From: Psychrobacter sp. ANT_WB68
GTDB taxonomy: Bacteria > Pseudomonadota > Gammaproteobacteria > Pseudomonadales > Moraxellaceae
Direction: 5' to 3'
Assembly: GCF_008369115.1 (NCBI RefSeq)
Contig: NZ_VOAZ01000003.1
Coordinates: 186,001 to 250,000, forward strand
DNA length: 64,000 nucleotides
The first letter of the stretch is position 1; each line of letters begins with the position of its first letter. A model generated the notes under the pieces. That model was not told the DNA's origin. It did no database searches and saw only the letters and a list, made by a program, of their open reading frames with translations. The translations under genes and the position numbers were made by a program. Of the stretch, positions 1 to 64,000 are shown piece after piece.

Positions 1-115
1 CTTGCAGCTCTTGACCTTTCTTATTAGGAAAAGGTGGATGCGGCATTTTTGGTAATTCTTGTTTATATTTGCGGCAAAAAACCGTATTGGCTTGCGGATT
101 AAAAGTCTCAGTCAT
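1..115 (-). CDS. yggX: Fe(2+)-trafficking / oxidative damage protection protein YggX (5' part only)
   Basis: The first 38 codons of a minus-strand gene run off the left edge of the window. The readable peptide begins [20 protein letters not shown] and continues with a [11 protein letters not shown]-like segment. The VFCRKY...PPFPxxKGQE pattern matches the N-terminus of YggX, a small (about 90 aa) protein linked to iron trafficking and protection of Fe-S clusters from oxidation; the Cys in FCRKY is the conserved one. An AAGGAT ribosome-binding sequence lies just upstream of the ATG. It is too short for the track cutoff and partial, so the identification rests on this N-terminal motif only. Confidence 0.72.
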
Positions 116-289
116 AAGGCAATCCTTATTAGTTAATGGTATTAAATTATTAAATGTAATATTGGTATCGACCTATGATAACGGTCTTCGAGGGTTTAGC
201 CAAGGATAACAGGTGTAGAGAAGGTAACAGCCCATGTAGCTATTGATGTTCATAACCATATTTATAAAACCATATTTATAAAACTATCT

Positions 290-327
290 GCATAAAAATA
301 CCCGCGATGATGCGGGTATTTTTATGC
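290..327 (-). terminator. Rho-independent terminator after argH
   Basis: A perfect inverted repeat with 16-bp arms (290-305 and 312-327) and a 6-nt GATGAT loop has a GC core CCCGC/GCGGG flanked by A and T runs. It lies about 45 bp past the argH stop. The A/T flanks make it potentially bidirectional, but no plus-strand gene ends nearby. Confidence 0.9.
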
Positions 328-370
328 ATGGGCTAATGCTGGGATTAGACCTTGTATGATGCTGCTGGCT

Positions 371-1876
371 TTACGCAAATACTTTTAAACGCGCACGACC
401 ATTAACCACCGCTTGCTTCACTTGATTTGGTGCAGTACCACCCAAGTGATCACGCGCTGCCAATGAACCTTCTAGCGTTAGATACTCAAAGACATCATCA
501 CCAATCGCATCGCTAAACTGCTGCAGCTGAGCTAAAGACAAGTCGCTTAAATCAACTCCTTCTTTAATACCCAAAGCAACGGCATTGCCGACCACTTCAT
601 GGGCATCACGGAAAGCCACACCGTTGCGAACGAGGTAATCTGCCAAATCTGTGGCTGTCGCATAACCTTTCATGGTAGCTGCGCGCATATTTTCTTTATT
701 TGGCGTGATGTTCGGTAGCATATCAGCAAATGCTAATAGCGAACCCGTTAAGGTATCGACGCAATCAAATAACGGCTCTTTGTCTTCTTGGTTGTCTTTA
801 TTATAAGCAAGCGGCTGGCTTTTCATCAGGCTAAGCAGCGTCATTAACTGGCCAAAGACACGCGCCGCTTTACCACGAACAAGCTCTGGTACATCAGGGT
901 TTTTCTTTTGCGGCATAATCGATGAGCCAGTACAGAAGCGATCTGGTATCTGTACAAAGTTAAATTGTGCAGACATCCACAGGATAATCTCTTCGCTCAT
1001 GCGTGACATATGCATCATCAAGATAGAGGCGGCTGAAGTGAACTCAATGGCAAAATCTCGGTCTGATACGGCGTCTAAAGAGTTTTGGCAAATACCTTCA
1101 AAACCTAGCAATTTGGCAGTGATAGTACGATCGATTGGGAAGGTCGTGCCAGCAAGGGCGGCACTACCAAGCGGCATCTGATTGATACGGCGACGGGCAT
1201 CGACAAGACGCTCTGTATCGCGGTATAACATCTCAAACCATGCCATTACGTGATGGCCAAAGCTGACAGGCTGCGCGGTTTGCAAATGGGTAAAACCTGG
1301 CATAATCGTGTTGGTATGCTGTTCAGCCAAATCGAGCAGGCCGCTCTGCAAACGTACCAATAGCGCAATGATATTATCGGTTTCTTCACGCAACCATAGA
1401 CGGATATCGGTGGCAACCTGATCATTACGGCTACGGCCAGTATGCAGCTTTTTGCCTACCGCGCCGACAATATCAGTCAAGCGTGATTCGACGTTCATGT
1501 GTACGTCCTCTAACGCAATCGACCAGTTAAACTCGCCTGCTTCAATCTCGCGTAGTACTTGCTGCAAACCTTCAATGATGGTTGCAACTTCACTAGCTTC
1601 TAAGATACCGCACTCTTTAAGCATGGTGGCGTGGGCAATTGAGCCTTGAATATCGTGACGGGCAAAGCGTTGGTCAAAGCCGACCGAAGCAGTAAAGGCG
1701 GCTACAAAGCTGTCCGTCGCTTCACTAAAGCGACCACCCCACATCTGCTGACCCTGACTACTTGCAGGGCTGTGCGCTGCAGCAGTATTTGTTAGAGAAG
1801 CTTCTGTGCTAGAATCAGAAACAGCTGGATTTTTATTTGAATCGGGATTACTAATATTTGAAGAGTTGGCGTTCAT
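371..1876 (-). CDS. argH: Argininosuccinate lyase
   Basis: Catalyses the last step of arginine biosynthesis, cleaving argininosuccinate to arginine and fumarate in the cytoplasm. The family start [14 protein letters not shown] is present, preceded by about 45 low-complexity Asn/Ser residues not usual for the family. The fumarase/aspartase-superfamily signature [15 protein letters not shown], with the mobile catalytic loop, and the segment [14 protein letters not shown] are intact. I start at the ATG at 1876 (MNANSSN); an in-frame start 45 bp upstream lengthens the tail without conserved sequence, and even 1876 may be too early because homology starts at the MWGGRF methionine. The gene is divergent from algZ, as in Pseudomonas, and is followed by a strong terminator. 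Confidence 0.95.
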
Positions 1877-1962
1877 ATCGGTACAAGACAAGTCAAGAGA
1901 ATAAGAACTCAAGTATAGCAAATGATGAGGTTGCCTTACTAGCGGAGCGCTTAGAGTTTTTT

Positions 1963-3009
1963 ATGCCCAAGCTCATGGACATCATGAAGCCTTGGCAATG
2001 GCTGCTGGCAATCTTTTTTTGGTCGCTGTTTGTGGCGATAGTGGATCGCCATAGTGTGGCCAATGAATCCCAATTTATCATCAAATTTATAGCGAGATTT
2101 ATCCAAACCAGTTTAACCTTACTGCCTTCTTTTTATCTGATAGATTATCTGCGCCCTATCTTTAAGCGTTTAAGCGTATCAAGGGCCAGCATGTATGTGC
2201 TGCTCATCTTAACGAGTGCTACCGCAGTGACCATGATGTTAGTCCTGTTGATTATGATAAATTGTGGTTGGTTTGCTTATAGTATTCCCGTGTTTATCTC
2301 AACGGTTGTTTTTAATGTCGTCATTAGCGCAGGCTTTACAGTTGCCGCTTTACTGATTTTTTTAAGGCGCTACCGTGAAATGAATGCGCTTAAACAATCG
2401 TTTGAGCAAAAACTGCGCGCCCAGAATGATGTGTTAAAAGCCCGTCTGGCACCGCATTTCTTTTTTAATACCATCAATACGTTAATGTCATTGATCGAAT
2501 CTGACCCAGTTCGCGCTGCTGATTTATTGCAGCACGTTTCAGCGTTATTCCGTGCCAGTTTTAATGGGGCGCGTGAGATTAGTTTTGAAGAAGAGATTGC
2601 CCTTTGCGAGCATTATTTGGCCATTGAGTCGATCCGTTTGGCAGATAAATTGGTCATAAGCTGGCAGTTGCCTGATGAAGATGTGATGTATGACATGGTT
2701 ATCACCGCTTTGACTTTACAAAGCGTAATTGAAAAAATGCTGCTCAATGTGGTCGAGATGACCACCGAAACCATTTATATCGATATTAAAGTTACCTGGC
2801 TGCAGCATCGCGTCGAAATTACGATTAGCGTACAGCTGCCTAAAAAAACCTTGATGATTAATCATGATTTGCGCCAACGTATGGATTTTTATATTCAAGT
2901 GCAACGTCTGCGTGCTTATTTTGGCGAAAGTGCCGATATCCAAAGCCGAGTGGCGAGTAAACAAATTATTACTATTATTCATTACCCTCTACAAGATGTG
3001 AGTTTATAA
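1963..3009 (+). CDS. algZ: AlgZ/FimS-like LytS-family sensor histidine kinase, degenerate ATPase domain
   Basis: Inner-membrane sensor partner of the AlgR-type regulator encoded next. About four hydrophobic segments occupy residues 10-135. They are followed by a His_kinase (LytS-type) segment in which LAPHFFFNTINTL places the phosphoacceptor at about His165. The C-terminal ATPase-like part is poor: the usual LQPLVENAxxHG N-box reads LQSVIEKMLLNV and no glycine-rich G-box follows. Unorthodox kinases of this kind are known in the Pseudomonas AlgZ/FimS group. I chose the ATG at 1963; the open frame extends to 1858, but that part overlaps argH and lacks membrane features. Position beside argH and algR supports the call. 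Confidence 0.82.
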   Translation: MPKLMDIMKPWQWLLAIFFWSLFVAIVDRHSVANESQFIIKFIARFIQTSLTLLPSFYLIDYLRPIFKRLSVSRASMYVLLILTSATAVTMMLVLLIMINCGWFAYSIPVFISTVVFNVVISAGFTVAALLIFLRRYREMNALKQSFEQKLRAQNDVLKARLAPHFFFNTINTLMSLIESDPVRAADLLQHVSALFRASFNGAREISFEEEIALCEHYLAIESIRLADKLVISWQLPDEDVMYDMVITALTLQSVIEKMLLNVVEMTTETIYIDIKVTWLQHRVEITISVQLPKKTLMINHDLRQRMDFYIQVQRLRAYFGESADIQSRVASKQIITIIHYPLQDVSL

Positions 3010-3343
3010 TCTTTCCCTTTTAAAGGGCGTTGCTTAGTCTTTAATCTTGAGCCCTTAACCGTGGCATATTTCTTGCACTATCTATTATATTATTGATGCA
3101 TACCAGTTTTTAAAAACCACCAGTGTTTACATATTAGCAGTGCTCAAATGCTAAAAATGGCGCTTAAACGCTCAAGATATATTGGCAGCTTGCAGAAGTC
3201 GGACGGTTGGTTTATAACTGAATTAAGGGGCATTGCCTTTGCTAGAAAGCGAATTATGGATTTTGATAAGTGGTAAGCTATAAATGCTGATATATCATAA
3301 TGCTATTAAAGATTTCTAAGTATGCACTTATAAAGGAGTTTGC
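3010..3343. other. algZ-algR intergenic gap
   Basis: A 334-bp A+T-rich gap between the kinase and regulator genes. I see no ORF, terminator or convincing promoter pair, only the AAAGGAG ribosome-binding site of algR near 3331-3337. The length suggests algR has its own promoter here. Confidence 0.5.
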
Positions 3344-4081
3344 ATGCGGATTGTTGTTTGTGATGATGAGCCATTGGCCCGTGAACGTTTGGTTAGGATT
3401 ATCCAAGAATCAGGCCATGAGGTGGTTGCCCAAGCAAAGACCGGTATCGAAGCCATTGTTGCCGTAAAATCTCAGCAACCAGATATCATACTGCTCGATA
3501 TTCGCATGCCTGAGATGGATGGGGTGGAGTGTGCCCAAGAACTTGCGAAGCTGAACCATCCGCCAGCTATTATATTCGTGACGGCTTACGATCATTATGC
3601 GATAGCGGCGTTAAAAGCCAATGCCATCGGTTACTTGTTAAAACCGGCCAATAAAGATGAATTACTTGAAGCGCTGCAAAAAGCCACTAACCTTAATGCC
3701 GCGCAATTAAATGAGATTCGCAAACTTGAAAACCCGACTGCCCGTCCAGTGCGTGAACATATTGCGGCGCGTACCCATCGCGGGGTTGAGTTGATTGAGC
3801 TTAAAGATATCTACTACTTTACCGCCGATCAAAAATACGTCAAAGTACGCCATAAAGAAGGGGTTGTTCTCATTGACGACACCCTAAAAGAGCTTGAGCA
3901 AGAGTTTGAAGGCAGGCTTTTTCGCGTGCATCGTAATGCGATTATCAATATCAAATATTTAGACTTTTTAGAAACGCTGGATGCAGGACAGTTTCAACTA
4001 CATTTTAAAGGGATTGATGAGACGCTAGCCGTTAGTCGTCGCCATCTACCGGCACTACGTGAAAAGATTCAAAGCATGTAG
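3344..4081 (+). CDS. algR: AlgR-like LytTR response regulator
   Basis: A 245-aa response regulator. The N-terminal receiver domain (about 1-120) has the acidic pair DD at residues 7-8, phosphoacceptor Asp52 in LLDIRMPEMDG, and Thr/Lys switch residues in FVTAYDHYA and LLKPA. The C-terminal LytTR DNA-binding domain (about 140-245) carries the YFTADQKYVKVR and FRVHRNAIIN signatures. In Pseudomonas AlgR controls alginate, type IV pili and other surface functions; here the targets are unknown. A strong AAAGGAG site precedes the ATG. It follows algZ and precedes hemC, the Pseudomonas order. Confidence 0.93.
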   Translation: MRIVVCDDEPLARERLVRIIQESGHEVVAQAKTGIEAIVAVKSQQPDIILLDIRMPEMDGVECAQELAKLNHPPAIIFVTAYDHYAIAALKANAIGYLLKPANKDELLEALQKATNLNAAQLNEIRKLENPTARPVREHIAARTHRGVELIELKDIYYFTADQKYVKVRHKEGVVLIDDTLKELEQEFEGRLFRVHRNAIINIKYLDFLETLDAGQFQLHFKGIDETLAVSRRHLPALREKIQSM

Positions 4082-4126
4082 CGATACGGGCTTTACGCTG
4101 TTGACATAATCATGCCATATCATCAA

Positions 4127-4160
4127 ACCCTTATTTATGCTTAAATAGGGGTATTTTTTT
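4127..4160 (+). terminator. Rho-independent terminator after algR
   Basis: Arms at 4127-4137 and 4142-4152 (one G:U pair) with a TGCT loop, followed by a run of T (ATTTTTTT). It ends the algR transcript ahead of hemC. Confidence 0.8.
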
Positions 4161-4264
4161 GCATCATTCTTCTTTATAAATCGTTTTTAGCGCCCATTTT
4201 GGGTGCCAAATTTGCATTATTGTTGAGCACTGACATTCTAGTATCGAAATTATTGAGGCCTTTT

Positions 4265-5317
4265 ATGAGCACCATGCAGCCAACTGCTTTGACTACCTTA
4301 AATATCGCCACGCGCCAAAGCCCCTTGGCATTATGGCAAGCGGAGCATATTCGTGCCCGCCTACTGGCGCTGTATCCTGAGCTGACGATTAATCTGCTAA
4401 AAATTGTCACTAAAGGGGATAAGGTTTTGGATACGCCGCTGGCTAAAATTGGCGGAAAGGGTTTGTTTGTTAAAGAGCTTGAACAAGCTTTATACGATAA
4501 GCAGGCAGACATTGCGGTGCATTCTTTAAAAGACGTACCGATGGAATTACCAGAAGGCTTGACGCTGGGTGTTTATTGTAAGCGTGCCTCGCCAACCGAT
4601 GCTTTTGTTTCTAACACTTATCATAGTATTGATGAGTTGCCACAAGGCGCGGTGGTCGGTACCGCAAGCTTACGTCGCCAATGCCAAATTAAAGCCTATC
4701 GTCCCGATTTACAAATCAAGACCCTGCGCGGTAACGTCGGTACGCGCTTAGGGAAGCTCGATGCTGGCGAGTATGATGCCATTATTTTGGCAACCAGCGG
4801 TTTACAGCGCATTGAGCTCGATGAGCGTATTCGCAGTGAGCTAGATATTGATATTTGCTTGCCAGCGGTTGGACAAGGCGCACTGGCGATTGAATGCCGT
4901 GAGGGTGATGATGAGGTTTTAAAATTACTAGCGCCCTTAAATGATGACAAAGCCCGTATCCGCCTCATCGCTGAGCGCGCGCTAAATCGCCATTTGCAAG
5001 GTGGCTGCCAAGTGCCGATTGCCGCTTATGCGGTCTTACAAATGGCTAACGCAGACAATGCCAGCAGTGATAAAAGCACTGACAACAATGGTAGCAATCA
5101 AAATGGCAACAATGATGCGGGTGATACATTATGGCTGCGCGGTCGTGTGGGTCAAGAGGATGGTAGTGAGCTGCTCAAAGCTGAAAAACGTCTGACTCTA
5201 ACGGGCAGCCAAGCTGAGCAAGAAGCGCAAGCCAATCAGCTAGGTATTGAAGTCGCTGAGATGCTACTAGAAATTGGTGCGGGTGATATTTTATCGGCCA
5301 TTTATAATCCTAAATAA
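4265..5317 (+). CDS. hemC: Porphobilinogen deaminase (hydroxymethylbilane synthase)
   Basis: Polymerises four porphobilinogens into hydroxymethylbilane in tetrapyrrole synthesis. The sequence begins [18 protein letters not shown] and shows [40 protein letters not shown] with the catalytic Asp region, TSSLRRQ-like ASLRRQCQ, and [14 protein letters not shown], whose Cys carries the dipyrromethane cofactor. I use the ATG at 4265; 22 upstream in-frame codons lack homology. The protein is about 350 aa, longer than the usual 310-320, because domain 3 contains an Asn/Asp/Ser-rich insertion of about 25 residues (near 5047-5125). It is the first gene of hemC-hemD-hemX. Confidence 0.96.
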
Positions 5318-5401
5318 TGTTTAGGTTGAATCATGTTGAAATTGACGCATGCTTAAAATGAGTCCCCTTTAAGTTGCATCATAACGTACTCTCGTTATCC
5401 A

Positions 5402-5442
5402 CTTAATCATAGCGCCGTCGCTCAGATGGCTATATGATTAAG
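5402..5442 (+). repeat. Stem-loop between hemC and hemD
   Basis: CTTAATCATAGC (5402-5413) pairs with GCTAT and GATTAAG (5429-5442) through a 2-nt bulge. No T run follows, so it does not look like a terminator. It could stabilise or process the hem mRNA; the function is inferred only. Confidence 0.5.
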
Positions 5443-5469
5443 CTTCCTTCTTGAGCCTTTTATTATGGT

Positions 5470-6465
5470 ATGTTTATGTCTTGGTCATCACCAAAATCTA
5501 CGGATTCCCATCAAGCCTTTGATAAGCCATCATTGCTGCCGCAAGTCGTCATTAATACGCGCCCAGTTGAGCGTGCGGCACCGTTGACCCAGCATTTACA
5601 AGCGGCAGGAATGTCGGTGATTGATATACCAATGTTGACACTAGAATCGCGCGCAACTACCGAGCAGGATATGGGACTGATGCGTCAATGGTTTGCGGGT
5701 GATTATCAAGCACTCGTCATTGTTAGCCCGACTGCCGCCGCTTCAGGATTGGCTGTTTGGCAAGTGCTTGAAAATGAACACCAAGCTCAGAAATCTGAGA
5801 GGAATGTTAGTGAGCATAAAGAATCAGAGCTTAAAGATGTAAAAGCCCCGAGCCATCTGATCGCAGTCGGAGAGGCGACTGCGGCGGTATTAAAGGACTG
5901 CAAATTAGATGCAGCAAGCTATCAAGTATTGCAGCCGTTAATTGCCAATAATGAAGGTATGTTAGCCATGCATGAGATTGAAAGTCTCCAAGCAGGAGAT
6001 AAACTCTTGGTATGGCGCGGGCTTGGTGGGCGGCGGCTATTGGTTGATACGCTACAGGCACGCGGCGTGCATATCGATAGCATCGCTTGGTATGAGCGCA
6101 TCATGCCTGCCGACGCTATGGCACAGTATGAGCAATGGCACGCACAGTTTCTTACGCAACATTCTTTGCAGCAGACAACCTCAGTAGCAAAGTCAAAGCC
6201 CATCGTGATTGTCAGTAGCGGCACGGCTTTTGAGCATTGGAAAACTATTGTTAAGGAAGTTGCAGCAAAGGTTGTAGAGGCAAAGTCGAGTATGGATAAG
6301 CCCGCCCACCCAGCGCTGCAGCTCACCGATTTTGCGTATGTGGTATTAGGAGAGCGCTTAGCCAATATGGTCGCTCGCCAGCAGTTGAGTTATTGGCGTG
6401 TAGAAGATTTAGCGCCAGCTACTATCCTTGCGGCAATCCGTTCGCCTATAGTTGATTCAATGTAA
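5470..6465 (+). CDS. hemD: Uroporphyrinogen-III synthase
   Basis: Cyclises hydroxymethylbilane with inversion of ring D to uroporphyrinogen III. HemD is poorly conserved, but the two-lobed pattern is visible: VVINTRPVERAAPLTQHLQAAG at the N-terminus, LVIVSPTAAASGL, LIAVGEATAAVL, DKLLVWRGLGGRRLLVDTLQARG and IVIVSSGTAFEHW, each matching HemD strands. At 331 aa it exceeds the usual 250 because of Glu/Lys/Ser-rich linkers near residues 100-120 and 270-280. Either ATG (5470 or 5476) may be the start; neither has a strong ribosome-binding site. The position between hemC and hemX is typical of Pseudomonas and Acinetobacter. Confidence 0.9.
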   Translation: MFMSWSSPKSTDSHQAFDKPSLLPQVVINTRPVERAAPLTQHLQAAGMSVIDIPMLTLESRATTEQDMGLMRQWFAGDYQALVIVSPTAAASGLAVWQVLENEHQAQKSERNVSEHKESELKDVKAPSHLIAVGEATAAVLKDCKLDAASYQVLQPLIANNEGMLAMHEIESLQAGDKLLVWRGLGGRRLLVDTLQARGVHIDSIAWYERIMPADAMAQYEQWHAQFLTQHSLQQTTSVAKSKPIVIVSSGTAFEHWKTIVKEVAAKVVEAKSSMDKPAHPALQLTDFAYVVLGERLANMVARQQLSYWRVEDLAPATILAAIRSPIVDSM

Positions 6466-6538
6466 AAAATGCTTTATTTTTTTAATCTACTTATTTTATA
6501 TTTGCTTAAAAATTATCAATCACCAACGGTGCTGCCTT

Positions 6539-7489
6539 ATGTCCATTAATACTGAATCATTATCTAAGGAACCTTCTGCTATTCAGCAGCGCCGGCAAGC
6601 AAATATGTTTTTGGTGCGCCTGCAATGGCTGGTGATTTTATTGCTTATCGCCGCTTTACTTTGGCTTTATATGAGTCAGCTGCGTTTTGAGCGCAAGGTC
6701 AATGAGCGTTTGCAAAGTAATGAGCAAGTCGTCAGTCGTTTAAATGAGATGGACGATCGCATATTTGCGATGAGTCAGCAAACCTTGCCAACACCACGTA
6801 CTGTCGCCAGTAGCCAAGCCCAAAACCAGTTGGATTTATTGCGTATTCAAATACAAGCGGCTGACAGATTGTTGGCAGACAATAACGAGAGTGCGGCGAT
6901 GGAGTTATTACGCGGTCTGCATTGGCAACTGTCCCAAAGCAGTAATGAGATTGCCCCAGCGCTAACCGTCGTGATTAAACAAAGCTTGGTAAAAGATATC
7001 GAACGCCTGCAGGCAAGAAGCTCACAGCCCAGTCCGTGGCAGCTACAAAACATCGCCATTCAAAACATCCAAGAGTTTCTGCACAGTTACGAGCGTGAGC
7101 GTCCTACTAATGCAACTGATTCGACTAAAATTCCTGATAATAATGTAAGCTTAACGCGCAGACAGCTTATGATTCATGAAGTGATTATGACCTTGAATCT
7201 TGCCAGTCAAGCCAGCAATATGCGTGAACAAGAACAGCTGGTCAGCTATCTGCGCCAAGCACGTCAGCAGCTAAAAACTTTAGCGCCACAAACATCACAA
7301 TCAAAAACCTCTACTAATAAAACTTCTCAAGCAGCAAATAGCACAAACTCTAACAATGGTAAGGTTCAAACCAAGTCCTCTCCGAATGACATTACCGAGG
7401 TTATAGACTGGTTAGATAGACTGATTGCCAATGCCCCAAAACCAACGCCATTATTAACCACGCAAATTTTGGATAAGCCTAAGCGTTAA
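6539..7489 (+). CDS. hemX: HemX-like membrane protein
   Basis: A 316-aa protein with a cytoplasmic N-terminus, one hydrophobic segment (about residues 28-45, LVILLLIAALLWLYM) and a long hydrophilic, largely helical remainder that begins with a predicted coiled coil. This architecture and its place after hemD fit the HemX family, named for its link to uroporphyrinogen methyltransferase although enzyme activity is doubtful and the role is unsettled. I start at the ATG at 6539 (MSINTESL). A frame extending to 6452 overlaps the hemD end and encodes an unrelated hydrophobic stretch. A Ser/Thr/Asn-rich linker lies near residues 255-285. Confidence 0.78.
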   Translation: MSINTESLSKEPSAIQQRRQANMFLVRLQWLVILLLIAALLWLYMSQLRFERKVNERLQSNEQVVSRLNEMDDRIFAMSQQTLPTPRTVASSQAQNQLDLLRIQIQAADRLLADNNESAAMELLRGLHWQLSQSSNEIAPALTVVIKQSLVKDIERLQARSSQPSPWQLQNIAIQNIQEFLHSYERERPTNATDSTKIPDNNVSLTRRQLMIHEVIMTLNLASQASNMREQEQLVSYLRQARQQLKTLAPQTSQSKTSTNKTSQAANSTNSNNGKVQTKSSPNDITEVIDWLDRLIANAPKPTPLLTTQILDKPKR

Positions 7490-7544
7490 GGGAATGACGG
7501 CTGCTTTAAAATTTATCGCTATAAAAAATAAGAGAAATGCAGTG

Positions 7545-8036
7545 ATGGACAGTATTAATCAAAAATCAAACCTAACAATTAATAATTCAGATAACAACTG
7601 CCCTGACGAGTTGGCACACTATCCTATTATTCATCATCAGCCAATCCATTGGGGTGAGATGGATGCTTTTAATCATTTAAATAACGTGGTGTTTTATCGT
7701 TATGCGGAGTCAGCACGGATTGGCTACTTGCAGGCGCTCGGCATGTTTGATGGCAGTATGGTGACGGTCTTAGCGCAATCTAGCTGCCAATATTTACGCC
7801 CTGTGACGTATCCCGATACGTTATTATTAGGCGTACGCTGTCAGCGCTTGGGTAATACCAGCATCGTGATCGAGTATAGCTATTATAGCTGCGCTCAACA
7901 GATGATTGTCGCGATGGCGGATGCGGTCATCGTCCGTTTAGATAGTAATGGCAAGGATAAATTACCGTGGACCACCGAGGAGCGTGAGCGCTTGTTGGCG
8001 TTAGAAGCCAGCGTTGGCCATACACCCAAACTTTAA
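7545..8036 (+). CDS. Acyl-CoA thioesterase, 4HBT hotdog-fold family
   Basis: A single hotdog-fold thioesterase. The active-site segment HWGEMDAFNHLNNVVFYRYAE is the classic 4-hydroxybenzoyl-CoA thioesterase (YbgC/FcbC-like) motif, with Asp in GEMDAFNH as the probable catalytic residue. The substrate cannot be read from the sequence; acyl-CoA hydrolysis in the cytoplasm is likely. The start is uncertain: an ATG at 7494 sits directly against an AAGGGA sequence, while the ATG at 7545 has AAGAGA at better spacing and is preferred. It follows hemX by a short gap and ends before a shared terminator. Confidence 0.85.
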   Translation: MDSINQKSNLTINNSDNNCPDELAHYPIIHHQPIHWGEMDAFNHLNNVVFYRYAESARIGYLQALGMFDGSMVTVLAQSSCQYLRPVTYPDTLLLGVRCQRLGNTSIVIEYSYYSCAQQMIVAMADAVIVRLDSNGKDKLPWTTEERERLLALEASVGHTPKL

Positions 8037-8117
8037 AAAATAAGCTCGTTTGGTAGGTTGTAAATACTGGTAAAATGACGCCGATAAAAGAGTGCTAATC
8101 ACTAAACCAGTAAAAAT

Positions 8118-8153
8118 AAGAAAGGCACGCTAAGTTATTAGCGTGCCTTTCTT
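8118..8153. terminator. Bidirectional terminator between the thioesterase gene and ribB
   Basis: Arms of 16 bp (8118-8133 and 8138-8153) surround a GTTA loop, with GGCACGC/GCGTGCC core and A/T ends. It lies between two convergent genes and can serve both. Confidence 0.88.
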
Positions 8154-8190
8154 GTCTTGTCTATCATGCTGCTTGCTTTTGCGTTGGTCT

Positions 8191-9303
8191 TTATTTTTGC
8201 TTAGGTGCGTGCACAAAGTCAACGACGTTCAAATCAAAACCTGACAAGGCATAAAACTTCATCGGTGATGACAGTAAGCGCATATCACGAACCCCTAAAT
8301 GGCGTAAAATCTGTGCGCCAACCCCAATACTGCGATAAGGCTGCTGAGCGATGGTTGAGATTGATTGATTTTCAGCGGCTCTATCAAGCGCATCTCCTAA
8401 ATCAATCGGCTGATGGTTGCCAATCCAGACGAGCACGCCGCGTTCTGACTCTTGTATTTCTTCTAGCGCTGAACGTACACTCCAGCCGCTACGACCAGTT
8501 GCGTCATTTTTCGCCGCAAATAAGTCACGTAATGGATGGAAACCATGTACCCGAACGGTACTAACGCCTTCGCTAACATCGCCCTTTACTAAAGCTAAAT
8601 GAGTTTCGTCCGCCCCAAACTCGCGGAAACGATGCAGAGTAAAAGTACCATATTCTGTTTCAAAAGGATGTGATTCAATCTCTTCGACCGTTTGCTCATT
8701 GGCAATGCGATAGTTGATTAGGTCCGCAATCGTGCCGATTTTGATGCCATGTTCTTTGGCAAATATCTCAAGATCATCACGGCGCGCCATCGTACCATCA
8801 TCATTGATGATTTCAACGATCACTGCTGCTGGTTCCAAACCTGCTAGACGAGCCAAATCACAACCGGCTTCGGTATGACCGGCACGGTGAAGCACGCCGC
8901 CATTTTGAGCCATAATCGGGAAAATATGCCCAGGTTGCACGATATCTTCTGGTTTTGCTGAAGAGGAAACCGCTGCTTGAATCGTACGAGCACGGTCAGC
9001 GGCAGAAATACCCGTCGTGACGCCTTCAGCGGCTTCAATAGAAACGGTAAAGTTGGTGCTAAATTTTGCTTCATTGCGGTCTGACATCAGTGGCAGTGCT
9101 AACTGTTTACAGCGTGCTTCTGACAAGGTCAAACAAACCAAACCGCGGGCATGGGTAATCATAAAATTAATATCATCAGGGCGTATATGGGTCGCTGCCA
9201 TAATGATATCGCCTTCGTTTTCGCGATCTTCATCATCCATCAAGATGACCATTTTACCTGCACGAATATCTTCGATAATCTCAGGAATTGTATTTAAACT
9301 CAT
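8191..9303 (-). CDS. ribB: 3,4-dihydroxy-2-butanone 4-phosphate synthase with degenerate GTP cyclohydrolase II domain (RibBX type)
   Basis: The N-terminal domain (about 1-205) converts ribulose 5-phosphate to the four-carbon riboflavin precursor. It contains the acidic metal loop MDDEDRENEGD, THARGLVCLTL, TGISAADRARTIQ and the HTEAGCDLARLAG substrate-binding segment. The C-terminal domain resembles GTP cyclohydrolase II (RibA) but has none of its three zinc-binding cysteines; no Cys occurs in the last 165 residues. It is therefore probably not a cyclohydrolase, as in the described RibBX proteins of proteobacteria. I start at MSLNTIPEI (9303); four upstream residues from a TTG are unlikely. 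I looked for an FMN riboswitch upstream and saw none. Confidence 0.93.
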   Translation of the reverse strand: MSLNTIPEIIEDIRAGKMVILMDDEDRENEGDIIMAATHIRPDDINFMITHARGLVCLTLSEARCKQLALPLMSDRNEAKFSTNFTVSIEAAEGVTTGISAADRARTIQAAVSSSAKPEDIVQPGHIFPIMAQNGGVLHRAGHTEAGCDLARLAGLEPAAVIVEIINDDGTMARRDDLEIFAKEHGIKIGTIADLINYRIANEQTVEEIESHPFETEYGTFTLHRFREFGADETHLALVKGDVSEGVSTVRVHGFHPLRDLFAAKNDATGRSGWSVRSALEEIQESERGVLVWIGNHQPIDLGDALDRAAENQSISTIAQQPYRSIGVGAQILRHLGVRDMRLLSSPMKFYALSGFDLNVVDFVHAPKQK

Positions 9304-9441
9304 AGGAAGTCTCAATATTTTATTATGTATAGATAGGTTTGATTGGGGATATAAATGTTTATCAGCCTATTGTAGCAGTAGATTGCTCTAAGCACTGTTG
9401 TGGTAGAGCAAAGCACGCCTTGGTAACAGCAACATACTATA

Positions 9442-9489
9442 AAAATGACCTACTAAATTGGCTTGTATATATCATTATGAGGTCATTTT
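9442..9489. terminator. Possible weak terminator between rarA and ribB
   Basis: AAAATGACCT (9442-9451) pairs with AGGTCATTTT (9480-9489) across a 28-nt loop. It lies past the rarA stop on the minus strand and upstream of ribB. The long loop makes it weak. A second hairpin (9383-9390 with 9404-9411, TTGCTCTA/TAGAGCAA) lies closer to ribB. Confidence 0.35.
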
Positions 9490-9588
9490 AACGCTTTTCA
9501 CCCCAGCGTGCTGCGTCATATTCCCGATATGTCAGTTAATAGTTTAAAAATAATCATAAGTATTATCAATGATGCAGACAGATAGTCT

Positions 9589-10878
9589 TTATTGGTTACT
9601 GGCCGCTTGGCTCTTTAGCCAGTCCATAAATTGCTTACTGTGTTGCTCTCGCTGATTGTCAGCAAATTTATAAAAACTTGTACCGATTAAATTATCGGGC
9701 AAATAGCTTTGTGGATAATAATGGTTGCGGTAGTCATGAGGATATGCGTAGCCTTTACCATAACCTTGATTACGCATTAATTTGGTCACGCCATTACGCA
9801 AATGCAGCGGTACAGGTGAAGCGTCTTTTTCTGCCAAAGCCATTGCCGCATTAATGGCTTTGTACGTGCTATTACTTTTGGCGCTGGTCGCAAGATACAC
9901 CACCACTTGCCCTAAGATAATACGCGCTTCTGGCATCCCAATGGATTGCACACTACGCAAAGCAGCATCAGCAAGAAGTAGGGCGTTGGGATTAGCGTTA
10001 CCGATATCTTCGCTGGCCAAAATTACTAAGCGCCGCGCGATAAAATCGGCAGGTTCACCGCCAACCAACATCCGCGCCATCCAATAAAGTGCCGCATCTG
10101 GGTCTGAGCCGCGTACGGACTTTATCATGGCAGATATAATATCGTAATGCTGCTCGCCATCTTTATCGTAGCGTACTAAAGCTGTCTGGGCGACACGGGC
10201 GACTAAGTCATCACTGATAATTAATGGGGATTGCTTAGCATCTGCCGTCTGAATAGCAAGCTCTAATAAATTGAGCGCTTTTCTAGCATCACCATGCGCT
10301 AGTTGGCTAATAGTCTGTTGTGCCTGTAAATCGACTGTCAGATTTTTCAGTACCTTATCTTCCAAAAGTGCGCGCTGCAATACGTCACTGATTTGCTCAG
10401 GCGTCAGTGGCTCTAAGCGATAGACTTGGCAACGGGACAATAGGGCATTATTGACACTGAACGACGGGTTCTCGGTCGTTGCGCCAATTAAAGTAATATC
10501 ACCAGACTCTACCGCGCCAAGTAAGGCATCTTGTTGGGCTTTATTAAAGCGGTGAATCTCATCGATAAAGACTACTGGCGACTCAAAGCTTAGCGAATCC
10601 TTGCTATCTAATACTTCACGTAATTGCTTAACGCCCGTATTCAATGCTGATAACGCATGAAAGGGTCGTCCAACGGCATCAGCCAATAGCATTGCGATGG
10701 TTGTTTTGCCGATGCCCGCTTCGCCATGCAAAATAATCGAAGGCAGATGCCCTTGTTCCACTAAGCGCCTTAATGGCGCACCGGCTGCTAACAGATGCTC
10801 TTGACCAATAATAGCATCCAGCGTCGCAGGTCGCATACGTTGGGCGAGGGGGGTATCGGCATGAAAATTAGGTGGCAT
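9589..10878 (-). CDS. rarA: Replication-associated recombination protein A (RarA/MgsA AAA+ ATPase)
   Basis: A 429-aa AAA+ ATPase related to clamp loaders that acts at stalled forks. It begins with the family segment [21 protein letters not shown]. Walker A is [12 protein letters not shown], Walker B is [19 protein letters not shown], sensor 1 is [24 protein letters not shown], and the C-terminal tetramerisation region has [26 protein letters not shown] and [20 protein letters not shown]. Length matches E. coli RarA (about 447 aa). A possible extended promoter with TATAAT at 10920-10915 lies 37 bp upstream. In many gammaproteobacteria rarA lies beside lolA and serS, but not here. Confidence 0.96.
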
Positions 10879-10914
10879 AGGGCTCTCTATTATTAACTAA
10901 ATAGTTTTCAACTC

Positions 10915-10920
10915 ATTATA
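10915..10920 (-). promoter_or_regulatory. Possible -10 box for rarA
   Basis: On the minus strand TATAAT is a perfect -10 hexamer about 37 bp upstream of the rarA ATG. The -35 region at 17-bp spacing (ATAAAG) is poor, so confidence is moderate. Confidence 0.4.
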
Positions 10921-11147
10921 ACGGCAGTGTTTACAGGCTTTATTAATCTTCTTAGAAAGTGTGGTTTTTTTAACAGGGTAATGAAACTGATGACACATTC
11001 TAGCTAGGCTAACGCAAATTTACGTTAATAAAAGTCAACTAAGTGTACAACTTATGTCTTAAGCGCTTTATTTTCAGGTCTTCATCCCTATTAAGGATTT
11101 AGCAGTAGTTATGAATCATGATTTGTTCAACAAAAGGTAAGACGGTA

Positions 11148-11684
11148 ATGGCGTCGCAGTCGACTTTCAAGCGCTTCTTTAATAGCTCTATAGCCGCTAA
11201 AGGCCCAAAGCAACAATCACGTCAGCTGACTGCTGGAGAGATAGCGCTAGCACGTTCAGTGTTCGGTGACACTATTAACTTAGATAATATTCATCTTAAG
11301 ACTGCATGGTGGGTACTAAAACATTATGCTGTTAGCCCTAATGGCAATATTTATTTTCATCCGGCTGACTGGGTCACAGATTTTAGCCAATGTTCATTGA
11401 GTAAGCAAAGCTGGCTTATCCATGAATTGACGCACGTTTGGCAGTTGCAGCAAGGTCTTAAAGTCATACGCGGCGCTATCATAAATCGCCGTTATGATTA
11501 TGTACTTGAAGCAGGTAAGCCTTTTTTTAACTATGGCATTGAGCAGCAGGCGCGCATGGTGCAAGATTATTTTATCAGCCGCCATCATGGTCACGATTGT
11601 CGCGATTTTGAAATTTGTATCCCATTTCTAGGGTCTCAAACGCTAGAAAATACTCATGACAGTCACAAGTCGTTCAAAGTTTAA
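11148..11684 (+). CDS. Vgr-related / DUF4157-like putative zinc metallopeptidase
   Basis: A 178-aa protein with a zincin signature: WLIHELTHVWQ at residues 90-100 gives HExxH (His92, Glu93, His96). The preceding part, LTAGEIALARSVFGDTINLDNIHL...NGNIYFHPADW, resembles proteins annotated as Vgr-related and the DUF4157 (eCIS core) fold, where HE(L/M)(A/T)HVxQ is typical. A downstream third ligand is not obvious; EQQARMVQDY is a candidate helix. There is no signal peptide, and no T6SS or contractile-injection genes lie nearby, so the role is unknown. I use the ATG at 11148 (MASQSTFKR) with AGGTAAG upstream rather than 11118. Confidence 0.6.
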   Translation: MASQSTFKRFFNSSIAAKGPKQQSRQLTAGEIALARSVFGDTINLDNIHLKTAWWVLKHYAVSPNGNIYFHPADWVTDFSQCSLSKQSWLIHELTHVWQLQQGLKVIRGAIINRRYDYVLEAGKPFFNYGIEQQARMVQDYFISRHHGHDCRDFEICIPFLGSQTLENTHDSHKSFKV

Positions 11685-12019
11685 TCTTTCTATTATGCTT
11701 GAATATTTATATGATGGCTTAACCTGATTATTGTTATAAACAGGCGGTATATAAACGAAATAAGTAGAGCGGCTAGGCAGTATAGATACGTGCAGTAGGT
11801 ACAGTAATAAAGAAATCGATGATAAAAAGCTTGATACTTTATCACTTGATTGACTCAGTACTCATTCGGTAACGTTGCCAAAAAGACAATCAGTCATGCA
11901 GGGTATCATCACGTTAGCTTTTACTCTTTCTGCTTTTAATAAGGATATGAATTCGGATGTTTAAACTCTTATCAGTAAAACCTGACATTGATGTTCATCA
12001 TCGCTCTATAAATGCAGCC
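11685..12019. other. Intergenic gap before lipoprotein gene
   Basis: About 335 bp between the putative metallopeptidase and the lipoprotein start at 12020. No gene or clear terminator is seen. The open frame from 11957 includes 21 codons before the lipoprotein signal that I do not regard as coding; AAGGATATGAATTCGGATG near 11940 could support that earlier start. Confidence 0.4.
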
Positions 12020-12937
12020 ATGATTCGCCCGTATAAAGCCTCTAGCTTGCTTGCGGCAGCACTGACTGGTGTATTGTTAGTGAGCGGTTGTCAGCAGCAA
12101 TCAGAAAAACCAGCACCTGATACCAACCAAACCAGCGAGCAAACAAGCGCTGAAGACAGTCAGCCTATGCGCAAAAGCGATTCGGCTGCCGCTCGTATAG
12201 AACAGTTTCAGCATTTGTATGTCGCTCAAGCGAAAGGGTTACAGCAGCGATTGCAAGCAGAATATGAATCGCTACAAGCGGCAGATGCCTCAGACAGTGA
12301 CAACGATTTGTTGTCTAATAGTACCGCTGATGACTCTACGACTGAGAATAGCCCGTCTAGCACAGTCCCGAACAATACAGGGTCTGAACAGATAGTAAAA
12401 CCAACCGCTACGGATTCAGCAGTTGCCACGGCCAATAGCAATGCTGATTCTGGTATCAACCCTGATATTGATGCTGCTTCAGAGACGGATATCAATACCA
12501 GTACGAAGGTCGGCGAGCGTGATTTAACGGTGCTTAAGCGTATTAGCCTTGAGCCACGTAAACCAGTGATGTTGACAGATGAACAGATGATAGAAAGTTA
12601 TCAGCAAGCGATGGAGGCACTGTATCAACCTGTGACCACGCCGCTTAGTGCGGAAGATGTTGATACCTTAATTGATATAGCGACATTGGTGCCGCAGCTA
12701 TTTGAACATGCAGAAATCGCCGGTCGACTCAGCGCAAAAAGTCCAGCGCTGGCGCGTTTAATTATTCAGCATCAGGTTTGGGAGCAAATAGAAGCCCAGC
12801 AAGTTATTGATATGCAACAGATGAAAATCAATCAACAGCAAGAGTTTGAAATGCTGATGGCGAAATTCAATGAAACCATTAAAGGCTATGATGAGCAAAT
12901 TGCCAAATATGAGCAGACGTTAAAAGAGTTCCAGTAA
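12020..12937 (+). CDS. Predicted lipoprotein of unknown function with C-terminal coiled coil
   Basis: Starting at MIRPYKASS, a signal sequence (LLAAALTGVLLVSGC) ends in a lipobox LVSG|C, predicting lipidation and envelope anchoring. Residues after the Cys are an extended Ser/Thr/Asp/Asn-rich low-complexity region (to about 170). A more conserved-looking helical part follows (SLEPRKPVMLTDEQMIESYQ onward), and the C-terminal 60 residues are Gln/Glu/Lys-rich with heptad-like hydrophobics, a probable coiled coil. I do not recognise the family. No Asp follows the lipid Cys (it is CQQQ), so outer-membrane sorting is likely by the usual rule. It ends before a terminator shared with gltA. Confidence 0.75.
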   Translation: MIRPYKASSLLAAALTGVLLVSGCQQQSEKPAPDTNQTSEQTSAEDSQPMRKSDSAAARIEQFQHLYVAQAKGLQQRLQAEYESLQAADASDSDNDLLSNSTADDSTTENSPSSTVPNNTGSEQIVKPTATDSAVATANSNADSGINPDIDAASETDINTSTKVGERDLTVLKRISLEPRKPVMLTDEQMIESYQQAMEALYQPVTTPLSAEDVDTLIDIATLVPQLFEHAEIAGRLSAKSPALARLIIQHQVWEQIEAQQVIDMQQMKINQQQEFEMLMAKFNETIKGYDEQIAKYEQTLKEFQ

Positions 12938-12993
12938 AAATTTAAAGTATTAGAGTTGACTTGCTCAATAAATCTTATTAAAGATAGACCATA

Positions 12994-13022
12994 AAAAATC
13001 CCGCTATCGTAGCGGGATTTTT
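12994..13022. terminator. Bidirectional terminator between the lipoprotein gene and gltA
   Basis: Perfect 13-bp arms (12994-13006 and 13010-13022) with core TCCCGCTA/TAGCGGGA, a TCG loop and A/T tails on both sides, between convergent genes. Confidence 0.9.
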
Positions 13023-13060
13023 ATGTGTCTAATTTTTATACTGCTAAAATAAAAGACTGA

Positions 13061-14341
13061 CTATTTACGGTCTTCGACTTTAACGAATTCGCGTTTTGTC
13101 TCACCAGTATATAACTGACGTGGGCGACCGATTTTGAACGGTGCGCTGTGCATCTCTAACCAATGGCTAATCCAACCAGAAGTACGCGCTAGTGAGAAGA
13201 TAACGGTAAACATTGACGTTGGGATACCGATGGCTTTAAGGATAATGCCAGAGTAGAAATCAACGTTTGGATACAAGTTACGCTCAACGAAGAACGGGTC
13301 TTCTAAAGCAATTTTCTCAAGTGCCATCGCAAGCTCAAGCTTAGGATCATTGATACCCAATGCGCCTAAGACTTCGTCACAAGTTTCTTTCATTACTTGT
13401 GCGCGTGGGTCAAAGTTTTTGTAAACACGGTGACCAAAGCCCATTAGTTTTACTTCACGGCTTTTTACTTTTTCCATGAATGCTGGTACGTTTTCAACTG
13501 TACCAATTTCATCTAACATAGTGAGTACGGCTTCGTTGGCGCCGCCATGTGATGGACCCCAAAGGGCAGCGATACCAGCGGCGATACAAGCGTAAGGGTT
13601 TGCGCCAGTAGAGCCAGCTAACCGTACCGTAGACGTTGAAGCGTTTTGCTCATGGTCAGCATGCAAAGTAAAGATTTTGTCCATAGCGCGAGTGATGACA
13701 TCGTTGGTTTTATAATCAACATCAGCAGGCGTTGCAAACATCATATATAAGAAGTTTTCAGCATAATTGAAGTCATTACGCGGATACATGAACGGTTCGC
13801 CCTGTGAGTATTTATAACTCATCGCCGCAAGCGTTGGCATTTTAGCGATTAGGCGAATAGCGGTGATTTCACGATGCTCTTCATTACTCACATCAAGGTT
13901 TTCATGATAGAACGCTGATAAGGCACCAACGACACCAACCATAATTGCCATAGGATGGGCGTCACGGCGGAAGCCTTCAAAGAATTTACGTAGCTGGTCA
14001 TGAACGCCAGTATGCTTACGGACTTTTTCATAGAAATCCGCTTTTTGCTCAGCATTAGGCAAATCACCATGAATCAGCGCATACGCCACTTCTAAGTATT
14101 CTGCATTGTTTGCTAACTGGTCGATAGGGTAGCCACGATGTAATAGCTCGCCTTTACCACCATCAATAAAAGTAATCTTTGATTCAACAGGCGCTGTTAC
14201 CATAAAACCTGGATCATAGGTCCAGTATCCAGCTTTTTGAAAAGCAGCAACATCGATAACTGACGGCCCTAAAGTCCCTTCAGTAATAGGAAGTTGGTAA
14301 TCCTTACCATCTACGGTTAATGTGGCTTGATTATCAGCCAT
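13061..14341 (-). CDS. gltA: Citrate synthase
   Basis: Condenses oxaloacetate and acetyl-CoA into citrate, the entry step of the TCA cycle. At 426 aa it is the hexameric, NADH-sensitive type-II enzyme length. Key segments are [70 protein letters not shown] with the catalytic His pair, and [18 protein letters not shown], with the catalytic Asp in [21 protein letters not shown] site lies eight bases before the ATG. It is divergent from sdhC across a gap of about 1 kb, as in other gammaproteobacteria. Confidence 0.98.
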
Positions 14342-15380
14342 AATCTAATCTCCATTGTTTTAACTTGTTAGAATAAAATTGTAGAGACGCATACCTTCGC
14401 GCCCTAAATGGTCAAAATCAATTTAACCCATTTAATATGCAGGCTATATTAGCAGTTATTACCTAAGTTTTGAAAAGACTTTTAGCAGTAATGTCTGTAA
14501 TAAGGGTGTTTTAGTCGTAATTAGCGACTGTAAACTTTGTATCAAAATATGTCTCTTGAGTAATTTAGCTCCGAATTCAGAGATAGATATAAGTTTAATG
14601 ATTCCCATTAACTTTATAAGGTTCAAGTCTTTTTACCAAGATGAGCCATTTTAATTCTTAAGGCGCTATACTATGGAACAGACAGAGTATGAGTAACCGA
14701 CAAATTGGCTTGGCTCTACAAAATATTTTGATTGAGTAATACTAATGAATTCATATTACCAATAGCTAGCTTTTTGTTAATTAATCTCTAATAACCACTA
14801 TTTAGGGGATAAATTTGTAATTAGCGCCCAGTCATTTTATAATTAGAGGGATTTAACTGGCACTAGATTTGCGCAAATTGATAGGCCATCTTAATAGAGT
14901 TGCTGATAAAGCCTAGCTTTACTCACGCTTTGTTACGATTGGACGGTCGCTTTATAGACCAAAACCCAGCTTAGCGCTTGAATATTCTTGTTAACTGTTC
15001 TATTTTTAGATAGCCAACAGTGAAGTTTACCTTAATAAAAAATGATAATATAGAGATGACACCCTGGCGTTATCTTTTTTGTTGATGGCAAGCAGTAAAA
15101 ATAGAATAGTTAATCGATTTATCCCCTGCTGCGTGCTTACTATTATAAAACACGTAGGCAGCTTGTTATTGAAAGGGATTATCAGTTCAATGAGCGAGGT
15201 TAATGAGTTTATAAAGACCGTAAACTATATAAAAGCTTGCTACCTTTCAAATTTAGCGCAAATTAAACGACGTCAGCTAGCCCTTCCTTACTTTATTCAT
15301 CTCATGTGTTGCTCGCCGCTTGTAGAATAGTGTTTGTATAAAGCGTTGATAGCAGATACAGGAGTATAACCGCAAAAAGG
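14342..15380. other. Long gltA-sdhC divergent intergenic region
   Basis: About 1.04 kb without a credible gene. It must hold the divergent promoters for gltA and sdhC. It is A+T-rich; I found no riboswitch, tRNA or strong palindrome, and cannot name promoter hexamers with confidence. A short open frame near 15079-15330 has no start signal or recognisable protein features. In related bacteria this region carries binding sites for global regulators; I do not see a specific one. Confidence 0.5.
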
Positions 15381-15767
15381 ATGCCCGCTGTGAAAAGCAA
15401 CCGACCTATTGATCTGCCCTTAAGCCAAGTGATTAGCGTTAATCGCTCACCGATTGCGATAGCTTCAATCTTGCATCGTATCTCTGGCATTGTTTTATTT
15501 CTACTTATTCCTGTCATGTTATGGCTGTTACAGAATTCTTTGGCGTCACCTGAGAGTTTTGAGACCGTATTTGACAATGTCCTTGTTCGCTTTTTGGCGT
15601 GGATTTTTGTCGCCGCCATCGCTTATCACTTTGTGATGGGTATCAAGCATTTATTTGCTGATATGGGCATGAATGAGGAGCTAAAATCTGGCCGTGCCGC
15701 TTCTATGATTAGCTTTGTAATTGCAGCAATCTTAATTGTCGCGTCATTTGTATGGGTGATGTTCTAA
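15381..15767 (+). CDS. sdhC: Succinate dehydrogenase cytochrome b556 subunit
   Basis: Membrane anchor subunit of complex II (128 aa) that helps bind heme b and ubiquinone. It starts with the family segment NRPIDLPLSQV, followed by SPIAIASILHRISGIVLFLLIPVML (conserved Ser and His-Arg for quinone/heme), and has three hydrophobic helices; YHFVMGIKHLFADMG has the heme-ligand His. The stop codon TAA overlaps the sdhD ATG (TAATG), so the two are translationally coupled. Confidence 0.96.
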   Translation: MPAVKSNRPIDLPLSQVISVNRSPIAIASILHRISGIVLFLLIPVMLWLLQNSLASPESFETVFDNVLVRFLAWIFVAAIAYHFVMGIKHLFADMGMNEELKSGRAASMISFVIAAILIVASFVWVMF

Positions 15768-16174
15768 TGATAAAAAATGATTCAGGAATCAACAGCGCTA
15801 CGGGTCTAACCGGCTCAGGTTCACGTGATTGGATTGTCCAGCGTATTAGTGCCGTAATTTTAGCTGTATACAGTGTGGTCTTACTGGGCTTCTTCTTAAC
15901 TCATGGCAATGTGAGTTTCGTTGAATGGTCAGGATTTATGACCAGCTTACCGATGCGTCTGTTCAGCTTATTGGCCGTTTTGGCGTTGGCTGGTCATGCT
16001 TGGGTTGGTATGTGGACCGTGTTTACTGACTATATTACCACTGGCAAACTGGGCTCAAGCGCAGCTGGCCTACGTTTAGTGCTACAGTCATTAATGATTA
16101 TCGCTATTTTAGTCTTCCTATTTTGGGGCATTATGATTTTTTGGGGTAACGGCTTCGGTGTTGTTGCCGTTTAA
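15767..16174 (+). CDS. sdhD: Succinate dehydrogenase membrane anchor subunit
   Basis: Second membrane anchor of complex II (135 aa) with three transmembrane helices. SGSRDWIVQRISAVILAVYSVVLLGFFL is the typical N-terminal helix and GHAWVGMWTVFTDYI holds the heme-ligand His and quinone-site residues. The start is the ATG overlapping the sdhC stop by one base; an open frame five codons upstream lies inside sdhC. Unusually, sdhA does not follow at once but after a 436-bp gap. Confidence 0.95.
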   Translation: MIKNDSGINSATGLTGSGSRDWIVQRISAVILAVYSVVLLGFFLTHGNVSFVEWSGFMTSLPMRLFSLLAVLALAGHAWVGMWTVFTDYITTGKLGSSAAGLRLVLQSLMIIAILVFLFWGIMIFWGNGFGVVAV

Positions 16175-16189
16175 CCAGTAATCATACAT

Positions 16190-16230
16190 TTAGATATTGA
16201 TTTGTTTAATTTTTATAAATCAATATCTAA
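16190..16230 (+). repeat. Strong stem-loop after sdhD
   Basis: Perfect 14-bp inverted repeat: TTAGATATTGATTT (16190-16203) and AAATCAATATCTAA (16217-16230) with a 13-nt A+T-rich loop. No T run follows and the stem is A+T-rich, so it is more likely an mRNA-stability or processing element than an intrinsic terminator. Confidence 0.7.
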
Positions 16231-16271
16231 TAACGACGGACAAACCTGACAGCATTGGCGATGATTCGCTT

Positions 16272-16308
16272 ATTTTAAAGTACGTTATTTAAATAAGTAC
16301 TTTAAAAT
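16272..16308 (+). repeat. Second stem-loop in the sdhD-sdhA gap
   Basis: Perfect 12-bp arms ATTTTAAAGTAC (16272-16283) and GTACTTTAAAAT (16297-16308), 13-nt loop. It could be an RNA hairpin or a protein-binding palindrome. Confidence 0.65.
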
Positions 16309-16610
16309 GCTTAGGTGATAGACATCCGTTAGTAGCCAACATAGTCATAGCTAATCATAGCGTTGGGCGCACACGAAATTCACTATTACTTATATGCTAA
16401 ATGACTTTTATATAGATAAAAGCAGTGAAAAAATGGGCAGGCCCAATATAACGATAGATATGCAAATTAAGTGGTTGAAGGCTGTTTGTATTGTATTTTG
16501 ATTATTGTCAGTAGCGTTGCAGCAAAAACTCGCTAACGTTAATACACAATAAGATGCAGACCAACCTTTTTATTTACTTCTAAGCATTAACAGGCATTAG
16601 GAAAACCGTA

Positions 16611-18461
16611 ATGGCAACTAGACAAGATAATACCATTAGTAATATTAAAACCCTGAACTACGACGCGGTCATCGTTGGTGGTGGCGGCTCGGGTATGCGT
16701 GCTTCTTTGCATTTAGCGGAAGCGGGCATGAAGGTTGCAGTCTTGACCAAAGTATTCCCAACCCGTTCGCACACCGTTGCTGCTCAAGGTGGTATCGGTG
16801 CAAGTTTGGGTAACATGAGCAATGATAACTGGCACTTTCACTTTTATGACACCGTTAAAGGGTCAGATTGGTTAGGTGACCAAGACGCCATTGAGTACAT
16901 GTGCCGTGAAGCACCTAAAGTGGTGTATGAGCTTGAGCATATGGGTATGCCGTTTGACCGTAACGAAGATGGCACGATTTATCAGCGCCCATTCGGCGGT
17001 CATACCTCAAACTATGGCGAAAAAGCCGTACAGCGTGCATGTGCTGCTGCTGACCGTACAGGTCACGCATTATTGCATACGCTATATCAGAAAAACCTAC
17101 AGCAAGGTACTGAGTTCTTTATCGAGTGGATTGCCCTTGATTTGATCAAAGATGACGCGGGTAATATCAACGGCGTAATCGCGATTGAACAAGAAACGGG
17201 CACGGTTGCTGTATTCCAATCGCCGATTACGGTTCTTGCAACGGGCGGCGCGGGTCGTATCTTTGCCGCATCTACTAACGCTTACATCAATACTGGTGAC
17301 GGTATTGGCATGGCGGTTCGTGCGGGTATTCCATTGCAAGATATGGAATTCTGGCAGTTCCATCCAACCGGCGTTCATGGTGCCGGCGTACTATTGACCG
17401 AAGGTTGTCGCGGTGAAGGTGCTATCTTACGTAATAAAGATGGCGAAGCGTTCATGGAGCGTTATGCACCAACGGTTAAAGACTTAGCACCACGTGACTT
17501 GGTTTCTCGTTCTATGGACCAAGAAATCAAAGAAGGCCGTGGTTGTGGTCCGAATGCTGACCATATCGTGATGGATATGACGCATTTGGGTGTTGAAACC
17601 ATCATGAAGCGTCTGCCATCAGTATTCGAGATTGGTAAGAACTTTGCTAACGTTGATATCACTAAAGAGCCAATTCCAGTTATCCCAACCATTCACTATA
17701 TGATGGGCGGTATTCCAACGACTATCCATGGTCAAGTGATTGTACCGGATCTAGAAGCGGGCACGGATGAAGACGGTCTATATGCCAAAGGCAATGTAGT
17801 TAAAGGTCTTTATGCCATTGGTGAATGTGCGTGCGTCAGTGTTCACGGTGCCAACCGTTTAGGTACCAACTCATTGCTTGATTTATTGGTCTTTGGTCGC
17901 GCTGCTGGAAAGCATATCGTTGATGAATTCCATCATGCCGATCATAACTATAAGCCATTAGATCCTCGCGTTCTTGATTTTACCATGCGTCGTTTAGACA
18001 AATTGCAACAATCAACTTCAGGCTATAATGCTCAAGACGTCGCCGACGAGATTCGTGCAACCATGCAAACGCATGCCAGCGTATTCCGTACGCAAGCGAT
18101 GATGGATGAAGGCGTTGAGAAAATCCTAGCGCTAGGTGAAAAAATCGACCAAATCCATTTGGCTGATAAATCACAAGTCTTTAACACCGCTCGTATTGAA
18201 GCGTTCGAAGTCGCTAACTTGTATGAAGTGGCAAAAGCAACGATGATATCAGCGGCTAAGCGTCATGAAAGTCGCGGCGCGCACAGTGTTTCTGACTATG
18301 ATCGTCCAGAAGATGATGAGTACGCACCAAACGGCCGTAATGACAATGATTGGATGAAGCATACCTTATGGTATTCTGAAGGCAACCGTATTATCTATAA
18401 GCCTGTTCGTAAAGTACCATTGACGGTTGACTATATCGAGCCAAAGGTTCGCGTCTATTAA
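16611..18461 (+). CDS. sdhA: Succinate dehydrogenase flavoprotein subunit
   Basis: Catalytic subunit of complex II (616 aa), oxidising succinate to fumarate with covalently bound FAD. The FAD Rossmann motif is DAVIVGGGGSGMRASLHLAEAG. The histidine carrying FAD is in PTRSHTVAAQGGIGASLGN. Catalytic residues lie in QFHPTGVHGAGVLLTEGCRGEGAIL and PRDLVSRSM, and SVHGANRLGTNSLLDLLVFGRAAG closes the FAD domain. The C-terminus DNDWMKHTLWY is typical. Length and all motifs are intact. Confidence 0.98.
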   Translation: MATRQDNTISNIKTLNYDAVIVGGGGSGMRASLHLAEAGMKVAVLTKVFPTRSHTVAAQGGIGASLGNMSNDNWHFHFYDTVKGSDWLGDQDAIEYMCREAPKVVYELEHMGMPFDRNEDGTIYQRPFGGHTSNYGEKAVQRACAAADRTGHALLHTLYQKNLQQGTEFFIEWIALDLIKDDAGNINGVIAIEQETGTVAVFQSPITVLATGGAGRIFAASTNAYINTGDGIGMAVRAGIPLQDMEFWQFHPTGVHGAGVLLTEGCRGEGAILRNKDGEAFMERYAPTVKDLAPRDLVSRSMDQEIKEGRGCGPNADHIVMDMTHLGVETIMKRLPSVFEIGKNFANVDITKEPIPVIPTIHYMMGGIPTTIHGQVIVPDLEAGTDEDGLYAKGNVVKGLYAIGECACVSVHGANRLGTNSLLDLLVFGRAAGKHIVDEFHHADHNYKPLDPRVLDFTMRRLDKLQQSTSGYNAQDVADEIRATMQTHASVFRTQAMMDEGVEKILALGEKIDQIHLADKSQVFNTARIEAFEVANLYEVAKATMISAAKRHESRGAHSVSDYDRPEDDEYAPNGRNDNDWMKHTLWYSEGNRIIYKPVRKVPLTVDYIEPKVRVY

Positions 18462-18540
18462 TTCTAGACGATGTGCGCCTGATTTTTACGCACTGTAAGA
18501 AACGTTTTATCCCTTATTAATTTATTAAAAAGGTGACCGC

Positions 18541-18611
18541 CAGCGACAGGTCGCTGTCAGCGCTGAGACTCAGAAATATCAGCGCTGATAGTTTACAATC
18601 CTTAGATTGTA
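18541..18611 (+). repeat. Cluster of stem-loops between sdhA and sdhB
   Basis: Three adjacent hairpins: CAGCGA/TCGCTG (18541-18556); two copies of the palindrome TCAGCGCTGA (18557-18566 and 18579-18588) that can pair across a 12-nt spacer; and TACAATC/GATTGTA (18594-18611). None is followed by a T run. They sit in the 193-bp gap ahead of sdhB. Confidence 0.6.
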
Positions 18612-18654
18612 GGATTTGTCAGCCCGCCATCATCTACGTGTGGAGTTTAGCATT

Positions 18655-19365
18655 ATGAGCCGAGGTACTCGCACCATCGAAATCTATCGCTACGATCCTG
18701 ATCTGGACGCAGCGCCACGCATGCAAACCTATACGGTTGAGTTGTTAGACTCAGATCGTATGTTGCTTGACGTGTTATTACGCTTAAAAAAGGAAGATGA
18801 GACCCTCACCTTCCGTCGTTCGTGCCGTGAAGGTATTTGCGGTTCTGACGGCATGAATATCAATGGTAAGAACGGTCTAGCCTGTCTTATAAACATGAAT
18901 ACCTTGCCTGAAAAAGTAACGGTTCGTCCATTACCAGGTCTGCCAGTGGTTCGTGATTTGGTCGTCGACATGAACCAGTTCTATGAGCAGTACGAAAAAG
19001 TTCACCCGTTCTTAATAAATGACCAGCCAGCGCCAGCAACAGAGCGCTTGCAGTCACCTGAGCAGCGTGAAAAGCTCAACGGTTTGTATGAGTGTATCTT
19101 ATGTGCATGCTGTTCAACCAGCTGCCCATCATTCTGGTGGAACCCTGATAAGTTCTTAGGTCCAGCAGCGCTACTGAATGCCAACCGTTTCGTTTCTGAC
19201 AGTCGTGACACCGACACTCGTGCTCGTTTAGCGCGTTTAGACGATCCGTTTAGCTTGTTCCGTTGCCGCGGTATCATGAACTGTGTTTCAGTATGTCCAA
19301 AAGGCCTAAATCCAACCAAAGCGATTGGTCATTTACGCAATTTGCTTATCGATCAAGCAGGTTAG
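18655..19365 (+). CDS. sdhB: Succinate dehydrogenase iron-sulfur subunit
   Basis: Electron-transfer subunit of complex II (236 aa). The [2Fe-2S] cluster ligands are in SCREGICGSDGMNINGKNGLAC, and the ligands for the [4Fe-4S] and [3Fe-4S] clusters are in ECILCACCSTSCPSFWW, FRCRGIMNCVSVCPKGLNPTKAIG. The start at MSRGTRTIEIYRYDP matches the family; 13 in-frame codons upstream are not conserved. It is the last sdh gene and is followed by a strong terminator. Confidence 0.98.
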   Translation: MSRGTRTIEIYRYDPDLDAAPRMQTYTVELLDSDRMLLDVLLRLKKEDETLTFRRSCREGICGSDGMNINGKNGLACLINMNTLPEKVTVRPLPGLPVVRDLVVDMNQFYEQYEKVHPFLINDQPAPATERLQSPEQREKLNGLYECILCACCSTSCPSFWWNPDKFLGPAALLNANRFVSDSRDTDTRARLARLDDPFSLFRCRGIMNCVSVCPKGLNPTKAIGHLRNLLIDQAG

Positions 19366-19405
19366 TCTACCTTTTAGGGTCAATTAGCTTTATAATAGCG
19401 ATATC

Positions 19406-19437
19406 AAAAACACCACCTATCATTAGGTGGTGTTTTT
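19406..19437 (+). terminator. Rho-independent terminator after sdhB
   Basis: Perfect 14-bp arms (19406-19419 and 19424-19437), CACCACCTA/TAGGTGGTG core, TCAT loop and a T tail. It separates the sdh transcript from sucA. Confidence 0.92.
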
Positions 19438-20121
19438 TATTAAAAATATTAGCATTGGGTTGTTTTCTGAATCGATAAGCTACTGTTCTTGTTATTAAAA
19501 TGACAATATTAATATTTTGAGAGATATTGTTGAGGGGCAGTGGCAAATGCGTCAGGGTAAGTAAGGCTGTATTAACGATACGTTGCTTGTATGTAAGAAG
19601 ACATGCTATATCACGCGACTCCCTATATAATTGAATATAGTAATATTGTCTAGTATTACAGATGTAAAGTTGCGAAAAATGATACTAGATATTCATTACG
19701 TAAATACCTAGTATTGAACAAACAAACTATGGCGTATAGGGTAGGCATGTTATTCTATACGGCAATGTATTTTTGGCGCAATAGACGTCAATTTTCTACC
19801 ATAGGAAAACATTTCAGTGCAAATAGCCAATTGATAGGCTAACTGAAAGAAGAAATGCTGGATTAAAAACCTCATTATTAACAATTTGGTTATAGCTGAA
19901 AGCAGTATATATAAATTAATGTTGTGAAACGAGACGATTCAGAAAACCGGCCGTTCACAAATAATGGTAATTGTAAGATTGGTATTGCAATCAGGCTTTT
20001 TATCGTTAGATAGCTTTTAGTATTAAAAACTGATGGTAAATATCGCCAATCTTCAATGAACAACAGATGTCACAATAATAAGCACGATTCCATTCATTTA
20101 TCTATCAAATAGACGATTATT
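19438..20121. other. sdhB-sucA intergenic region
   Basis: About 680 bp, A+T-rich, with no credible gene. Because a terminator closes sdhB, the sucA promoter must lie here. Three copies of the 7-mer CTAGTAT/ATACTAG occur at 19650, 19682 (inverted) and 19708, possible operator half-sites; nothing else stands out. Confidence 0.45.
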
Positions 20122-23007
20122 ATGAATAGTATAACTAAAGAAGCAGCGAGCGTAGATCACACTGAATTGGCTGCTGATAATGCCAATTATATCGAAGCGC
20201 TCTATGAGCAATATCTAGATGATCCTAGTAGCGTTGATAGCGATTGGCAAGCGTATTTTGAACAATACAAATCACCAAACGATGCTGCGCATAATGCGAT
20301 TAAAGATCAGTTCTTATTGCTAGCACGCAATCAGACCGCTAATAAAGTAACGGCTGACACCTCTGACGCAGCGGCTAATAATACAGGTAACTGTAACAAC
20401 CCCAAACAAATGGGTGTGCAGCAGCTGATTTCTGCCTACCGTCGTCGTGGTCATCGCCACGCTAAGCTTGATCCCTTAAATCTGCATCCACGTGCAGAGG
20501 TGGAAGATTTAACTCTCGCTTATCACAACCTTTCAGAAGCCGATCTTGATACGGTATTCCCAACCAATGATTTAAATATTGGTAAGGATGAAGCGACGTT
20601 ACGTGAAATTATCGAAATTATGGAGCGCGTTTACTGCCGTTACATTGGTATCGAGTATATGCACGTGACCACCAGCACAGAAAAACGCTGGATGGAAAAA
20701 TACCTAGAAACCAACTTAGGTTACATCGAGTTTGATAAAGAAAAACGTTTATCAATTCTTGAGCGTCTGACTGCTGCAGAAGGCTTAGAAAAATATTTGG
20801 CTCGTAAATATACGGGCGTTAAGCGTTTTGGTTTGGAAGGCGGCGAGAGCTTTATTCCTGCTATCAATGAAATCATCCAACGTGCTGGCGGTTATGGCAC
20901 CAAAGAGATGGTCATTGGTATGGCTCACCGTGGACGCTTGAACCTATTGGTAAATATCTTGGGTAAAAACCCTGCCGATTTGTTCGATGAGTTCGATGGT
21001 AAAGTACAGCCAGAAAAAGGCTCAGGTGACGTTAAATACCATAATGGTTTTTCGTCTAACGTGATGACCCCAGGTGGCGAGGCGCATTTAGCATTGGCGT
21101 TTAACCCATCGCATCTTGAGATTGTTGCCCCTGTACTACAAGGGTCAGTACGTGCCCGTCAAGTCCGCCGTAACGATCAGCCGCTCCATGAAAATAAGAC
21201 AGGTAACTCAGTATTACCAATCGTTATTCATGGTGATGCCGCTTTTGCTGGCCAAGGCGTGGTACAAGAAACCTTCCAGATGTCACAGACTCGTGCTTAT
21301 ACAACGGGTGGTACGGTTCATATTGTTATCAATAACCAAGTTGGTTTCACGACGAGCCGTCAAGAAGATGCGCGTTCAACTGAATACTGTACTGACGTCG
21401 CAAAAATGGTGCATGCACCTATTCTGCATGTAAACGGTGATGACCCTGAGTCCGTAGTATTTGCTGCTCAATTGGCCTTAGATTACCGTCATGAGTTCGA
21501 TAAAGACATCATCATTGACTTGTTCTGCTATCGCCGTAATGGTCATAACGAAGCCGATGAGCCATCAGCCACTCAGCCACTGATGTATGCGGTGATTAAG
21601 AAGCTACCGACGACTCGTACTATCTATGCGCAAAAGCTGATTGAAGAAGGTCTACTTAGCCAAGAAGATGAAAAACGCTACGAAGATGAATATCGTGAAT
21701 CTTTAGACCGCGGTGAATATGTTGCCAACTCATTAGTGAGCGAGCCTAACGAAGAGTTATTCGTCGATTGGAAACCTTATTTGGGTCACGATTTGGTCGA
21801 TGACTGGGATACCAGCGTCGATATCGAAGTGCTAAAAGGTTATGGCCGCCGTATGGCGGAGATGCCAGAAGGCTATAAGTTACAACGCCAAGTGCAAAAA
21901 GTGGTCGAACAACGATTAGCCATGCAAACGGGTGAAGAGCCTTTAAACTGGGGCGCCGCCGAGACACTAGCATACGCGTCACTGGTCGATAATGATAAAG
22001 TGTTGGTACGTATTACGGGTGAAGATGTCGGCCGTGGTACTTTCTCGCATCGCCATAGTGAGCTATATAATATTGAAGATGGCAGCATGTATGTGCCATT
22101 GGCTCATATCAGTGAAACACAAGCGCGCTTTGCCACTTATAACTCATTGTTATCAGAGGAAGCAGTATTAGCATTCGAGTACGGCTATGCAACCACTGTG
22201 CCAAATGCACTTGTCGTATGGGAAGCGCAGTTTGGCGATTTTGTCAACGGCGCCCAAGTGGTCATTGACCAGTTCATCTCAAGCGGTGAAACCAAATGGC
22301 AGCGTGTTTGTGGTCTAACGATGTTGTTACCTCATGGTTTTGAAGGTCAAGGTCCTGAGCATTCATCTGCCCGTCTTGAGCGCTTCTTACAGCTATGTGC
22401 TGAAGACAATATGCAAGTGATTACGCCAACGACGCCAGCGCAAATTTATCATGCGTTACGTCGCCAAGCGGTACGTCCGATTCGTAAGCCGTTAATCGTC
22501 ATGTCACCGAAGAGTTTGCTACGCCATAAATTGGCGACGTCAAATCTTGAAGAGTTGGCAAACGGTAAGTTTGAAACGGTATTGCCAGAGATGGATCAGC
22601 AAAATGCGGATAACGTGACTCGTATGGTGCTATGTGGCGGTAAAGTCTATTATGACTTGCTAGAGCAGCGCCGTGCGCTGGGATTAGATCATGTCGCTAT
22701 CGTGCGTATCGAACAGCTTTATCCATTGCCAGAAAAACGTTTAATTGCTGAGATTGAAAAATACAGCAATCTAAAAGAAATCGTTTGGACGCAAGAAGAG
22801 CCACTTAACCAAGGTGCTTGGTATTACTTAGCGCCGCACATGTTCCGTATTGTCGTACCGCACCCAACTAAGGCGAAAGTCATGGAGCCGGTAGCGCGTC
22901 CTGCTAGTGCGGCACCGGCAACAGGTTCGGCAAAACTGCATGTCAAGCAGCAACAAGATTTGATTGCTGGTGGCCTTGGCGTTAGTGTGGATGAGCTGTC
23001 TAAATAG
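20122..23007 (+). CDS. sucA: 2-oxoglutarate dehydrogenase E1 component
   Basis: Thiamine-diphosphate-dependent decarboxylase (961 aa) of the 2-oxoglutarate dehydrogenase complex. The N-terminal E1o segment NYIEALYEQYLDDPSSVDSDWQAYF is present, and an Asn/Ala/Thr-rich linker follows near residues 70-95. Then come RGHRHAKLDPL, MAHRGRLNLLVNILGK, LAFNPSHLEIVAPVLQGSVRARQ, IHGDAAFAGQGVVQET, RNGHNEADEPSATQPLMY, and the pyrimidine-binding domain GEDVGRGTFSHRH and HGFEGQGPEHSSARLERFLQL. Length is that of the family. It heads sucA-sucB-lpdA-sucCD. Confidence 0.98.
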   Translation: MNSITKEAASVDHTELAADNANYIEALYEQYLDDPSSVDSDWQAYFEQYKSPNDAAHNAIKDQFLLLARNQTANKVTADTSDAAANNTGNCNNPKQMGVQQLISAYRRRGHRHAKLDPLNLHPRAEVEDLTLAYHNLSEADLDTVFPTNDLNIGKDEATLREIIEIMERVYCRYIGIEYMHVTTSTEKRWMEKYLETNLGYIEFDKEKRLSILERLTAAEGLEKYLARKYTGVKRFGLEGGESFIPAINEIIQRAGGYGTKEMVIGMAHRGRLNLLVNILGKNPADLFDEFDGKVQPEKGSGDVKYHNGFSSNVMTPGGEAHLALAFNPSHLEIVAPVLQGSVRARQVRRNDQPLHENKTGNSVLPIVIHGDAAFAGQGVVQETFQMSQTRAYTTGGTVHIVINNQVGFTTSRQEDARSTEYCTDVAKMVHAPILHVNGDDPESVVFAAQLALDYRHEFDKDIIIDLFCYRRNGHNEADEPSATQPLMYAVIKKLPTTRTIYAQKLIEEGLLSQEDEKRYEDEYRESLDRGEYVANSLVSEPNEELFVDWKPYLGHDLVDDWDTSVDIEVLKGYGRRMAEMPEGYKLQRQVQKVVEQRLAMQTGEEPLNWGAAETLAYASLVDNDKVLVRITGEDVGRGTFSHRHSELYNIEDGSMYVPLAHISETQARFATYNSLLSEEAVLAFEYGYATTVPNALVVWEAQFGDFVNGAQVVIDQFISSGETKWQRVCGLTMLLPHGFEGQGPEHSSARLERFLQLCAEDNMQVITPTTPAQIYHALRRQAVRPIRKPLIVMSPKSLLRHKLATSNLEELANGKFETVLPEMDQQNADNVTRMVLCGGKVYYDLLEQRRALGLDHVAIVRIEQLYPLPEKRLIAEIEKYSNLKEIVWTQEEPLNQGAWYYLAPHMFRIVVPHPTKAKVMEPVARPASAAPATGSAKLHVKQQQDLIAGGLGVSVDELSK

Positions 23008-23056
23008 CGACTCGTCTACGTAACAGATTATTCAATATACATGAATCAGGCGATAA

Positions 23057-23110
23057 CAGTCAGTACCCAGTATTACCATTTAAGTAAGACATTTAAAAGG
23101 GTGCTGACTG
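23057..23110 (+). repeat. Stem-loop between sucA and sucB
   Basis: CAGTCAGTACCC (23057-23068) pairs with GGGTGCTGACTG (23099-23110) with a 2-nt internal mismatch and a 30-nt loop. No T run follows. Confidence 0.5.
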
Positions 23111-23162
23111 CTTATCACGACTTAATAATAAATAGTAATATCAACATCTAAGGAGTATATCG

Positions 23163-24389
23163 ATGGCTGAGATTAAAGCCCCCGTGTTCCCAGAATCGGT
23201 TGCCGACGGCACCATCGTGGAATGGCATGTCACTGAAGGTCAAGAAGTTAGCCGTGATGATTTATTGGCTGAAATCGAAACTGATAAAGTGGTACTAGAA
23301 GTGGTGGCACCTGATAACGGTGTTGTGACTAAAATCGTCAAGCAAGTTGACGATACTGTTTTGTCTGACGAATTGATCGCAGAGTTTGAAGCAGGTGCCA
23401 GTGGTAGTGCTGATAAAGGTGATGCTCCTGCAGTTGATCCAGACCAACCAGCTGCACCTGTTCAGCCTAAGCAAGTACAAGCGACTGACAAAGCGGACGA
23501 GTCTGATCATAAAGATCAAAGCCCTGCGGTACGTAAAGCGGCGAAAGAAAGCGGCGTAGATCCTAAAAATGTCGAAGGCAGCGGTCGTGGTGGTCGTGTG
23601 ACCAAAACTGATATGGCGAACCCAACGCTAAAAGTAGATAGTTCTATCAAATCTGACAGCGGTCGTCCAGTGGCGGAATCAACAGGTGAGCGTACTGAAA
23701 AACGTGTTCCAATGACGCGTCTACGTAAGACAGTTGCGAACCGTCTGTTAGCCGCTTCTCAAGAAACAGCGATGCTAACAACGTTCAACGAAGTCAACAT
23801 GAAACCGTTGATGGACATGCGTGCTAAGTATAAAGAGCAGTTTGAGAAACGTCATGGCGTACGTCTAGGCTTTATGTCATTGTTCATTAAAGCGGCGACC
23901 GAAGCATTGAAACGTTTCCCAGCGGTTAACGCCTCACTAGATGGTGATGATATCGTTTATCATGGTTTCTATGATATCGGTGTGGCCGTGTCTTCAGATC
24001 GTGGTCTAGTCGTTCCTGTATTGCGTGATACCGATCGCATGAGCATGGCTGATGTTGAAGCTAAGATTCGTGAGTTTGGTGGTAAAGCACAACAAGGTAA
24101 ACTGGGTCTAGATGATATGACTGGCGGTACATTCACGATTTCAAATGGTGGTGTATTTGGTTCATTGATGTCTACGCCTATCTTGAATCCACCGCAAACC
24201 GCTATCTTAGGTATGCATGCCATCAATGATCGTCCGATGGCAGTCGATGGTAAAGTTGAAATTCTACCAATGATGTACCTAGCACTTTCTTATGATCACC
24301 GTATGATCGATGGTAAAGAGGCAGTGCAGTTCTTAGTGACTATCAAAGAGTTGGTCGAAGATCCAGCCATGTTGCTACTAGACCTTTAA
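23163..24389 (+). CDS. sucB: Dihydrolipoyllysine succinyltransferase (E2o)
   Basis: Core E2 of the 2-oxoglutarate dehydrogenase complex (408 aa). One lipoyl domain (1-77) has the lipoylated Lys in [15 protein letters not shown] Pro/Ala/Asp-rich linker is followed by the E1/E3-binding domain [29 protein letters not shown] (about 120-150). The C-terminal acyltransferase domain (about 180-408) ends in [14 protein letters not shown] with the catalytic His and Asp. A AAGGAG site lies upstream. A terminator-like hairpin follows the gene. Confidence 0.98.
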
Positions 24390-24396
24390 GTCTATG

Positions 24397-24431
24397 AGCT
24401 TGTATCGGTAACCACTGATACAAGCTTTTTA
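24397..24431 (+). terminator. Terminator-like hairpin between sucB and lpdA
   Basis: Perfect 10-bp arms AGCTTGTATC (24397-24406) and GATACAAGCT (24417-24426), a 10-nt loop, then a short T run. It would end or attenuate the sucAB transcript ahead of lpdA. The short T run (five) suggests partial rather than full termination. Confidence 0.65.
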
Positions 24432-24573
24432 ACTTTGGACTAGGTGATTATGGTCTATTGATAAATAACAGAAAGTCCTTTGTTCTTATCGTGTATTAAC
24501 GACAGAATAAAATTATCATTTATAGGCCAACAACCTAACCAATCATTTAAATCCTAAATAAAATTAGAAATAG

Positions 24574-26034
<1,461 letters not shown>

Positions 26035-26107
26035 TTTTTACAGATAAAATGATTTAAGTTCGTACAATTAAAATTAAGACAATTTAAATAAATATCAAGT
26101 TTAACTC

Positions 26108-26151
26108 GATGGCGCGGCTGCTATCGTCATTAAGATAGTCGTCACGCCATC
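26108..26151 (+). repeat. Stem-loop between lpdA and sucC
   Basis: GATGGCG (26108-26114) pairs with CGCCATC (26145-26151) and an inner stem CTATC/GATAG (26121-26125 with 26134-26138) extends it. No T run follows. Confidence 0.5.
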
Positions 26152-26226
26152 ATCAGTGCTCAGATATATGCTTCTAGCACTTGTTTTCACTTTTTATTAA
26201 TTGTAAAAAAATAAAGGATACAATCA

Positions 26227-27393
26227 ATGAATTTACATGAGTATCAAGCAAAAGAGCTATTGAAAAGCTACGGTTTGCCCATTCAAGAAGGCATTATCGC
26301 CCATAACGGCGACGAAGCTGCTGCTGCTTTTGATAAAACACCAACTGACATTGCGGTTATTAAAGCGCAAGTTCATGCTGGTGGTCGCGGTAAAGCTGGA
26401 GGTGTTAAGTTAGTTAAAACTCGTGAAGAAGCTAAGGAAGTCGCTGATGCGCTTATCGGTACCAATCTGGTTACGTTCCAGACTGACGCTGATGGCCAAC
26501 CAGTCAACTTTGTATTGGTTGCAGAAGATATGTACCCAGTACAAACTGAGCTATATCTTGGCGCAGTTGTTGACCGTTCTACGCGTCGCGTGACTTTCAT
26601 GGCATCAACCGAAGGTGGCGTTGATATCGAAGAAGTAGCAAACGAGACACCAGAAAAAATCTTTAAAGTAAGTGTCGATCCATTAGTGGGTCTAATGCCT
26701 TACCAAGCACGTGAAGTGGCCTTTAAATTAGGTCTTGAAGGCAAACAAATCAACCAGTTTGTAAAATTAATGAGCGGTGCTTATAAAGCCTTCATTGAAA
26801 ACGACATTGATTTGCTTGAGATTAACCCATTAGCGGTTCGCGAAAACGGCGAAATCGTTTGTGTTGATGGCAAAATTGGTATCGACTCAAACGCCCTATA
26901 TCGTTTGCCTAAAATTGCTGCACTACAAGACAAAACGCAAGAAAATGAGCGTGAGCTAAAAGCGGCTGAGTTTGACCTAAACTATGTTGCCCTAGAAGGT
27001 AACATTGGTTGTATGGTGAATGGTGCTGGTCTTGCGATGGCGACCATGGACATCATCAAACTGTATGGCGGCAAACCTGCTAACTTCTTGGACGTTGGCG
27101 GCGGTGCAACCAAAGATCGCGTTGTTGAAGCGTTCAAAATTATTCTAGAAGACAGCAGTGTTGAAGGTGTTCTAATCAACATCTTTGGCGGTATCGTACG
27201 TTGTGACATGATTGCAGAAGCGATTATCGCTGCGGTTAAAGAAGTCGACGTAAAAGTACCTGTAGTTGTACGTCTAGAAGGTAACAACGCTGAGAAAGGT
27301 GCTGCGCTACTAGAGCAATCTGATGTGAAAATCATCTCCGCTCAAGGCCTAGCAGACGCGGCGCAAAAAATTGTCGATGCAGTTAAAGCCTAA
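26227..27393 (+). CDS. sucC: Succinyl-CoA ligase [ADP-forming] beta subunit
   Basis: Nucleotide- and succinate-binding subunit (388 aa) of succinyl-CoA synthetase, which makes succinate and ATP/GTP. The ATP-grasp start [51 protein letters not shown] and the C-terminal [11 protein letters not shown]-like [21 protein letters not shown] with [11 protein letters not shown] are intact. AAAGGATA precedes the ATG. It is paired with sucD after a 179-bp gap, longer than the overlap usual in E. coli. Confidence 0.98.
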
Positions 27394-27494
27394 GTCTTTA
27401 ACATAAGCGGTTAAAAATAAGTGCGATAAATAGGCATTTATAAAACCCTTTAGCATTGTAGTCAAAGCGTGATGGCAGTTTCTAAGAATAATGT

Positions 27495-27519
27495 TATAGC
27501 GTTAATATTTGGCGCTATA
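27495..27519 (+). repeat. Stem-loop between sucC and sucD
   Basis: TATAGCG (27495-27501) pairs with CGCTATA (27513-27519), 11-nt loop. Short and A+T-rich, not terminator-like. Confidence 0.4.
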
Positions 27520-27572
27520 TCAAAAAACACTAAGAAAATTGCAATGACAAGACAACCGAATAAGGAAAAATA

Positions 27573-28448
27573 ATGAGTGTATTAATTGATAAAGATACCA
27601 AAGTATTGGTACAAGGTTTTACCGGTAAGAACGGTACATTCCACTCTGAACAAGCGATCGAATACGGCACTAAAGTGGTTGGTGGCGTAACACCAGGTAA
27701 AGGCGGTCAAACGCACCTAGGTTTGCCAGTATTTAACACCATGGCGGAAGCGATGGAAGCGACCCAAGCTGACGCGTCAGTTATCTATGTACCAGCACCA
27801 TTTGTACTAGATTCTATCGTTGAAGCAGTCGATGCCGGCGTGAAATTGATCGTTGTGATCACTGAAGGCGTACCGACTATCGATATGCTAAAAGCCAAAC
27901 GCTATATCGAAGAAGCTGACGGTGTACGTATGGTCGGTCCAAACTGCCCAGGCGTTATCACCCCAGGTCAGTGCAAAATCGGTATCATGCCAGGTCATAT
28001 CCATTTGCCAGGTAAAGTGGGCATCATCTCACGCTCTGGTACTTTGACTTATGAAGCGGTTGCACAGACGACTAAGCTTGGCTTTGGTCAGTCAACCTGT
28101 ATCGGTATCGGTGGCGATCCTATCCCTGGTATGAACCAAATTGATGCGCTAAAACTGTTCCAAGAAGATCCACAAACTGAAGCTATCATCTTAATCGGTG
28201 AGATTGGTGGTACTGCTGAAGAAGAAGCTGCTGCTTATATCAAAGAGCATGTGACTAAACCAGTTGTTGGTTATATCGCTGGTGTGACTGCGCCTGCCGG
28301 TAAACGTATGGGTCATGCTGGTGCAATTATCTCTGGTGGTCAAGGTACTGCTGAAGAGAAATTTAAAGCCTTTGAAGACGCTGGTATTGCTTATACTCGC
28401 GATCCATCAAAAATCGGTGATAAGCTAAAAGAAGTTACGGGTTGGTAA
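27573..28448 (+). CDS. sucD: Succinyl-CoA ligase [ADP-forming] alpha subunit
   Basis: CoA-binding, phosphohistidine subunit (291 aa). [19 protein letters not shown] is the CoA-binding Rossmann start; [21 protein letters not shown] and [10 protein letters not shown]-like [15 protein letters not shown] are conserved. [17 protein letters not shown] contains the phosphorylated active-site His. Length is standard. It ends the TCA supercluster and is followed by a strong terminator that marks the left edge of the glycan island. Confidence 0.98.
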
Positions 28449-28494
28449 GGTAGGTATCAATCTACAGTCTAATACCGAAACGTCATTGAAAAAA

Positions 28495-28528
28495 TAAAAA
28501 GACACCCCTACAATGGGGTGTTTTTTTG
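28495..28528 (+). terminator. Rho-independent terminator after sucD
   Basis: ACACCCC (28502-28508) and GGGGTGT (28515-28521) with a TACAAT loop, A-rich before and seven T after. Confidence 0.9.
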
Positions 28529-28563
28529 TTTCAAAAATATTTATTTTGTCTATATGGTGATAT

Positions 28564-29841
28564 ATGTTTACTTTGAGTGCACAAGAAGAGAGTATAGATT
28601 AGGGAGGATTTACTTTTAAATACATTTTAAAGGATAGAACATACGATACAAATCATCTTATTGTAGTTTTTAGTGGATTTGGCGCTAAATCTAGTTTCAC
28701 ATACGATTTCTTAAATGCGCTAAAATCAAGCAGGGCGTACGTATTATGGATTAAAGATGATTTTTATGATAATGGTAAAGCAACTTATTATATTGATCCT
28801 GTTTACTCGGAAAATAATAAATTAGAACAAGCAGTTTGTAGGTTCTTAGATAAAGTATTAGGTTTTTTAAATGTTAATCGTGAAAATTGTACGCTGTTAG
28901 GAGCTTCAAAAGGTGGGTCAAGTGCATTGTTCTATGGTCTTAAATATAACTTCAGAAATATATTGTTATCAGCACCAACGTTGTTAATAGGGTCGTCTGT
29001 TGCGGGTACTATTCCTAAAGGACCTATAAAAAGCCCTGCAAAATTTATGTTAGGAAGTGAACTAAGTAGCAAAAATATAAAAAAATTAGACTCTATGATA
29101 TTAAACGAAATTGAAAATGATACTAATTACGATAGAAACATATATTTAATATCATCCAAAGCTGATGATCGATATTTGGGACAAATCCACCCTTTCTTGG
29201 GTCACTTTCACAAATACTTTAATTTTAATTTCATTGAATCCAGATCTGTATTGGTCAGAAGACATCAAGATGTAACGTCTCACAATGCACCATTGATACT
29301 AAGTATCTTAGGTTGTCTATGTTATAACTTACCACCAATATTTAAAAATAGCATTATACACGAAGACAGATTATGCAAGGTGATGAATATAACTAAAGAA
29401 CCAGTTTTGAGAGTGAACAAGATAATTTTCGATAATAAGGGATTCTTTTATGTAGAAGGCGTGTTTTTTCTACGAGGAGTACCTTGTGCTTACTATCACG
29501 ACTTAAAATATGTTTTAAAGCTCAAGTCACCTACAAAAAATTATGAAATCTTACTAGCTAAAGATAACAAGCCACAGATATCTAAAATATATTACGAAGG
29601 TACATTTGTAAATTACGATAAAGCTTATTTCTGTACAAACAAGTATAAAGGTCTAGATATGTCGCATATAGATACTGGATTTTATCAATTATATATAGAA
29701 ATAAATATGTTAACAGGTGAAATATGCGAGCTTCCCTTACGAGTTGATGTAACTATAAATAGTAGTAACTCTAATAATAAATATACAGAATCTATTTTTA
29801 CAGAAGAAGGCAAGATTTTTTATAGTAAAGTTAGTATTTAG
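28564..29841 (+). pseudogene. Asp2-like alpha/beta-hydrolase of glycan locus, interrupted by an in-frame TAG
   Basis: Reading from the ATG at 28564 gives MFTLSAQEESID, then TAG at 28600-28602, then an uninterrupted frame GGFTFKYILKDRTYDTNHLI... to the stop at 29841 (425 codons in all). The post-TAG sequence has VVFSGFG, and the nucleophile elbow LLGASKGGSSALFYG with Ser at 28906-28908, typical of the alpha/beta-hydrolase (Asp2-like) proteins found in capsule and glycoprotein loci. An ORF caller starting at TTG 28927 loses the first strands and the nucleophile, so that shorter product cannot be a working hydrolase. An AGGGAGG lies at the TAG itself, but no ATG/GTG/TTG follows at usable spacing. 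It is A+T-rich like its neighbours. The remaining possibility is a sequencing error or suppression. Confidence 0.7.
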
Positions 29842-29912
29842 ATTTCTAATCCCAAGCATTAACCTCACTTTTTCATAGTTTTATAATAGATGTTTCCAAT
29901 ATGGAGTTTTTT

Positions 29913-32900
29913 ATGAGTTACAAGAAAATTATTAAAGTTTTATCTATAGATAATGACAAAAAGATGGTTTTAAAAAGACGTATAAATAAACTAAAAAGAG
30001 ATCCAAAGGGTTTTTTGGGAGATTCATACAAGAAGCGAAGTAATCAGGCACGAAAATACTTACCTATTAAATATAGCAGTTCGAATCATTTCACTGTTGT
30101 TTCAGCAGTATATAATGTTGAGGACTATATAGAAGATTATTTTGATAGCTTAATAAATCAGTCGCTAAGTTTTAAAAAATATATAAAATTAATTTTAGTA
30201 GATGATGGATCAACAGATGGATCTGCTACTATTATTAAGAAATGGCAAAGAAAATATCCAAATAATATTACTTACTTATATAAAGATAATGGTGGCCAAG
30301 CATCTGCTAGGAATATGGGAATTGATCTAGTAACTAGTGAATGGGTTACTTTTATTGATCCAGACGATTTTGTAGACATAGATTATTTCTATACTTTAAA
30401 TTCCATTTTAGAAAATGACAATTCTTTAAATATGATTGTAGCCAATATCCAGTTATTTATGGAAGAGTTTAATGAGATTAGAAATAGGCATCCACTAAGG
30501 AATCGCTTCAAAAATATTAAGACTAGACTGCCTGCTATGGACTTGAAGAGTCATATCAATCTTTCAGCTGCAGCATCTATCTTTAAAACGTCAATTATTA
30601 ATGAAAAATTTTTACAGTTTGGGGAAGATGTAAAGCCTACTTTTGAGGATGGTAAGTTTATAGCTGAATATCTACTGAGAAATGACGGAAACGTATTGTT
30701 TTCTAAAGACCTAATATATCTTTATAGAAAAAGAAATGATAAAAGCTCTACTGTGGATAAATCTTGGGAAGATAAGAGGAAGTATAGGGATATATTAAAA
30801 AAAGGCTATCTAGCTATTTTATCTATATACAATAATGACTTAGGATATGTGCCTAATCATATTCAAAGAACCGTTTTATATGATATAAGTTGGTATTTAA
30901 GATTATTGGTAGATAATCCTGAGAAAACATTGTTTCTAAGTTGTGAAGAAGAAAATATTTTTCATAAGCTCATTGAAGATATATTTTATTATATAGACTC
31001 AGAGGTCATATTAGATTTTGACTTAGCAGGAATATGGTTTGCATTTAAAGTAGGAATGATTGAAACTTTTAAAAACGATAGGGTTTTTAATCAAATCGTA
31101 TATATTGAAAATATAGATAGAGAAAAAGAGCAAATTCTCATCTCTTACTTCACAGGTCATCAAAGAGCTGTCTCATTCCGATTTGATGGTAAAGATGTGA
31201 TACCTATCTACCAAAAAGTGATAAAACATGATTTTGTAGGTCAAAACTTTGTTAACGAGTTTAGGTCATGGGTTTCTTATAGCTCTAAAGGAAAGTTTGA
31301 AGTATTCATAGATGGCAATAAATCAAGGATTTCACTTAAAGGAAAGCAATATAAGGACGGTGTTGAAGTAGAAGAGATTATAGGTAAGTTTTCGCCATCG
31401 ATACAGTATAAAACTGATGGGAGTTGGTTGTTGATGGATAGAGATACTCAAGCGGACGATAATGCTGAGAGTTTTTACCGATATCTGATGATCAATCATC
31501 CTAATCAGAAAATATGTTTTGCCTTAAGAAGGTCTTCACCAGACTGGAATCGTCTTGAACATGCTGGATTTAATCTTGTCGATTTCGGCACTAAGGAATT
31601 TGAGAAAAAGTTAAAGCTTTCCTCTAAAATTATTAGTAGTCATTTGGATAAATATATAAACAATTATTTCGGTGATGAGTACGAATATAGTAAGAAGTTT
31701 GTCTTTTTACAGCATGGCGTGATAATGAATGATCTATCAGATTGGTTTAGTAGTAAAAATAATCTGCAGTGTTTGATTACAACTACGACTGATGAGTATT
31801 CTTCAATCCTTGATAAAGATAGTAGATATAAGCTTACTGAAAAAGAGGTGGTTCTGACTGGAATACCACGTCATGATAATCTTTTAGCAGATAATTCAAA
31901 CAGTAATAAAATAATACTTATAATGCCCACTTGGCGCAAAGGTATTATGGGTGATACGATTGGCATGGGTAATACCCGTACAATCAATTCAGAGTTTATG
32001 AATACTTCGTATGCTAAACACTGGAGCGATTTATTAAATAGTAATGAGCTCGAGGAGTTATCTCGCCATTACGGATACGAGGTCATTTTTGCTCCACATG
32101 CTAACATTGAGCCTTATTTACCTAACTTTGAACTGCCTGAGTATATAAGTGTTTGGACCGCAACCCATTCTGACTTTAGTATGCAAAAACTTTTTCAAAC
32201 AGCAAGGTTGATGATAACTGACTATTCTTCAGTTGCCTTTGAAATGGGTTTATTGAATAAGTATGTACTTTATTATCAGTTTGATCAGGAAGAGTTTTTT
32301 ACAGTATCACATCTTTTTAAGAAAGGTTATTTTTCCTATGTAGAGAATGGGTTTGGTCCTGTAGCTACCACTCAAGAAGGAATACTAGGTAATCTTGAAG
32401 CGGTTCTTAAGAATGGCGGTGAACCTTTAGAACCTTATAGAACACGTATGATTGAAACCTTTCCATTTAGAGATGGAGAAAATTGTGAGCGAGTATATGA
32501 AGCTATTTTAGATCTCGATCGTCCTGATACCTCAGAAGTTTCCGTTGATACGATTATGGAGTATGCACAGCAAGCCATAACTCATGAGGCTTGGGATCTT
32601 GCACTAGAACGTATTGATAATGCTCTACAGCATTCTGATATTAATCAAGCGCAGTTAGAAGTAATTAATCGAACTAAAGAACAAGTCATTCAGACTGGCT
32701 ATCAAGATGACCCTGTCAAATTAGCTAATATATTATGGCATGAAAAGCGTTTGGGTGAAGGGTTGGAAAAGCTTAAACAGGTTCAGGGTACAGAACTGAC
32801 TGATGAGCTATTACGTCTACGTATTAAGCTAGCTATTCTAAGTAATGACTTTATATTGGCACGAGATTCACAAAAAATGTTATTAGAAGAGTATAGTGAT

Positions 32901-32951
32901 AATTGTACTATTGAAGATTGGCAATTCTACGCACAGTTAGCCAATATATAG
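29913..32951 (+). CDS. GT2 glycosyltransferase fused to CDP-glycerol:glycerophosphotransferase (TagF-like) domain
   Basis: A 1012-aa bifunctional enzyme that probably builds a phosphodiester-linked surface polymer. The N-terminal GT2 domain (about 45-330) shows VVSAVYNVEDYI, VDDGSTDG (96-103) and FIDPDDF. A middle segment of unclear fold follows. The glycerophosphotransferase domain (about 490-865) has FLQHGV (about 598-603), MPTWR (about 671-675), FAPHANI and TDYSSVAFE (about 769-777). The last 130 residues are helical and TPR-like. The start is 29913, because the ATG at 29901 lies where GGAG serves as ribosome-binding site. A basic N-terminal motif KLKRDPxxFxxD is shared with the next gene. 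The first half is more A+T-rich than the second. Confidence 0.88.
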   Translation: MSYKKIIKVLSIDNDKKMVLKRRINKLKRDPKGFLGDSYKKRSNQARKYLPIKYSSSNHFTVVSAVYNVEDYIEDYFDSLINQSLSFKKYIKLILVDDGSTDGSATIIKKWQRKYPNNITYLYKDNGGQASARNMGIDLVTSEWVTFIDPDDFVDIDYFYTLNSILENDNSLNMIVANIQLFMEEFNEIRNRHPLRNRFKNIKTRLPAMDLKSHINLSAAASIFKTSIINEKFLQFGEDVKPTFEDGKFIAEYLLRNDGNVLFSKDLIYLYRKRNDKSSTVDKSWEDKRKYRDILKKGYLAILSIYNNDLGYVPNHIQRTVLYDISWYLRLLVDNPEKTLFLSCEEENIFHKLIEDIFYYIDSEVILDFDLAGIWFAFKVGMIETFKNDRVFNQIVYIENIDREKEQILISYFTGHQRAVSFRFDGKDVIPIYQKVIKHDFVGQNFVNEFRSWVSYSSKGKFEVFIDGNKSRISLKGKQYKDGVEVEEIIGKFSPSIQYKTDGSWLLMDRDTQADDNAESFYRYLMINHPNQKICFALRRSSPDWNRLEHAGFNLVDFGTKEFEKKLKLSSKIISSHLDKYINNYFGDEYEYSKKFVFLQHGVIMNDLSDWFSSKNNLQCLITTTTDEYSSILDKDSRYKLTEKEVVLTGIPRHDNLLADNSNSNKIILIMPTWRKGIMGDTIGMGNTRTINSEFMNTSYAKHWSDLLNSNELEELSRHYGYEVIFAPHANIEPYLPNFELPEYISVWTATHSDFSMQKLFQTARLMITDYSSVAFEMGLLNKYVLYYQFDQEEFFTVSHLFKKGYFSYVENGFGPVATTQEGILGNLEAVLKNGGEPLEPYRTRMIETFPFRDGENCERVYEAILDLDRPDTSEVSVDTIMEYAQQAITHEAWDLALERIDNALQHSDINQAQLEVINRTKEQVIQTGYQDDPVKLANILWHEKRLGEGLEKLKQVQGTELTDELLRLRIKLAILSNDFILARDSQKMLLEEYSDNCTIEDWQFYAQLANI

Positions 32952-32972
32952 ATAATAAAGTCGACTGAATAC

Positions 32973-33000
32973 AAAAAAGAGCTTGTCCAAGCTCTTTTTT
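32973..33000 (+). terminator. Terminator between the two transferase genes
   Basis: AAAAAAGAGCTT (32973-32984) and AAGCTCTTTTTT (32989-33000) with a GTCC loop. A canonical intrinsic terminator only 19 bp before the next ATG, so the Stealth gene is either expressed by readthrough or has little expression. Confidence 0.8.
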
Positions 33001-33019
33001 ACATAGGTTATATACAGAT

Positions 33020-34147
33020 ATGATATCCAAAGTAATAAGTAAGCGTAGTAACTATAAACGTAAGCTTAAAAAGCTAAAAAATAATCCCGGTGTTTTTTTT
33101 CGGGATTATTTCAATAAACGCTACCCTGTTACCAATACTGAACTTGGGGTCGATGAAGTCATTGAAACGGCTTTTGTAGAATATTCTAATATCAATACTG
33201 TCGCTATGCCTGATGATAGAGTCATAGACGTGGTATTTACTTGGGTAGATAATACTGACAAAGCGTGGCAGAAAAAATATAAAAAACATAAATTAGAAGG
33301 AATTGCTGCCCAACTAGGTCAATATGCTACTGATAGCGCACGTTTTGACAATCATAATGAGTTATTTTATTCAGTCAAAGCAGTGAAGAAATACCTACCT
33401 TGGGTAAGACACATTTATATTGTCACTGACAATCAAATACCGGACTGGTTAGATCAGATAAAGGGAATTACTATCATTGATCACACTGAAATTATCGATA
33501 ATAAATATCTACCCACCTTTAATTCACATGTTATAGAAGCGTTTCTATACCGTATACCAGAATTATCAGAAAATTTTATTTATTTTAATGATGATGTGTT
33601 TGTGGCGAAAGAATTACCACAAGAACATTTTTTTTCAGCGAATAATATAAGCTCTTTATTTGTATCGACTAAAAATTTATATGCTATGCAAAAGAAAGGA
33701 GTTGTAACCCCAACCTTAAAAGCTTCGTTGCAGAGTATTGAGCTATTGCAAAAGCACTATCCATACAATATTAAGAATCCGCTTGTTCATACTTATTTTC
33801 CACTAAAAAAATCAGGGTATGAGAAAGCATGGCAGTTATTTGAAAAAGAAATAAAAGCTTTTTTACCTAATCGGTTTCGAGGTAACAACGATCTTAATAT
33901 GGCTTCGTTTTTAGTGCCATGGCTATTGTACTGTGAAGGAAAAGCGATTGAAAAAGTTGATATTTGCTATTACTTCAATATTCGCTCACGCCATGCTTTG
34001 ACACGTTATGAGAAATTGCTGAAACTAAAGAAACTAAATGCTTCGCCTCATTCCTTTTGTGCAAATGATTTCAAGAGCGATAGCGAGAATAAGCTACCTG
34101 ATTATCATGAGCGTTTAATGGGTATGTTAAAGCGTTACTATAAGTAA
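33020..34147 (+). CDS. Stealth-family capsular polysaccharide phosphotransferase
   Basis: A 375-aa protein with the Stealth conserved regions: CR1 IDVVFTWVDNTDKAWQ (about 68-83), CR2 FDNHNELFYSVKAVKKYLPWVRHIYIVTDNQIPDWL (about 109-144), CR3 around YFNDDVFV (188-195), and a C-terminal CR4-like segment. Members transfer hexose- or hexosamine-1-phosphate to make phosphodiester-linked capsules (for example meningococcal group A/X type). Its N-terminus carries the motif KLKNNPGVFFRD also seen in the preceding enzyme. No strong ribosome-binding site precedes the ATG, and a terminator lies just upstream. It ends 4 bp from the convergent KpsC-like gene. Confidence 0.9.
   Translation: MISKVISKRSNYKRKLKKLKNNPGVFFRDYFNKRYPVTNTELGVDEVIETAFVEYSNINTVAMPDDRVIDVVFTWVDNTDKAWQKKYKKHKLEGIAAQLGQYATDSARFDNHNELFYSVKAVKKYLPWVRHIYIVTDNQIPDWLDQIKGITIIDHTEIIDNKYLPTFNSHVIEAFLYRIPELSENFIYFNDDVFVAKELPQEHFFSANNISSLFVSTKNLYAMQKKGVVTPTLKASLQSIELLQKHYPYNIKNPLVHTYFPLKKSGYEKAWQLFEKEIKAFLPNRFRGNNDLNMASFLVPWLLYCEGKAIEKVDICYYFNIRSRHALTRYEKLLKLKKLNASPHSFCANDFKSDSENKLPDYHERLMGMLKRYYK
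33079..33111 (+). repeat. Palindrome inside the 5' end of the Stealth gene
   Basis: AAATAATCCCG (33079-33089) and CGGGATTATTT (33101-33111) form an 11-bp stem around a T-rich loop, within codons 20-31. It could hinder early translation or simply reflect the coded NNPGVFFRDY motif. Confidence 0.5.
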
Positions 34148-34151
34148 ATCG

Positions 34152-35108
34152 CTACCATAAACAATTGTGATAGTGGCTTACAGCATAAAAAAATTCGGCC
34201 TTATTAATTTCCACGTCTGTATAAAAGGGTTGCCCTAATACCGTGACCTTTTTTCCTCTCAGTAATGCTTCAAACCCTCCCAACGATGTAATCGTATATA
34301 CGTGATCGACTGTCTCTAATGCATCGACCAAATGAATAGACTGCGTAAGGATAAGGCAATCTAGCTCAGTAAGAGCACTGACGATAGAGGGGTCATTCAG
34401 CGTCATCGGGTGAGGTTTGACAATAATTTGCGCATCAGGATTCTCTTCGACGGCCTTATTGACCACATCAAGTAGCGAAATGCCAATACCTCCACCATAT
34501 TTCAACGAATCATCATGGGGCACTTGTCCTAATACCAATATGCGTTCTTTATCCTTAACGCCATATAGTGGTGCGACATCGACATAAGGCTGATGGTTGT
34601 ATTTGCTCACTCTATGTGCAACGTAATAGTCAAGCATCTCCTGTGCCAACATCTCATCATAACCATTCTGTTCAAAGTCAAAATTAGCGATTAAGTCAGT
34701 CAAATCATTTGGACGTGTGGTATCGAAGTAGGGTGCTTGGCTGTCCATGACGATAGATAGTGGCGGAGCGCTGCTATCATCGTCAGGGCCGGAACGAATA
34801 AAACCATCCTCTAAAAAGAAAATATCTAGGTTTTGCTCGCGTATATACTCAATAAAATAATCAGGCGCTTTATAACCCCAGATATAGATGACAGGATTCA
34901 CGCGATTGATAAATGATTTTAACCATAGATTGAAATAGCGCTGATCGAAGTGCCGTTGTATTTGGATATGTGATGACTCTAATACCCAATTACCAATCAG
35001 ATCCTGCCATGGCAGCATACCAACGACTAATGCCAAGCGCTGCTTTGGCTGACGATAGTGTTTATAATAGCCTAATAATAGTGGCTTGATGTAAGCGTTA
35101 AATTTCAT
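34152..35108 (-). CDS. KpsC-like capsule polysaccharide transferase, single domain, probably C-terminally truncated
   Basis: A 318-aa protein of the Capsule_synth (KpsC/KpsS, beta-Kdo transferase) family. The family pattern is visible: YIWGYKAPDY, FFLEDGFIRS (Glu100, Asp101), PPLSIVMDSQAPYFDTTRPNDL, ILVLGQVPHDDSLKYGGG, IIVKPHPMT and VYTITSLGGFEALLRGKKVTVLGQPFY. Full KpsC has two such domains (about 675 aa); this is one. After GQPFY the usual AGWGLT segment and about 40 more residues are missing; the frame instead ends DVEINKAEFF...CLW. The gene is convergent with the Stealth gene and divergent from galE. KpsC starts the Kdo linker on group 2 capsules, but no KpsMTDE export genes are in the window. 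Confidence 0.75.
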   Translation of the reverse strand: MKFNAYIKPLLLGYYKHYRQPKQRLALVVGMLPWQDLIGNWVLESSHIQIQRHFDQRYFNLWLKSFINRVNPVIYIWGYKAPDYFIEYIREQNLDIFFLEDGFIRSGPDDDSSAPPLSIVMDSQAPYFDTTRPNDLTDLIANFDFEQNGYDEMLAQEMLDYYVAHRVSKYNHQPYVDVAPLYGVKDKERILVLGQVPHDDSLKYGGGIGISLLDVVNKAVEENPDAQIIVKPHPMTLNDPSIVSALTELDCLILTQSIHLVDALETVDHVYTITSLGGFEALLRGKKVTVLGQPFYTDVEINKAEFFYAVSHYHNCLW

Positions 35109-35266
35109 AATATGGTTGATGGCTCAGATTGATAGCGGGAGAGCAGCCGTGCATTATAGGTGTATTTATGTTGGCAATGCTTTGTAGTTCCCAGTATAGT
35201 TACATTTAAGAGTAAAGACGAATACCTACTTTAAAAACAATAGATCCGAAAGAAATGGTCCATCTT

Positions 35267-36328
35267 ATGAAAAACAAGATATTGGTAACGGGTGGTGCTG
35301 GATATATCGGCTCACACACATGTATCGCTTTGCATCAGGCAGGCTATGATATCGTCGTGTACGATAACTTATCTAATAGTAGCCGTGAAGCTGTCAATCG
35401 TGTCTCTACTCTCATTGGTCAGCCTCTCGAATTTATCGAAGGCGATATCCGCGATTCTGAGTTACTTAGACAGGTATTTGCAGAGCATCAATTTTTTGGT
35501 GTGATTCATTTTGCGGGGTTAAAGGCCGTTGGCGAATCCGTTGCCAAGCCCCTGCTGTACTATAATAATAACGTCAGCGGAACCATTACTTTATTGGAAG
35601 TCATGGCTGAAGCCAACGTTAAAAACTTAGTTTTTTCCTCTTCTGCTACTGTCTATGGTGATCCCGAAACGCTACCTATTGATGAGAACTCGAAGCGTTC
35701 TTGTACCAATCCTTATGGACAAAGTAAGCTGACGGTCGAGCATATTTTAGAAGACTTAGCGGTATCCGATGATAGCTGGAACCTCATTCCTCTCAGGTAT
35801 TTTAATCCGGTAGGGGCGCATTCATCGGGACAAATTGGCGAAGATCCGAATGACATTCCTAATAATTTAATGCCTTATATCTCGCAAGTCGCCGTTGGTA
35901 AGCTTGAAAAGCTCAGCATCTTTGGTAATGATTATTCTACTGTAGATGGTACAGGCGTACGCGACTTTATCCATGTCACTGATCTGGCGCAAGGTCATGT
36001 TGCAGCGCTTAATTATCTACAGCAACAGGCAAGCTCAGATAAAGACAGCTTAGATAAAAATAGCTCAGTAGGCTTCTTGCCTATTAACCTAGGAACAGGC
36101 AAAGGGACTTCAGTTTTAGAGTTGGTCACTGCTTTTTCTGAAGTCTCCGGCCAAGATATTCCTTATCAATTTTCTGCTCGCCGCGCTGGTGATATTGCCA
36201 GCTGCTATGCCAGTGCTGATAAAGCAAAGGAGCTATTAGGTTGGGAAGCGAAACTGTCTATCACTGAGATGTGTCAAGATACGTGGCGTTGGCAAAGTAT
36301 GAATCCGAATGGTTATAACATCGCTTAG
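35267..36328 (+). CDS. galE: UDP-glucose 4-epimerase
   Basis: Interconverts UDP-glucose and UDP-galactose (possibly the N-acetyl forms; the equivalent Acinetobacter gene is called gne1). KILVTGGAGYIGSHTCIALHQAG is the NAD-binding motif. SSSATVYGDP carries the catalytic Ser/Thr, NPYGQSKLTVE the YxxxK pair, and IPLRYFNPVGAHSSG the substrate loop. The protein is about 353 aa, with a short Ser/Asp-rich insertion near residue 255. The start MKNKILVTGG (35267) fits the family; four codons upstream are unlikely. First gene of galE-galU-pgi. Confidence 0.93.
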   Translation: MKNKILVTGGAGYIGSHTCIALHQAGYDIVVYDNLSNSSREAVNRVSTLIGQPLEFIEGDIRDSELLRQVFAEHQFFGVIHFAGLKAVGESVAKPLLYYNNNVSGTITLLEVMAEANVKNLVFSSSATVYGDPETLPIDENSKRSCTNPYGQSKLTVEHILEDLAVSDDSWNLIPLRYFNPVGAHSSGQIGEDPNDIPNNLMPYISQVAVGKLEKLSIFGNDYSTVDGTGVRDFIHVTDLAQGHVAALNYLQQQASSDKDSLDKNSSVGFLPINLGTGKGTSVLELVTAFSEVSGQDIPYQFSARRAGDIASCYASADKAKELLGWEAKLSITEMCQDTWRWQSMNPNGYNIA

Positions 36329-36392
36329 ATTGCATAAAGACTATCTTTAAAGCTAGCTTTTATCTCACACCTTCTAATACAGTTTAAAAATT

Positions 36393-37277
36393 ATGAAAAA
36401 AATCACCCACGCCGTTATTCCCGTCGCAGGCTTTGGCACCCGTATGTTGCCCTTATCTAAATCAGTGCCAAAAGAACTATTGCCACTTGGTAACCGTCCT
36501 GCTATTCATTATGTCGTTGAAGAGGCGATAGCTGCTGGTATCAAACATATTGTGTTGGTTGGTCATGCGCAAAAAAGCGCCATTGAAAATTATTTCGATA
36601 TCAATGCTGAGTTAGATAACCAATTGCGTCAAAAGGGTAAAAACGAGCTGGCCGATAGCCTAAACTGGCTACCAGATGATGTGACGGTATCGATGATACG
36701 CCAAGGTAAACCATTAGGTTTGGGGCATGCGGTGCTTGCAGCGCGCCCAATTATAGGTACGAATGATTTTGCTGTGCTGTTGCCCGATGTGGTGCTAGAC
36801 CCGTTTACTACTGACATGGCAGCGGATAATTTAGCCTTTATGATTGATCGGTTTGCCAGCGATGGTCATTCACAGATATTGGTCGATAAAGTTGCCGATG
36901 AAGATGTGCATAAATACGGTATCGCCCAATTAAATGAAGCGTTGAGTGATGCAAGCGATTTAGCTGATAAAACAGATATGAATGTCAGCTTTAAAGTGTC
37001 CGGTTTTGTAGAAAAGCCAAACCTCGCTCAGGCGCCTTCCAGACTGGCTGTGGTCGGTCGTTATGTTTTTAGCCATCATATTTTTGATTATTTGGCCAAT
37101 ACAAAAGCGTCGGTTGGTGGCGAAATTCAACTGACCGACGCTATTGATGCCTTGATTAGTCAATATGGTGTTAATGTCACAACCATGCGCGGTAATAGTT
37201 ATGATGCCGGTGATATGCGCTCTTATCTGCAGGCGTTTATGTATTTTGCTCAGCAGCAATTGGTCGATGAAGAGTAA
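36393..37277 (+). CDS. galU: UTP-glucose-1-phosphate uridylyltransferase
   Basis: Makes UDP-glucose from glucose 1-phosphate and UTP (294 aa). The nucleotidyltransferase motif AVIPVAGFGTRMLPLSKSVPKELLPLGNRPAIHYVVEEAI starts the protein; IRQGKPLGLGHAVLAARP, FAVLLPDVVLDP, and GFVEKPNLAQAPSRLAVVGRYVF follow. Pgi starts 3 bp after its stop, so the two are very likely co-translated. The product feeds galE and, in other species, Ugd. Confidence 0.97.
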   Translation: MKKITHAVIPVAGFGTRMLPLSKSVPKELLPLGNRPAIHYVVEEAIAAGIKHIVLVGHAQKSAIENYFDINAELDNQLRQKGKNELADSLNWLPDDVTVSMIRQGKPLGLGHAVLAARPIIGTNDFAVLLPDVVLDPFTTDMAADNLAFMIDRFASDGHSQILVDKVADEDVHKYGIAQLNEALSDASDLADKTDMNVSFKVSGFVEKPNLAQAPSRLAVVGRYVFSHHIFDYLANTKASVGGEIQLTDAIDALISQYGVNVTTMRGNSYDAGDMRSYLQAFMYFAQQQLVDEE

Positions 37278-37280
37278 TTA

Positions 37281-38951
37281 ATGAACGATACAAAAGACAA
37301 TAAAGGCTATAGCAGCGCTCGCAATTCTGAATACTGGCAGCTGTTACAACAGTTAGCGGCACAGCCATGGTCGTTGGATGAACTGTTTGCGCAAGATGCT
37401 GAGCGTACGAGCCGTTTTAGTACGCAAGTTGGTGCGCTATATATGGACTATAGCAAGCAGTGTATTGACGAGACGGTATTAGCCAGGTTATTGAGCTTAG
37501 CTGAAAGTTGCGAATTGTCAGGCCGTATCGAGTCTTTATTGCAAGGCGCGATGGTAAATACTAGTGAAGCGCGTGCGGCGCTGCATACGGCGCTGCGCTT
37601 ACCAGCGACAGCGAAATTGCAAGTTGGTACGCAAGATGTCGTCGCCGATGTTCATCGTAGTCTGGCGCAGGTAGCAAGGTTATCGGAGCGTGTCCGTACG
37701 GGTACATGGCGCGGATTTTCCGGCAAGGCGATTACTGATGTGGTTAATATCGGCGTCGGTGGTTCTGATTTAGGTCCGCTGATGGCGACCACGGCGCTAG
37801 ATGAGTGGGCAGATACCAACATTGAGGTACATTTCGTCTCCAATATGGACGGCACGCAACTTGATAATTTACTGAAACACTTAAATCCTGAAACCACCTT
37901 ATTTATTATCTCGTCTAAATCTTTTGGTACCGTTGATACGCTATCCAATGCCAAGACAGCTCTGTCATGGCTCCTTGCAACTGCAAAACTGCGTGCGGGT
38001 ACGGAGGACAGCGTATTACGTCGTCACTTTATGGGCATCTCCGCTAACAGCGAAAAAATGAGCGCGTGGGGTATTCATCCTGAGCATCAGCTACAGCTTT
38101 GGGAATGGGTTGGTGGACGTTTTTCTTTATGGTCAGCGATTGGTCTTGCTATTGCCATTCGTATCGGGATAGATGGGTTTAAGGCTTTATTAGCAGGTGC
38201 TCATAGTATGGATGAGCATTTCGCGCAAGCGGATTTTGCAGAAAACTTACCGGTATTATTGGGTTTGCTTGCTGTCTGGAACAGTACCTTTTTACAAGTG
38301 AATGCTCATACGGTATTGCCGTATGATGGGCGTTTAGGGTATTTGCCCAGCTACTTAACCCAGCTTGAAATGGAAAGTAATGGTAAATCGGTAACGCTGC
38401 ATGGCGAGCGCCTTGATTATGATACGTGTCCGATTTTGTGGGGTGAAATTGGCTCAAACGCTCAGCATGCCTTTTATCAGCTGCTGCATCAAGGAACGCA
38501 GCAAGTCTCTTGTGATTTTATCGCCTGTGTTCGTCGTTATAGTGATAAAGCAACCAATGCGTCGTTACAGCAGCAGCATGAATTGTCTTTAGCCAATTGT
38601 CTAGCGCAAAGTCGGGTACTGGCTTTTGGTAATGCGGCTATCGCTGAGGCCGATGGTCAAATCGCTTCTGATGCTGACAAGTATAAATATTACCGCGGCA
38701 ATCAGCCGTCAACGACGTTACTGATTGACGAGCTGACCCCGCATAGTTTGGGGGCGTTAATCGCCCTTTATGAGCATAAAGTTTATGTCATGGCCAGCAT
38801 TTGGGATATCAATCCGTTTGACCAGTGGGGCGTCGAGATGGGGAAGCAGATGGCAGAGTCCGTGCATACTGCCATGCAGCAAGAGGGTAATCAGCAGTTC
38901 GACAGCTCTACCAATCAGCTGTTACAGCATATAAAGCTGTTTTCTTCATAA
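37281..38951 (+). CDS. pgi: Glucose-6-phosphate isomerase
   Basis: Interconverts glucose 6-phosphate and fructose 6-phosphate (556 aa). Signature segments are VVNIGVGGSDLGPLMA, FVSNMDGTQL, FIISSKSFGTVDTLSNA, GGRFSLWSAIGL, LPYDGRLGYLPSYLTQLEMESNGK and the C-terminal DINPFDQWGVEMGKQMA. It follows galU by 3 bp and sits in the sugar-nucleotide block found at the end of Acinetobacter capsule loci, where it is called gpi. Confidence 0.97.
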   Translation: MNDTKDNKGYSSARNSEYWQLLQQLAAQPWSLDELFAQDAERTSRFSTQVGALYMDYSKQCIDETVLARLLSLAESCELSGRIESLLQGAMVNTSEARAALHTALRLPATAKLQVGTQDVVADVHRSLAQVARLSERVRTGTWRGFSGKAITDVVNIGVGGSDLGPLMATTALDEWADTNIEVHFVSNMDGTQLDNLLKHLNPETTLFIISSKSFGTVDTLSNAKTALSWLLATAKLRAGTEDSVLRRHFMGISANSEKMSAWGIHPEHQLQLWEWVGGRFSLWSAIGLAIAIRIGIDGFKALLAGAHSMDEHFAQADFAENLPVLLGLLAVWNSTFLQVNAHTVLPYDGRLGYLPSYLTQLEMESNGKSVTLHGERLDYDTCPILWGEIGSNAQHAFYQLLHQGTQQVSCDFIACVRRYSDKATNASLQQQHELSLANCLAQSRVLAFGNAAIAEADGQIASDADKYKYYRGNQPSTTLLIDELTPHSLGALIALYEHKVYVMASIWDINPFDQWGVEMGKQMAESVHTAMQQEGNQQFDSSTNQLLQHIKLFSS

Positions 38952-39005
38952 TCGTGCTGTTAACTTATTAACGCTATTAATTCACCAATAATCAAAGGTA
39001 AAATC

Positions 39006-40385
39006 ATGAGCGCTGATGCCATAGATAAACATAAGCATGAACCTGCACCCAAGCCGTTTAGTAATGCTGCCATAAATGCTAGCGTCTGCGTCCTTGTCGG
39101 TCATAGTATCGAGGCGATTACCAGTGCCGTGGTTCTAGCAAGTCTCAGTCATGTGGTTCATCTTTATGCCGATAAAGACGTATTGACGCAGCAATTACAA
39201 CAATATGGCTTTGAGCATCATCTGCAAGCGCTTTGGCAAATGTATGACCAGCAGCAACAGATTATGAGCTATACGCTACCAAAGAGTGCTGATGAGTTAA
39301 TACAGCGTTATGAAGTGGCGAGTGATAATGATGAGAAAAAATCAGCTGCGCTATATTGGCTATTTTTAGATAGTATTAGCTCAGTATGGCTAGAAGACAG
39401 CTGGATTACTGCCTTTAACCATAGTCATGAGCAAGCATTACCAATCATAATGAGCGGTATTAAACAGTTAGGAGCGGTTGCAGCCTTGTCCAAACGTTTA
39501 CAGCGCGCTTGGGTCTATTATCTACCGTTCGTATTCTTAAAAGACGGTGATGCTTATAGCTCGATGTTAAATCCATCGTTATGGTTGCTCGGTGAAAAAA
39601 CGCCAAACAGTAGCCATCATCTAAATCTGCTACAACCATTGATACAGCATGCGCGTGCGACGTATCATGCCGATATTGCCACGATAGAGTTTGCGCGTAG
39701 TAGTATCATGGCGATGCTTGCAACGCGGGTCAGCTTTATGAATGAGATGTCGCGTTTGGCCGACAGTCATCAGGTCGATATCCAGCAGGTCAGCCACATC
39801 ATGGGCCTCGATGAGCGTGTAGGTAGTAGCTACTTACAAGCAGGTTGGGGGTTTGGCGGTAATACGCTACCGACGGAATTGGTTCAGCTGCAGCAGTCAA
39901 GTCAAGCGCAGAGCTTAGCCATGCCGTTATTGCAATCGGTCATCCATATTAATGAAGACCAAAAAGAGCTGATATTCCGCAAGTTTTGGCAGTATTTTGA
40001 TGGTTTTATCGATAATAAAACCGTCATGATTTGGGGCGGTAGTTATAAAGCAGGCTCAGGACGCACGGCCGAGTCGGCTATTCATCCTTTATTGGCATTA
40101 TTATGGTCTTATAATATCCGCACGCTGGTTTATAGTGATAAAGCGCAAATGGAGCTTGCCGCGCTTTATGAGCAGCAGCCATTGCTTGAATTAATTGACA
40201 ATCCTTATCAACAGCTTAATGAGGCGCAGGCAATCTTTATTATCAGTTGGTTGCCAGAAAACCGACTGGATATTAACAGACTGAATCAGCAGGCGATGCT
40301 CATATTCGATGCACAAAATGCTTTGTCACGGACACAGATTGATGCTTTAGTCGGGGATTATATTGGTATTGGTCGCGCTAAATAA
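39006..40385 (+). CDS. UDP-glucose 6-dehydrogenase homologue lacking catalytic residues
   Basis: A 459-aa protein with the UDP-glucose/GDP-mannose dehydrogenase layout: N-terminal Rossmann-like part (24-55), central helical domain RSSIMAMLATRVSFMNEMSRLADSHQVDIQQVSHIMGLDERVGSSYLQAGWGFGG (about 235-285), and C-terminal UDP-binding-like domain. Key residues are lost. The N-terminal GxGYVG reads VGHSIEA. The Lys before the central Asn is Arg. The catalytic GGSCFPKD is GGNTLPTE, putting Thr287 where the nucleophilic Cys belongs. The reading frame is intact, so it is a retained but probably non-dehydrogenase paralogue. It occupies the ugd position between pgi and pgm. Confidence 0.72.
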   Translation: MSADAIDKHKHEPAPKPFSNAAINASVCVLVGHSIEAITSAVVLASLSHVVHLYADKDVLTQQLQQYGFEHHLQALWQMYDQQQQIMSYTLPKSADELIQRYEVASDNDEKKSAALYWLFLDSISSVWLEDSWITAFNHSHEQALPIIMSGIKQLGAVAALSKRLQRAWVYYLPFVFLKDGDAYSSMLNPSLWLLGEKTPNSSHHLNLLQPLIQHARATYHADIATIEFARSSIMAMLATRVSFMNEMSRLADSHQVDIQQVSHIMGLDERVGSSYLQAGWGFGGNTLPTELVQLQQSSQAQSLAMPLLQSVIHINEDQKELIFRKFWQYFDGFIDNKTVMIWGGSYKAGSGRTAESAIHPLLALLWSYNIRTLVYSDKAQMELAALYEQQPLLELIDNPYQQLNEAQAIFIISWLPENRLDINRLNQQAMLIFDAQNALSRTQIDALVGDYIGIGRAK

Positions 40386-40439
40386 GGCTTTCTATCAAGT
40401 GTAAATTCAACGCAGTAGACAAACAGTTGTTAGGCTAAA

Positions 40440-40493
40440 TCTATAAAAAAGGCGCCGGTTAATTTCTATATTAACCGGCGCCTTTTTTATAGA
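40440..40493. terminator. Bidirectional terminator between the ugd-like gene and pgm
   Basis: Perfect 23-bp arms (40440-40462 and 40471-40493) with GGCGCCGG/CCGGCGCC core, A/T tails and an 8-nt loop, between convergent genes. Confidence 0.93.
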
Positions 40494-40535
40494 TTTATAT
40501 TGTACTCACAAATCAAAGTCACAAATCAAAGCTAT

Positions 40536-42017
40536 TTAAGCAGGTACAGCACCTTGGCTGGCAAGCCATTGCTGAATCTCTTGGGTTTTAGTTTGTAGTA
40601 AATCCTTATCCCCGCGACTTTCAATATTTAATCTGATCAGTGGTTCTGTATTTGATGCACGTAAGTTAAAACGCCATTCGCCAAAGTTCAAACTCAAACC
40701 ATCAAGCATCGATTTAGTTGGATTTTCGTTGCTAAACTTTGCTTCAATTGCCTTAATAATCGCCTGCGCATCAAGAGTAGTGAGATGAAAATTTAGCTCA
40801 CCTGAGCTTGGATAGGCTTGAATATAACCGCTGACCAATTTTGATAACTTTTTACCTGTGGTGGATAATAACTCAATGGTTAGCAGCCAAGGAATCATAC
40901 CGCTGTCACAGTAGAAAAAATCACGGAAATAGTGATGTGCAGACATCTCGCCGCCGTATACAGCGCCAGAATCACGCATCACTTGCTTGATAAATGAGTG
41001 TCCAGACTTACTGATGACCGCTTTACCTTTATGCTCATGAATGACGGCTTCGGTGTTATAAATGACCCGTGGATCATAAACAATCGACTCGCCTGCATAC
41101 TTGTTTAAAAACGCTTGCGCGAGCATCCCAACGACATAGCTACCATCAATAAATTCGCCATGCTCATCAAATAAGAAACAGCGGTCAAAGTCCCCATCAA
41201 AAGCAATACCAAGGTCGGCTTTATTTGCTAACACGGCTTGCTGAGTTACGGTTCTATTAGCTTCAATCATAGGATTGGGGATGCCATTCGGAAAGCTACC
41301 ATCAGGCGTATGATGCAGTTTAATAATTTCAATCGGCGCGCCAGCTTGTGCTAACTTCTCAATTAATAAATCAACCACGGGACCGGCGCTGCCATTACCT
41401 GAATTAATCACCAGCTTAAGCGGTTTTAATTTATCAATATCGACGAAGGTCATCACATGATTGATATAGGCGCTTTTATCCGTCAACAGCTGCAATTTAC
41501 CTAGTGTATTGTCAGTGGCAAATTGTCCAGATTCTGCCAAGACTTGAATCTCAGCCAAACCATCATCGGCACTAATCGGTTTTGATTGTTCCTTGACCAA
41601 CTTTAAGCCATTATAATTAATCGGATTATGACTAGCAGTCACTTCGATACCACCCAGCGCCTTATAGTGACTGGTGGCAAAATACACCTCTTCAGTTCCC
41701 GTCATCCCTAAATCGATCACGTCGACGCCGGCATCTAGTATACCTTTGATAGCCGCTTGTTTTAACTGCTCACTTGAATGACGAATATCGCTACCGATAA
41801 CGACAGCTGGCTTTAAGTTTTTTAATTCAGTAGAGGCGTCAGCTACGTTATAACGCTGGAATAAAATCTGTGCAAAGGCACGCCCGATACGGTAAGCAAT
41901 ATTCTCGTCTAGATTGACTCCAAGCTCACCGCGGATATCATAAGCCTTAAATGAATTGATAATAATAGGATTAAATTCAGTGGTTGATTGATAGCCAGTA
42001 GTCGCAGAAGTGGACAT
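40536..42017 (-). CDS. pgm: Phosphomannomutase/phosphoglucomutase
   Basis: Alpha-D-phosphohexomutase (493 aa) that moves phosphate between C6 and C1 of glucose or mannose. IINSFKAYDIRGELGVNLDENIAYRIGRA is the domain-1 start; the phosphoserine loop is EVTASHNPINYNGLKL (Ser near residue 130); the metal loop is IAFDGDFDRCFLFDEHG; sugar specificity GEMSAHHYF; and phosphate-binding RASNTEPLIRLNIES. This is the AlgC/ManB type. It closes the galE-galU-pgi block on the opposite strand, and supplies glucose 1-phosphate to GalU. Some annotators would name it algC or manB. Confidence 0.93.
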   Translation of the reverse strand: MSTSATTGYQSTTEFNPIIINSFKAYDIRGELGVNLDENIAYRIGRAFAQILFQRYNVADASTELKNLKPAVVIGSDIRHSSEQLKQAAIKGILDAGVDVIDLGMTGTEEVYFATSHYKALGGIEVTASHNPINYNGLKLVKEQSKPISADDGLAEIQVLAESGQFATDNTLGKLQLLTDKSAYINHVMTFVDIDKLKPLKLVINSGNGSAGPVVDLLIEKLAQAGAPIEIIKLHHTPDGSFPNGIPNPMIEANRTVTQQAVLANKADLGIAFDGDFDRCFLFDEHGEFIDGSYVVGMLAQAFLNKYAGESIVYDPRVIYNTEAVIHEHKGKAVISKSGHSFIKQVMRDSGAVYGGEMSAHHYFRDFFYCDSGMIPWLLTIELLSTTGKKLSKLVSGYIQAYPSSGELNFHLTTLDAQAIIKAIEAKFSNENPTKSMLDGLSLNFGEWRFNLRASNTEPLIRLNIESRGDKDLLQTKTQEIQQWLASQGAVPA

Positions 42018-42189
42018 AATGATAAAGTTCCTTAGGCGTGAGCAGTGAAAAATGATTTAGTCATATCAGGATTATAAGTCAATAAGCGTTCAATGATACA
42101 CTAACTGCTAAATGAGTCGTACTCATGTCTGTTGCTCTATTAGGCGACTATCCGACTCAATGATTAACAAAAAATATAAGAGCATTTTT

Positions 42190-43068
42190 ATGAGCATTTT
42201 AGAAAATCAGATCTTAACACCTGAGCCTGTACAAGGAACGCCAGTTGCTAGTGGTGAGTTAGATGATTTATTGGCCTTAATGGCACGGCTGCGTGCTGAT
42301 TGTCCGTGGGATAAAAAACAAAGCAATCATAGTCTCATTCCTTATGCGATTGAAGAAGCTTACGAGCTAGGGGAAGCGGTACAAAGTGATGATGACGAAG
42401 ACATCAAAGGTGAGCTTGGTGATGTGCTGCTACAAGTGGTTTTTCATTGCCAAATGTATGCTGAGCAAGGGCGCTTTGATATGAGCGATGTGATTACCAC
42501 TTTACAAGAAAAACTCATTCGTCGTCATCCGCATGTCTTTGAAGCAGAAATTTTAAAAGATGAAGCAGCGGTAAAAATACGCTGGGATGAGATTAAGGCG
42601 GAGGAACAACAAGAACGCGCCGCACGTGGCAAACCACAGCGCCGTTTGGACAATACCAAAGCAGGCAGCGCCTTGATGCAGGCGCAGGATGTACAAAAAC
42701 AGGCGTCAAAATTGGGTTTTGATTGGGAAGGCGTGAGCGGTGCGTTTGATAAACTCGATGAGGAAATTGCCGAGCTAAAGGCCGAGATTTTAGATGAGCC
42801 AAAAGATGCTGCTAAATATAACATAAGCAAAGTCAATATCAGAGACATTGAAAAAGAGCTTGGCGATTGCATGTTTGCGCTGGTCAATGTCGCGCGTAAA
42901 TTAAACCTCGATGCCGAAACAGCAACCCTGACCTGTGTGCATAAATTTAAATCACGCTTTGGCTATATTGAAGACCAATTAGCTGCTGCTGGCAAGCGTT
43001 TAGAGGATAGTGATATTCATGAGATGGATACGTTATGGGAAGCGGCGAAACAGCATGAACGCGATTAA
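42190..43068 (+). CDS. mazG: Nucleoside triphosphate pyrophosphohydrolase MazG
   Basis: Hydrolyses (d)NTPs to monophosphates and is linked to house-cleaning and (p)ppGpp control. Two MazG folds are present: the first has LLALMARLRADCPWDKKQSNHSLIPYAIEEAYELGEAV and GELGDVLLQVVFHCQMY with the EExxE...ExxD metal motif; the second has KLDEEIAELKAEI and EKELGDCMFALVNVARKL. I start at MSILENQIL (42190); the 26 earlier in-frame codons have no homology. The stop overlaps the next gene's start by 14 bp. Confidence 0.95.
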   Translation: MSILENQILTPEPVQGTPVASGELDDLLALMARLRADCPWDKKQSNHSLIPYAIEEAYELGEAVQSDDDEDIKGELGDVLLQVVFHCQMYAEQGRFDMSDVITTLQEKLIRRHPHVFEAEILKDEAAVKIRWDEIKAEEQQERAARGKPQRRLDNTKAGSALMQAQDVQKQASKLGFDWEGVSGAFDKLDEEIAELKAEILDEPKDAAKYNISKVNIRDIEKELGDCMFALVNVARKLNLDAETATLTCVHKFKSRFGYIEDQLAAAGKRLEDSDIHEMDTLWEAAKQHERD

Positions 43069-43477
43069 TAGATGCTTACTTACCAAATACTCGCTTACTA
43101 AATGCTCATTCATTAAACGGTCATATGATAGCTTGTTTAAACATTTGACTATTTTTTTAGTAGGCATATTTTTTATGCTATCTCATTCTGTCTTTGCAGC
43201 GCCTTGTTTTGATAATCCGCAAAGTGCTTATAACTATCTATTGACGCAAGAAACAGCGCAAACCCAAGCACGTGATCAGAGTAGCATTAACATCAATCGA
43301 GCGACAGAAGCTGAGCTGGTATCATTAAATGGCATTGGCAGCAGTAAAGCACAGGCGATTATGTTATATCGTGACATGTTTGGTGGCTTTAAGACGGTTG
43401 ATGAGTTGACCAAGGTAAAAGGCATCGGTGCAAAAACCATTGAGAAGAATCGCAGGCGTTTAAGCGTACAGGATTAA
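43055..43477 (+). CDS. ComEA-like helix-hairpin-helix protein, exported
   Basis: A 140-aa protein. An N-terminal basic region and hydrophobic segment (LTIFLVGIFFMLSHSVFAAP, about 32-50) suggest a signal peptide cleaved after FAA. The C-terminal domain SININRATEAELVSLNGIGSSKAQAIMLYRDMFGGFKTVDELTKVKGIGAKTIEKNR is a typical ComEA double HhH, a non-specific DNA-binding fold. In competent Moraxellaceae, ComEA in the periplasm helps pull DNA in. The start at 43055 overlaps mazG by 14 bp, suggesting coupling; the whole N-terminal stretch is unusually long for a signal peptide, so a later start is possible. Confidence 0.82.
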   Translation: MNAINRCLLTKYSLTKCSFIKRSYDSLFKHLTIFLVGIFFMLSHSVFAAPCFDNPQSAYNYLLTQETAQTQARDQSSININRATEAELVSLNGIGSSKAQAIMLYRDMFGGFKTVDELTKVKGIGAKTIEKNRRRLSVQD

Positions 43478-43653
43478 TCACGGTATTAATCACGATATTT
43501 TGTATTAATTAACCCCAATATTGACAAAATAGCATGTAAGTAAATGTCATAACACACCCACCATGGTCAAAATTTGTTAAACTAGCAGGTACATCCGCCT
43601 GATAGACGCTGTGTTCGTCAGGGTGGTTAAGAATAAAGGCGAGGAGTAGATGC

Positions 43654-45951
43654 ATGGCCGAGCGTGCCGCCAAGCAGTTAGAACTGAATAAATCTGAATT
43701 ACCAAATTCCATTACCGAAGTGATTGCAACCCTAACCCGAGCTGGGTTTGATGCCTATATCGTCGGTGGCGGCGTGCGCGACACATTGCTAGGCCTGCGT
43801 CCAAAAGACTTTGATGCGGTCACTGATGCCAAGCCCCATGAGATTAAAGACGTCTTTGGTAAGCGCTGCCGTATTATCGGCCGCCGCTTTCAATTGGCGC
43901 ATGTGTACTCCGGGCGTGAGCTGATCGAAGTGGCCACTTTCCGTGGACCACCGCTTAATGATTCTAATACCAATCAAGACGGCATGATTCTGCGCGACAA
44001 TGTCTGGGGCGATATCAAACAAGATTTTGCCCGTCGCGACTTTTCTATCAACGCCCTTTATTATCAGCCACTCAAAGGCGTGGTACATGATTTTTGCGGT
44101 GCGCTTGAAGATATCGATAATAAAATCATTCGCCTATTAGGTAATGCGCCGACTCGTATCGAAGAGGATCCGGTCAGATTGCTGCGTGCCCTACGTTTTA
44201 AAGCCAAATTGGGCTTTGATTTTGATAGCGAATTGGCCGCACAGTTTCATGATGGTAACTGGTCATTACTTGAACAAATCTCTCCGCATCGTCTGTATGA
44301 TGAAACGCAAAAGATGTTTACCGGTGGTTATTTGGTGCCGTTATTGCCGTTATTGTTTGAGTCGGGCGCGATTGATAGTCTTATTGTTTATCCACCTGCT
44401 GAGCCGAGTGCCTTAGTTAAACAAGTCGCTATTAATACCGACAAACGTATTGCTGCTGGCAAAAGTATTAACCCTGCTTTCTTTTATGCAGCGTTGCTGT
44501 GGGAAAATTACCTACATCAATTAGAAAAAGCCAAAAAACGTAATATGCCTTTTGCGGATGCGCAGATGCATGCAGCAAGCAAAGTCATTGACCGTCAGCG
44601 TATTAAAACTGCTATCCCAAAATTTGCTGAACAGTTTATTCGTGATATTTGGATATTACAGCCAAAATTGGCTGCGCCGCGTAGTAAACAAATTGTTCAG
44701 TTGTCTGAACACCCACGCTTCCGTGCCGGTTTCGATTTCTTGTTGCTGCGCGAGCAGTGCGGCGATGCCGAACATCCGCTATCAGAATCCACCAATGATA
44801 TGGGCGAGTGGTGGCACAACTATCAGACCTTGACTGAACAGCAACAACAACAAGCGATTGACGATTTTGATGAAAAAATTCGTCGCGGCGCTTATAAGCA
44901 AGGGCAGCGTGGTCGTGGACGTAATCGTCAAAAACAGCAAACCTCGAACGATAATAGCAAGGTGAATCACATAGAAAACGCTCAGCAAGATAAAGTAAAC
45001 AGCAATGGTCATACCAAGCAAGTTGTCAACGATGCTTCAAACGTGCCATCACGTCGCCGTCGCGCTGCTAGTCAGTCTGGCGCTCAGCATGCTAATAACA
45101 GTGTCAATAGTCATGGTCATAATAAGGGCTATGATAAGCAGCAAGCAACACAAGATAATAATGAGCTTGCGCAGTTGCAACAGTTATCCCTTGCGAACAC
45201 TGGTCATCAAGCGGCAAATGGACGCCACGATGTTAAACCTGCACCGTTGTTTGTGATAGAACATGAAAAGGTTGTGCCGCCATTACGCAAGCACTTACCA
45301 AGTGACGCAAAGTCGCTGTCTAAGTCTAAATTGTCTAGCCAAGGACCTGCGAAAAATGCCGTCAGTGAAAGCACGTCGACGCAGGAAGTAGCGAATAAGA
45401 CAGCCGTGCCTAAAGAGCAGTCTGACAATCAATCACAACAGCATCGTCATGCTAAGAAACCAAAGCAAGTTGATGTTAATACTAATGCTGACTCAGTTGC
45501 TACTAAAGCGCATACGACAGAGCATGCTACGCGCACGGTAGCAAGAACACCTGCACTCGTCAGCATGAATAACGAGCCGATACCGCATAAACGCCGCCGT
45601 CGTCAGCCTTCAGTGATAGACAATAACAGTAGTAATGACCGTATAAATAGCTCAGCCAATAGCAATAGCGTAGAGGCAAAAGCAGTCGGCAGCCAAGAGC
45701 AGAAAGCGGAAAAATACGTAAAAAAAGCCCCGAAACCAGCGGCTGAAGCTACTAGTAAAATTGATGCTCAAGCTAAAAAATCAACCAAAGCTTCAGCAGC
45801 AAAACCTGCTAAAGCCAATCAGGATACTGAGAGCAAGACTACTCAAAGTCAGTCTAATAAAAGTCAGACGGCTGCTAGTAACATGAATGAGCATAAAGGA
45901 CCTGTGCCATCAAAGCGTCGCCGTCGTCAGCCAAGCGTTAATAACGTTTAG
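43654..45951 (+). CDS. pcnB: Poly(A) polymerase I with long low-complexity C-terminal tail
   Basis: Adds 3' poly(A) tails that mark RNA for decay. The nucleotidyltransferase head (1-250) has AYIVGGGVRDTLLGLRPKDFDAVTDA with the GG and DxD motifs, RRFQLAHV, and FARRDFSINALYY, followed by RIEEDPVRLLRALRFKAKLGFDF. The family core ends near residue 430 (RRGAYKQGQRGRGRNRQ). A further 330 residues are Asn/Gln/Ser/Lys-rich. They contain three copies of a motif P-x-(R/K)RRRR-(A/Q)-(A/P)-S at about 464-473, 643-654 and 751-762, the last at the C-terminus. The frame holds through the tail. GAGGAG precedes the ATG at 43654. FolK follows after 34 bp, as in other gammaproteobacteria. Confidence 0.94.
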   Translation: MAERAAKQLELNKSELPNSITEVIATLTRAGFDAYIVGGGVRDTLLGLRPKDFDAVTDAKPHEIKDVFGKRCRIIGRRFQLAHVYSGRELIEVATFRGPPLNDSNTNQDGMILRDNVWGDIKQDFARRDFSINALYYQPLKGVVHDFCGALEDIDNKIIRLLGNAPTRIEEDPVRLLRALRFKAKLGFDFDSELAAQFHDGNWSLLEQISPHRLYDETQKMFTGGYLVPLLPLLFESGAIDSLIVYPPAEPSALVKQVAINTDKRIAAGKSINPAFFYAALLWENYLHQLEKAKKRNMPFADAQMHAASKVIDRQRIKTAIPKFAEQFIRDIWILQPKLAAPRSKQIVQLSEHPRFRAGFDFLLLREQCGDAEHPLSESTNDMGEWWHNYQTLTEQQQQQAIDDFDEKIRRGAYKQGQRGRGRNRQKQQTSNDNSKVNHIENAQQDKVNSNGHTKQVVNDASNVPSRRRRAASQSGAQHANNSVNSHGHNKGYDKQQATQDNNELAQLQQLSLANTGHQAANGRHDVKPAPLFVIEHEKVVPPLRKHLPSDAKSLSKSKLSSQGPAKNAVSESTSTQEVANKTAVPKEQSDNQSQQHRHAKKPKQVDVNTNADSVATKAHTTEHATRTVARTPALVSMNNEPIPHKRRRRQPSVIDNNSSNDRINSSANSNSVEAKAVGSQEQKAEKYVKKAPKPAAEATSKIDAQAKKSTKASAAKPAKANQDTESKTTQSQSNKSQTAASNMNEHKGPVPSKRRRRQPSVNNV

Positions 45952-45985
45952 GCTCGTCAGCGGACAATAGAGTAAAGTGATAACT

Positions 45986-46534
45986 ATGAACACGCACTTT
46001 GATGCTAGTGATAACAATGACAGCTATGATTACGCGGCTTGGGTTACTTGCTATGTAGGCTTAGGTAGCAATCTGACAAATGAGTTGGGTTCTCCTGTGG
46101 AGCATTTACAGCAAGCCGTTGCGGCTATGCAGGAACAGGAGTATATACGTGCGGTACGTGTGTCTTCCTACTATGCCTCAGCGCCGATGGGACCCCAAGA
46201 CCAACCTGATTTTATCAATGCGGTCGCAGGTTTTGAAACTACCTTCACCGCGTTTAAGCTGCTTGATTTTTGCCAAGCGCTAGAACAACAAGCAAAACGC
46301 GCTCGTCTGCGCCATTGGGGTGAACGTAGCCTTGATGTCGATATCTTATTATATGGTGACGCGCAAATATCAGAGACGCAATTAACAGTACCGCATGCTG
46401 GGTTGCATGAACGCAATTTTGTCTTGATACCGCTGCGAGAGTTAGCGCCAGAGTTGATTATTAAAGGTAAACCAATCACGGATTATCCGCTGAGTCACGA
46501 TTGGAAAGGGTTAAAGTTACTATCAAATGATTGA
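45986..46534 (+). CDS. folK: 2-amino-4-hydroxy-6-hydroxymethyldihydropteridine pyrophosphokinase
   Basis: Transfers pyrophosphate from ATP to the pterin in folate synthesis. CYVGLGSNLTNELGSPVEHLQQAV, SSYYASAPMGPQDQPDFINAVAGFET, and RHWGERSLDVDILLYGD with LTVPHAGLHERNFVLIPLRELAP are full HPPK signatures. 182 aa from the ATG at 45986; a GTG three codons upstream is less likely, since AGAGTAAAG gives the ribosome-binding site for the ATG. It is part of pcnB-folK-panB-panC. Confidence 0.96.
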   Translation: MNTHFDASDNNDSYDYAAWVTCYVGLGSNLTNELGSPVEHLQQAVAAMQEQEYIRAVRVSSYYASAPMGPQDQPDFINAVAGFETTFTAFKLLDFCQALEQQAKRARLRHWGERSLDVDILLYGDAQISETQLTVPHAGLHERNFVLIPLRELAPELIIKGKPITDYPLSHDWKGLKLLSND

Positions 46535-46616
46535 TGTATTATTCGTTACAAAGTAGTGGCAAATTGGCATTTAGCAGTAGTACCAGTCATTGATGGCTAA
46601 AATTATTGAGGGTTAT

Positions 46617-47417
46617 ATGACGACTTTATCGACTTTAAATAAGTTTAAAAAAGACGGCACCAAATTTACCTGTCTGACCTGTTATGACGCCATGTTTGCG
46701 CGCATGATGGACAAAGCTCAAATTGATACAATTTTAATTGGCGACAGTCTGGGCATGGTGGTGCAAGGTCATGATTCAACCTTACCTGTCACTGTCGATG
46801 ACATGGCTTACCATACTGCCAATATTGCCCGTAGTAATAAGCACGCGCTTATTTTAGCTGATTTGCCGTTTATGAGTTATGTGACGCTGCCAGAAGCCGT
46901 AGCTAATAGCCGTAAACTTATGCAGGCTGGCGCGCATGTGATTAAAATTGAAGGCGGTAGTGAGCTTTGCGAGGTAGTTACGACTTTGGCGCAAGCAGGC
47001 ACGCCCACTTGTGTACATTTGGGGCTGACACCGCAATCAGTCAATGTGTTTGGCGGTTATAAAATCCAAGGACGTGGTGACGAGGCGGCCCATAAGCTGC
47101 TTGCTGATGCCAAAGCGGTCGTTGCTGCTGGCGCGGCACTTTTGGTATTGGAATGCGTTCCTGCTGAGCTTGCTAAAGCTGTGACCGAAGCAGTTGCCGT
47201 GCCAGTTATTGGTATTGGCGCTGGTGCTGATACTGATGGTCAAGTCTTAGTGATGCACGACATGCTGGGTATGGTACACGGTCGCGTACCGCGCTTTGTC
47301 CATGACTTTTTGACCGATAAGCGTAATAGTGAGCATAGTATTGAAGGCGCTTTTGTCCTGTATCAGCAATCGGTACGCGACGGCAGTTTTCCAACTGGGC
47401 AGCACCAATTTAGCTAG
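46617..47417 (+). CDS. panB: 3-methyl-2-oxobutanoate hydroxymethyltransferase
   Basis: First committed step of pantothenate synthesis (266 aa), using 5,10-methylenetetrahydrofolate. TCLTCYDAMFARMMDKAQIDTILIGDSLGMVVQGHDSTLPVTVDDMAYH has the metal-binding Asp and substrate residues; AHVIKIEGG, HLGLTPQSVNVFGGYKIQGR, LECVPAELAKAVTEAVAVPVIGIGAG with the catalytic Glu follow. I use the ATG at 46617, with GAGGG upstream; nine earlier in-frame codons are not conserved. Confidence 0.97.
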   Translation: MTTLSTLNKFKKDGTKFTCLTCYDAMFARMMDKAQIDTILIGDSLGMVVQGHDSTLPVTVDDMAYHTANIARSNKHALILADLPFMSYVTLPEAVANSRKLMQAGAHVIKIEGGSELCEVVTTLAQAGTPTCVHLGLTPQSVNVFGGYKIQGRGDEAAHKLLADAKAVVAAGAALLVLECVPAELAKAVTEAVAVPVIGIGAGADTDGQVLVMHDMLGMVHGRVPRFVHDFLTDKRNSEHSIEGAFVLYQQSVRDGSFPTGQHQFS

Positions 47418-47477
47418 TCGTATTTAATTTTATTGAATTTAGTGTTTTGACGATTATCAGTAGAAGAAGTATTCACC

Positions 47478-48365
47478 ATGCCAAGCATTCATCATCATAT
47501 CGCAACACTGCGCGCCGCATTAAACCCTTACCGTGGGCAACAACGTATTGCTCTAGTGCCAACGATGGGCAACCTGCATGACGGTCATCTTGAGCTGGTA
47601 AAGCTTGCTAAACAGCATGCTGATATTGTGGTGGTGAGCATCTTTGTCAATCCTACTCAATTTGGGGCGGGTGAAGATTTTGACAGTTATCCACGTACAT
47701 TAGATGCAGATGTTGCCAAGCTTGCCACCGTTGGAGCGGACTACGTATTTGCTCCAAGTATTGATGAGATGTATCCGGTATTACCGCCACCAACGTCAGT
47801 CCGAGCTGGGGAAATTACCGCGCAGCTATGTGGTCAATCACGCCCCAATCACTTTGATGGCGTCGGTATTGTCGTCTCTAAGCTCTTTAATATTGTGCAG
47901 CCTGAGGTGGCAGTCTTTGGTCAAAAAGATTATCAGCAATTGGCGATTATCCAGCAAATCGTGCGTGATTTAAGTTATCCTATCGAAATTATAGGTGCGC
48001 CTATCGTGCGTGCTGCTGATGGCCTAGCATTATCTTCGCGCAATCAGTATCTAACTGAAGCTGAGCGCAGCGCTGCTCCTGTGCTACATAAAGAATTACA
48101 ACGCTTAGCTGCGCAACTGATGCATGGTCAGCATCTCGAGCAAGGACTTGAGTCTCTGTTAATAGAGACGCGGACACGCATAACTGAGGCGGGGTTTAAG
48201 ATTGATTATTTAGAGGTCAAAACGGCTCAGCTAGATTCTTTAAAGGTAGATGGTGCATCTGCAAGTTTCAATGGAGACCATCAGGATTTGGTGGTTTTGG
48301 TTGCTGCTTGGTTGGGCCGTGCACGTTTGTTAGACAATCAGTTGGTGACGGTTCAGCAGCCGTAA
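47478..48365 (+). CDS. panC: Pantothenate synthetase
   Basis: ATP-dependent ligation of pantoate and beta-alanine (295 aa). VPTMGNLHDGHLELVKLAKQHADIVVVSIFVNPTQFG holds the HIGH-like motif; DFDSYPRTLDAD, LCGQSRPNHFDGVGIVVSKLFNIVQPEVAVFGQKDYQQLAII and ADGLALSSRNQYLT (KMSKS-like) are all present. It is separated from panB by 60 bp. The C-terminal part has a slightly longer TAQLDSLKVDGASASFNGDH loop than usual. Confidence 0.97.
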   Translation: MPSIHHHIATLRAALNPYRGQQRIALVPTMGNLHDGHLELVKLAKQHADIVVVSIFVNPTQFGAGEDFDSYPRTLDADVAKLATVGADYVFAPSIDEMYPVLPPPTSVRAGEITAQLCGQSRPNHFDGVGIVVSKLFNIVQPEVAVFGQKDYQQLAIIQQIVRDLSYPIEIIGAPIVRAADGLALSSRNQYLTEAERSAAPVLHKELQRLAAQLMHGQHLEQGLESLLIETRTRITEAGFKIDYLEVKTAQLDSLKVDGASASFNGDHQDLVVLVAAWLGRARLLDNQLVTVQQP

Positions 48366-48408
48366 TAACAGAGTAATTCGCCAGACGCAATTATTAGGAT
48401 GACGGATC

Positions 48409-49407
48409 ATGAGTGCAAATAGGGACAATAAGCAAGCCAAGGCAAATAATAAACAAGTACAGAAAAATGATAATTTAACAAAGCCAATAATCGCTAACGT
48501 AGCAAATAAAGATAGGTTAAGTATTCTGGTGGTGTCAGGGCGCTCAGGCTCGGGTAAGACCTCAGTACTCAATATCCTAGAAGATTTGGGTTATTATTCT
48601 ATCGATAATTTGCCCTTGTCATTGCTTCCTGACGCGGCGCAAAAGCTGGTCTGTGATAGTGGGATTAAACGCATCGCCTTGGGTGTCGATATTCGCACGC
48701 CACGTGCAGATTTGTCTAATTTCGCTGAAACTCATGATGCGTTAAAGCAGAGGTATGGTGAAGAAGCGGTCACTGTGATCTATGTGACAGCGCAAGAAGA
48801 AACCTTGGTGGCACGCTTTAATGCGACCCGCCGCATTCATCCTCTTATGGTGCAAGATACCAAAGGTGTAGAGAATACCGCTTATAATCTGCCAGCGGCG
48901 ATCGAAAGAGAGATTCAGCTTTTACAGCCAATATTTAAGCAGGCGGATGTCAAAATCGATACCACTATGCTGAATATTCATCAGTTAAAAGAGCGCCTAC
49001 GTGATTATGTGGGGGTCGACAATCAAATAGTGATCAATCTGTTATCGTTTGGCTTTAAATACGGCAGCCCAATCGATGCGGACTTCGTGTTTGATGTGCG
49101 CATCTTGCCCAATCCGCATTGGAATCCGAGCCTACGAGCCGCTACCGGTCTTGACGCTGAGGTCGCTGAGTTTTTTGCCGACTATCCAGAGGTGTCTGAG
49201 ATGACTGAGGATATCGCAAAATTTCTCAATCGTTGGTTGCCTGATTTTTTACATAACAATCGCCATACGGTAACGGTCGCTATTGGCTGTACCGGTGGTA
49301 AACATCGCTCGGTATTTATCACCAAGCATCTACAAGATAAACTGACGGTAAGCTTGCCCAAAGGGTTGACCGTGGCAGCCAAACACCGCGAAAAGCATCG
49401 TTGGTAG
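48409..49407 (+). CDS. rapZ: RNase adapter protein RapZ
   Basis: Nucleotide-binding protein (332 aa) that in E. coli targets the small RNA GlmZ to RNase E and senses glucosamine-6-phosphate. Walker A is VVSGRSGSGKTSVLNILEDLGYYSIDNLP. The C-terminal RNA-binding domain has SFGFKYGSPIDADFVFDVRILPNPHW and IAIGCTGGKHRSVFI. About 40 Asn/Lys-rich residues precede the family start (RLSILVVSG), more than in E. coli RapZ (284 aa); a start further downstream lacks an obvious ATG, so I keep 48409. It is not linked to rpoN or ptsN here. Confidence 0.93.
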   Translation: MSANRDNKQAKANNKQVQKNDNLTKPIIANVANKDRLSILVVSGRSGSGKTSVLNILEDLGYYSIDNLPLSLLPDAAQKLVCDSGIKRIALGVDIRTPRADLSNFAETHDALKQRYGEEAVTVIYVTAQEETLVARFNATRRIHPLMVQDTKGVENTAYNLPAAIEREIQLLQPIFKQADVKIDTTMLNIHQLKERLRDYVGVDNQIVINLLSFGFKYGSPIDADFVFDVRILPNPHWNPSLRAATGLDAEVAEFFADYPEVSEMTEDIAKFLNRWLPDFLHNNRHTVTVAIGCTGGKHRSVFITKHLQDKLTVSLPKGLTVAAKHREKHRW

Positions 49408-49511
49408 AGGTTAGTCGTAAGGTATAAGCTACAACGTATAAATGGCAAAAATGCTATTAAATTTATGATTTACTATCTATTATTTATTATCTCGAAAAAT
49501 GGAAAGCTTTT

Positions 49512-50024
49512 ATGATTGACTGGTCAGAACAGGATATGCGTGTCTCGCGCACCGAACTCAAAAAAGCCCATGAGCGCTTGCAGCAGCTTTCGATACCGCT
49601 TGCCAGCTTATCGAAAAAACAGCTTAAAGCCTTACCAGCTAGCGATTATTTTATGGCAGAGTTGATGGCGCTTGCTGATATCACCAGCGCCAATGCCCGC
49701 AATCGTCAGACCAAACGTGTTGGCAAGCTTATGATTGAAGAAAATCGCCATGAGCTGATAAAAGCATTATTTGATGCGTACTTTCCTAAAGAGCAAGTCT
49801 CTAAAATTGAGAGCTGGTATGAGCGCTTAAATATCAATGATGAAGGTACGCTCAAGCAGTTCGTCAAACAATATAAAGCCTCTGAGCAGCATAGTATGTA
49901 TCAGCTATTGCTCTGGATTGAGTACGCTAAGCATACCAACGATGAGGAGCTAATGGCAGAATCAAAAGCAGATTTGGCCAGTTATATACGTGAAGTCGCT
50001 ATTTTAACGAATCTAAAAAAATAG
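49512..50024 (+). CDS. darP: Ribosome-associated protein DarP (YjgA, DUF615)
   Basis: A 170-aa basic helical protein. The DUF615 pattern is visible: VSRTELKKAHERLQQLSIPLASLSKKQLKALPASDYF, then ITSANARNRQTKRVGKLMIEEN, where E. coli YjgA has the equivalent RRRQLQYIGKLMR segment. DarP associates with the 50S subunit late in assembly. The C-terminal half contains LKQFVKQYKASEQHSMYQLLLWI. A terminator follows, shared with dsbA. Confidence 0.87.
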   Translation: MIDWSEQDMRVSRTELKKAHERLQQLSIPLASLSKKQLKALPASDYFMAELMALADITSANARNRQTKRVGKLMIEENRHELIKALFDAYFPKEQVSKIESWYERLNINDEGTLKQFVKQYKASEQHSMYQLLLWIEYAKHTNDEELMAESKADLASYIREVAILTNLKK

Positions 50025-50096
50025 TGATAAGAGATATAGGCTAGTAAATTTGGCTAGTGGTTACCTATAAAATACTAAAGATAGAACACTAAAATA

Positions 50097-50130
50097 TAAA
50101 AAAGCCAATCAGTAAAGATTGGCTTTTTTA
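50097..50130. terminator. Bidirectional terminator between darP and dsbA
   Basis: Perfect 14-bp arms (50097-50110 and 50117-50130) with AGCCAATC/GATTGGCT core, AGTAAA loop and A/T tails, between convergent genes. Confidence 0.9.
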
Positions 50131-50191
50131 GTTGATCAGAAATAGCGTTGTACTTGGTGTGTTAATCTAGGTTTTTCTGAAAATATTAATG

Positions 50192-50812
50192 CTACTTTTT
50201 CTCAGCACGAACTTTATCAACCAAATAATCTACTACTTTAGGGACAGTAGCACTTTCACCCGTTACGACGTATTTGCCTTGCACAACCACCGCTGGCACG
50301 CCTGATAACTGATAACGCTTAGCGCCTGCTTGTGAGCGACCAATTTTGGTACCGACAGCAAAAGAGTTATATAGGCTGTTAAATTTCTTTTCGTTCACGC
50401 CTTTAGACGCATACCATTTGCTGAGTGACGCTTGGTCAAATAATTGCTTGCCGTCTTTATGTACCGCATCAAATAGCGCATCATGGGTTTTGTTTTCATA
50501 ACCTAGTAACTGAGCAGCATAGAAACCACGGGCACTGGCTTCCCAAACAGGGTTAAGCGCCGCTGGGGTTTTAAAGAATGCCACATCTTTACCTTTGGTT
50601 TTTGCCCATTTTTCCATATGCGGATTTAAGACGTTACAATGCGGGCAGCCATACCAGAAAAATTCACGCACAATGATAGCATCACCGCTGATTTTTTCTG
50701 GGTTGTCTAGTACACGGTAATCTTTTCCTGCGACATAGTTGGCAGCTTGTGCGCCCATATTGGCCAGCCCAATAGCACAAGCCAGACCAGTCAATGCGAT
50801 GATACGTTTCAT
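50192..50812 (-). CDS. dsbA: Thiol:disulfide interchange protein DsbA
   Basis: Periplasmic thiol oxidase (206 aa precursor) that forms disulfides in exported proteins and is recycled by DsbB. A signal peptide MKRIIALTGLACAIGLANMGAQAA is cleaved after AQA. The thioredoxin fold has the active site FFWYGCPHCNVLNP (CPHC), a helical insert and the cis-Pro SGVPAVVVQG loop. The ATG at 50812 has AAGGA upstream; a seven-codon longer frame is rejected because it would bury the signal peptide. A possible promoter lies about 150 bp upstream. Confidence 0.95.
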   Translation of the reverse strand: MKRIIALTGLACAIGLANMGAQAANYVAGKDYRVLDNPEKISGDAIIVREFFWYGCPHCNVLNPHMEKWAKTKGKDVAFFKTPAALNPVWEASARGFYAAQLLGYENKTHDALFDAVHKDGKQLFDQASLSKWYASKGVNEKKFNSLYNSFAVGTKIGRSQAGAKRYQLSGVPAVVVQGKYVVTGESATVPKVVDYLVDKVRAEKK

Positions 50813-51351
50813 ACTTGTTCCTTGAGGTGTCAAAATTTGGAATGTTTAGTTTAGACGCTTTGATTCAGCAGTTTTTAGCGTATTGATATAGGTTTCAACG
50901 TAAATCGGCGGCAATACGTCGCTTAAATCGATCTCGTTAAATCTACCTACAACAGAATACTGCCTATAATAGCGTAAAATGCCCATAGTTGTGAACCCGA
51001 TTCTTAACTAACGGTTGTAAAGCTGTGAGCTATTATTTAAGGTAGCTTACTTATCACTTTTAAGTGGAAACTTATTAAGTTTTATCAAGGATAGAGTTAT
51101 TAATTAAAGCCATTAATTAATGACATTATATAAAGTTTAAAACCAGCAAAGCTATTTTTTCTTGCTTTTATAACATTCTGACGCTTAATAATAGTGCTAC
51201 TTAAGTAGTTGATAAAACCTTGCTTATGTTTAAACGATTCACAGTCGGTGACGATGTACTGACGACAAAGTTGCCGCTCTCATGCTAATATTGAGCCTAT
51301 CATCATAACTCTGCACGATAATAATTATAATACCCATAAAGGAAAAATCCT
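50813..51351. other. dsbA-ubiG divergent intergenic region
   Basis: About 540 bp, very A+T-rich. It holds the putative dsbA promoter and a short palindrome ATTAATTAA/TTAATTAAT (51099-51121). No gene, tRNA or terminator is recognised. Confidence 0.45.
50966..50995 (-). promoter_or_regulatory. Possible sigma70 promoter for dsbA
   Basis: On the minus strand TTCACA (50995-50990) and TATTAT (50971-50966) are separated by 18 bp; each differs from consensus by one base. The leader to the ATG would be about 145 nt, which is long. Confidence 0.4.
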
Positions 51352-52194
51352 ATGAGCCAAGTTTCATCTTCTACGCAGCCTGTTAATCATCAAGAAAACA
51401 ATTCTATGAACAACGCTGCTAGCGAGTTTAACCAAAACACGGTTATCAACGTCGATGCCAGTGAAGTAGAAAAATTCAATAACCTGGCGAGCGAGTGGTG
51501 GAATAAGACTGGCGCATTTGCCACCTTACACGAAATCAATCCGCTACGTCTTAACTGGATAGAAGAAAACGTCAAGCGCGGCTTTATGAGTGCTGATAGC
51601 GATAAAACGGCAGAGATGGGCTTAGCGGGTAAAAAAGTCCTTGATGTCGGTTGCGGTGGCGGTATTTTGTCAGAATCAATGGCACGTCGCGGCGCTGATG
51701 TCACCGGTATCGACCTCGGTACCGAAAACCTCAAAGCAGCGACCTTACATGCTGAGCAAAGCAACTTAAATGACATTTTGCGTTATCAGCATATTCCTAT
51801 TGAGCAATTAGCTGCCACCCATGCCGGTCAGTTCGATGTTGTGACCTGTATGGAGATGCTTGAGCATGTGCCAGACCCCACTGCTATCGTTGAGGCGTGC
51901 TTTGCGCTATTAGCGCCAGGCGGCGTTTGTATGCTATCAACGATTAACCGCAATCCTAAATCGTACCTGTTTGCCATCGTTGGGGCAGAGTATGTATTGC
52001 GCTTGCTTGATCGCGGTACTCATGATTACGCCAAATTTATCACTCCAGCTGAGTTAGATAACATGGCGGTCAATGCAGGTTTTACCCGTCAAGACATCAT
52101 CGGTCTGCATTATAATCCATTGACCAAGCGCTATTGGTTGGCACAAAATGTTGATGTTAATTATATGATGGCGGTACAAAAGCCACTGGCGTAA
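51352..52194 (+). CDS. ubiG: Ubiquinone biosynthesis O-methyltransferase
   Basis: SAM-dependent O-methyltransferase acting at two steps of ubiquinone synthesis (280 aa). VDASEVEKFNNLASEWWNKTGAFATLHEINPLRLNWIEE is the UbiG start; SAM motif I is VLDVGCGGGILSESMARRGADVTGID; later FDVVTCMEMLEHVPDPTAIVEACFALLAPGGV and STINRNPKSYLFAIVGAEYVLRLL. The N-terminus is about 35 residues longer than E. coli UbiG; the ATG at 51406 would remove part of it, but AAAGGA precedes 51352, which I keep. Followed after 61 bp by gph. Confidence 0.94.
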   Translation: MSQVSSSTQPVNHQENNSMNNAASEFNQNTVINVDASEVEKFNNLASEWWNKTGAFATLHEINPLRLNWIEENVKRGFMSADSDKTAEMGLAGKKVLDVGCGGGILSESMARRGADVTGIDLGTENLKAATLHAEQSNLNDILRYQHIPIEQLAATHAGQFDVVTCMEMLEHVPDPTAIVEACFALLAPGGVCMLSTINRNPKSYLFAIVGAEYVLRLLDRGTHDYAKFITPAELDNMAVNAGFTRQDIIGLHYNPLTKRYWLAQNVDVNYMMAVQKPLA

Positions 52195-52255
52195 ATCGTC
52201 TTTTATAAGCATTCCTATCTGACCACTTTTTAAATTATTATTAAGAGCGCCTGTT

Positions 52256-52966
52256 ATGAGCCAATTTGTAAAAGCTGTCTTGTTTGACCTTGATGGCACA
52301 TTAATCGATACTGCCGCCGACTTCGTGCGCATTATTGGTAAAATGAGCAGTGAAAATGATTGGCAAGCGCCACCTGAAGCCGAAATTCGTGAGCAAGTCT
52401 CTGCCGGTGCCACGGCGATGGTACAGCTGATGCTGCGTCATAATGACCAGCTTGAGGTCAGTGAAGCTGAGTTAATGGCCTTTCGTCAGCAGTTCTTAGA
52501 CGATTATGAAGCGGATATATGTGTTGATAGTTGTGTTTTTAATGAGCTTGAAGAGGTGCTGCGCGAATTAGAAGAAAAAGGCGTGCCATGGGGCATCGTC
52601 ACCAATAAGCCGCGTTATCTTGCTGAGCTTCTGTTAGAAAAAATGCAATTAGACGAGCGCTGTGCGGTGCTAGTGTGTCCGGATGACGTATCGCGCTCGA
52701 AACCCGATCCAGAACCGATGTATGTAGCGTTAGAAAAGCTCGCTATCCCGCGCGGTGCCGCTGAAAGCGTGCTTTATGTCGGCGATCATATACGCGATAT
52801 AGAAGCGGGCAACGCGGCTGGTATGCCGACTATTTTAGCTGCTTATGGCTATATCCCACCTGAAGATCAAGGCAACTTGAAAAAATGGGGCGCAGATTAT
52901 ATTACCGAAACTCCTGCAGACTTGAATAAATTATTACTTTCTTCTGGCAAGTTCGACTATTTATAA
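52256..52966 (+). CDS. gph: HAD-family phosphoglycolate phosphatase-like hydrolase
   Basis: A 236-aa HAD hydrolase. Motif I is LFDLDGTLIDTAADF, motif II WGIVTNKPRYLAE, motif III Lys in CPDDVSRSKPDPEPMYVALEKL, motif IV VLYVGDHIRDIEAGNAAGMPTILAAYG. The cap is of the four-helix C1 type. UbiG-gph adjacency is common in gammaproteobacteria, and family members dephosphorylate 2-phosphoglycolate; an N-acetylmuramic-acid-6-phosphatase role (MupP), known for the ubiG-adjacent homologue in Pseudomonas, is an equally good reading. Confidence 0.88.
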   Translation: MSQFVKAVLFDLDGTLIDTAADFVRIIGKMSSENDWQAPPEAEIREQVSAGATAMVQLMLRHNDQLEVSEAELMAFRQQFLDDYEADICVDSCVFNELEEVLRELEEKGVPWGIVTNKPRYLAELLLEKMQLDERCAVLVCPDDVSRSKPDPEPMYVALEKLAIPRGAAESVLYVGDHIRDIEAGNAAGMPTILAAYGYIPPEDQGNLKKWGADYITETPADLNKLLLSSGKFDYL

Positions 52967-53055
52967 AACAAATAAGACTTATAAAGAAAATAAACCCTTT
53001 ATCGAAATAGCTATTAAGCACCCTACCTATTAAATAATCAGCAGTGAGTAATGCC

Positions 53056-53892
53056 ATGAGTGACAATACTAATAATCCTACTACTCAGCAAGAGATGCCA
53101 TCAGCGGTGCAAGCTTCTGTGCAAGCTTTAACGCACGACGATATTCGTAATTTTGTGCCGCCTGATAACTGTTTAGATGGCAAGACTATCTTGGTAACGG
53201 GAGCAGGTGATGGCATCGGGCGTATCGCCGCCTTAACCTATGCACGTTATGGTGCGACCGTATTATTGTTAGGACGTACCAGTAGCAAGCTTGAATACGT
53301 TTATGATGAAATTGAGAGCTTTGGTGGTAAGCAGCCCGCCATGTTACCGATGAATCTAGAAGGTGCGACCTATGCTGAGATGCAAAAGTTAGAGAATTTG
53401 ATCGCTAAAGAAGTCGGTCAGCTTGATGGTATCTTGCATAATGCTGGCATGCTGGGTACCTTGACGCCACTTGAGATGTACGATGTCGATATGTTTGCCC
53501 AAGTGATGAAGGTCAATTTTACTTCTACCTTTATGCTCACGCAAGCGCTACTGCCTTTGCTTAAAGACGCAGCACATGGTTCTATCGTCTTTACTTCTAG
53601 TAGCGTTGGCACCCATCCTCGTGCATTTTGGGGCGCGTATGCACTTTCTAAACAAGCGGTAGAAGGTATGAGCGATATCTTTACCCAAGAAACGCAAAAT
53701 ACCACTAACTTGCGCTTTAACTGTATCAATCCCGGCGGAACTCGTACCAATATGCGCGCCCATGCTTTTCCCGGTGAAAATCCGATGAGCCTGAAAACTC
53801 CTGAGGATATTATGGGCGGCTATGTGTTTTTGATGAGTGATGAAAGTATTGGGGTACGTGGTCAAGTGGTTGAGTTACAACCAAAGGATTGA
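53056..53892 (+). CDS. YciK-type short-chain dehydrogenase/reductase
   Basis: SDR oxidoreductase (278 aa). The Rossmann TGAGDGIGRIAALTYARYGATVLLLGRT binds NAD(P); NNAG-like HNAGMLGTLTPL, SSSVGTHPRAFWGAYALSKQAVEGM with the Ser-Tyr-Lys triad and NPGGTRTNMR are intact. It matches the YciK subgroup, which often follows gph/ubiG; the substrate is unknown. I choose the ATG at 53056; the frame from the GTG at 53044 adds four residues. About 35 hydrophilic residues precede the core. Confidence 0.88.
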   Translation: MSDNTNNPTTQQEMPSAVQASVQALTHDDIRNFVPPDNCLDGKTILVTGAGDGIGRIAALTYARYGATVLLLGRTSSKLEYVYDEIESFGGKQPAMLPMNLEGATYAEMQKLENLIAKEVGQLDGILHNAGMLGTLTPLEMYDVDMFAQVMKVNFTSTFMLTQALLPLLKDAAHGSIVFTSSSVGTHPRAFWGAYALSKQAVEGMSDIFTQETQNTTNLRFNCINPGGTRTNMRAHAFPGENPMSLKTPEDIMGGYVFLMSDESIGVRGQVVELQPKD

Positions 53893-54093
53893 TTCTCACC
53901 TGTAGTCTTATTGAGTAATAGCTCTTTAGCTATTTATAGTATTGATAAAATATAATAAATTCATCGATATTGAATTTGCTGATATATAGCCCCATCTATT
54001 TGTTATTAAAGACTTTTACCATAGTTGGTTTGATGGTTAAACCAAGCTTAATTTATCAAACTAAGTATTATTAATAAAAAATAGGATGTGATT

Positions 54094-54360
54094 ATGGCAG
54101 GTGGCTGGTCAAGAGATGGGGCAGAGCATGAGCAAATGGATGCCACCGTTAACGATGCGTTAGAGCGCGCAAGGCGTGCGTTACCAACGGGTAAGAGCGC
54201 AGAGTTTTGTGATGAATGCGGTAACGCTATTCCAGAAGCACGACGTATTGCGCTACCGGGCGTGCAGCATTGTGTCAGTTGTCAAACGGAGCTTGAGCAA
54301 GAAGCAAAGGCGACTGAGCTATTTAATCGCCGTGGTAGTAAAGACAGTCAATTACGTTGA
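54094..54360 (+). CDS. DksA/TraR-family C4 zinc-finger protein
   Basis: An 88-aa protein. The C4 zinc finger FCDECGNAIPEARRIALPGVQHCVSCQ is the DksA/TraR signature; the following ELEQEAKATELFNRRGSKDSQLR resembles E. coli YbiI. TraR-sized proteins bind in the RNA polymerase secondary channel, but this member lacks a long coiled-coil with the DksA DxxDxA tip, so its action on polymerase is uncertain. ATG at 54094 with AGGATG upstream; a GTG two codons earlier is part of that site. Confidence 0.88.
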   Translation: MAGGWSRDGAEHEQMDATVNDALERARRALPTGKSAEFCDECGNAIPEARRIALPGVQHCVSCQTELEQEAKATELFNRRGSKDSQLR

Positions 54361-54390
54361 TTTTATGTCTTACAATATCAGTTAGACCAA

Positions 54391-54424
54391 TAAAAAACCC
54401 TGCACATGAGTGACAGGGTTTTTA
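54391..54424. terminator. Bidirectional terminator between the zinc-finger gene and ompR
   Basis: AAAAACCCTG (54393-54402) and CAGGGTTTTT (54114 offset, 54414-54423) with an 11-nt loop that can pair further; A/T tails on both sides of a convergent pair. Confidence 0.82.
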
Positions 54425-54451
54425 TATCGTCAAATAATTTGAAAGAATAAT

Positions 54452-55210
54452 TTACTCGTTTCTAGCGGCTTCTACTTCTGCTTCGTCAGGGACGAATACG
54501 TAGCCTACACCCCACACGGTTTGGATATAACGCGCTTGTGAAGGATTGTCTTCAATTAAGCGACGCAAGCGTGATACTTGCACATCGATAGAACGCTCCA
54601 TCGCACCCCATTCACGACCACGCGCAAGATTCATCAGCTTATCACGAGTCAATGGCTCGCGTGGATGTTGAACCAATGCTTTTAGCACCGAAAACTCACC
54701 GGTCGTTAAAGTCACGACATTACCGTCACGTTTAAGCGTACGAGTCGATAAATCCAGCGTCCATGGTCCAAACTCAACTACTTCAAGTTGATGACTTGGC
54801 GCACCCGGTAGCTCACGATTTTGACGGCGCAGCACAGCTTTGATACGGGCCAATAGCTCTTTTGGATTAAAGGGCTTTGGCAGATAATCATCAGCGCCTG
54901 CTTCAAGTCCAGCGATACGATCGGCGTCGCCACCTTTAGCAGTCAACATAATAATCGGAATATCACCGTTATCTTCACGCAAGCGCTTACAGATACTGAT
55001 ACCGTCTTCGCCTGGCAACATCAAATCTAAAACCACCAATGAGAACAGCTCACGCTGTAGCAATTTGTCCATCTGATTGCCATCATGAGCCGTACGAACG
55101 ACAAAACCATCGTCTTCTAGAAAGCGTTGTAATAAAGAGCGCAAACGTGCATCGTCATCAACGACTAAAATGCGCTGGTTTAGAGTGTCAGGGCTGTTGT
55201 TGTCTGTCAT
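54452..55210 (-). CDS. ompR: OmpR-type response regulator
   Basis: A 252-aa winged-helix response regulator. Receiver residues: DDDARLR (N-terminal acidic cluster), phosphoacceptor Asp in LVVLDLMLPGEDGISICKRL, Thr in MLTAKG, Lys in YLPKPFNPKEL. The DNA-binding domain has FGPWTLDLSTRTLKRDGNVVTLTTGEFSVLKALVQHPREPLTRDKLMNLARGREWGAMERSIDVQVSRLRRLIEDNPSQARYIQTVWGVGYVF, very close to E. coli OmpR. The usual partner envZ would follow directly, but a terminator follows instead. AGAGGA precedes the ATG. Confidence 0.93.
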   Translation of the reverse strand: MTDNNSPDTLNQRILVVDDDARLRSLLQRFLEDDGFVVRTAHDGNQMDKLLQRELFSLVVLDLMLPGEDGISICKRLREDNGDIPIIMLTAKGGDADRIAGLEAGADDYLPKPFNPKELLARIKAVLRRQNRELPGAPSHQLEVVEFGPWTLDLSTRTLKRDGNVVTLTTGEFSVLKALVQHPREPLTRDKLMNLARGREWGAMERSIDVQVSRLRRLIEDNPSQARYIQTVWGVGYVFVPDEAEVEAARNE

Positions 55211-55641
55211 ACAGTCATCCTCTTATAAAAATTATTATTAGTAGAAACCATTAGTAAAAGCTATTTTTAAAACGCGGGTAAAAATATTGTTATTATTTAA
55301 TGATCATTCCCTTGATAAGTAAATCATGATTAGCAAACCATTAGTTGTCATAAAAAATATAGTCGTCGAAAAAACCTATAAAAATGAAGACTTTTGTTCA
55401 ATATAGCAGCACTTAGCCATATTTGTGCCTTTGATACTTTAGTGTATAAGATTGCAGGCCTAATTGCATCACTGATACGGATAAATGCTGTATGCGTTTG
55501 TTTAACAAGGCGTGAGAATGGATGATATGAGACGATTTTTGCCATAAAACAGGCGATAAATAACGAAAAGATAAAAAGGATTTTTATTCATGCAGCTTTT
55601 GCTATAATGCAAAACTACATTTCTCAACGATTGATACGTCT
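55211..55641. other. ompR-tex divergent intergenic region
   Basis: 431 bp, A+T-rich, between two divergent genes. It holds the tex -10 box (55603-55608). No gene seen; a short minus-strand frame at 55348-55545 has no recognisable features. Confidence 0.45.
55600..55608 (+). promoter_or_regulatory. Extended -10 promoter of tex
   Basis: TGCTATAAT is a perfect extended -10 (TGnTATAAT). It lies 33 bp before the tex ATG, giving a leader of roughly 25 nt. No good -35 is needed for this class. Confidence 0.65.
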
Positions 55642-58191
55642 ATGAGTAGCACTGATACCTTAACGCCATCTCAAACCTCGACAAATGCACAGGTTTTGGA
55701 TGCAACCACACACGCGAATATTCACGACAAGCTTGCTCGCGCGCTTGGCATTAAGACTGCTCAAGTCAATGCGTTTGTGAAGCTTTACGATGAAGGCGCG
55801 ACCGTTCCCTTTATTGCCCGTTACCGTAAAGAAAAGACACAGAATCTTGACGATGCGCAATTGCGAGCTTTAGAGAAGTCGCTTAATTATGAGCGCGATA
55901 TGGCAACCCGTCGCCTCAAAATTACTGAGCTGCTCAGCACGCAGGGCAATTTGACCGACGAGCTACAGGCGCGTATTGATAATGCGACGTCGAAACTTGA
56001 GCTTGAAGACATCTATTTGCCATATCGTCCACGCCGCCGCTCTCCTGCTGCTAAAGCACGCGCTGCCGGTCTTGACGTTGCTGCTCAAGCAGTGTTGACG
56101 CAAGAAATCACGCCAACTGACGCATTAGCAGACTATCAAGTTCAATCGAGCATTACCGATGAAAGTGGTAATGAGATTGAAGTCGACTTTAGCGATATCG
56201 ACAAGCAATTGGCGGGCGTACAGGCCATCATCGTTGATGAGTGGACGCAGGCATTGGGTTTACTTGATAATCTGCGCAGTGGCTTTGCCAAAACGGCCAG
56301 TATCGTCTCGGCTGTTGCCAGTGAAGAAAAACGTGAAGTCGGCGAGAAGTTTAAAGATTACTTTGAGCATAGTGAAAGCCTGGCGCGTCTGCCGAATCAT
56401 CGTTTATTAGCGATGCTGCGCGGTCGCCAAGAAAACGTTTTGGGTCTAAAAATTGAAGGCGAAGATGCGCCCTTTATTGAAAAAATCATTAAGCATTTTG
56501 AGCTTGATGCCAAAGCACCAGCAGAACGTCAAGAATTTTTGACAGAAGCAGCCACTAGCTTATGGAAAGAAAAATGGCGTCCGCATATCGAACATCGTTT
56601 ATTGACTGAAAAGCGTCTGACCGCTGAAGCCGATGCAATTGATGTCTTTGCCAATAACTTACAGCATTTACTCATGTCAGCGCCTGCTGGCCGTAAAGTG
56701 ATTTTAGGTGTCGATCCCGGTATCCGTCATGGCGTTAAAATGGCGATTATCGATGCCCAAGGTCATGTCATGCTAGACAGTGAAGACAAACCTGTCGTCG
56801 CAACCGTTTATCCATTCGCCCCTGATAATAAGATGGATGAAGCCAAAGCAGTTATCGACAAGCTATTAAGCACTTATAATGTCGACTTAGTGGCTATCGG
56901 TAATGGTACGGCCAGTCGCGAAACAGATGCGATGATTAAAGAGATTTTGGCTGCCAATTCTGAATTAAAAGCAAAGGCGGTTATCGTTAATGAGTCAGGC
57001 GCGTCAGTTTATTCTGCCAGTGAGCTTGCGAGTGATGAGTTGGCTAATTTAGATGTTTCTGTACGCGGTGCGGTTTCTATCGCGCGTCGCTTGCAAGATC
57101 CGCTATCAGAGTTGGTTAAGGTTGACCCAAAAGCGATCGGCGTTGGTCAATATCAGCATGACGTCAACCAAACTCAATTAGCGGATAGTCTCGATAAAGT
57201 CACGCAAGACAGCGTAAATGCGGTTGGTGTTGATGTGAATACAGCAAGCCCTGCTATCTTAGCGCATATTGCTGGTTTGAATAAAAACGTCGCACAGCAA
57301 ATCGTCACTTATCGTAAAGAGCATGGTGCGTTTGATAGCCGTGAAGCACTAAAAAATGTCCCACGCTTAGGGGTGAAAACCTTTGAGCAAGCCGCAGGTT
57401 TCTTACGTGTCCATGGTGGTAGCAACCCACTTGATGCGACAGGCGTGCATCCAGAAAGCTATGCGCTGGTTGACAGCTTACTTGAGCAAACCGGTAAGAC
57501 GTTGCCAGAAGTCATCGGTAACGATGGGGTGCTAAACAGTATCGATACCACTGCACTCGCTGCGAACGATGATAATATCAGTGTCAAAGCCATCATTGAA
57601 GAGCTTGCAAAGCCTGCACGTGACCCACGTCCTGAGTTTAAAACCGCTAACTTCCGTGAAGACGTCAATAGCATTAAAGACTTGAGCGAGGGCATGCAGC
57701 TTGAAGGGGTAGTGACCAACGTCACAGCCTTTGGTTGCTTCGTTGATGTCGGTGTCCATCAAGATGGCTTGGTGCATATCTCACAGATGGCAAATGACTT
57801 TGTCGCTGACCCGATGAACCGCGTCAAGCCTGGCGATATCGTCTCAGTACGTGTCATTTCTATCGATGAAAAACGTGGCCGTATTGGCTTTAGTATGAAG
57901 CCTGAGTCTGAAAAACCAGTACGCCCAGCTGCGAAGTCGACTGCAGAAAGTACAGCTAAGGATGATAAAGCTAGTCGTCCAGGCAGCAACCATACAAATA
58001 GCAACCGTTCAAATAATAGCCGTCCAGCTGCTGATAAGCGTTCAGAAAAACCGCGTGGCAATCGTCAAGATAAAGATAACGCCAATAATCGCGTTAAAGC
58101 GCCAAGAGCAGAGAAGGCAGAAGCCCCTAGTAAAATGGGTACGCTTGGCGCACTATTGCAAGAAGCAGGCGTGACCAAAGCTAAAAAGTAA
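55642..58191 (+). CDS. tex: Tex-family S1 RNA-binding transcription accessory protein
   Basis: An 849-aa Tex protein, a nucleic-acid-binding factor related to eukaryotic Spt6. The N-terminal helical region has FVKLYDEGATVPFIARYRKEKTQNLDDAQLRALE and LEDIYLPYRPRRRSPAAKARAAGL. The YqgF-like domain has VILGVDPGIRHGVKMAIIDAQG and AIGNGTASRETD. Two HhH motifs (VDVNTASPAILAHIAGLNKNVAQQIVTYRKEHGAFDSREALKNVPRLG) follow, then the S1 domain (about 680-750). The last 90 residues are a Lys/Asn/Ser/Arg-rich tail, longer than in E. coli YhgF. It has its own promoter and terminator. Confidence 0.97.
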   Translation: MSSTDTLTPSQTSTNAQVLDATTHANIHDKLARALGIKTAQVNAFVKLYDEGATVPFIARYRKEKTQNLDDAQLRALEKSLNYERDMATRRLKITELLSTQGNLTDELQARIDNATSKLELEDIYLPYRPRRRSPAAKARAAGLDVAAQAVLTQEITPTDALADYQVQSSITDESGNEIEVDFSDIDKQLAGVQAIIVDEWTQALGLLDNLRSGFAKTASIVSAVASEEKREVGEKFKDYFEHSESLARLPNHRLLAMLRGRQENVLGLKIEGEDAPFIEKIIKHFELDAKAPAERQEFLTEAATSLWKEKWRPHIEHRLLTEKRLTAEADAIDVFANNLQHLLMSAPAGRKVILGVDPGIRHGVKMAIIDAQGHVMLDSEDKPVVATVYPFAPDNKMDEAKAVIDKLLSTYNVDLVAIGNGTASRETDAMIKEILAANSELKAKAVIVNESGASVYSASELASDELANLDVSVRGAVSIARRLQDPLSELVKVDPKAIGVGQYQHDVNQTQLADSLDKVTQDSVNAVGVDVNTASPAILAHIAGLNKNVAQQIVTYRKEHGAFDSREALKNVPRLGVKTFEQAAGFLRVHGGSNPLDATGVHPESYALVDSLLEQTGKTLPEVIGNDGVLNSIDTTALAANDDNISVKAIIEELAKPARDPRPEFKTANFREDVNSIKDLSEGMQLEGVVTNVTAFGCFVDVGVHQDGLVHISQMANDFVADPMNRVKPGDIVSVRVISIDEKRGRIGFSMKPESEKPVRPAAKSTAESTAKDDKASRPGSNHTNSNRSNNSRPAADKRSEKPRGNRQDKDNANNRVKAPRAEKAEAPSKMGTLGALLQEAGVTKAKK

Positions 58192-58235
58192 TGATTGTTT
58201 ATGGCCATATAGATTTCAGCTAATGACGAACAACT

Positions 58236-58268
58236 AAAAAGGCAGCCATCGATGGCTGCCTTTTTATT
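58236..58268 (+). terminator. Rho-independent terminator after tex
   Basis: A perfect palindrome spanning 58236-58265, with core GGCAGCCATC/GATGGCTGCC (loop from the central ATCGAT) and flanking A and T runs. Confidence 0.9.
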
Positions 58269-58445
58269 AGAAATATATTGGAGGAATTTCTTTAAAAATC
58301 GTTTATCTTTATGGCTAATAACTCAGCTTGCGCTTTATTGATACTATTAAAGAAGGGTAGTATCAAAAGCAGGCTTTAAGGTTTTATCCACTAACAACAT
58401 AAGCGTTTTATTTATAATCTATAAAATTTCTGTTGTTTCTACGTC

Positions 58446-58832
58446 TTATTCTGTCTCTAATGACGCTTCTTCTTCTAGCATTTCATCTTGTAAATCTTGC
58501 TGTTGCATCGCATCTTCTGGATTTTGAATAGCCGCTTGTTGCAATTGCATAGCTTCTTGATCGGCTTGTAGCTCAGTTGTCATCTGTTGTTGGTTAGGGC
58601 TATTATTTACCTTTGCTCTTGAGATAACTTGGGTTTCGCTAATCTGAAACGGACTAGATTGGTTTGCTGCTGACTCATTATTTACATTGTCACCTTCAGC
58701 TTCTAGTGTGATTGCCGTAGCCGCCGCTTGCTTCTCCATTGCTGCCGTATCAGTAGGTGCAGCCATGGCCAAGCTTGGGATAGTGAGCGCAGCGCCAATG
58801 AGTAGCGATAAAGATAGAGTACTTTTTTTCAT
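58446..58832 (-). CDS. Secreted Gln/Glu-rich protein of unknown function
   Basis: A 128-aa protein with a clear signal peptide, MKKSTLSLSLLIGAALTIPSLAMAAP, cleaved after AMA. The mature part is hydrophilic with no Cys, rich in Gln, Glu and Ala; the end ANQQQ...DAMQQQDLQDEMLEEEASLETE is very acidic. No domain is recognised. An AAGGAA site precedes the ATG. It is likely periplasmic. Confidence 0.6.
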   Translation of the reverse strand: MKKSTLSLSLLIGAALTIPSLAMAAPTDTAAMEKQAAATAITLEAEGDNVNNESAANQSSPFQISETQVISRAKVNNSPNQQQMTTELQADQEAMQLQQAAIQNPEDAMQQQDLQDEMLEEEASLETE

Positions 58833-59309
58833 GAATCAATTCCTTAATTTATAATCTTATCAAGTCAGTCTAAAGCATTTCAAACTTGACGTTTATTTTG
58901 CGTGCTGGGGTATGTAACTGCTTAAAATCAAAATTCATTTAGTATTTTGAATCTATATATTTAGAATAGCTAACATTGAATCTATAGAGAAAATAAAATC
59001 ATGATAACCATTAAGCGATTATCATGATCGATTTGGATAAAGAGGTTTATAAGCTGATCTAAATCAGTGATAAAAACCTAAGTGGGAGAATACCAACTAA
59101 ATAAGCGTAGGTTCAGTAGTACATAAATTAAAAGTCTAACAGAGCGATGTTTATAGGTGACTTTATGCAACCATTGTATGGTTATTGTCAGATAGAAAGA
59201 TAAAGTCGAATCTCTACTCTCTTATATCGTACTGTATATAAATACTGCAATAAACCGCATTAAAAAGGTTCAAGCACCTACGCATCAAAAACGCTTATTT
59301 AATAATCAC
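58833..59309. other. Intergenic region between two secreted-protein genes
   Basis: 477 bp, A+T-rich. It must contain the promoter of the 128-aa gene; no clear terminator for the upstream 275-aa gene, and no gene is seen. Confidence 0.4.
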
Positions 59310-60140
59310 CTACTTACTGATGCTGGGGTCAACAATAGGTTGTTGGCCGTTATTATCAGGCACACGGATAACAGGGAAGGTTTGACTGATTTCTGTCTCC
59401 TCAAGTACTTCAGCATCCGCTTCTTGACCAACGATAACGGTACGATTAGCACTATCTTCAACTGCAATCACAGTACCATTAGCGGTATTGAGGCGTTTGA
59501 TTTGGTCTTCTGGGGCAATGATAACTTCTTTCACACGGTATTTAGCAGGACGTATAACGCGTGTGGTTTCTACAACGACCGGCTCTAAACTGCGTTCTTC
59601 AGTGATAGCAACTTCAGCATCTGGTGCTGGTGCTTCCTTTTCTTTTGCTTCATTCATAATAGGTGTTGGGAACTTAGCACCAAAATGGTTATCACACTGC
59701 TGCATGCTTAAACGTACGGGATTACCCGCTTTGTCCATATAAACGTTAACTGGCATATCAGCCGCAATAGGCACATACTTACCAACTAAAGCGCCCGACA
59801 CCCCATAGCGACCGTTTGACTGCCCAACGCCTAAGTCACAGGCACCCGCTGAATAATTACTAGCCTTTGAGTTATTGCTATTCACCACAGCTTTAGGAAT
59901 CATGACCTCAGATAAGCGCATTTTTTTGACAGAAGATTCGCCAATTTGCATTTTTGGTTTTTGATAAGTGTAAGGAGTATAAAATTGAGCTGAGCCATCT
60001 TTGACGGCCATCACACACTCATCATAGCTATCATAACCGACGTTACCATGATTATCAGTCGTCATGTCTGCATTGGCAGTGCTCGCAACCATGGCCACAC
60101 CTGAGGTTAAAACAGCGGCTGTTAATACATTCAATTTCAT
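59310..60140 (-). CDS. Exported protein of unknown function
   Basis: Starting at MKLNVLTAAVLTSGVAMVASTANAD (60140), a signal peptide is cleaved after ANA. The mature protein (about 250 aa) has a YDECVMAVKDG segment, GACDLGVG and MQQCDNHFGAKF, three isolated Cys, and a central strand-rich region (GRYGVSGALVGKYVPIAADMPVNVYMDK) that resembles the opening of OmpA-related precursors in Moraxellaceae. The C-terminal 80 residues are a series of ETTRV/KEVIIA-type valine-rich repeats. An in-frame ATG at 60215 is upstream but the signal peptide decides the start. No function can be given. Confidence 0.62.
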   Translation of the reverse strand: MKLNVLTAAVLTSGVAMVASTANADMTTDNHGNVGYDSYDECVMAVKDGSAQFYTPYTYQKPKMQIGESSVKKMRLSEVMIPKAVVNSNNSKASNYSAGACDLGVGQSNGRYGVSGALVGKYVPIAADMPVNVYMDKAGNPVRLSMQQCDNHFGAKFPTPIMNEAKEKEAPAPDAEVAITEERSLEPVVVETTRVIRPAKYRVKEVIIAPEDQIKRLNTANGTVIAVEDSANRTVIVGQEADAEVLEETEISQTFPVIRVPDNNGQQPIVDPSISK

Positions 60141-60510
60141 CACTATTTCCTCTTTTATTGTTATTAATGGCTTCAAGTTAGTTTCTCTAATTTTTTTAAA
60201 TAAAAGCTTTAGCATTTATTTAGCTGGCTCGTATTCGAGCAATGTCGTGATGTTAAAGTAATGTCTTATCAAAAGCTGATGGCTTTTCTTATTAGCATAA
60301 TGAAAGCGACGCCATAACCTGTTTTATCCTACGTCAGTTATAGCAACATGGCTGTGACATTAGGCTAGGAATATGTAGCTTAATGTATTAAAAAAGAGGG
60401 ATTAGGCAATATCGTTTACGCAGAAATTACGTTATTAGTATTCATTAACATTTACCTAGAAATGCTCAGTCTAAACAATGTGGCAAAATATTATGAGAAA
60501 ATACAGCCAA
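60141..60510. other. Intergenic region upstream of the exported-protein gene
   Basis: About 370 bp with no gene seen. It contains the ribosome-binding site GGAAATAG of the exported protein at its left edge and must hold its promoter. Confidence 0.4.
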
Positions 60511-60512
60511 AA

Positions 60513-60546
60513 AAAGACCGTACCTTTTTGCTAAGATACGGTCTTT
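60513..60546 (-). terminator. Terminator after the reductase gene
   Basis: AAAGACCGTA (60513-60522) and TACGGTCTTT (60537-60546) with a 14-nt loop; on the minus strand it ends in a T run (complement of AAAAAAAG at 60509-60516), 49 bp past the reductase stop. Confidence 0.82.
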
Positions 60547-60594
60547 ATTAGATGAGTGAAAATCATATTGCTTTGATTTTATATATCGGTGATT

Positions 60595-61893
60595 TTAGGA
60601 CTCAACGACTTCAAAACTAATACCAGAATACTTTTCTAAACGCTCTATTAAGCTATCGCCCATCGCTGAGGCGGGTGTCCAAAAGCCGCCGCCCACTTCT
60701 TCTTTGCTGATGTCTTGCCCGAGACATAATGCCGCTTGCGACAACATACGTGAGGTGCTGCCATAACCGGGATCTTTATCTCCCGTTACTTTGGTAGCAA
60801 TGCTGTCTTTGTTAGCCGTTTGCCCAAAGAGGCGAATGTCAAAGTAGCCATTTTCTTGCTCTTCTTTAGAAGGGCCTGATCCTGATTTCGGTAATACGTG
60901 TTTAGACAAAAGCTCGCGGCTTGGCGTAATCATCATGGCGGTGGCAAATCCTAATAAGCCTGCGCTCATTGCATAGCTTGATAGCTTACCTTTAATGCCA
61001 TCTTTCATCCACATCGCTTCGTCATACTTAAAGTCACGCCCATATTCATATCCGAGCAGTTGGTTACTACGATGTACGATACGGGTATTAATGCTCGCCA
61101 TGACAAAGGGCGCAAGCCAGCGTTTGTGCTCGCTGTCATATTCTGGTTTGCTGACGTTATCTTGACGCACGTTCGGTGCATCCTTATCATCGTTCAGCAA
61201 ATAAGGGTTTGCTACTTGCTTGCGGCGAGACTTGTCTTTTCCGACCTCTTCAAAGATAGTCACCATGGACGCGATCGTGCCGCCTGATAGGCCACCTTTT
61301 GCTGCTTTGACGCGCATATGGATGACATCGCAGGCGCTACCGAATTTCGCTTCTGCTTGCTGCTGGGTAAAGTAAACGCCCAAATCTGATGGGATAGAAT
61401 CAAAACCGCATGAGTTGACGATACGAGCGCCGCTTTGTTTTGCCGTATCCTGATACTTATCCATCATGTCCTTGATAAAGATGGCTTCACCCGTCAAATC
61501 GACATAATCGGTGCCATTCTCCGCGCAAGATTTAATCAAGGGCTCACCATATTTTAGGTAAGGGCCAACGGTTGAAATAATAACTTGGGTTTGCTTGGTC
61601 ATATTATCAAGGCTAGCCACATCGTCACTATTAGCAATAATAATATCGACTTTACTAGCAAGCTTGGACTTCAGTTCATTGAGTTTTTCCTCATCACGAC
61701 CGGCAATCGCCCAAGTGACGTTTGAGCCGTTTTTGTCTTTAGCATTAGATAAGAACTCTGTCAAATAATGCGCCGTAATCTGGCCAACAAAGCTTGTCGC
61801 TCCGTATAGAACCACCGCATAAGAGCGCTTTTCGCTAGAAGTTGATTGCTCATGACTTGATTTTTGGGTGTTGTTTGAAGTATCCGTATTCAT
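60595..61893 (-). CDS. Saccharopine dehydrogenase-like / trans-acting enoyl reductase family protein
   Basis: A 432-aa cytoplasmic oxidoreductase. YAVVLYGATSFVGQITAHYLTEFL is a GxxGxxG Rossmann motif; WAIAGRDEEKLNEL, VIISTVGPYLKYGEPLIKSCAENGTDYVDLTGE and RIVNSCGFDSIPSDLGVYF are the conserved segments of the saccharopine-dehydrogenase NADP domain family that includes mycobacterial trans-acting enoyl reductases. Activity and substrate are unknown; lipid-related reduction is possible. About 25 Ser/Thr/Asn-rich residues precede the core. It appears to be a single-gene unit. Confidence 0.85.
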   Translation of the reverse strand: MNTDTSNNTQKSSHEQSTSSEKRSYAVVLYGATSFVGQITAHYLTEFLSNAKDKNGSNVTWAIAGRDEEKLNELKSKLASKVDIIIANSDDVASLDNMTKQTQVIISTVGPYLKYGEPLIKSCAENGTDYVDLTGEAIFIKDMMDKYQDTAKQSGARIVNSCGFDSIPSDLGVYFTQQQAEAKFGSACDVIHMRVKAAKGGLSGGTIASMVTIFEEVGKDKSRRKQVANPYLLNDDKDAPNVRQDNVSKPEYDSEHKRWLAPFVMASINTRIVHRSNQLLGYEYGRDFKYDEAMWMKDGIKGKLSSYAMSAGLLGFATAMMITPSRELLSKHVLPKSGSGPSKEEQENGYFDIRLFGQTANKDSIATKVTGDKDPGYGSTSRMLSQAALCLGQDISKEEVGGGFWTPASAMGDSLIERLEKYSGISFEVVES

Positions 61894-62434
61894 ATTTATT
61901 TTCCTTATTAATTAGCTTTGGTTAGATTTTGCTTGTTGACCACAGAGTGTTGAATGCACGGTATTAAATGTTTGTTCTAAAAGGTATCGGTATATTATTT
62001 TTGCTAAGTAACTTTTACTAATAAACTTTTATTAACTAAAAGTTATAGGGCAAAGCCTGTAAACAATTAAAAATAGGTCATTGATAGATCATTAAAAGCT
62101 ATCGCAAATTTTCTCATAAAAATAGGCGAGTTTACGCAATCGTTTACTGTGTCTGCACATAAGTCCTGAAAAGCCAAGTAAAAACTTCAAAACGGTAAGA
62201 TTTGCTACAAAGTTTACATAACCTATCGACATTATTACCAAAATGAACGTTTTCTAAAGACAATTATTGCTAATCTATATTCGTAAGCAGTGATAAGCAC
62301 TATTAAAACAAAAAGTAAGATATTGGGTGATTAAGACCATTAAGGTAAAACAACTTGGCTGATAACTGGGTTATTGAAACGTACTTTAGGAGTCTCGACA
62401 CCCAGTTTTTTAATCATTATTTGAGGAGAATATT
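61894..62434. other. Intergenic region before the DUF1328 gene
   Basis: 541 bp, A+T-rich, between divergent genes. Only a weak long-loop pairing ACTGGGT/ACCCAGT (around 62375-62408) and the GAGGAG site at 62422-62428 are visible; no gene. Confidence 0.4.
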
Positions 62435-62590
62435 ATGTTTCGTTGGGCTATTATTTTTGCTGTAATCGCATTGATTGCAAGTTTCCTAGGATTTGGCGGT
62501 GTTGCTGGCCTATCTGCAAACTTTGCCTACATTCTACTAGCCATTGCTGTAATCTTATTCATTGTCGCATTTGTTAGTCGCCGTATGTAA
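62435..62590 (+). CDS. Small DUF1328 (YtjA-family) membrane protein
   Basis: A 51-aa ORF beginning [20 protein letters not shown] and ending FVSRRM. Two hydrophobic helices are joined by GGVAGLSAN, the pattern of the YtjA/DUF1328 family of small, often stress-related inner-membrane proteins. A strong GAGGAG site lies seven bases before the ATG and a terminator follows, which supports a real gene despite its size. Confidence 0.9.
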
Positions 62591-62636
62591 TAGAGAACAG
62601 TGATTGCTTAGATTTTAAGTATTCATGCTGATAATA

Positions 62637-62668
62637 AAAAAAGTCCTCTATTGAGGACTTTTTTTACG
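62637..62668. terminator. Bidirectional terminator between the DUF1328 gene and phhB
   Basis: Perfect 13-bp arms (62637-62649 and 62654-62666), GTCCTC/GAGGAC core, TATT loop and A/T tails between convergent genes. Confidence 0.9.
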
Positions 62669-62723
62669 GCTGAGATTTAGATATCTTAATGGTTATAATT
62701 AACATGAACAATTTTGTTAAATA

Positions 62724-63107
<384 letters not shown>

Positions 63108-63327
63108 TCATGTGATAAGCGCGTAGACTACAAAAACTTTGGGACAAAAAACCCACCTATTACGGATATCTTATTATTTATTTGGCTGCAAATAGACAAT
63201 AAAGAACATCAGAGAAATAGGAGGGCAGTGAGGCGTCAATATCCAGAGTATATAGCTCTAGTATGGCGGTTGGTAGTAAAAACTATCATTGCTATATAGC
63301 GCGAAAAACGCTTATAACTTACTTGGA

Positions 63328-63621
63328 CTATAGCAGGTCCTGATAATCAGGATGTTTGTCAATATATGCAGCGACAAATGAGCATTGAGGTACGACTTTC
63401 TTGTTATTTTCACGAGCATAGTTTAAAGCATGTTTGACCAAAGCTGAACCCACGCCGTGACCGCCTAGCTCTTGTGGCACGATGGTATGATCGTACACCA
63501 ACTTATCGTCACGCTCTTGATAACTGATGTAGCCTATATGACCGTCAATAGACGTCTCAAAACGTTTTGCTGTTTCATTGTGAACGATTTTGATTTCTGG
63601 TTTCTTATTTTCATTACTCAT
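63328..63621 (-). CDS. Small GNAT-like N-acetyltransferase (YjdJ type)
   Basis: A 97-aa protein of the short GNAT subfamily. FETSIDGHIGYISYQERDDKLVYDHTIVPQELGGHGVGSALVKHALNYARENNKKVVPQCSFVAAYIDKHPDYQDLL matches the YidJ/YjdJ-like fold, with the acetyl-CoA loop ELGGHGVGSALV and the C-terminal PxCSFVxxYIxKHPEY pattern. A substrate is not known. GAGGAG precedes the ATG. Confidence 0.88.
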   Translation of the reverse strand: MSNENKKPEIKIVHNETAKRFETSIDGHIGYISYQERDDKLVYDHTIVPQELGGHGVGSALVKHALNYARENNKKVVPQCSFVAAYIDKHPDYQDLL

Positions 63622-63923
63622 AAAAGCTCCTCGTTATTAGATTTTATAATTATTCGTATTTATCTAGCCTGATATTTAGTTCAATACTGCTTTCTTTAAT
63701 GGTCGTCTGGCTCAATACCTGTTTTCACTTAGGTGTTTTACTGTTTCCATTGTGAGGCTTTTGATTCTAAGTTTCTAGTCCCTTACCGTAAGAGTAGATA
63801 GAGCAAATGTTAACATCTTTAACATGCCTCTATTTTAGATGTTCTACTTTATAGATTCTATTTAAGTTTAAAGACTCTACTGACGTCGTATATAAGAGCG
63901 CATCACGTGTAAAGTACTAATCA
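63622..63923. other. Intergenic region at the right end
   Basis: About 300 bp with no gene seen. It must contain the promoter of the small GNAT-like gene; no clear terminator for the following minus-strand gene. Confidence 0.35.
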
Positions 63924-64000
63924 TCAGGCATAAAACATAGCTTGGCGCACAACCTGAGGAAGAAACCTTCTAAAACCACGTTTAGCTTGTGCATCATTTA
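63924..64000 (-). CDS. Possible C-terminal end of an unidentified gene (partial)
   Basis: One minus-strand frame entering from the right edge reads ...NDAQAKRGFRRFLPQVVRQAMFYA then TGA at 63926-63924. The basic, amphipathic residues look like a real C-terminus, but 25 codons are too few to identify a family, and other frames are also open briefly. Tentative. Confidence 0.3.
   Translation of the reverse strand, partial: NDAQAKRGFRRFLPQVVRQAMFYA

Follow-up and report, generated by a model that had tools for sequence, protein, structure and literature searches.

In enterobacteria, GalF is an inactive-looking paralogue of GalU that modulates GalU. UDP-glucose 6-dehydrogenases (UGDH, EC 1.1.1.22) of the TuaD/BceC type (e.g. 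PDB 3gg2 and 2y0c) carry a GxGxxG NAD-binding loop, catalytic Lys, Asn and Asp residues, and a nucleophilic Cys in the motif G[FY]GGSCFPKD. In Acinetobacter baumannii a gene named ugd is reported in every K locus, in the order galU-ugd-gpi-gne1-pgm (PMC9676051), and its product is named, in the parts of the papers available to us, a predicted UDP-D-Glc dehydrogenase (PMC9676051, PMC3628348, PMC7200062). In 2.1% of K loci a second ugd group is accompanied by a second gpi group, and the same work lists ugd2-ugd5 as the genes for D-GlcA, with the figure 24 (PMC9676051, available part); D-GlcA in K71 is credited to ugd4 (PMC11619341, available part). Here we describe a gene from Psychrobacter sp. 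ANT_WB68, for which we coin the name ugdL (protein, UgdL), whose product is homologous to these dehydrogenases and is proposed to be a UGDH-derived pseudoenzyme.

The ugdL gene was located at positions 39006-40385 (+ strand) of the stretch of 64,000 nucleotides that was analysed (the window). It starts with ATG and its frame is intact over 459 codons. It is the last gene of a same-strand run, galE-galU-pgi-ugdL (35255-40385). From ORF and domain annotation, the run begins with a galE-type epimerase gene (35255-36328, +), followed by a galU-type nucleotidyltransferase gene (36393-37277, +) that ends 3 bases before pgi. The phosphoglucose isomerase gene pgi (37281-38951, +) is the upstream neighbour, with 54 bases from its stop to the ugdL start. 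Just past ugdL there is a terminator-like hairpin of 20 pairs (40443-40490, +), recognized by a consensus match, and then the convergent phosphoglucomutase/phosphomannomutase gene, pgm (40536-42017, - strand). The position between pgi and pgm given in a preliminary description of this DNA was therefore correct. Upstream of the run, the window also carries a gene for a fusion of a glycosyltransferase-2 and a CDP-glycerol glycerophosphotransferase (29901-32951), followed by one for a Stealth-family protein (33020-34147).

The UGDH central domain (Pfam PF00984) was recognized in UgdL with 78.9 bits (cut-off 25.4), which places the protein in the UDPG_MGDP_dh superfamily, and in a PDB sequence search UGDH 3gg2 matched residues 177-439 with an E of 7.1e-32. 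The UDP-binding domain (PF03720) scored 25.9 bits, below the cut-off of 30, and the NAD-binding domain (PF03721) could not be matched in this protein at E up to 1. With the NCBIfam model for nucleotide sugar dehydrogenases, TIGR03026, UgdL reached 127.4 bits, under the threshold of 189.8. In a set of seven hand-chosen proteins, the PF03721 score went from 224 for the canonical enzyme through 110, 43, 32 and 25 to 19 for the A. baumannii protein (cut-off 27) and to no match for that of ANT_WB68; in the same set PF00984 gave 132 bits with the canonical protein and 79-100 bits with those that lack the Cys. A PF00984 search of the ANT_WB68 genome for a second intact ugd returned one other protein, which is WecC-like (UDP-ManNAc dehydrogenase; NCBIfam score 634.2 bits, cut-off 459), and hence no UDP-glucose dehydrogenase was found elsewhere in the genome by this search.

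Inspection of the sequence and its alignment revealed that the residues on which dehydrogenation depends were replaced. In the Rossmann loop, residues 32-37 (39099-39116, +) read GHSIEA in place of GxGYVG, within the sequence VGHSIEA, so that the GxGxxG motif is lost. In the central helix, residues 231-235 (39696-39710, +) read RSSIM in place of KxxxN, the Lys220-type residue being Arg231 and the Asn224-type residue Met235 (the numbers of these and the other "-type" positions are those of human UGDH). Residues 282-291 (39849-39878, +) read GFGGNTLPTE, so that GGNTLPTE stands for GGSCFPKD, with Thr287 at the nucleophilic Cys, Thr290 at the adjacent Lys and Glu291 at the Asp280-type position. 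In addition, the E161-type position is a Val and the T131-type position an Ile. The preliminary description had called the gene an intact Ugd homologue, and had pointed to the Thr, Thr and Glu in this motif, to Arg at the central Lys and to the altered Rossmann loop; each of these readings survived the alignment, which added Met235 in place of the Asn.

The losses are not confined to ANT_WB68. The catalytic Cys was found in 0 of 152 aligned UgdL-lineage proteins versus 26 of the 26 canonical rows, and the former Cys column reads T in 84, S in 33, N in 20, G in 9, H in 4, A in 1 and Y in 1. The second glycine of GxGxxG is kept in 9/152 and the third in 4/152, whereas the canonical rows keep all three in every case; the first is retained in nearly all no-Cys rows, the second is mostly replaced by Thr, Ser, Glu or Asn, and the third by Ala for the most part, or by Ser. 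The loci that were read fell into two kinds, with GxGYVG and GGSCFPKD either both present or both absent. The 152-row count left out paralogues below 30% identity (14, all with the Cys), duplicates (L002 and L208/L209), broken copies (L121 and L122) and truncated ones (L236/L264); the 30 rows from other families, initially labelled by the absence of an exact GGSCFPKD, had no Cys when that column was checked. Cys-bearing orthologues, which would have marked the ANT_WB68 copy as a recent decay, did not turn up. Since both the nucleophile and the NAD loop are gone, established knowledge of UGDH makes it very probable that UgdL is not a UDP-glucose dehydrogenase.

Other parts of the active site were retained. 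All 152 no-Cys proteins have a GxGG loop and the Arg260-type residue, and in all 152 the Lys339-type position is K or R; these are UDP-contact positions of UGDH. In ANT_WB68 UgdL they are R271, G282/G284/G285 and K348. UgdL is thus like the TuaD/BceC-type enzymes in its ancestry, its central and UDP-binding domains, its fold and these contact positions, but differs from them in the absence of the catalytic Cys and of GxGxxG, in the changed Lys, Asn and Asp, and in forming a separate clade. The remaining pocket residues varied with the branch. The Lys220-, Glu165-, Asp280- and Arg442-type residues are kept in the canonical rows (n = 26) and in all 13 Acinetobacter rows; in the 30 rows from other families the Lys220 and Arg442 types are kept in 30, Glu165 in 26 and Asp280 in 14. 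The Lys220-type residue is Arg, and the Asp280-type residue Glu, in 72/72 Psychrobacter and 25/25 Moraxella-like rows. The pocket is therefore altered further in the Psychrobacter/Moraxella branch (Arg231, Met235, Glu291, and at the Arg442 position Gln or Lys), which makes binding of a UDP-sugar less sure there, and the ligand may differ.

An AF2 model of ANT_WB68 UgdL (49-row alignment) had a pLDDT of 78.7 and a pTM of 0.69. Its N-domain was mostly confident, with alternating strands and helices in a Rossmann-like arrangement. The nearest solved folds were UGDHs (Foldseek E 3.7e-20, TM 0.48), and superposition on a crystal UGDH gave a VIA Z of 20.1 with an rmsd of 12.0 Å over 359 residues, the domains being placed differently. 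So the model predicts that the UGDH family fold holds in UgdL, and its domain arrangement is not reliable. The pocket loop, residues 269-284, was its weakest part (pLDDT <50), and together with a domain arrangement unlike that of the UGDH crystals this led us to set the single-chain model aside as evidence on the pocket.

A match to ugdL was obtained in 60/60 sampled genomes of the genus, and two of these copies are broken (G057, JCM 18903; G059, WY6). Among the best 80 of 294 relatives, the closest named loci were those of P. immobilis A-11 and P. maritimus Pi2-25 (93%). Of the 199 genomes sampled from the family, 185 had a match, in some of them solely to a canonical Ugd, among the matches listed. 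Samples of the order (293 genomes) and of the class (274 genomes) were searched with an N-domain profile. The no-Cys kind was read in families f1, f26, f36, f37 and f43 of the order and in three families outside it, to which at least 4 of the 274 class genomes belong; this is a lower bound, obtained from 29 newly read loci, of which 4 lacked the Cys and the rest were canonical, one of them truncated. Absence elsewhere in these two surveys is no proof of absence, because the profile overlooked two known UgdL genomes of the family (G101 and G068). In the other families read, UgdL is intact. A Moraxella-type ugdL also appears on a contig filed under the title Streptomyces cinereus JCM 3040 (L203), a record that is probably contaminated or mislabelled.

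The no-Cys rows formed one clade (support 100/100), apart from the Cys-bearing Ugds, in both careful trees, which had 67 and 66 rows, and in a quick tree of 89 rows they again grouped together (support 98). Near-identical rows were left out of all trees, and the long rows L082, L232 and L229 and distant outgroups out of the careful ones. The ANT_WB68 copy lies inside this clade, and a very long stem, of about 2.5 changes per column, leads to the Psychrobacter/Moraxella branch. Within Psychrobacter, the median dN/dS of UgdL was 0.084 (148 pairs), with 0.126 for the N-domain and 0.049 for the central and C-terminal part. Relative to five named genomes, dN/dS was 0.062-0.096 for UgdL, 0.059-0.087 for galU, 0.046-0.059 for pgi, 0.056-0.078 for pgm and 0.059-0.231 for galE. 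UgdL is under purifying selection, similar to that on the neighbouring enzymes. Recent decay in one genome is ruled out by the matches throughout the genus, the single clade and the dN/dS values. Another drifting Ugd was noticed in family f38 (L312:5214-6500 of G393 and L313:5536-7011 of G322; 42-47% identity to a canonical one), where one copy reads GGVCLPGD, with the Cys kept, and the other GGVGLPRD, with Gly for the Cys; judged by its sequence, this appears to be an independent loss that is not part of the UgdL lineage.

The preliminary description had assumed that Acinetobacter has, or may have, a functional ugd at this position. Three A. baumannii chromosomes filed as plasmids (NZ_CP077849, NZ_CP104448 and NZ_CP064203) carry ugdL, with 95.5% identity to a sampled sequence of genus g15, and their copies read MKIAVFGTTLHAG and GVGFGGENFSHD; the Cys is thus replaced by Asn, with GGENFSHD at the GGSCFPKD position. 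The same replacement was found in 10/10 aligned g15 genomes and in G141, as well as in 3/3 of the named chromosomes, and in the alignment the Acinetobacter proteins also lack GxGxxG. A functional ugd at this locus is therefore rejected for the copies read, and the contrast with Acinetobacter is not supported. What stands of the earlier reading is a Ugd homologue at the ugd position that has lost the dehydrogenase residues and is under purifying selection. The second ugd/gpi homology group, described for 2.1% of K loci (PMC9676051), lies outside this rejection.

The A. baumannii K-locus 'ugd' thus belongs to the same clade as ANT_WB68 UgdL, has the same kind of neighbourhood and has lost the same Cys and GxGxxG; it keeps the Lys220-, Glu165-, Asp280- and Arg442-type residues, which are changed in the ANT_WB68 copy. 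Its dehydrogenase name may stem from TIGR03026, whose threshold (189.8 bits) it barely passes with 192.8. The assignment of D-GlcA to the extra genes ugd2-ugd5 fits a non-catalytic K-locus 'ugd'. A 2018 study by Kasimova is reportedly devoted to Ugd2 in K20/K21. No report of a K-locus ugd without the Cys, or of the universal ugd as inactive, was found in the open-access literature, as far as its text was available, and no open-access paper was found that combines 'UDP-glucose dehydrogenase' with 'pseudoenzyme'. In the available part of the A. baylyi table, galU and pgi are marked D in one step and pgi E in another, a ugd at ACIAD0072 is marked E, and no entry was seen for ACIAD0100, which lies between galU and pgi (PMC2606687). 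Four PLSDB 'plasmids' of A. baumannii and Aeromonas caviae (L124-L127) are 3.7-4.9 Mb long and represent chromosome-sized records.

The gene neighbourhood accompanies the lineage. A pgi and/or galU gene was present within 600 bases of ugdL at 115/121 loci of the family, 20/20 of other families of the order and 4/4 outside the order (139/145 in total); among canonical Ugds of the class sample, used as a control, galU or pgi occurred inside the 1.5-kb flanks in 1/24. The six family loci missed lie near contig ends (L073, L081 and L082), are split copies (L121/L122) or have pgi more than 600 bases away (L074). We then defined as M-type any Pgi whose best match with that of ANT_WB68 had an E of 1e-160 or lower. 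Among the matches listed, it was present in 44 of the 293 order genomes (the next best E was 3e-154), namely in 43/43 genomes classed as UgdL-bearing, 37 of them read as sequence and 6 classed from hit strength or length, versus 1/250 others. The one extra genome, G315, has galU and an M-type pgi together, and ugdL is absent. In family f36 all 11 genomes, of which 3 were classed by hit, have the M-type Pgi, but its gene lies at a distance from ugdL or on a different contig; genomes of this family (e.g. G430, G411 and G320) have two or three Pgi genes, one of the M-type and the others nearer to the other lineage.

Fourteen genomes of the family sample had no UgdL match; among the matches listed, nine of them had no pgi match, four had a divergent pgi only, and one, G070, has an intact M-type pgi elsewhere and no intact UgdL. 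In G070 (L314, C4:265198-266107), adjoining relics of a pgi with 5 stops and of a ugdL fragment lie beside pgm. G157, of the Acinetobacter group, has UgdL and galU and lacks pgi, and G100:C13 carries galU-pgi-ugdL-galE side by side. In eight genomes of genera g3, g4 and g6 of the family (L290-L296, L298) a Cys-bearing canonical Ugd lies beside a divergent pgi, so that proximity to pgi is no exclusive feature of the dead form. Five of these eight were placed in the second careful tree, all in the canonical clade; a Ugd of this kind was therefore rejected as parent of the UgdL lineage, and this second pgi-Ugd pairing looks separate. Both linkage and co-occurrence are inflated by phylogenetic non-independence, and shared inheritance of an operon can produce them.

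With these losses and this selection, a UDP-sugar-binding regulator or a scaffold is a sensible class of explanation. Our preferred reading, to which we give about even weight, is that UgdL is an old pseudoenzyme that binds a UDP-sugar and serves the node of glucose-6-phosphate and UDP-glucose; a UDP-sugar-responsive regulator of that node receives about the same weight. It is unlikely that UgdL has a purely structural role, in which its dimer would scaffold Pgi and/or GalU, or help to assemble them, and would sense no ligand: the gene neighbourhood, the association with one Pgi lineage, the central dimer domain as the best-scoring part of ANT_WB68 UgdL and the further drift of the pocket in the Psychrobacter/Moraxella branch are consistent with it, but the Arg260-, GxGG- and Lys339-type positions are fixed lineage-wide, seemingly more than a ligand-free scaffold needs. 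We consider equally doubtful an enzyme of other chemistry or cofactor, which would transform a UDP-sugar with neither the Cys nucleophile nor ordinary binding of NAD. The same retained positions, the N-terminal domain that is still predicted to be Rossmann-like and the partial conservation of the replaced loop (its first G nearly always kept, its third position mostly Ala) would suit such an enzyme, but seven kinds of residue occur in the former nucleophile column, conservation at K220, N224 and D280 is uneven, constraint on the N-domain is weaker than on the rest of the protein, and no alternative catalytic set was recognized.

Two further explanations carry far less weight. An inactive subunit of a mixed oligomer with canonical Ugd is very improbable; a canonical Ugd lies close by in some genomes (L239, L241 and L243; G087), but the PF00984 search of ANT_WB68 gave only UgdL and the WecC-like protein, and 23 of the 60 genus genomes had a single match, a count that may overlook remote Ugds. 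A functionless relic in decay is less probable still: the long Psychrobacter/Moraxella stem and the two broken genus copies would agree with decay, but UgdL was matched in every genus genome, its dN/dS is about 0.08 and it is intact in the other families. The relic reading is nearly excluded, the selection result speaking against it for the lineage.

The NAD loop and the nucleophilic Cys were lost, most simply once, in an ancestor of a large gammaproteobacterial lineage, in which the central dimer helix was retained along with much of the pocket for UDP. The gene goes together with galU and a particular pgi lineage. In the regulator model, UgdL would bind UDP-glucose or a related UDP-sugar, its occupancy would tune Pgi and/or GalU, and the split of glucose-6-phosphate between central metabolism and surface polysaccharide would be set as a result. 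We infer this role, with its ligand binding, its partner and its direction of regulation, from the retained residues, the selection and the gene association. By analogy, UgdL would follow the same idea as GalF, in which an inactive relative of an enzyme of UDP-glucose metabolism modulates the node, but it derives from a different enzyme ancestor.

Our more specific proposal is tentative: a UGDH-derived UDP-sugar sensor might control Pgi (or GalU) in several families of one gammaproteobacterial order, and be filed as a UDP-glucose dehydrogenase in A. baumannii capsule loci. If true, UDP-glucose would be coupled allosterically to the branch point at glucose-6-phosphate. UgdL would be a candidate regulator of Pgi, an enzyme that, to our knowledge, has few known protein regulators. 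It would also explain the extra ugd gene in glucuronic-acid capsules, and offer a testable answer for why D-GlcA is tied to ugd2-ugd5. The universal K-locus ugd of A. baumannii, reported in every KL (PMC9676051, available part), would then be misannotated, and pathway models that draw UDP-glucuronate from it would be wrong. If our reading is right, a whole pseudoenzyme family would have been overlooked at the point where surface polysaccharide branches off from central carbon metabolism.
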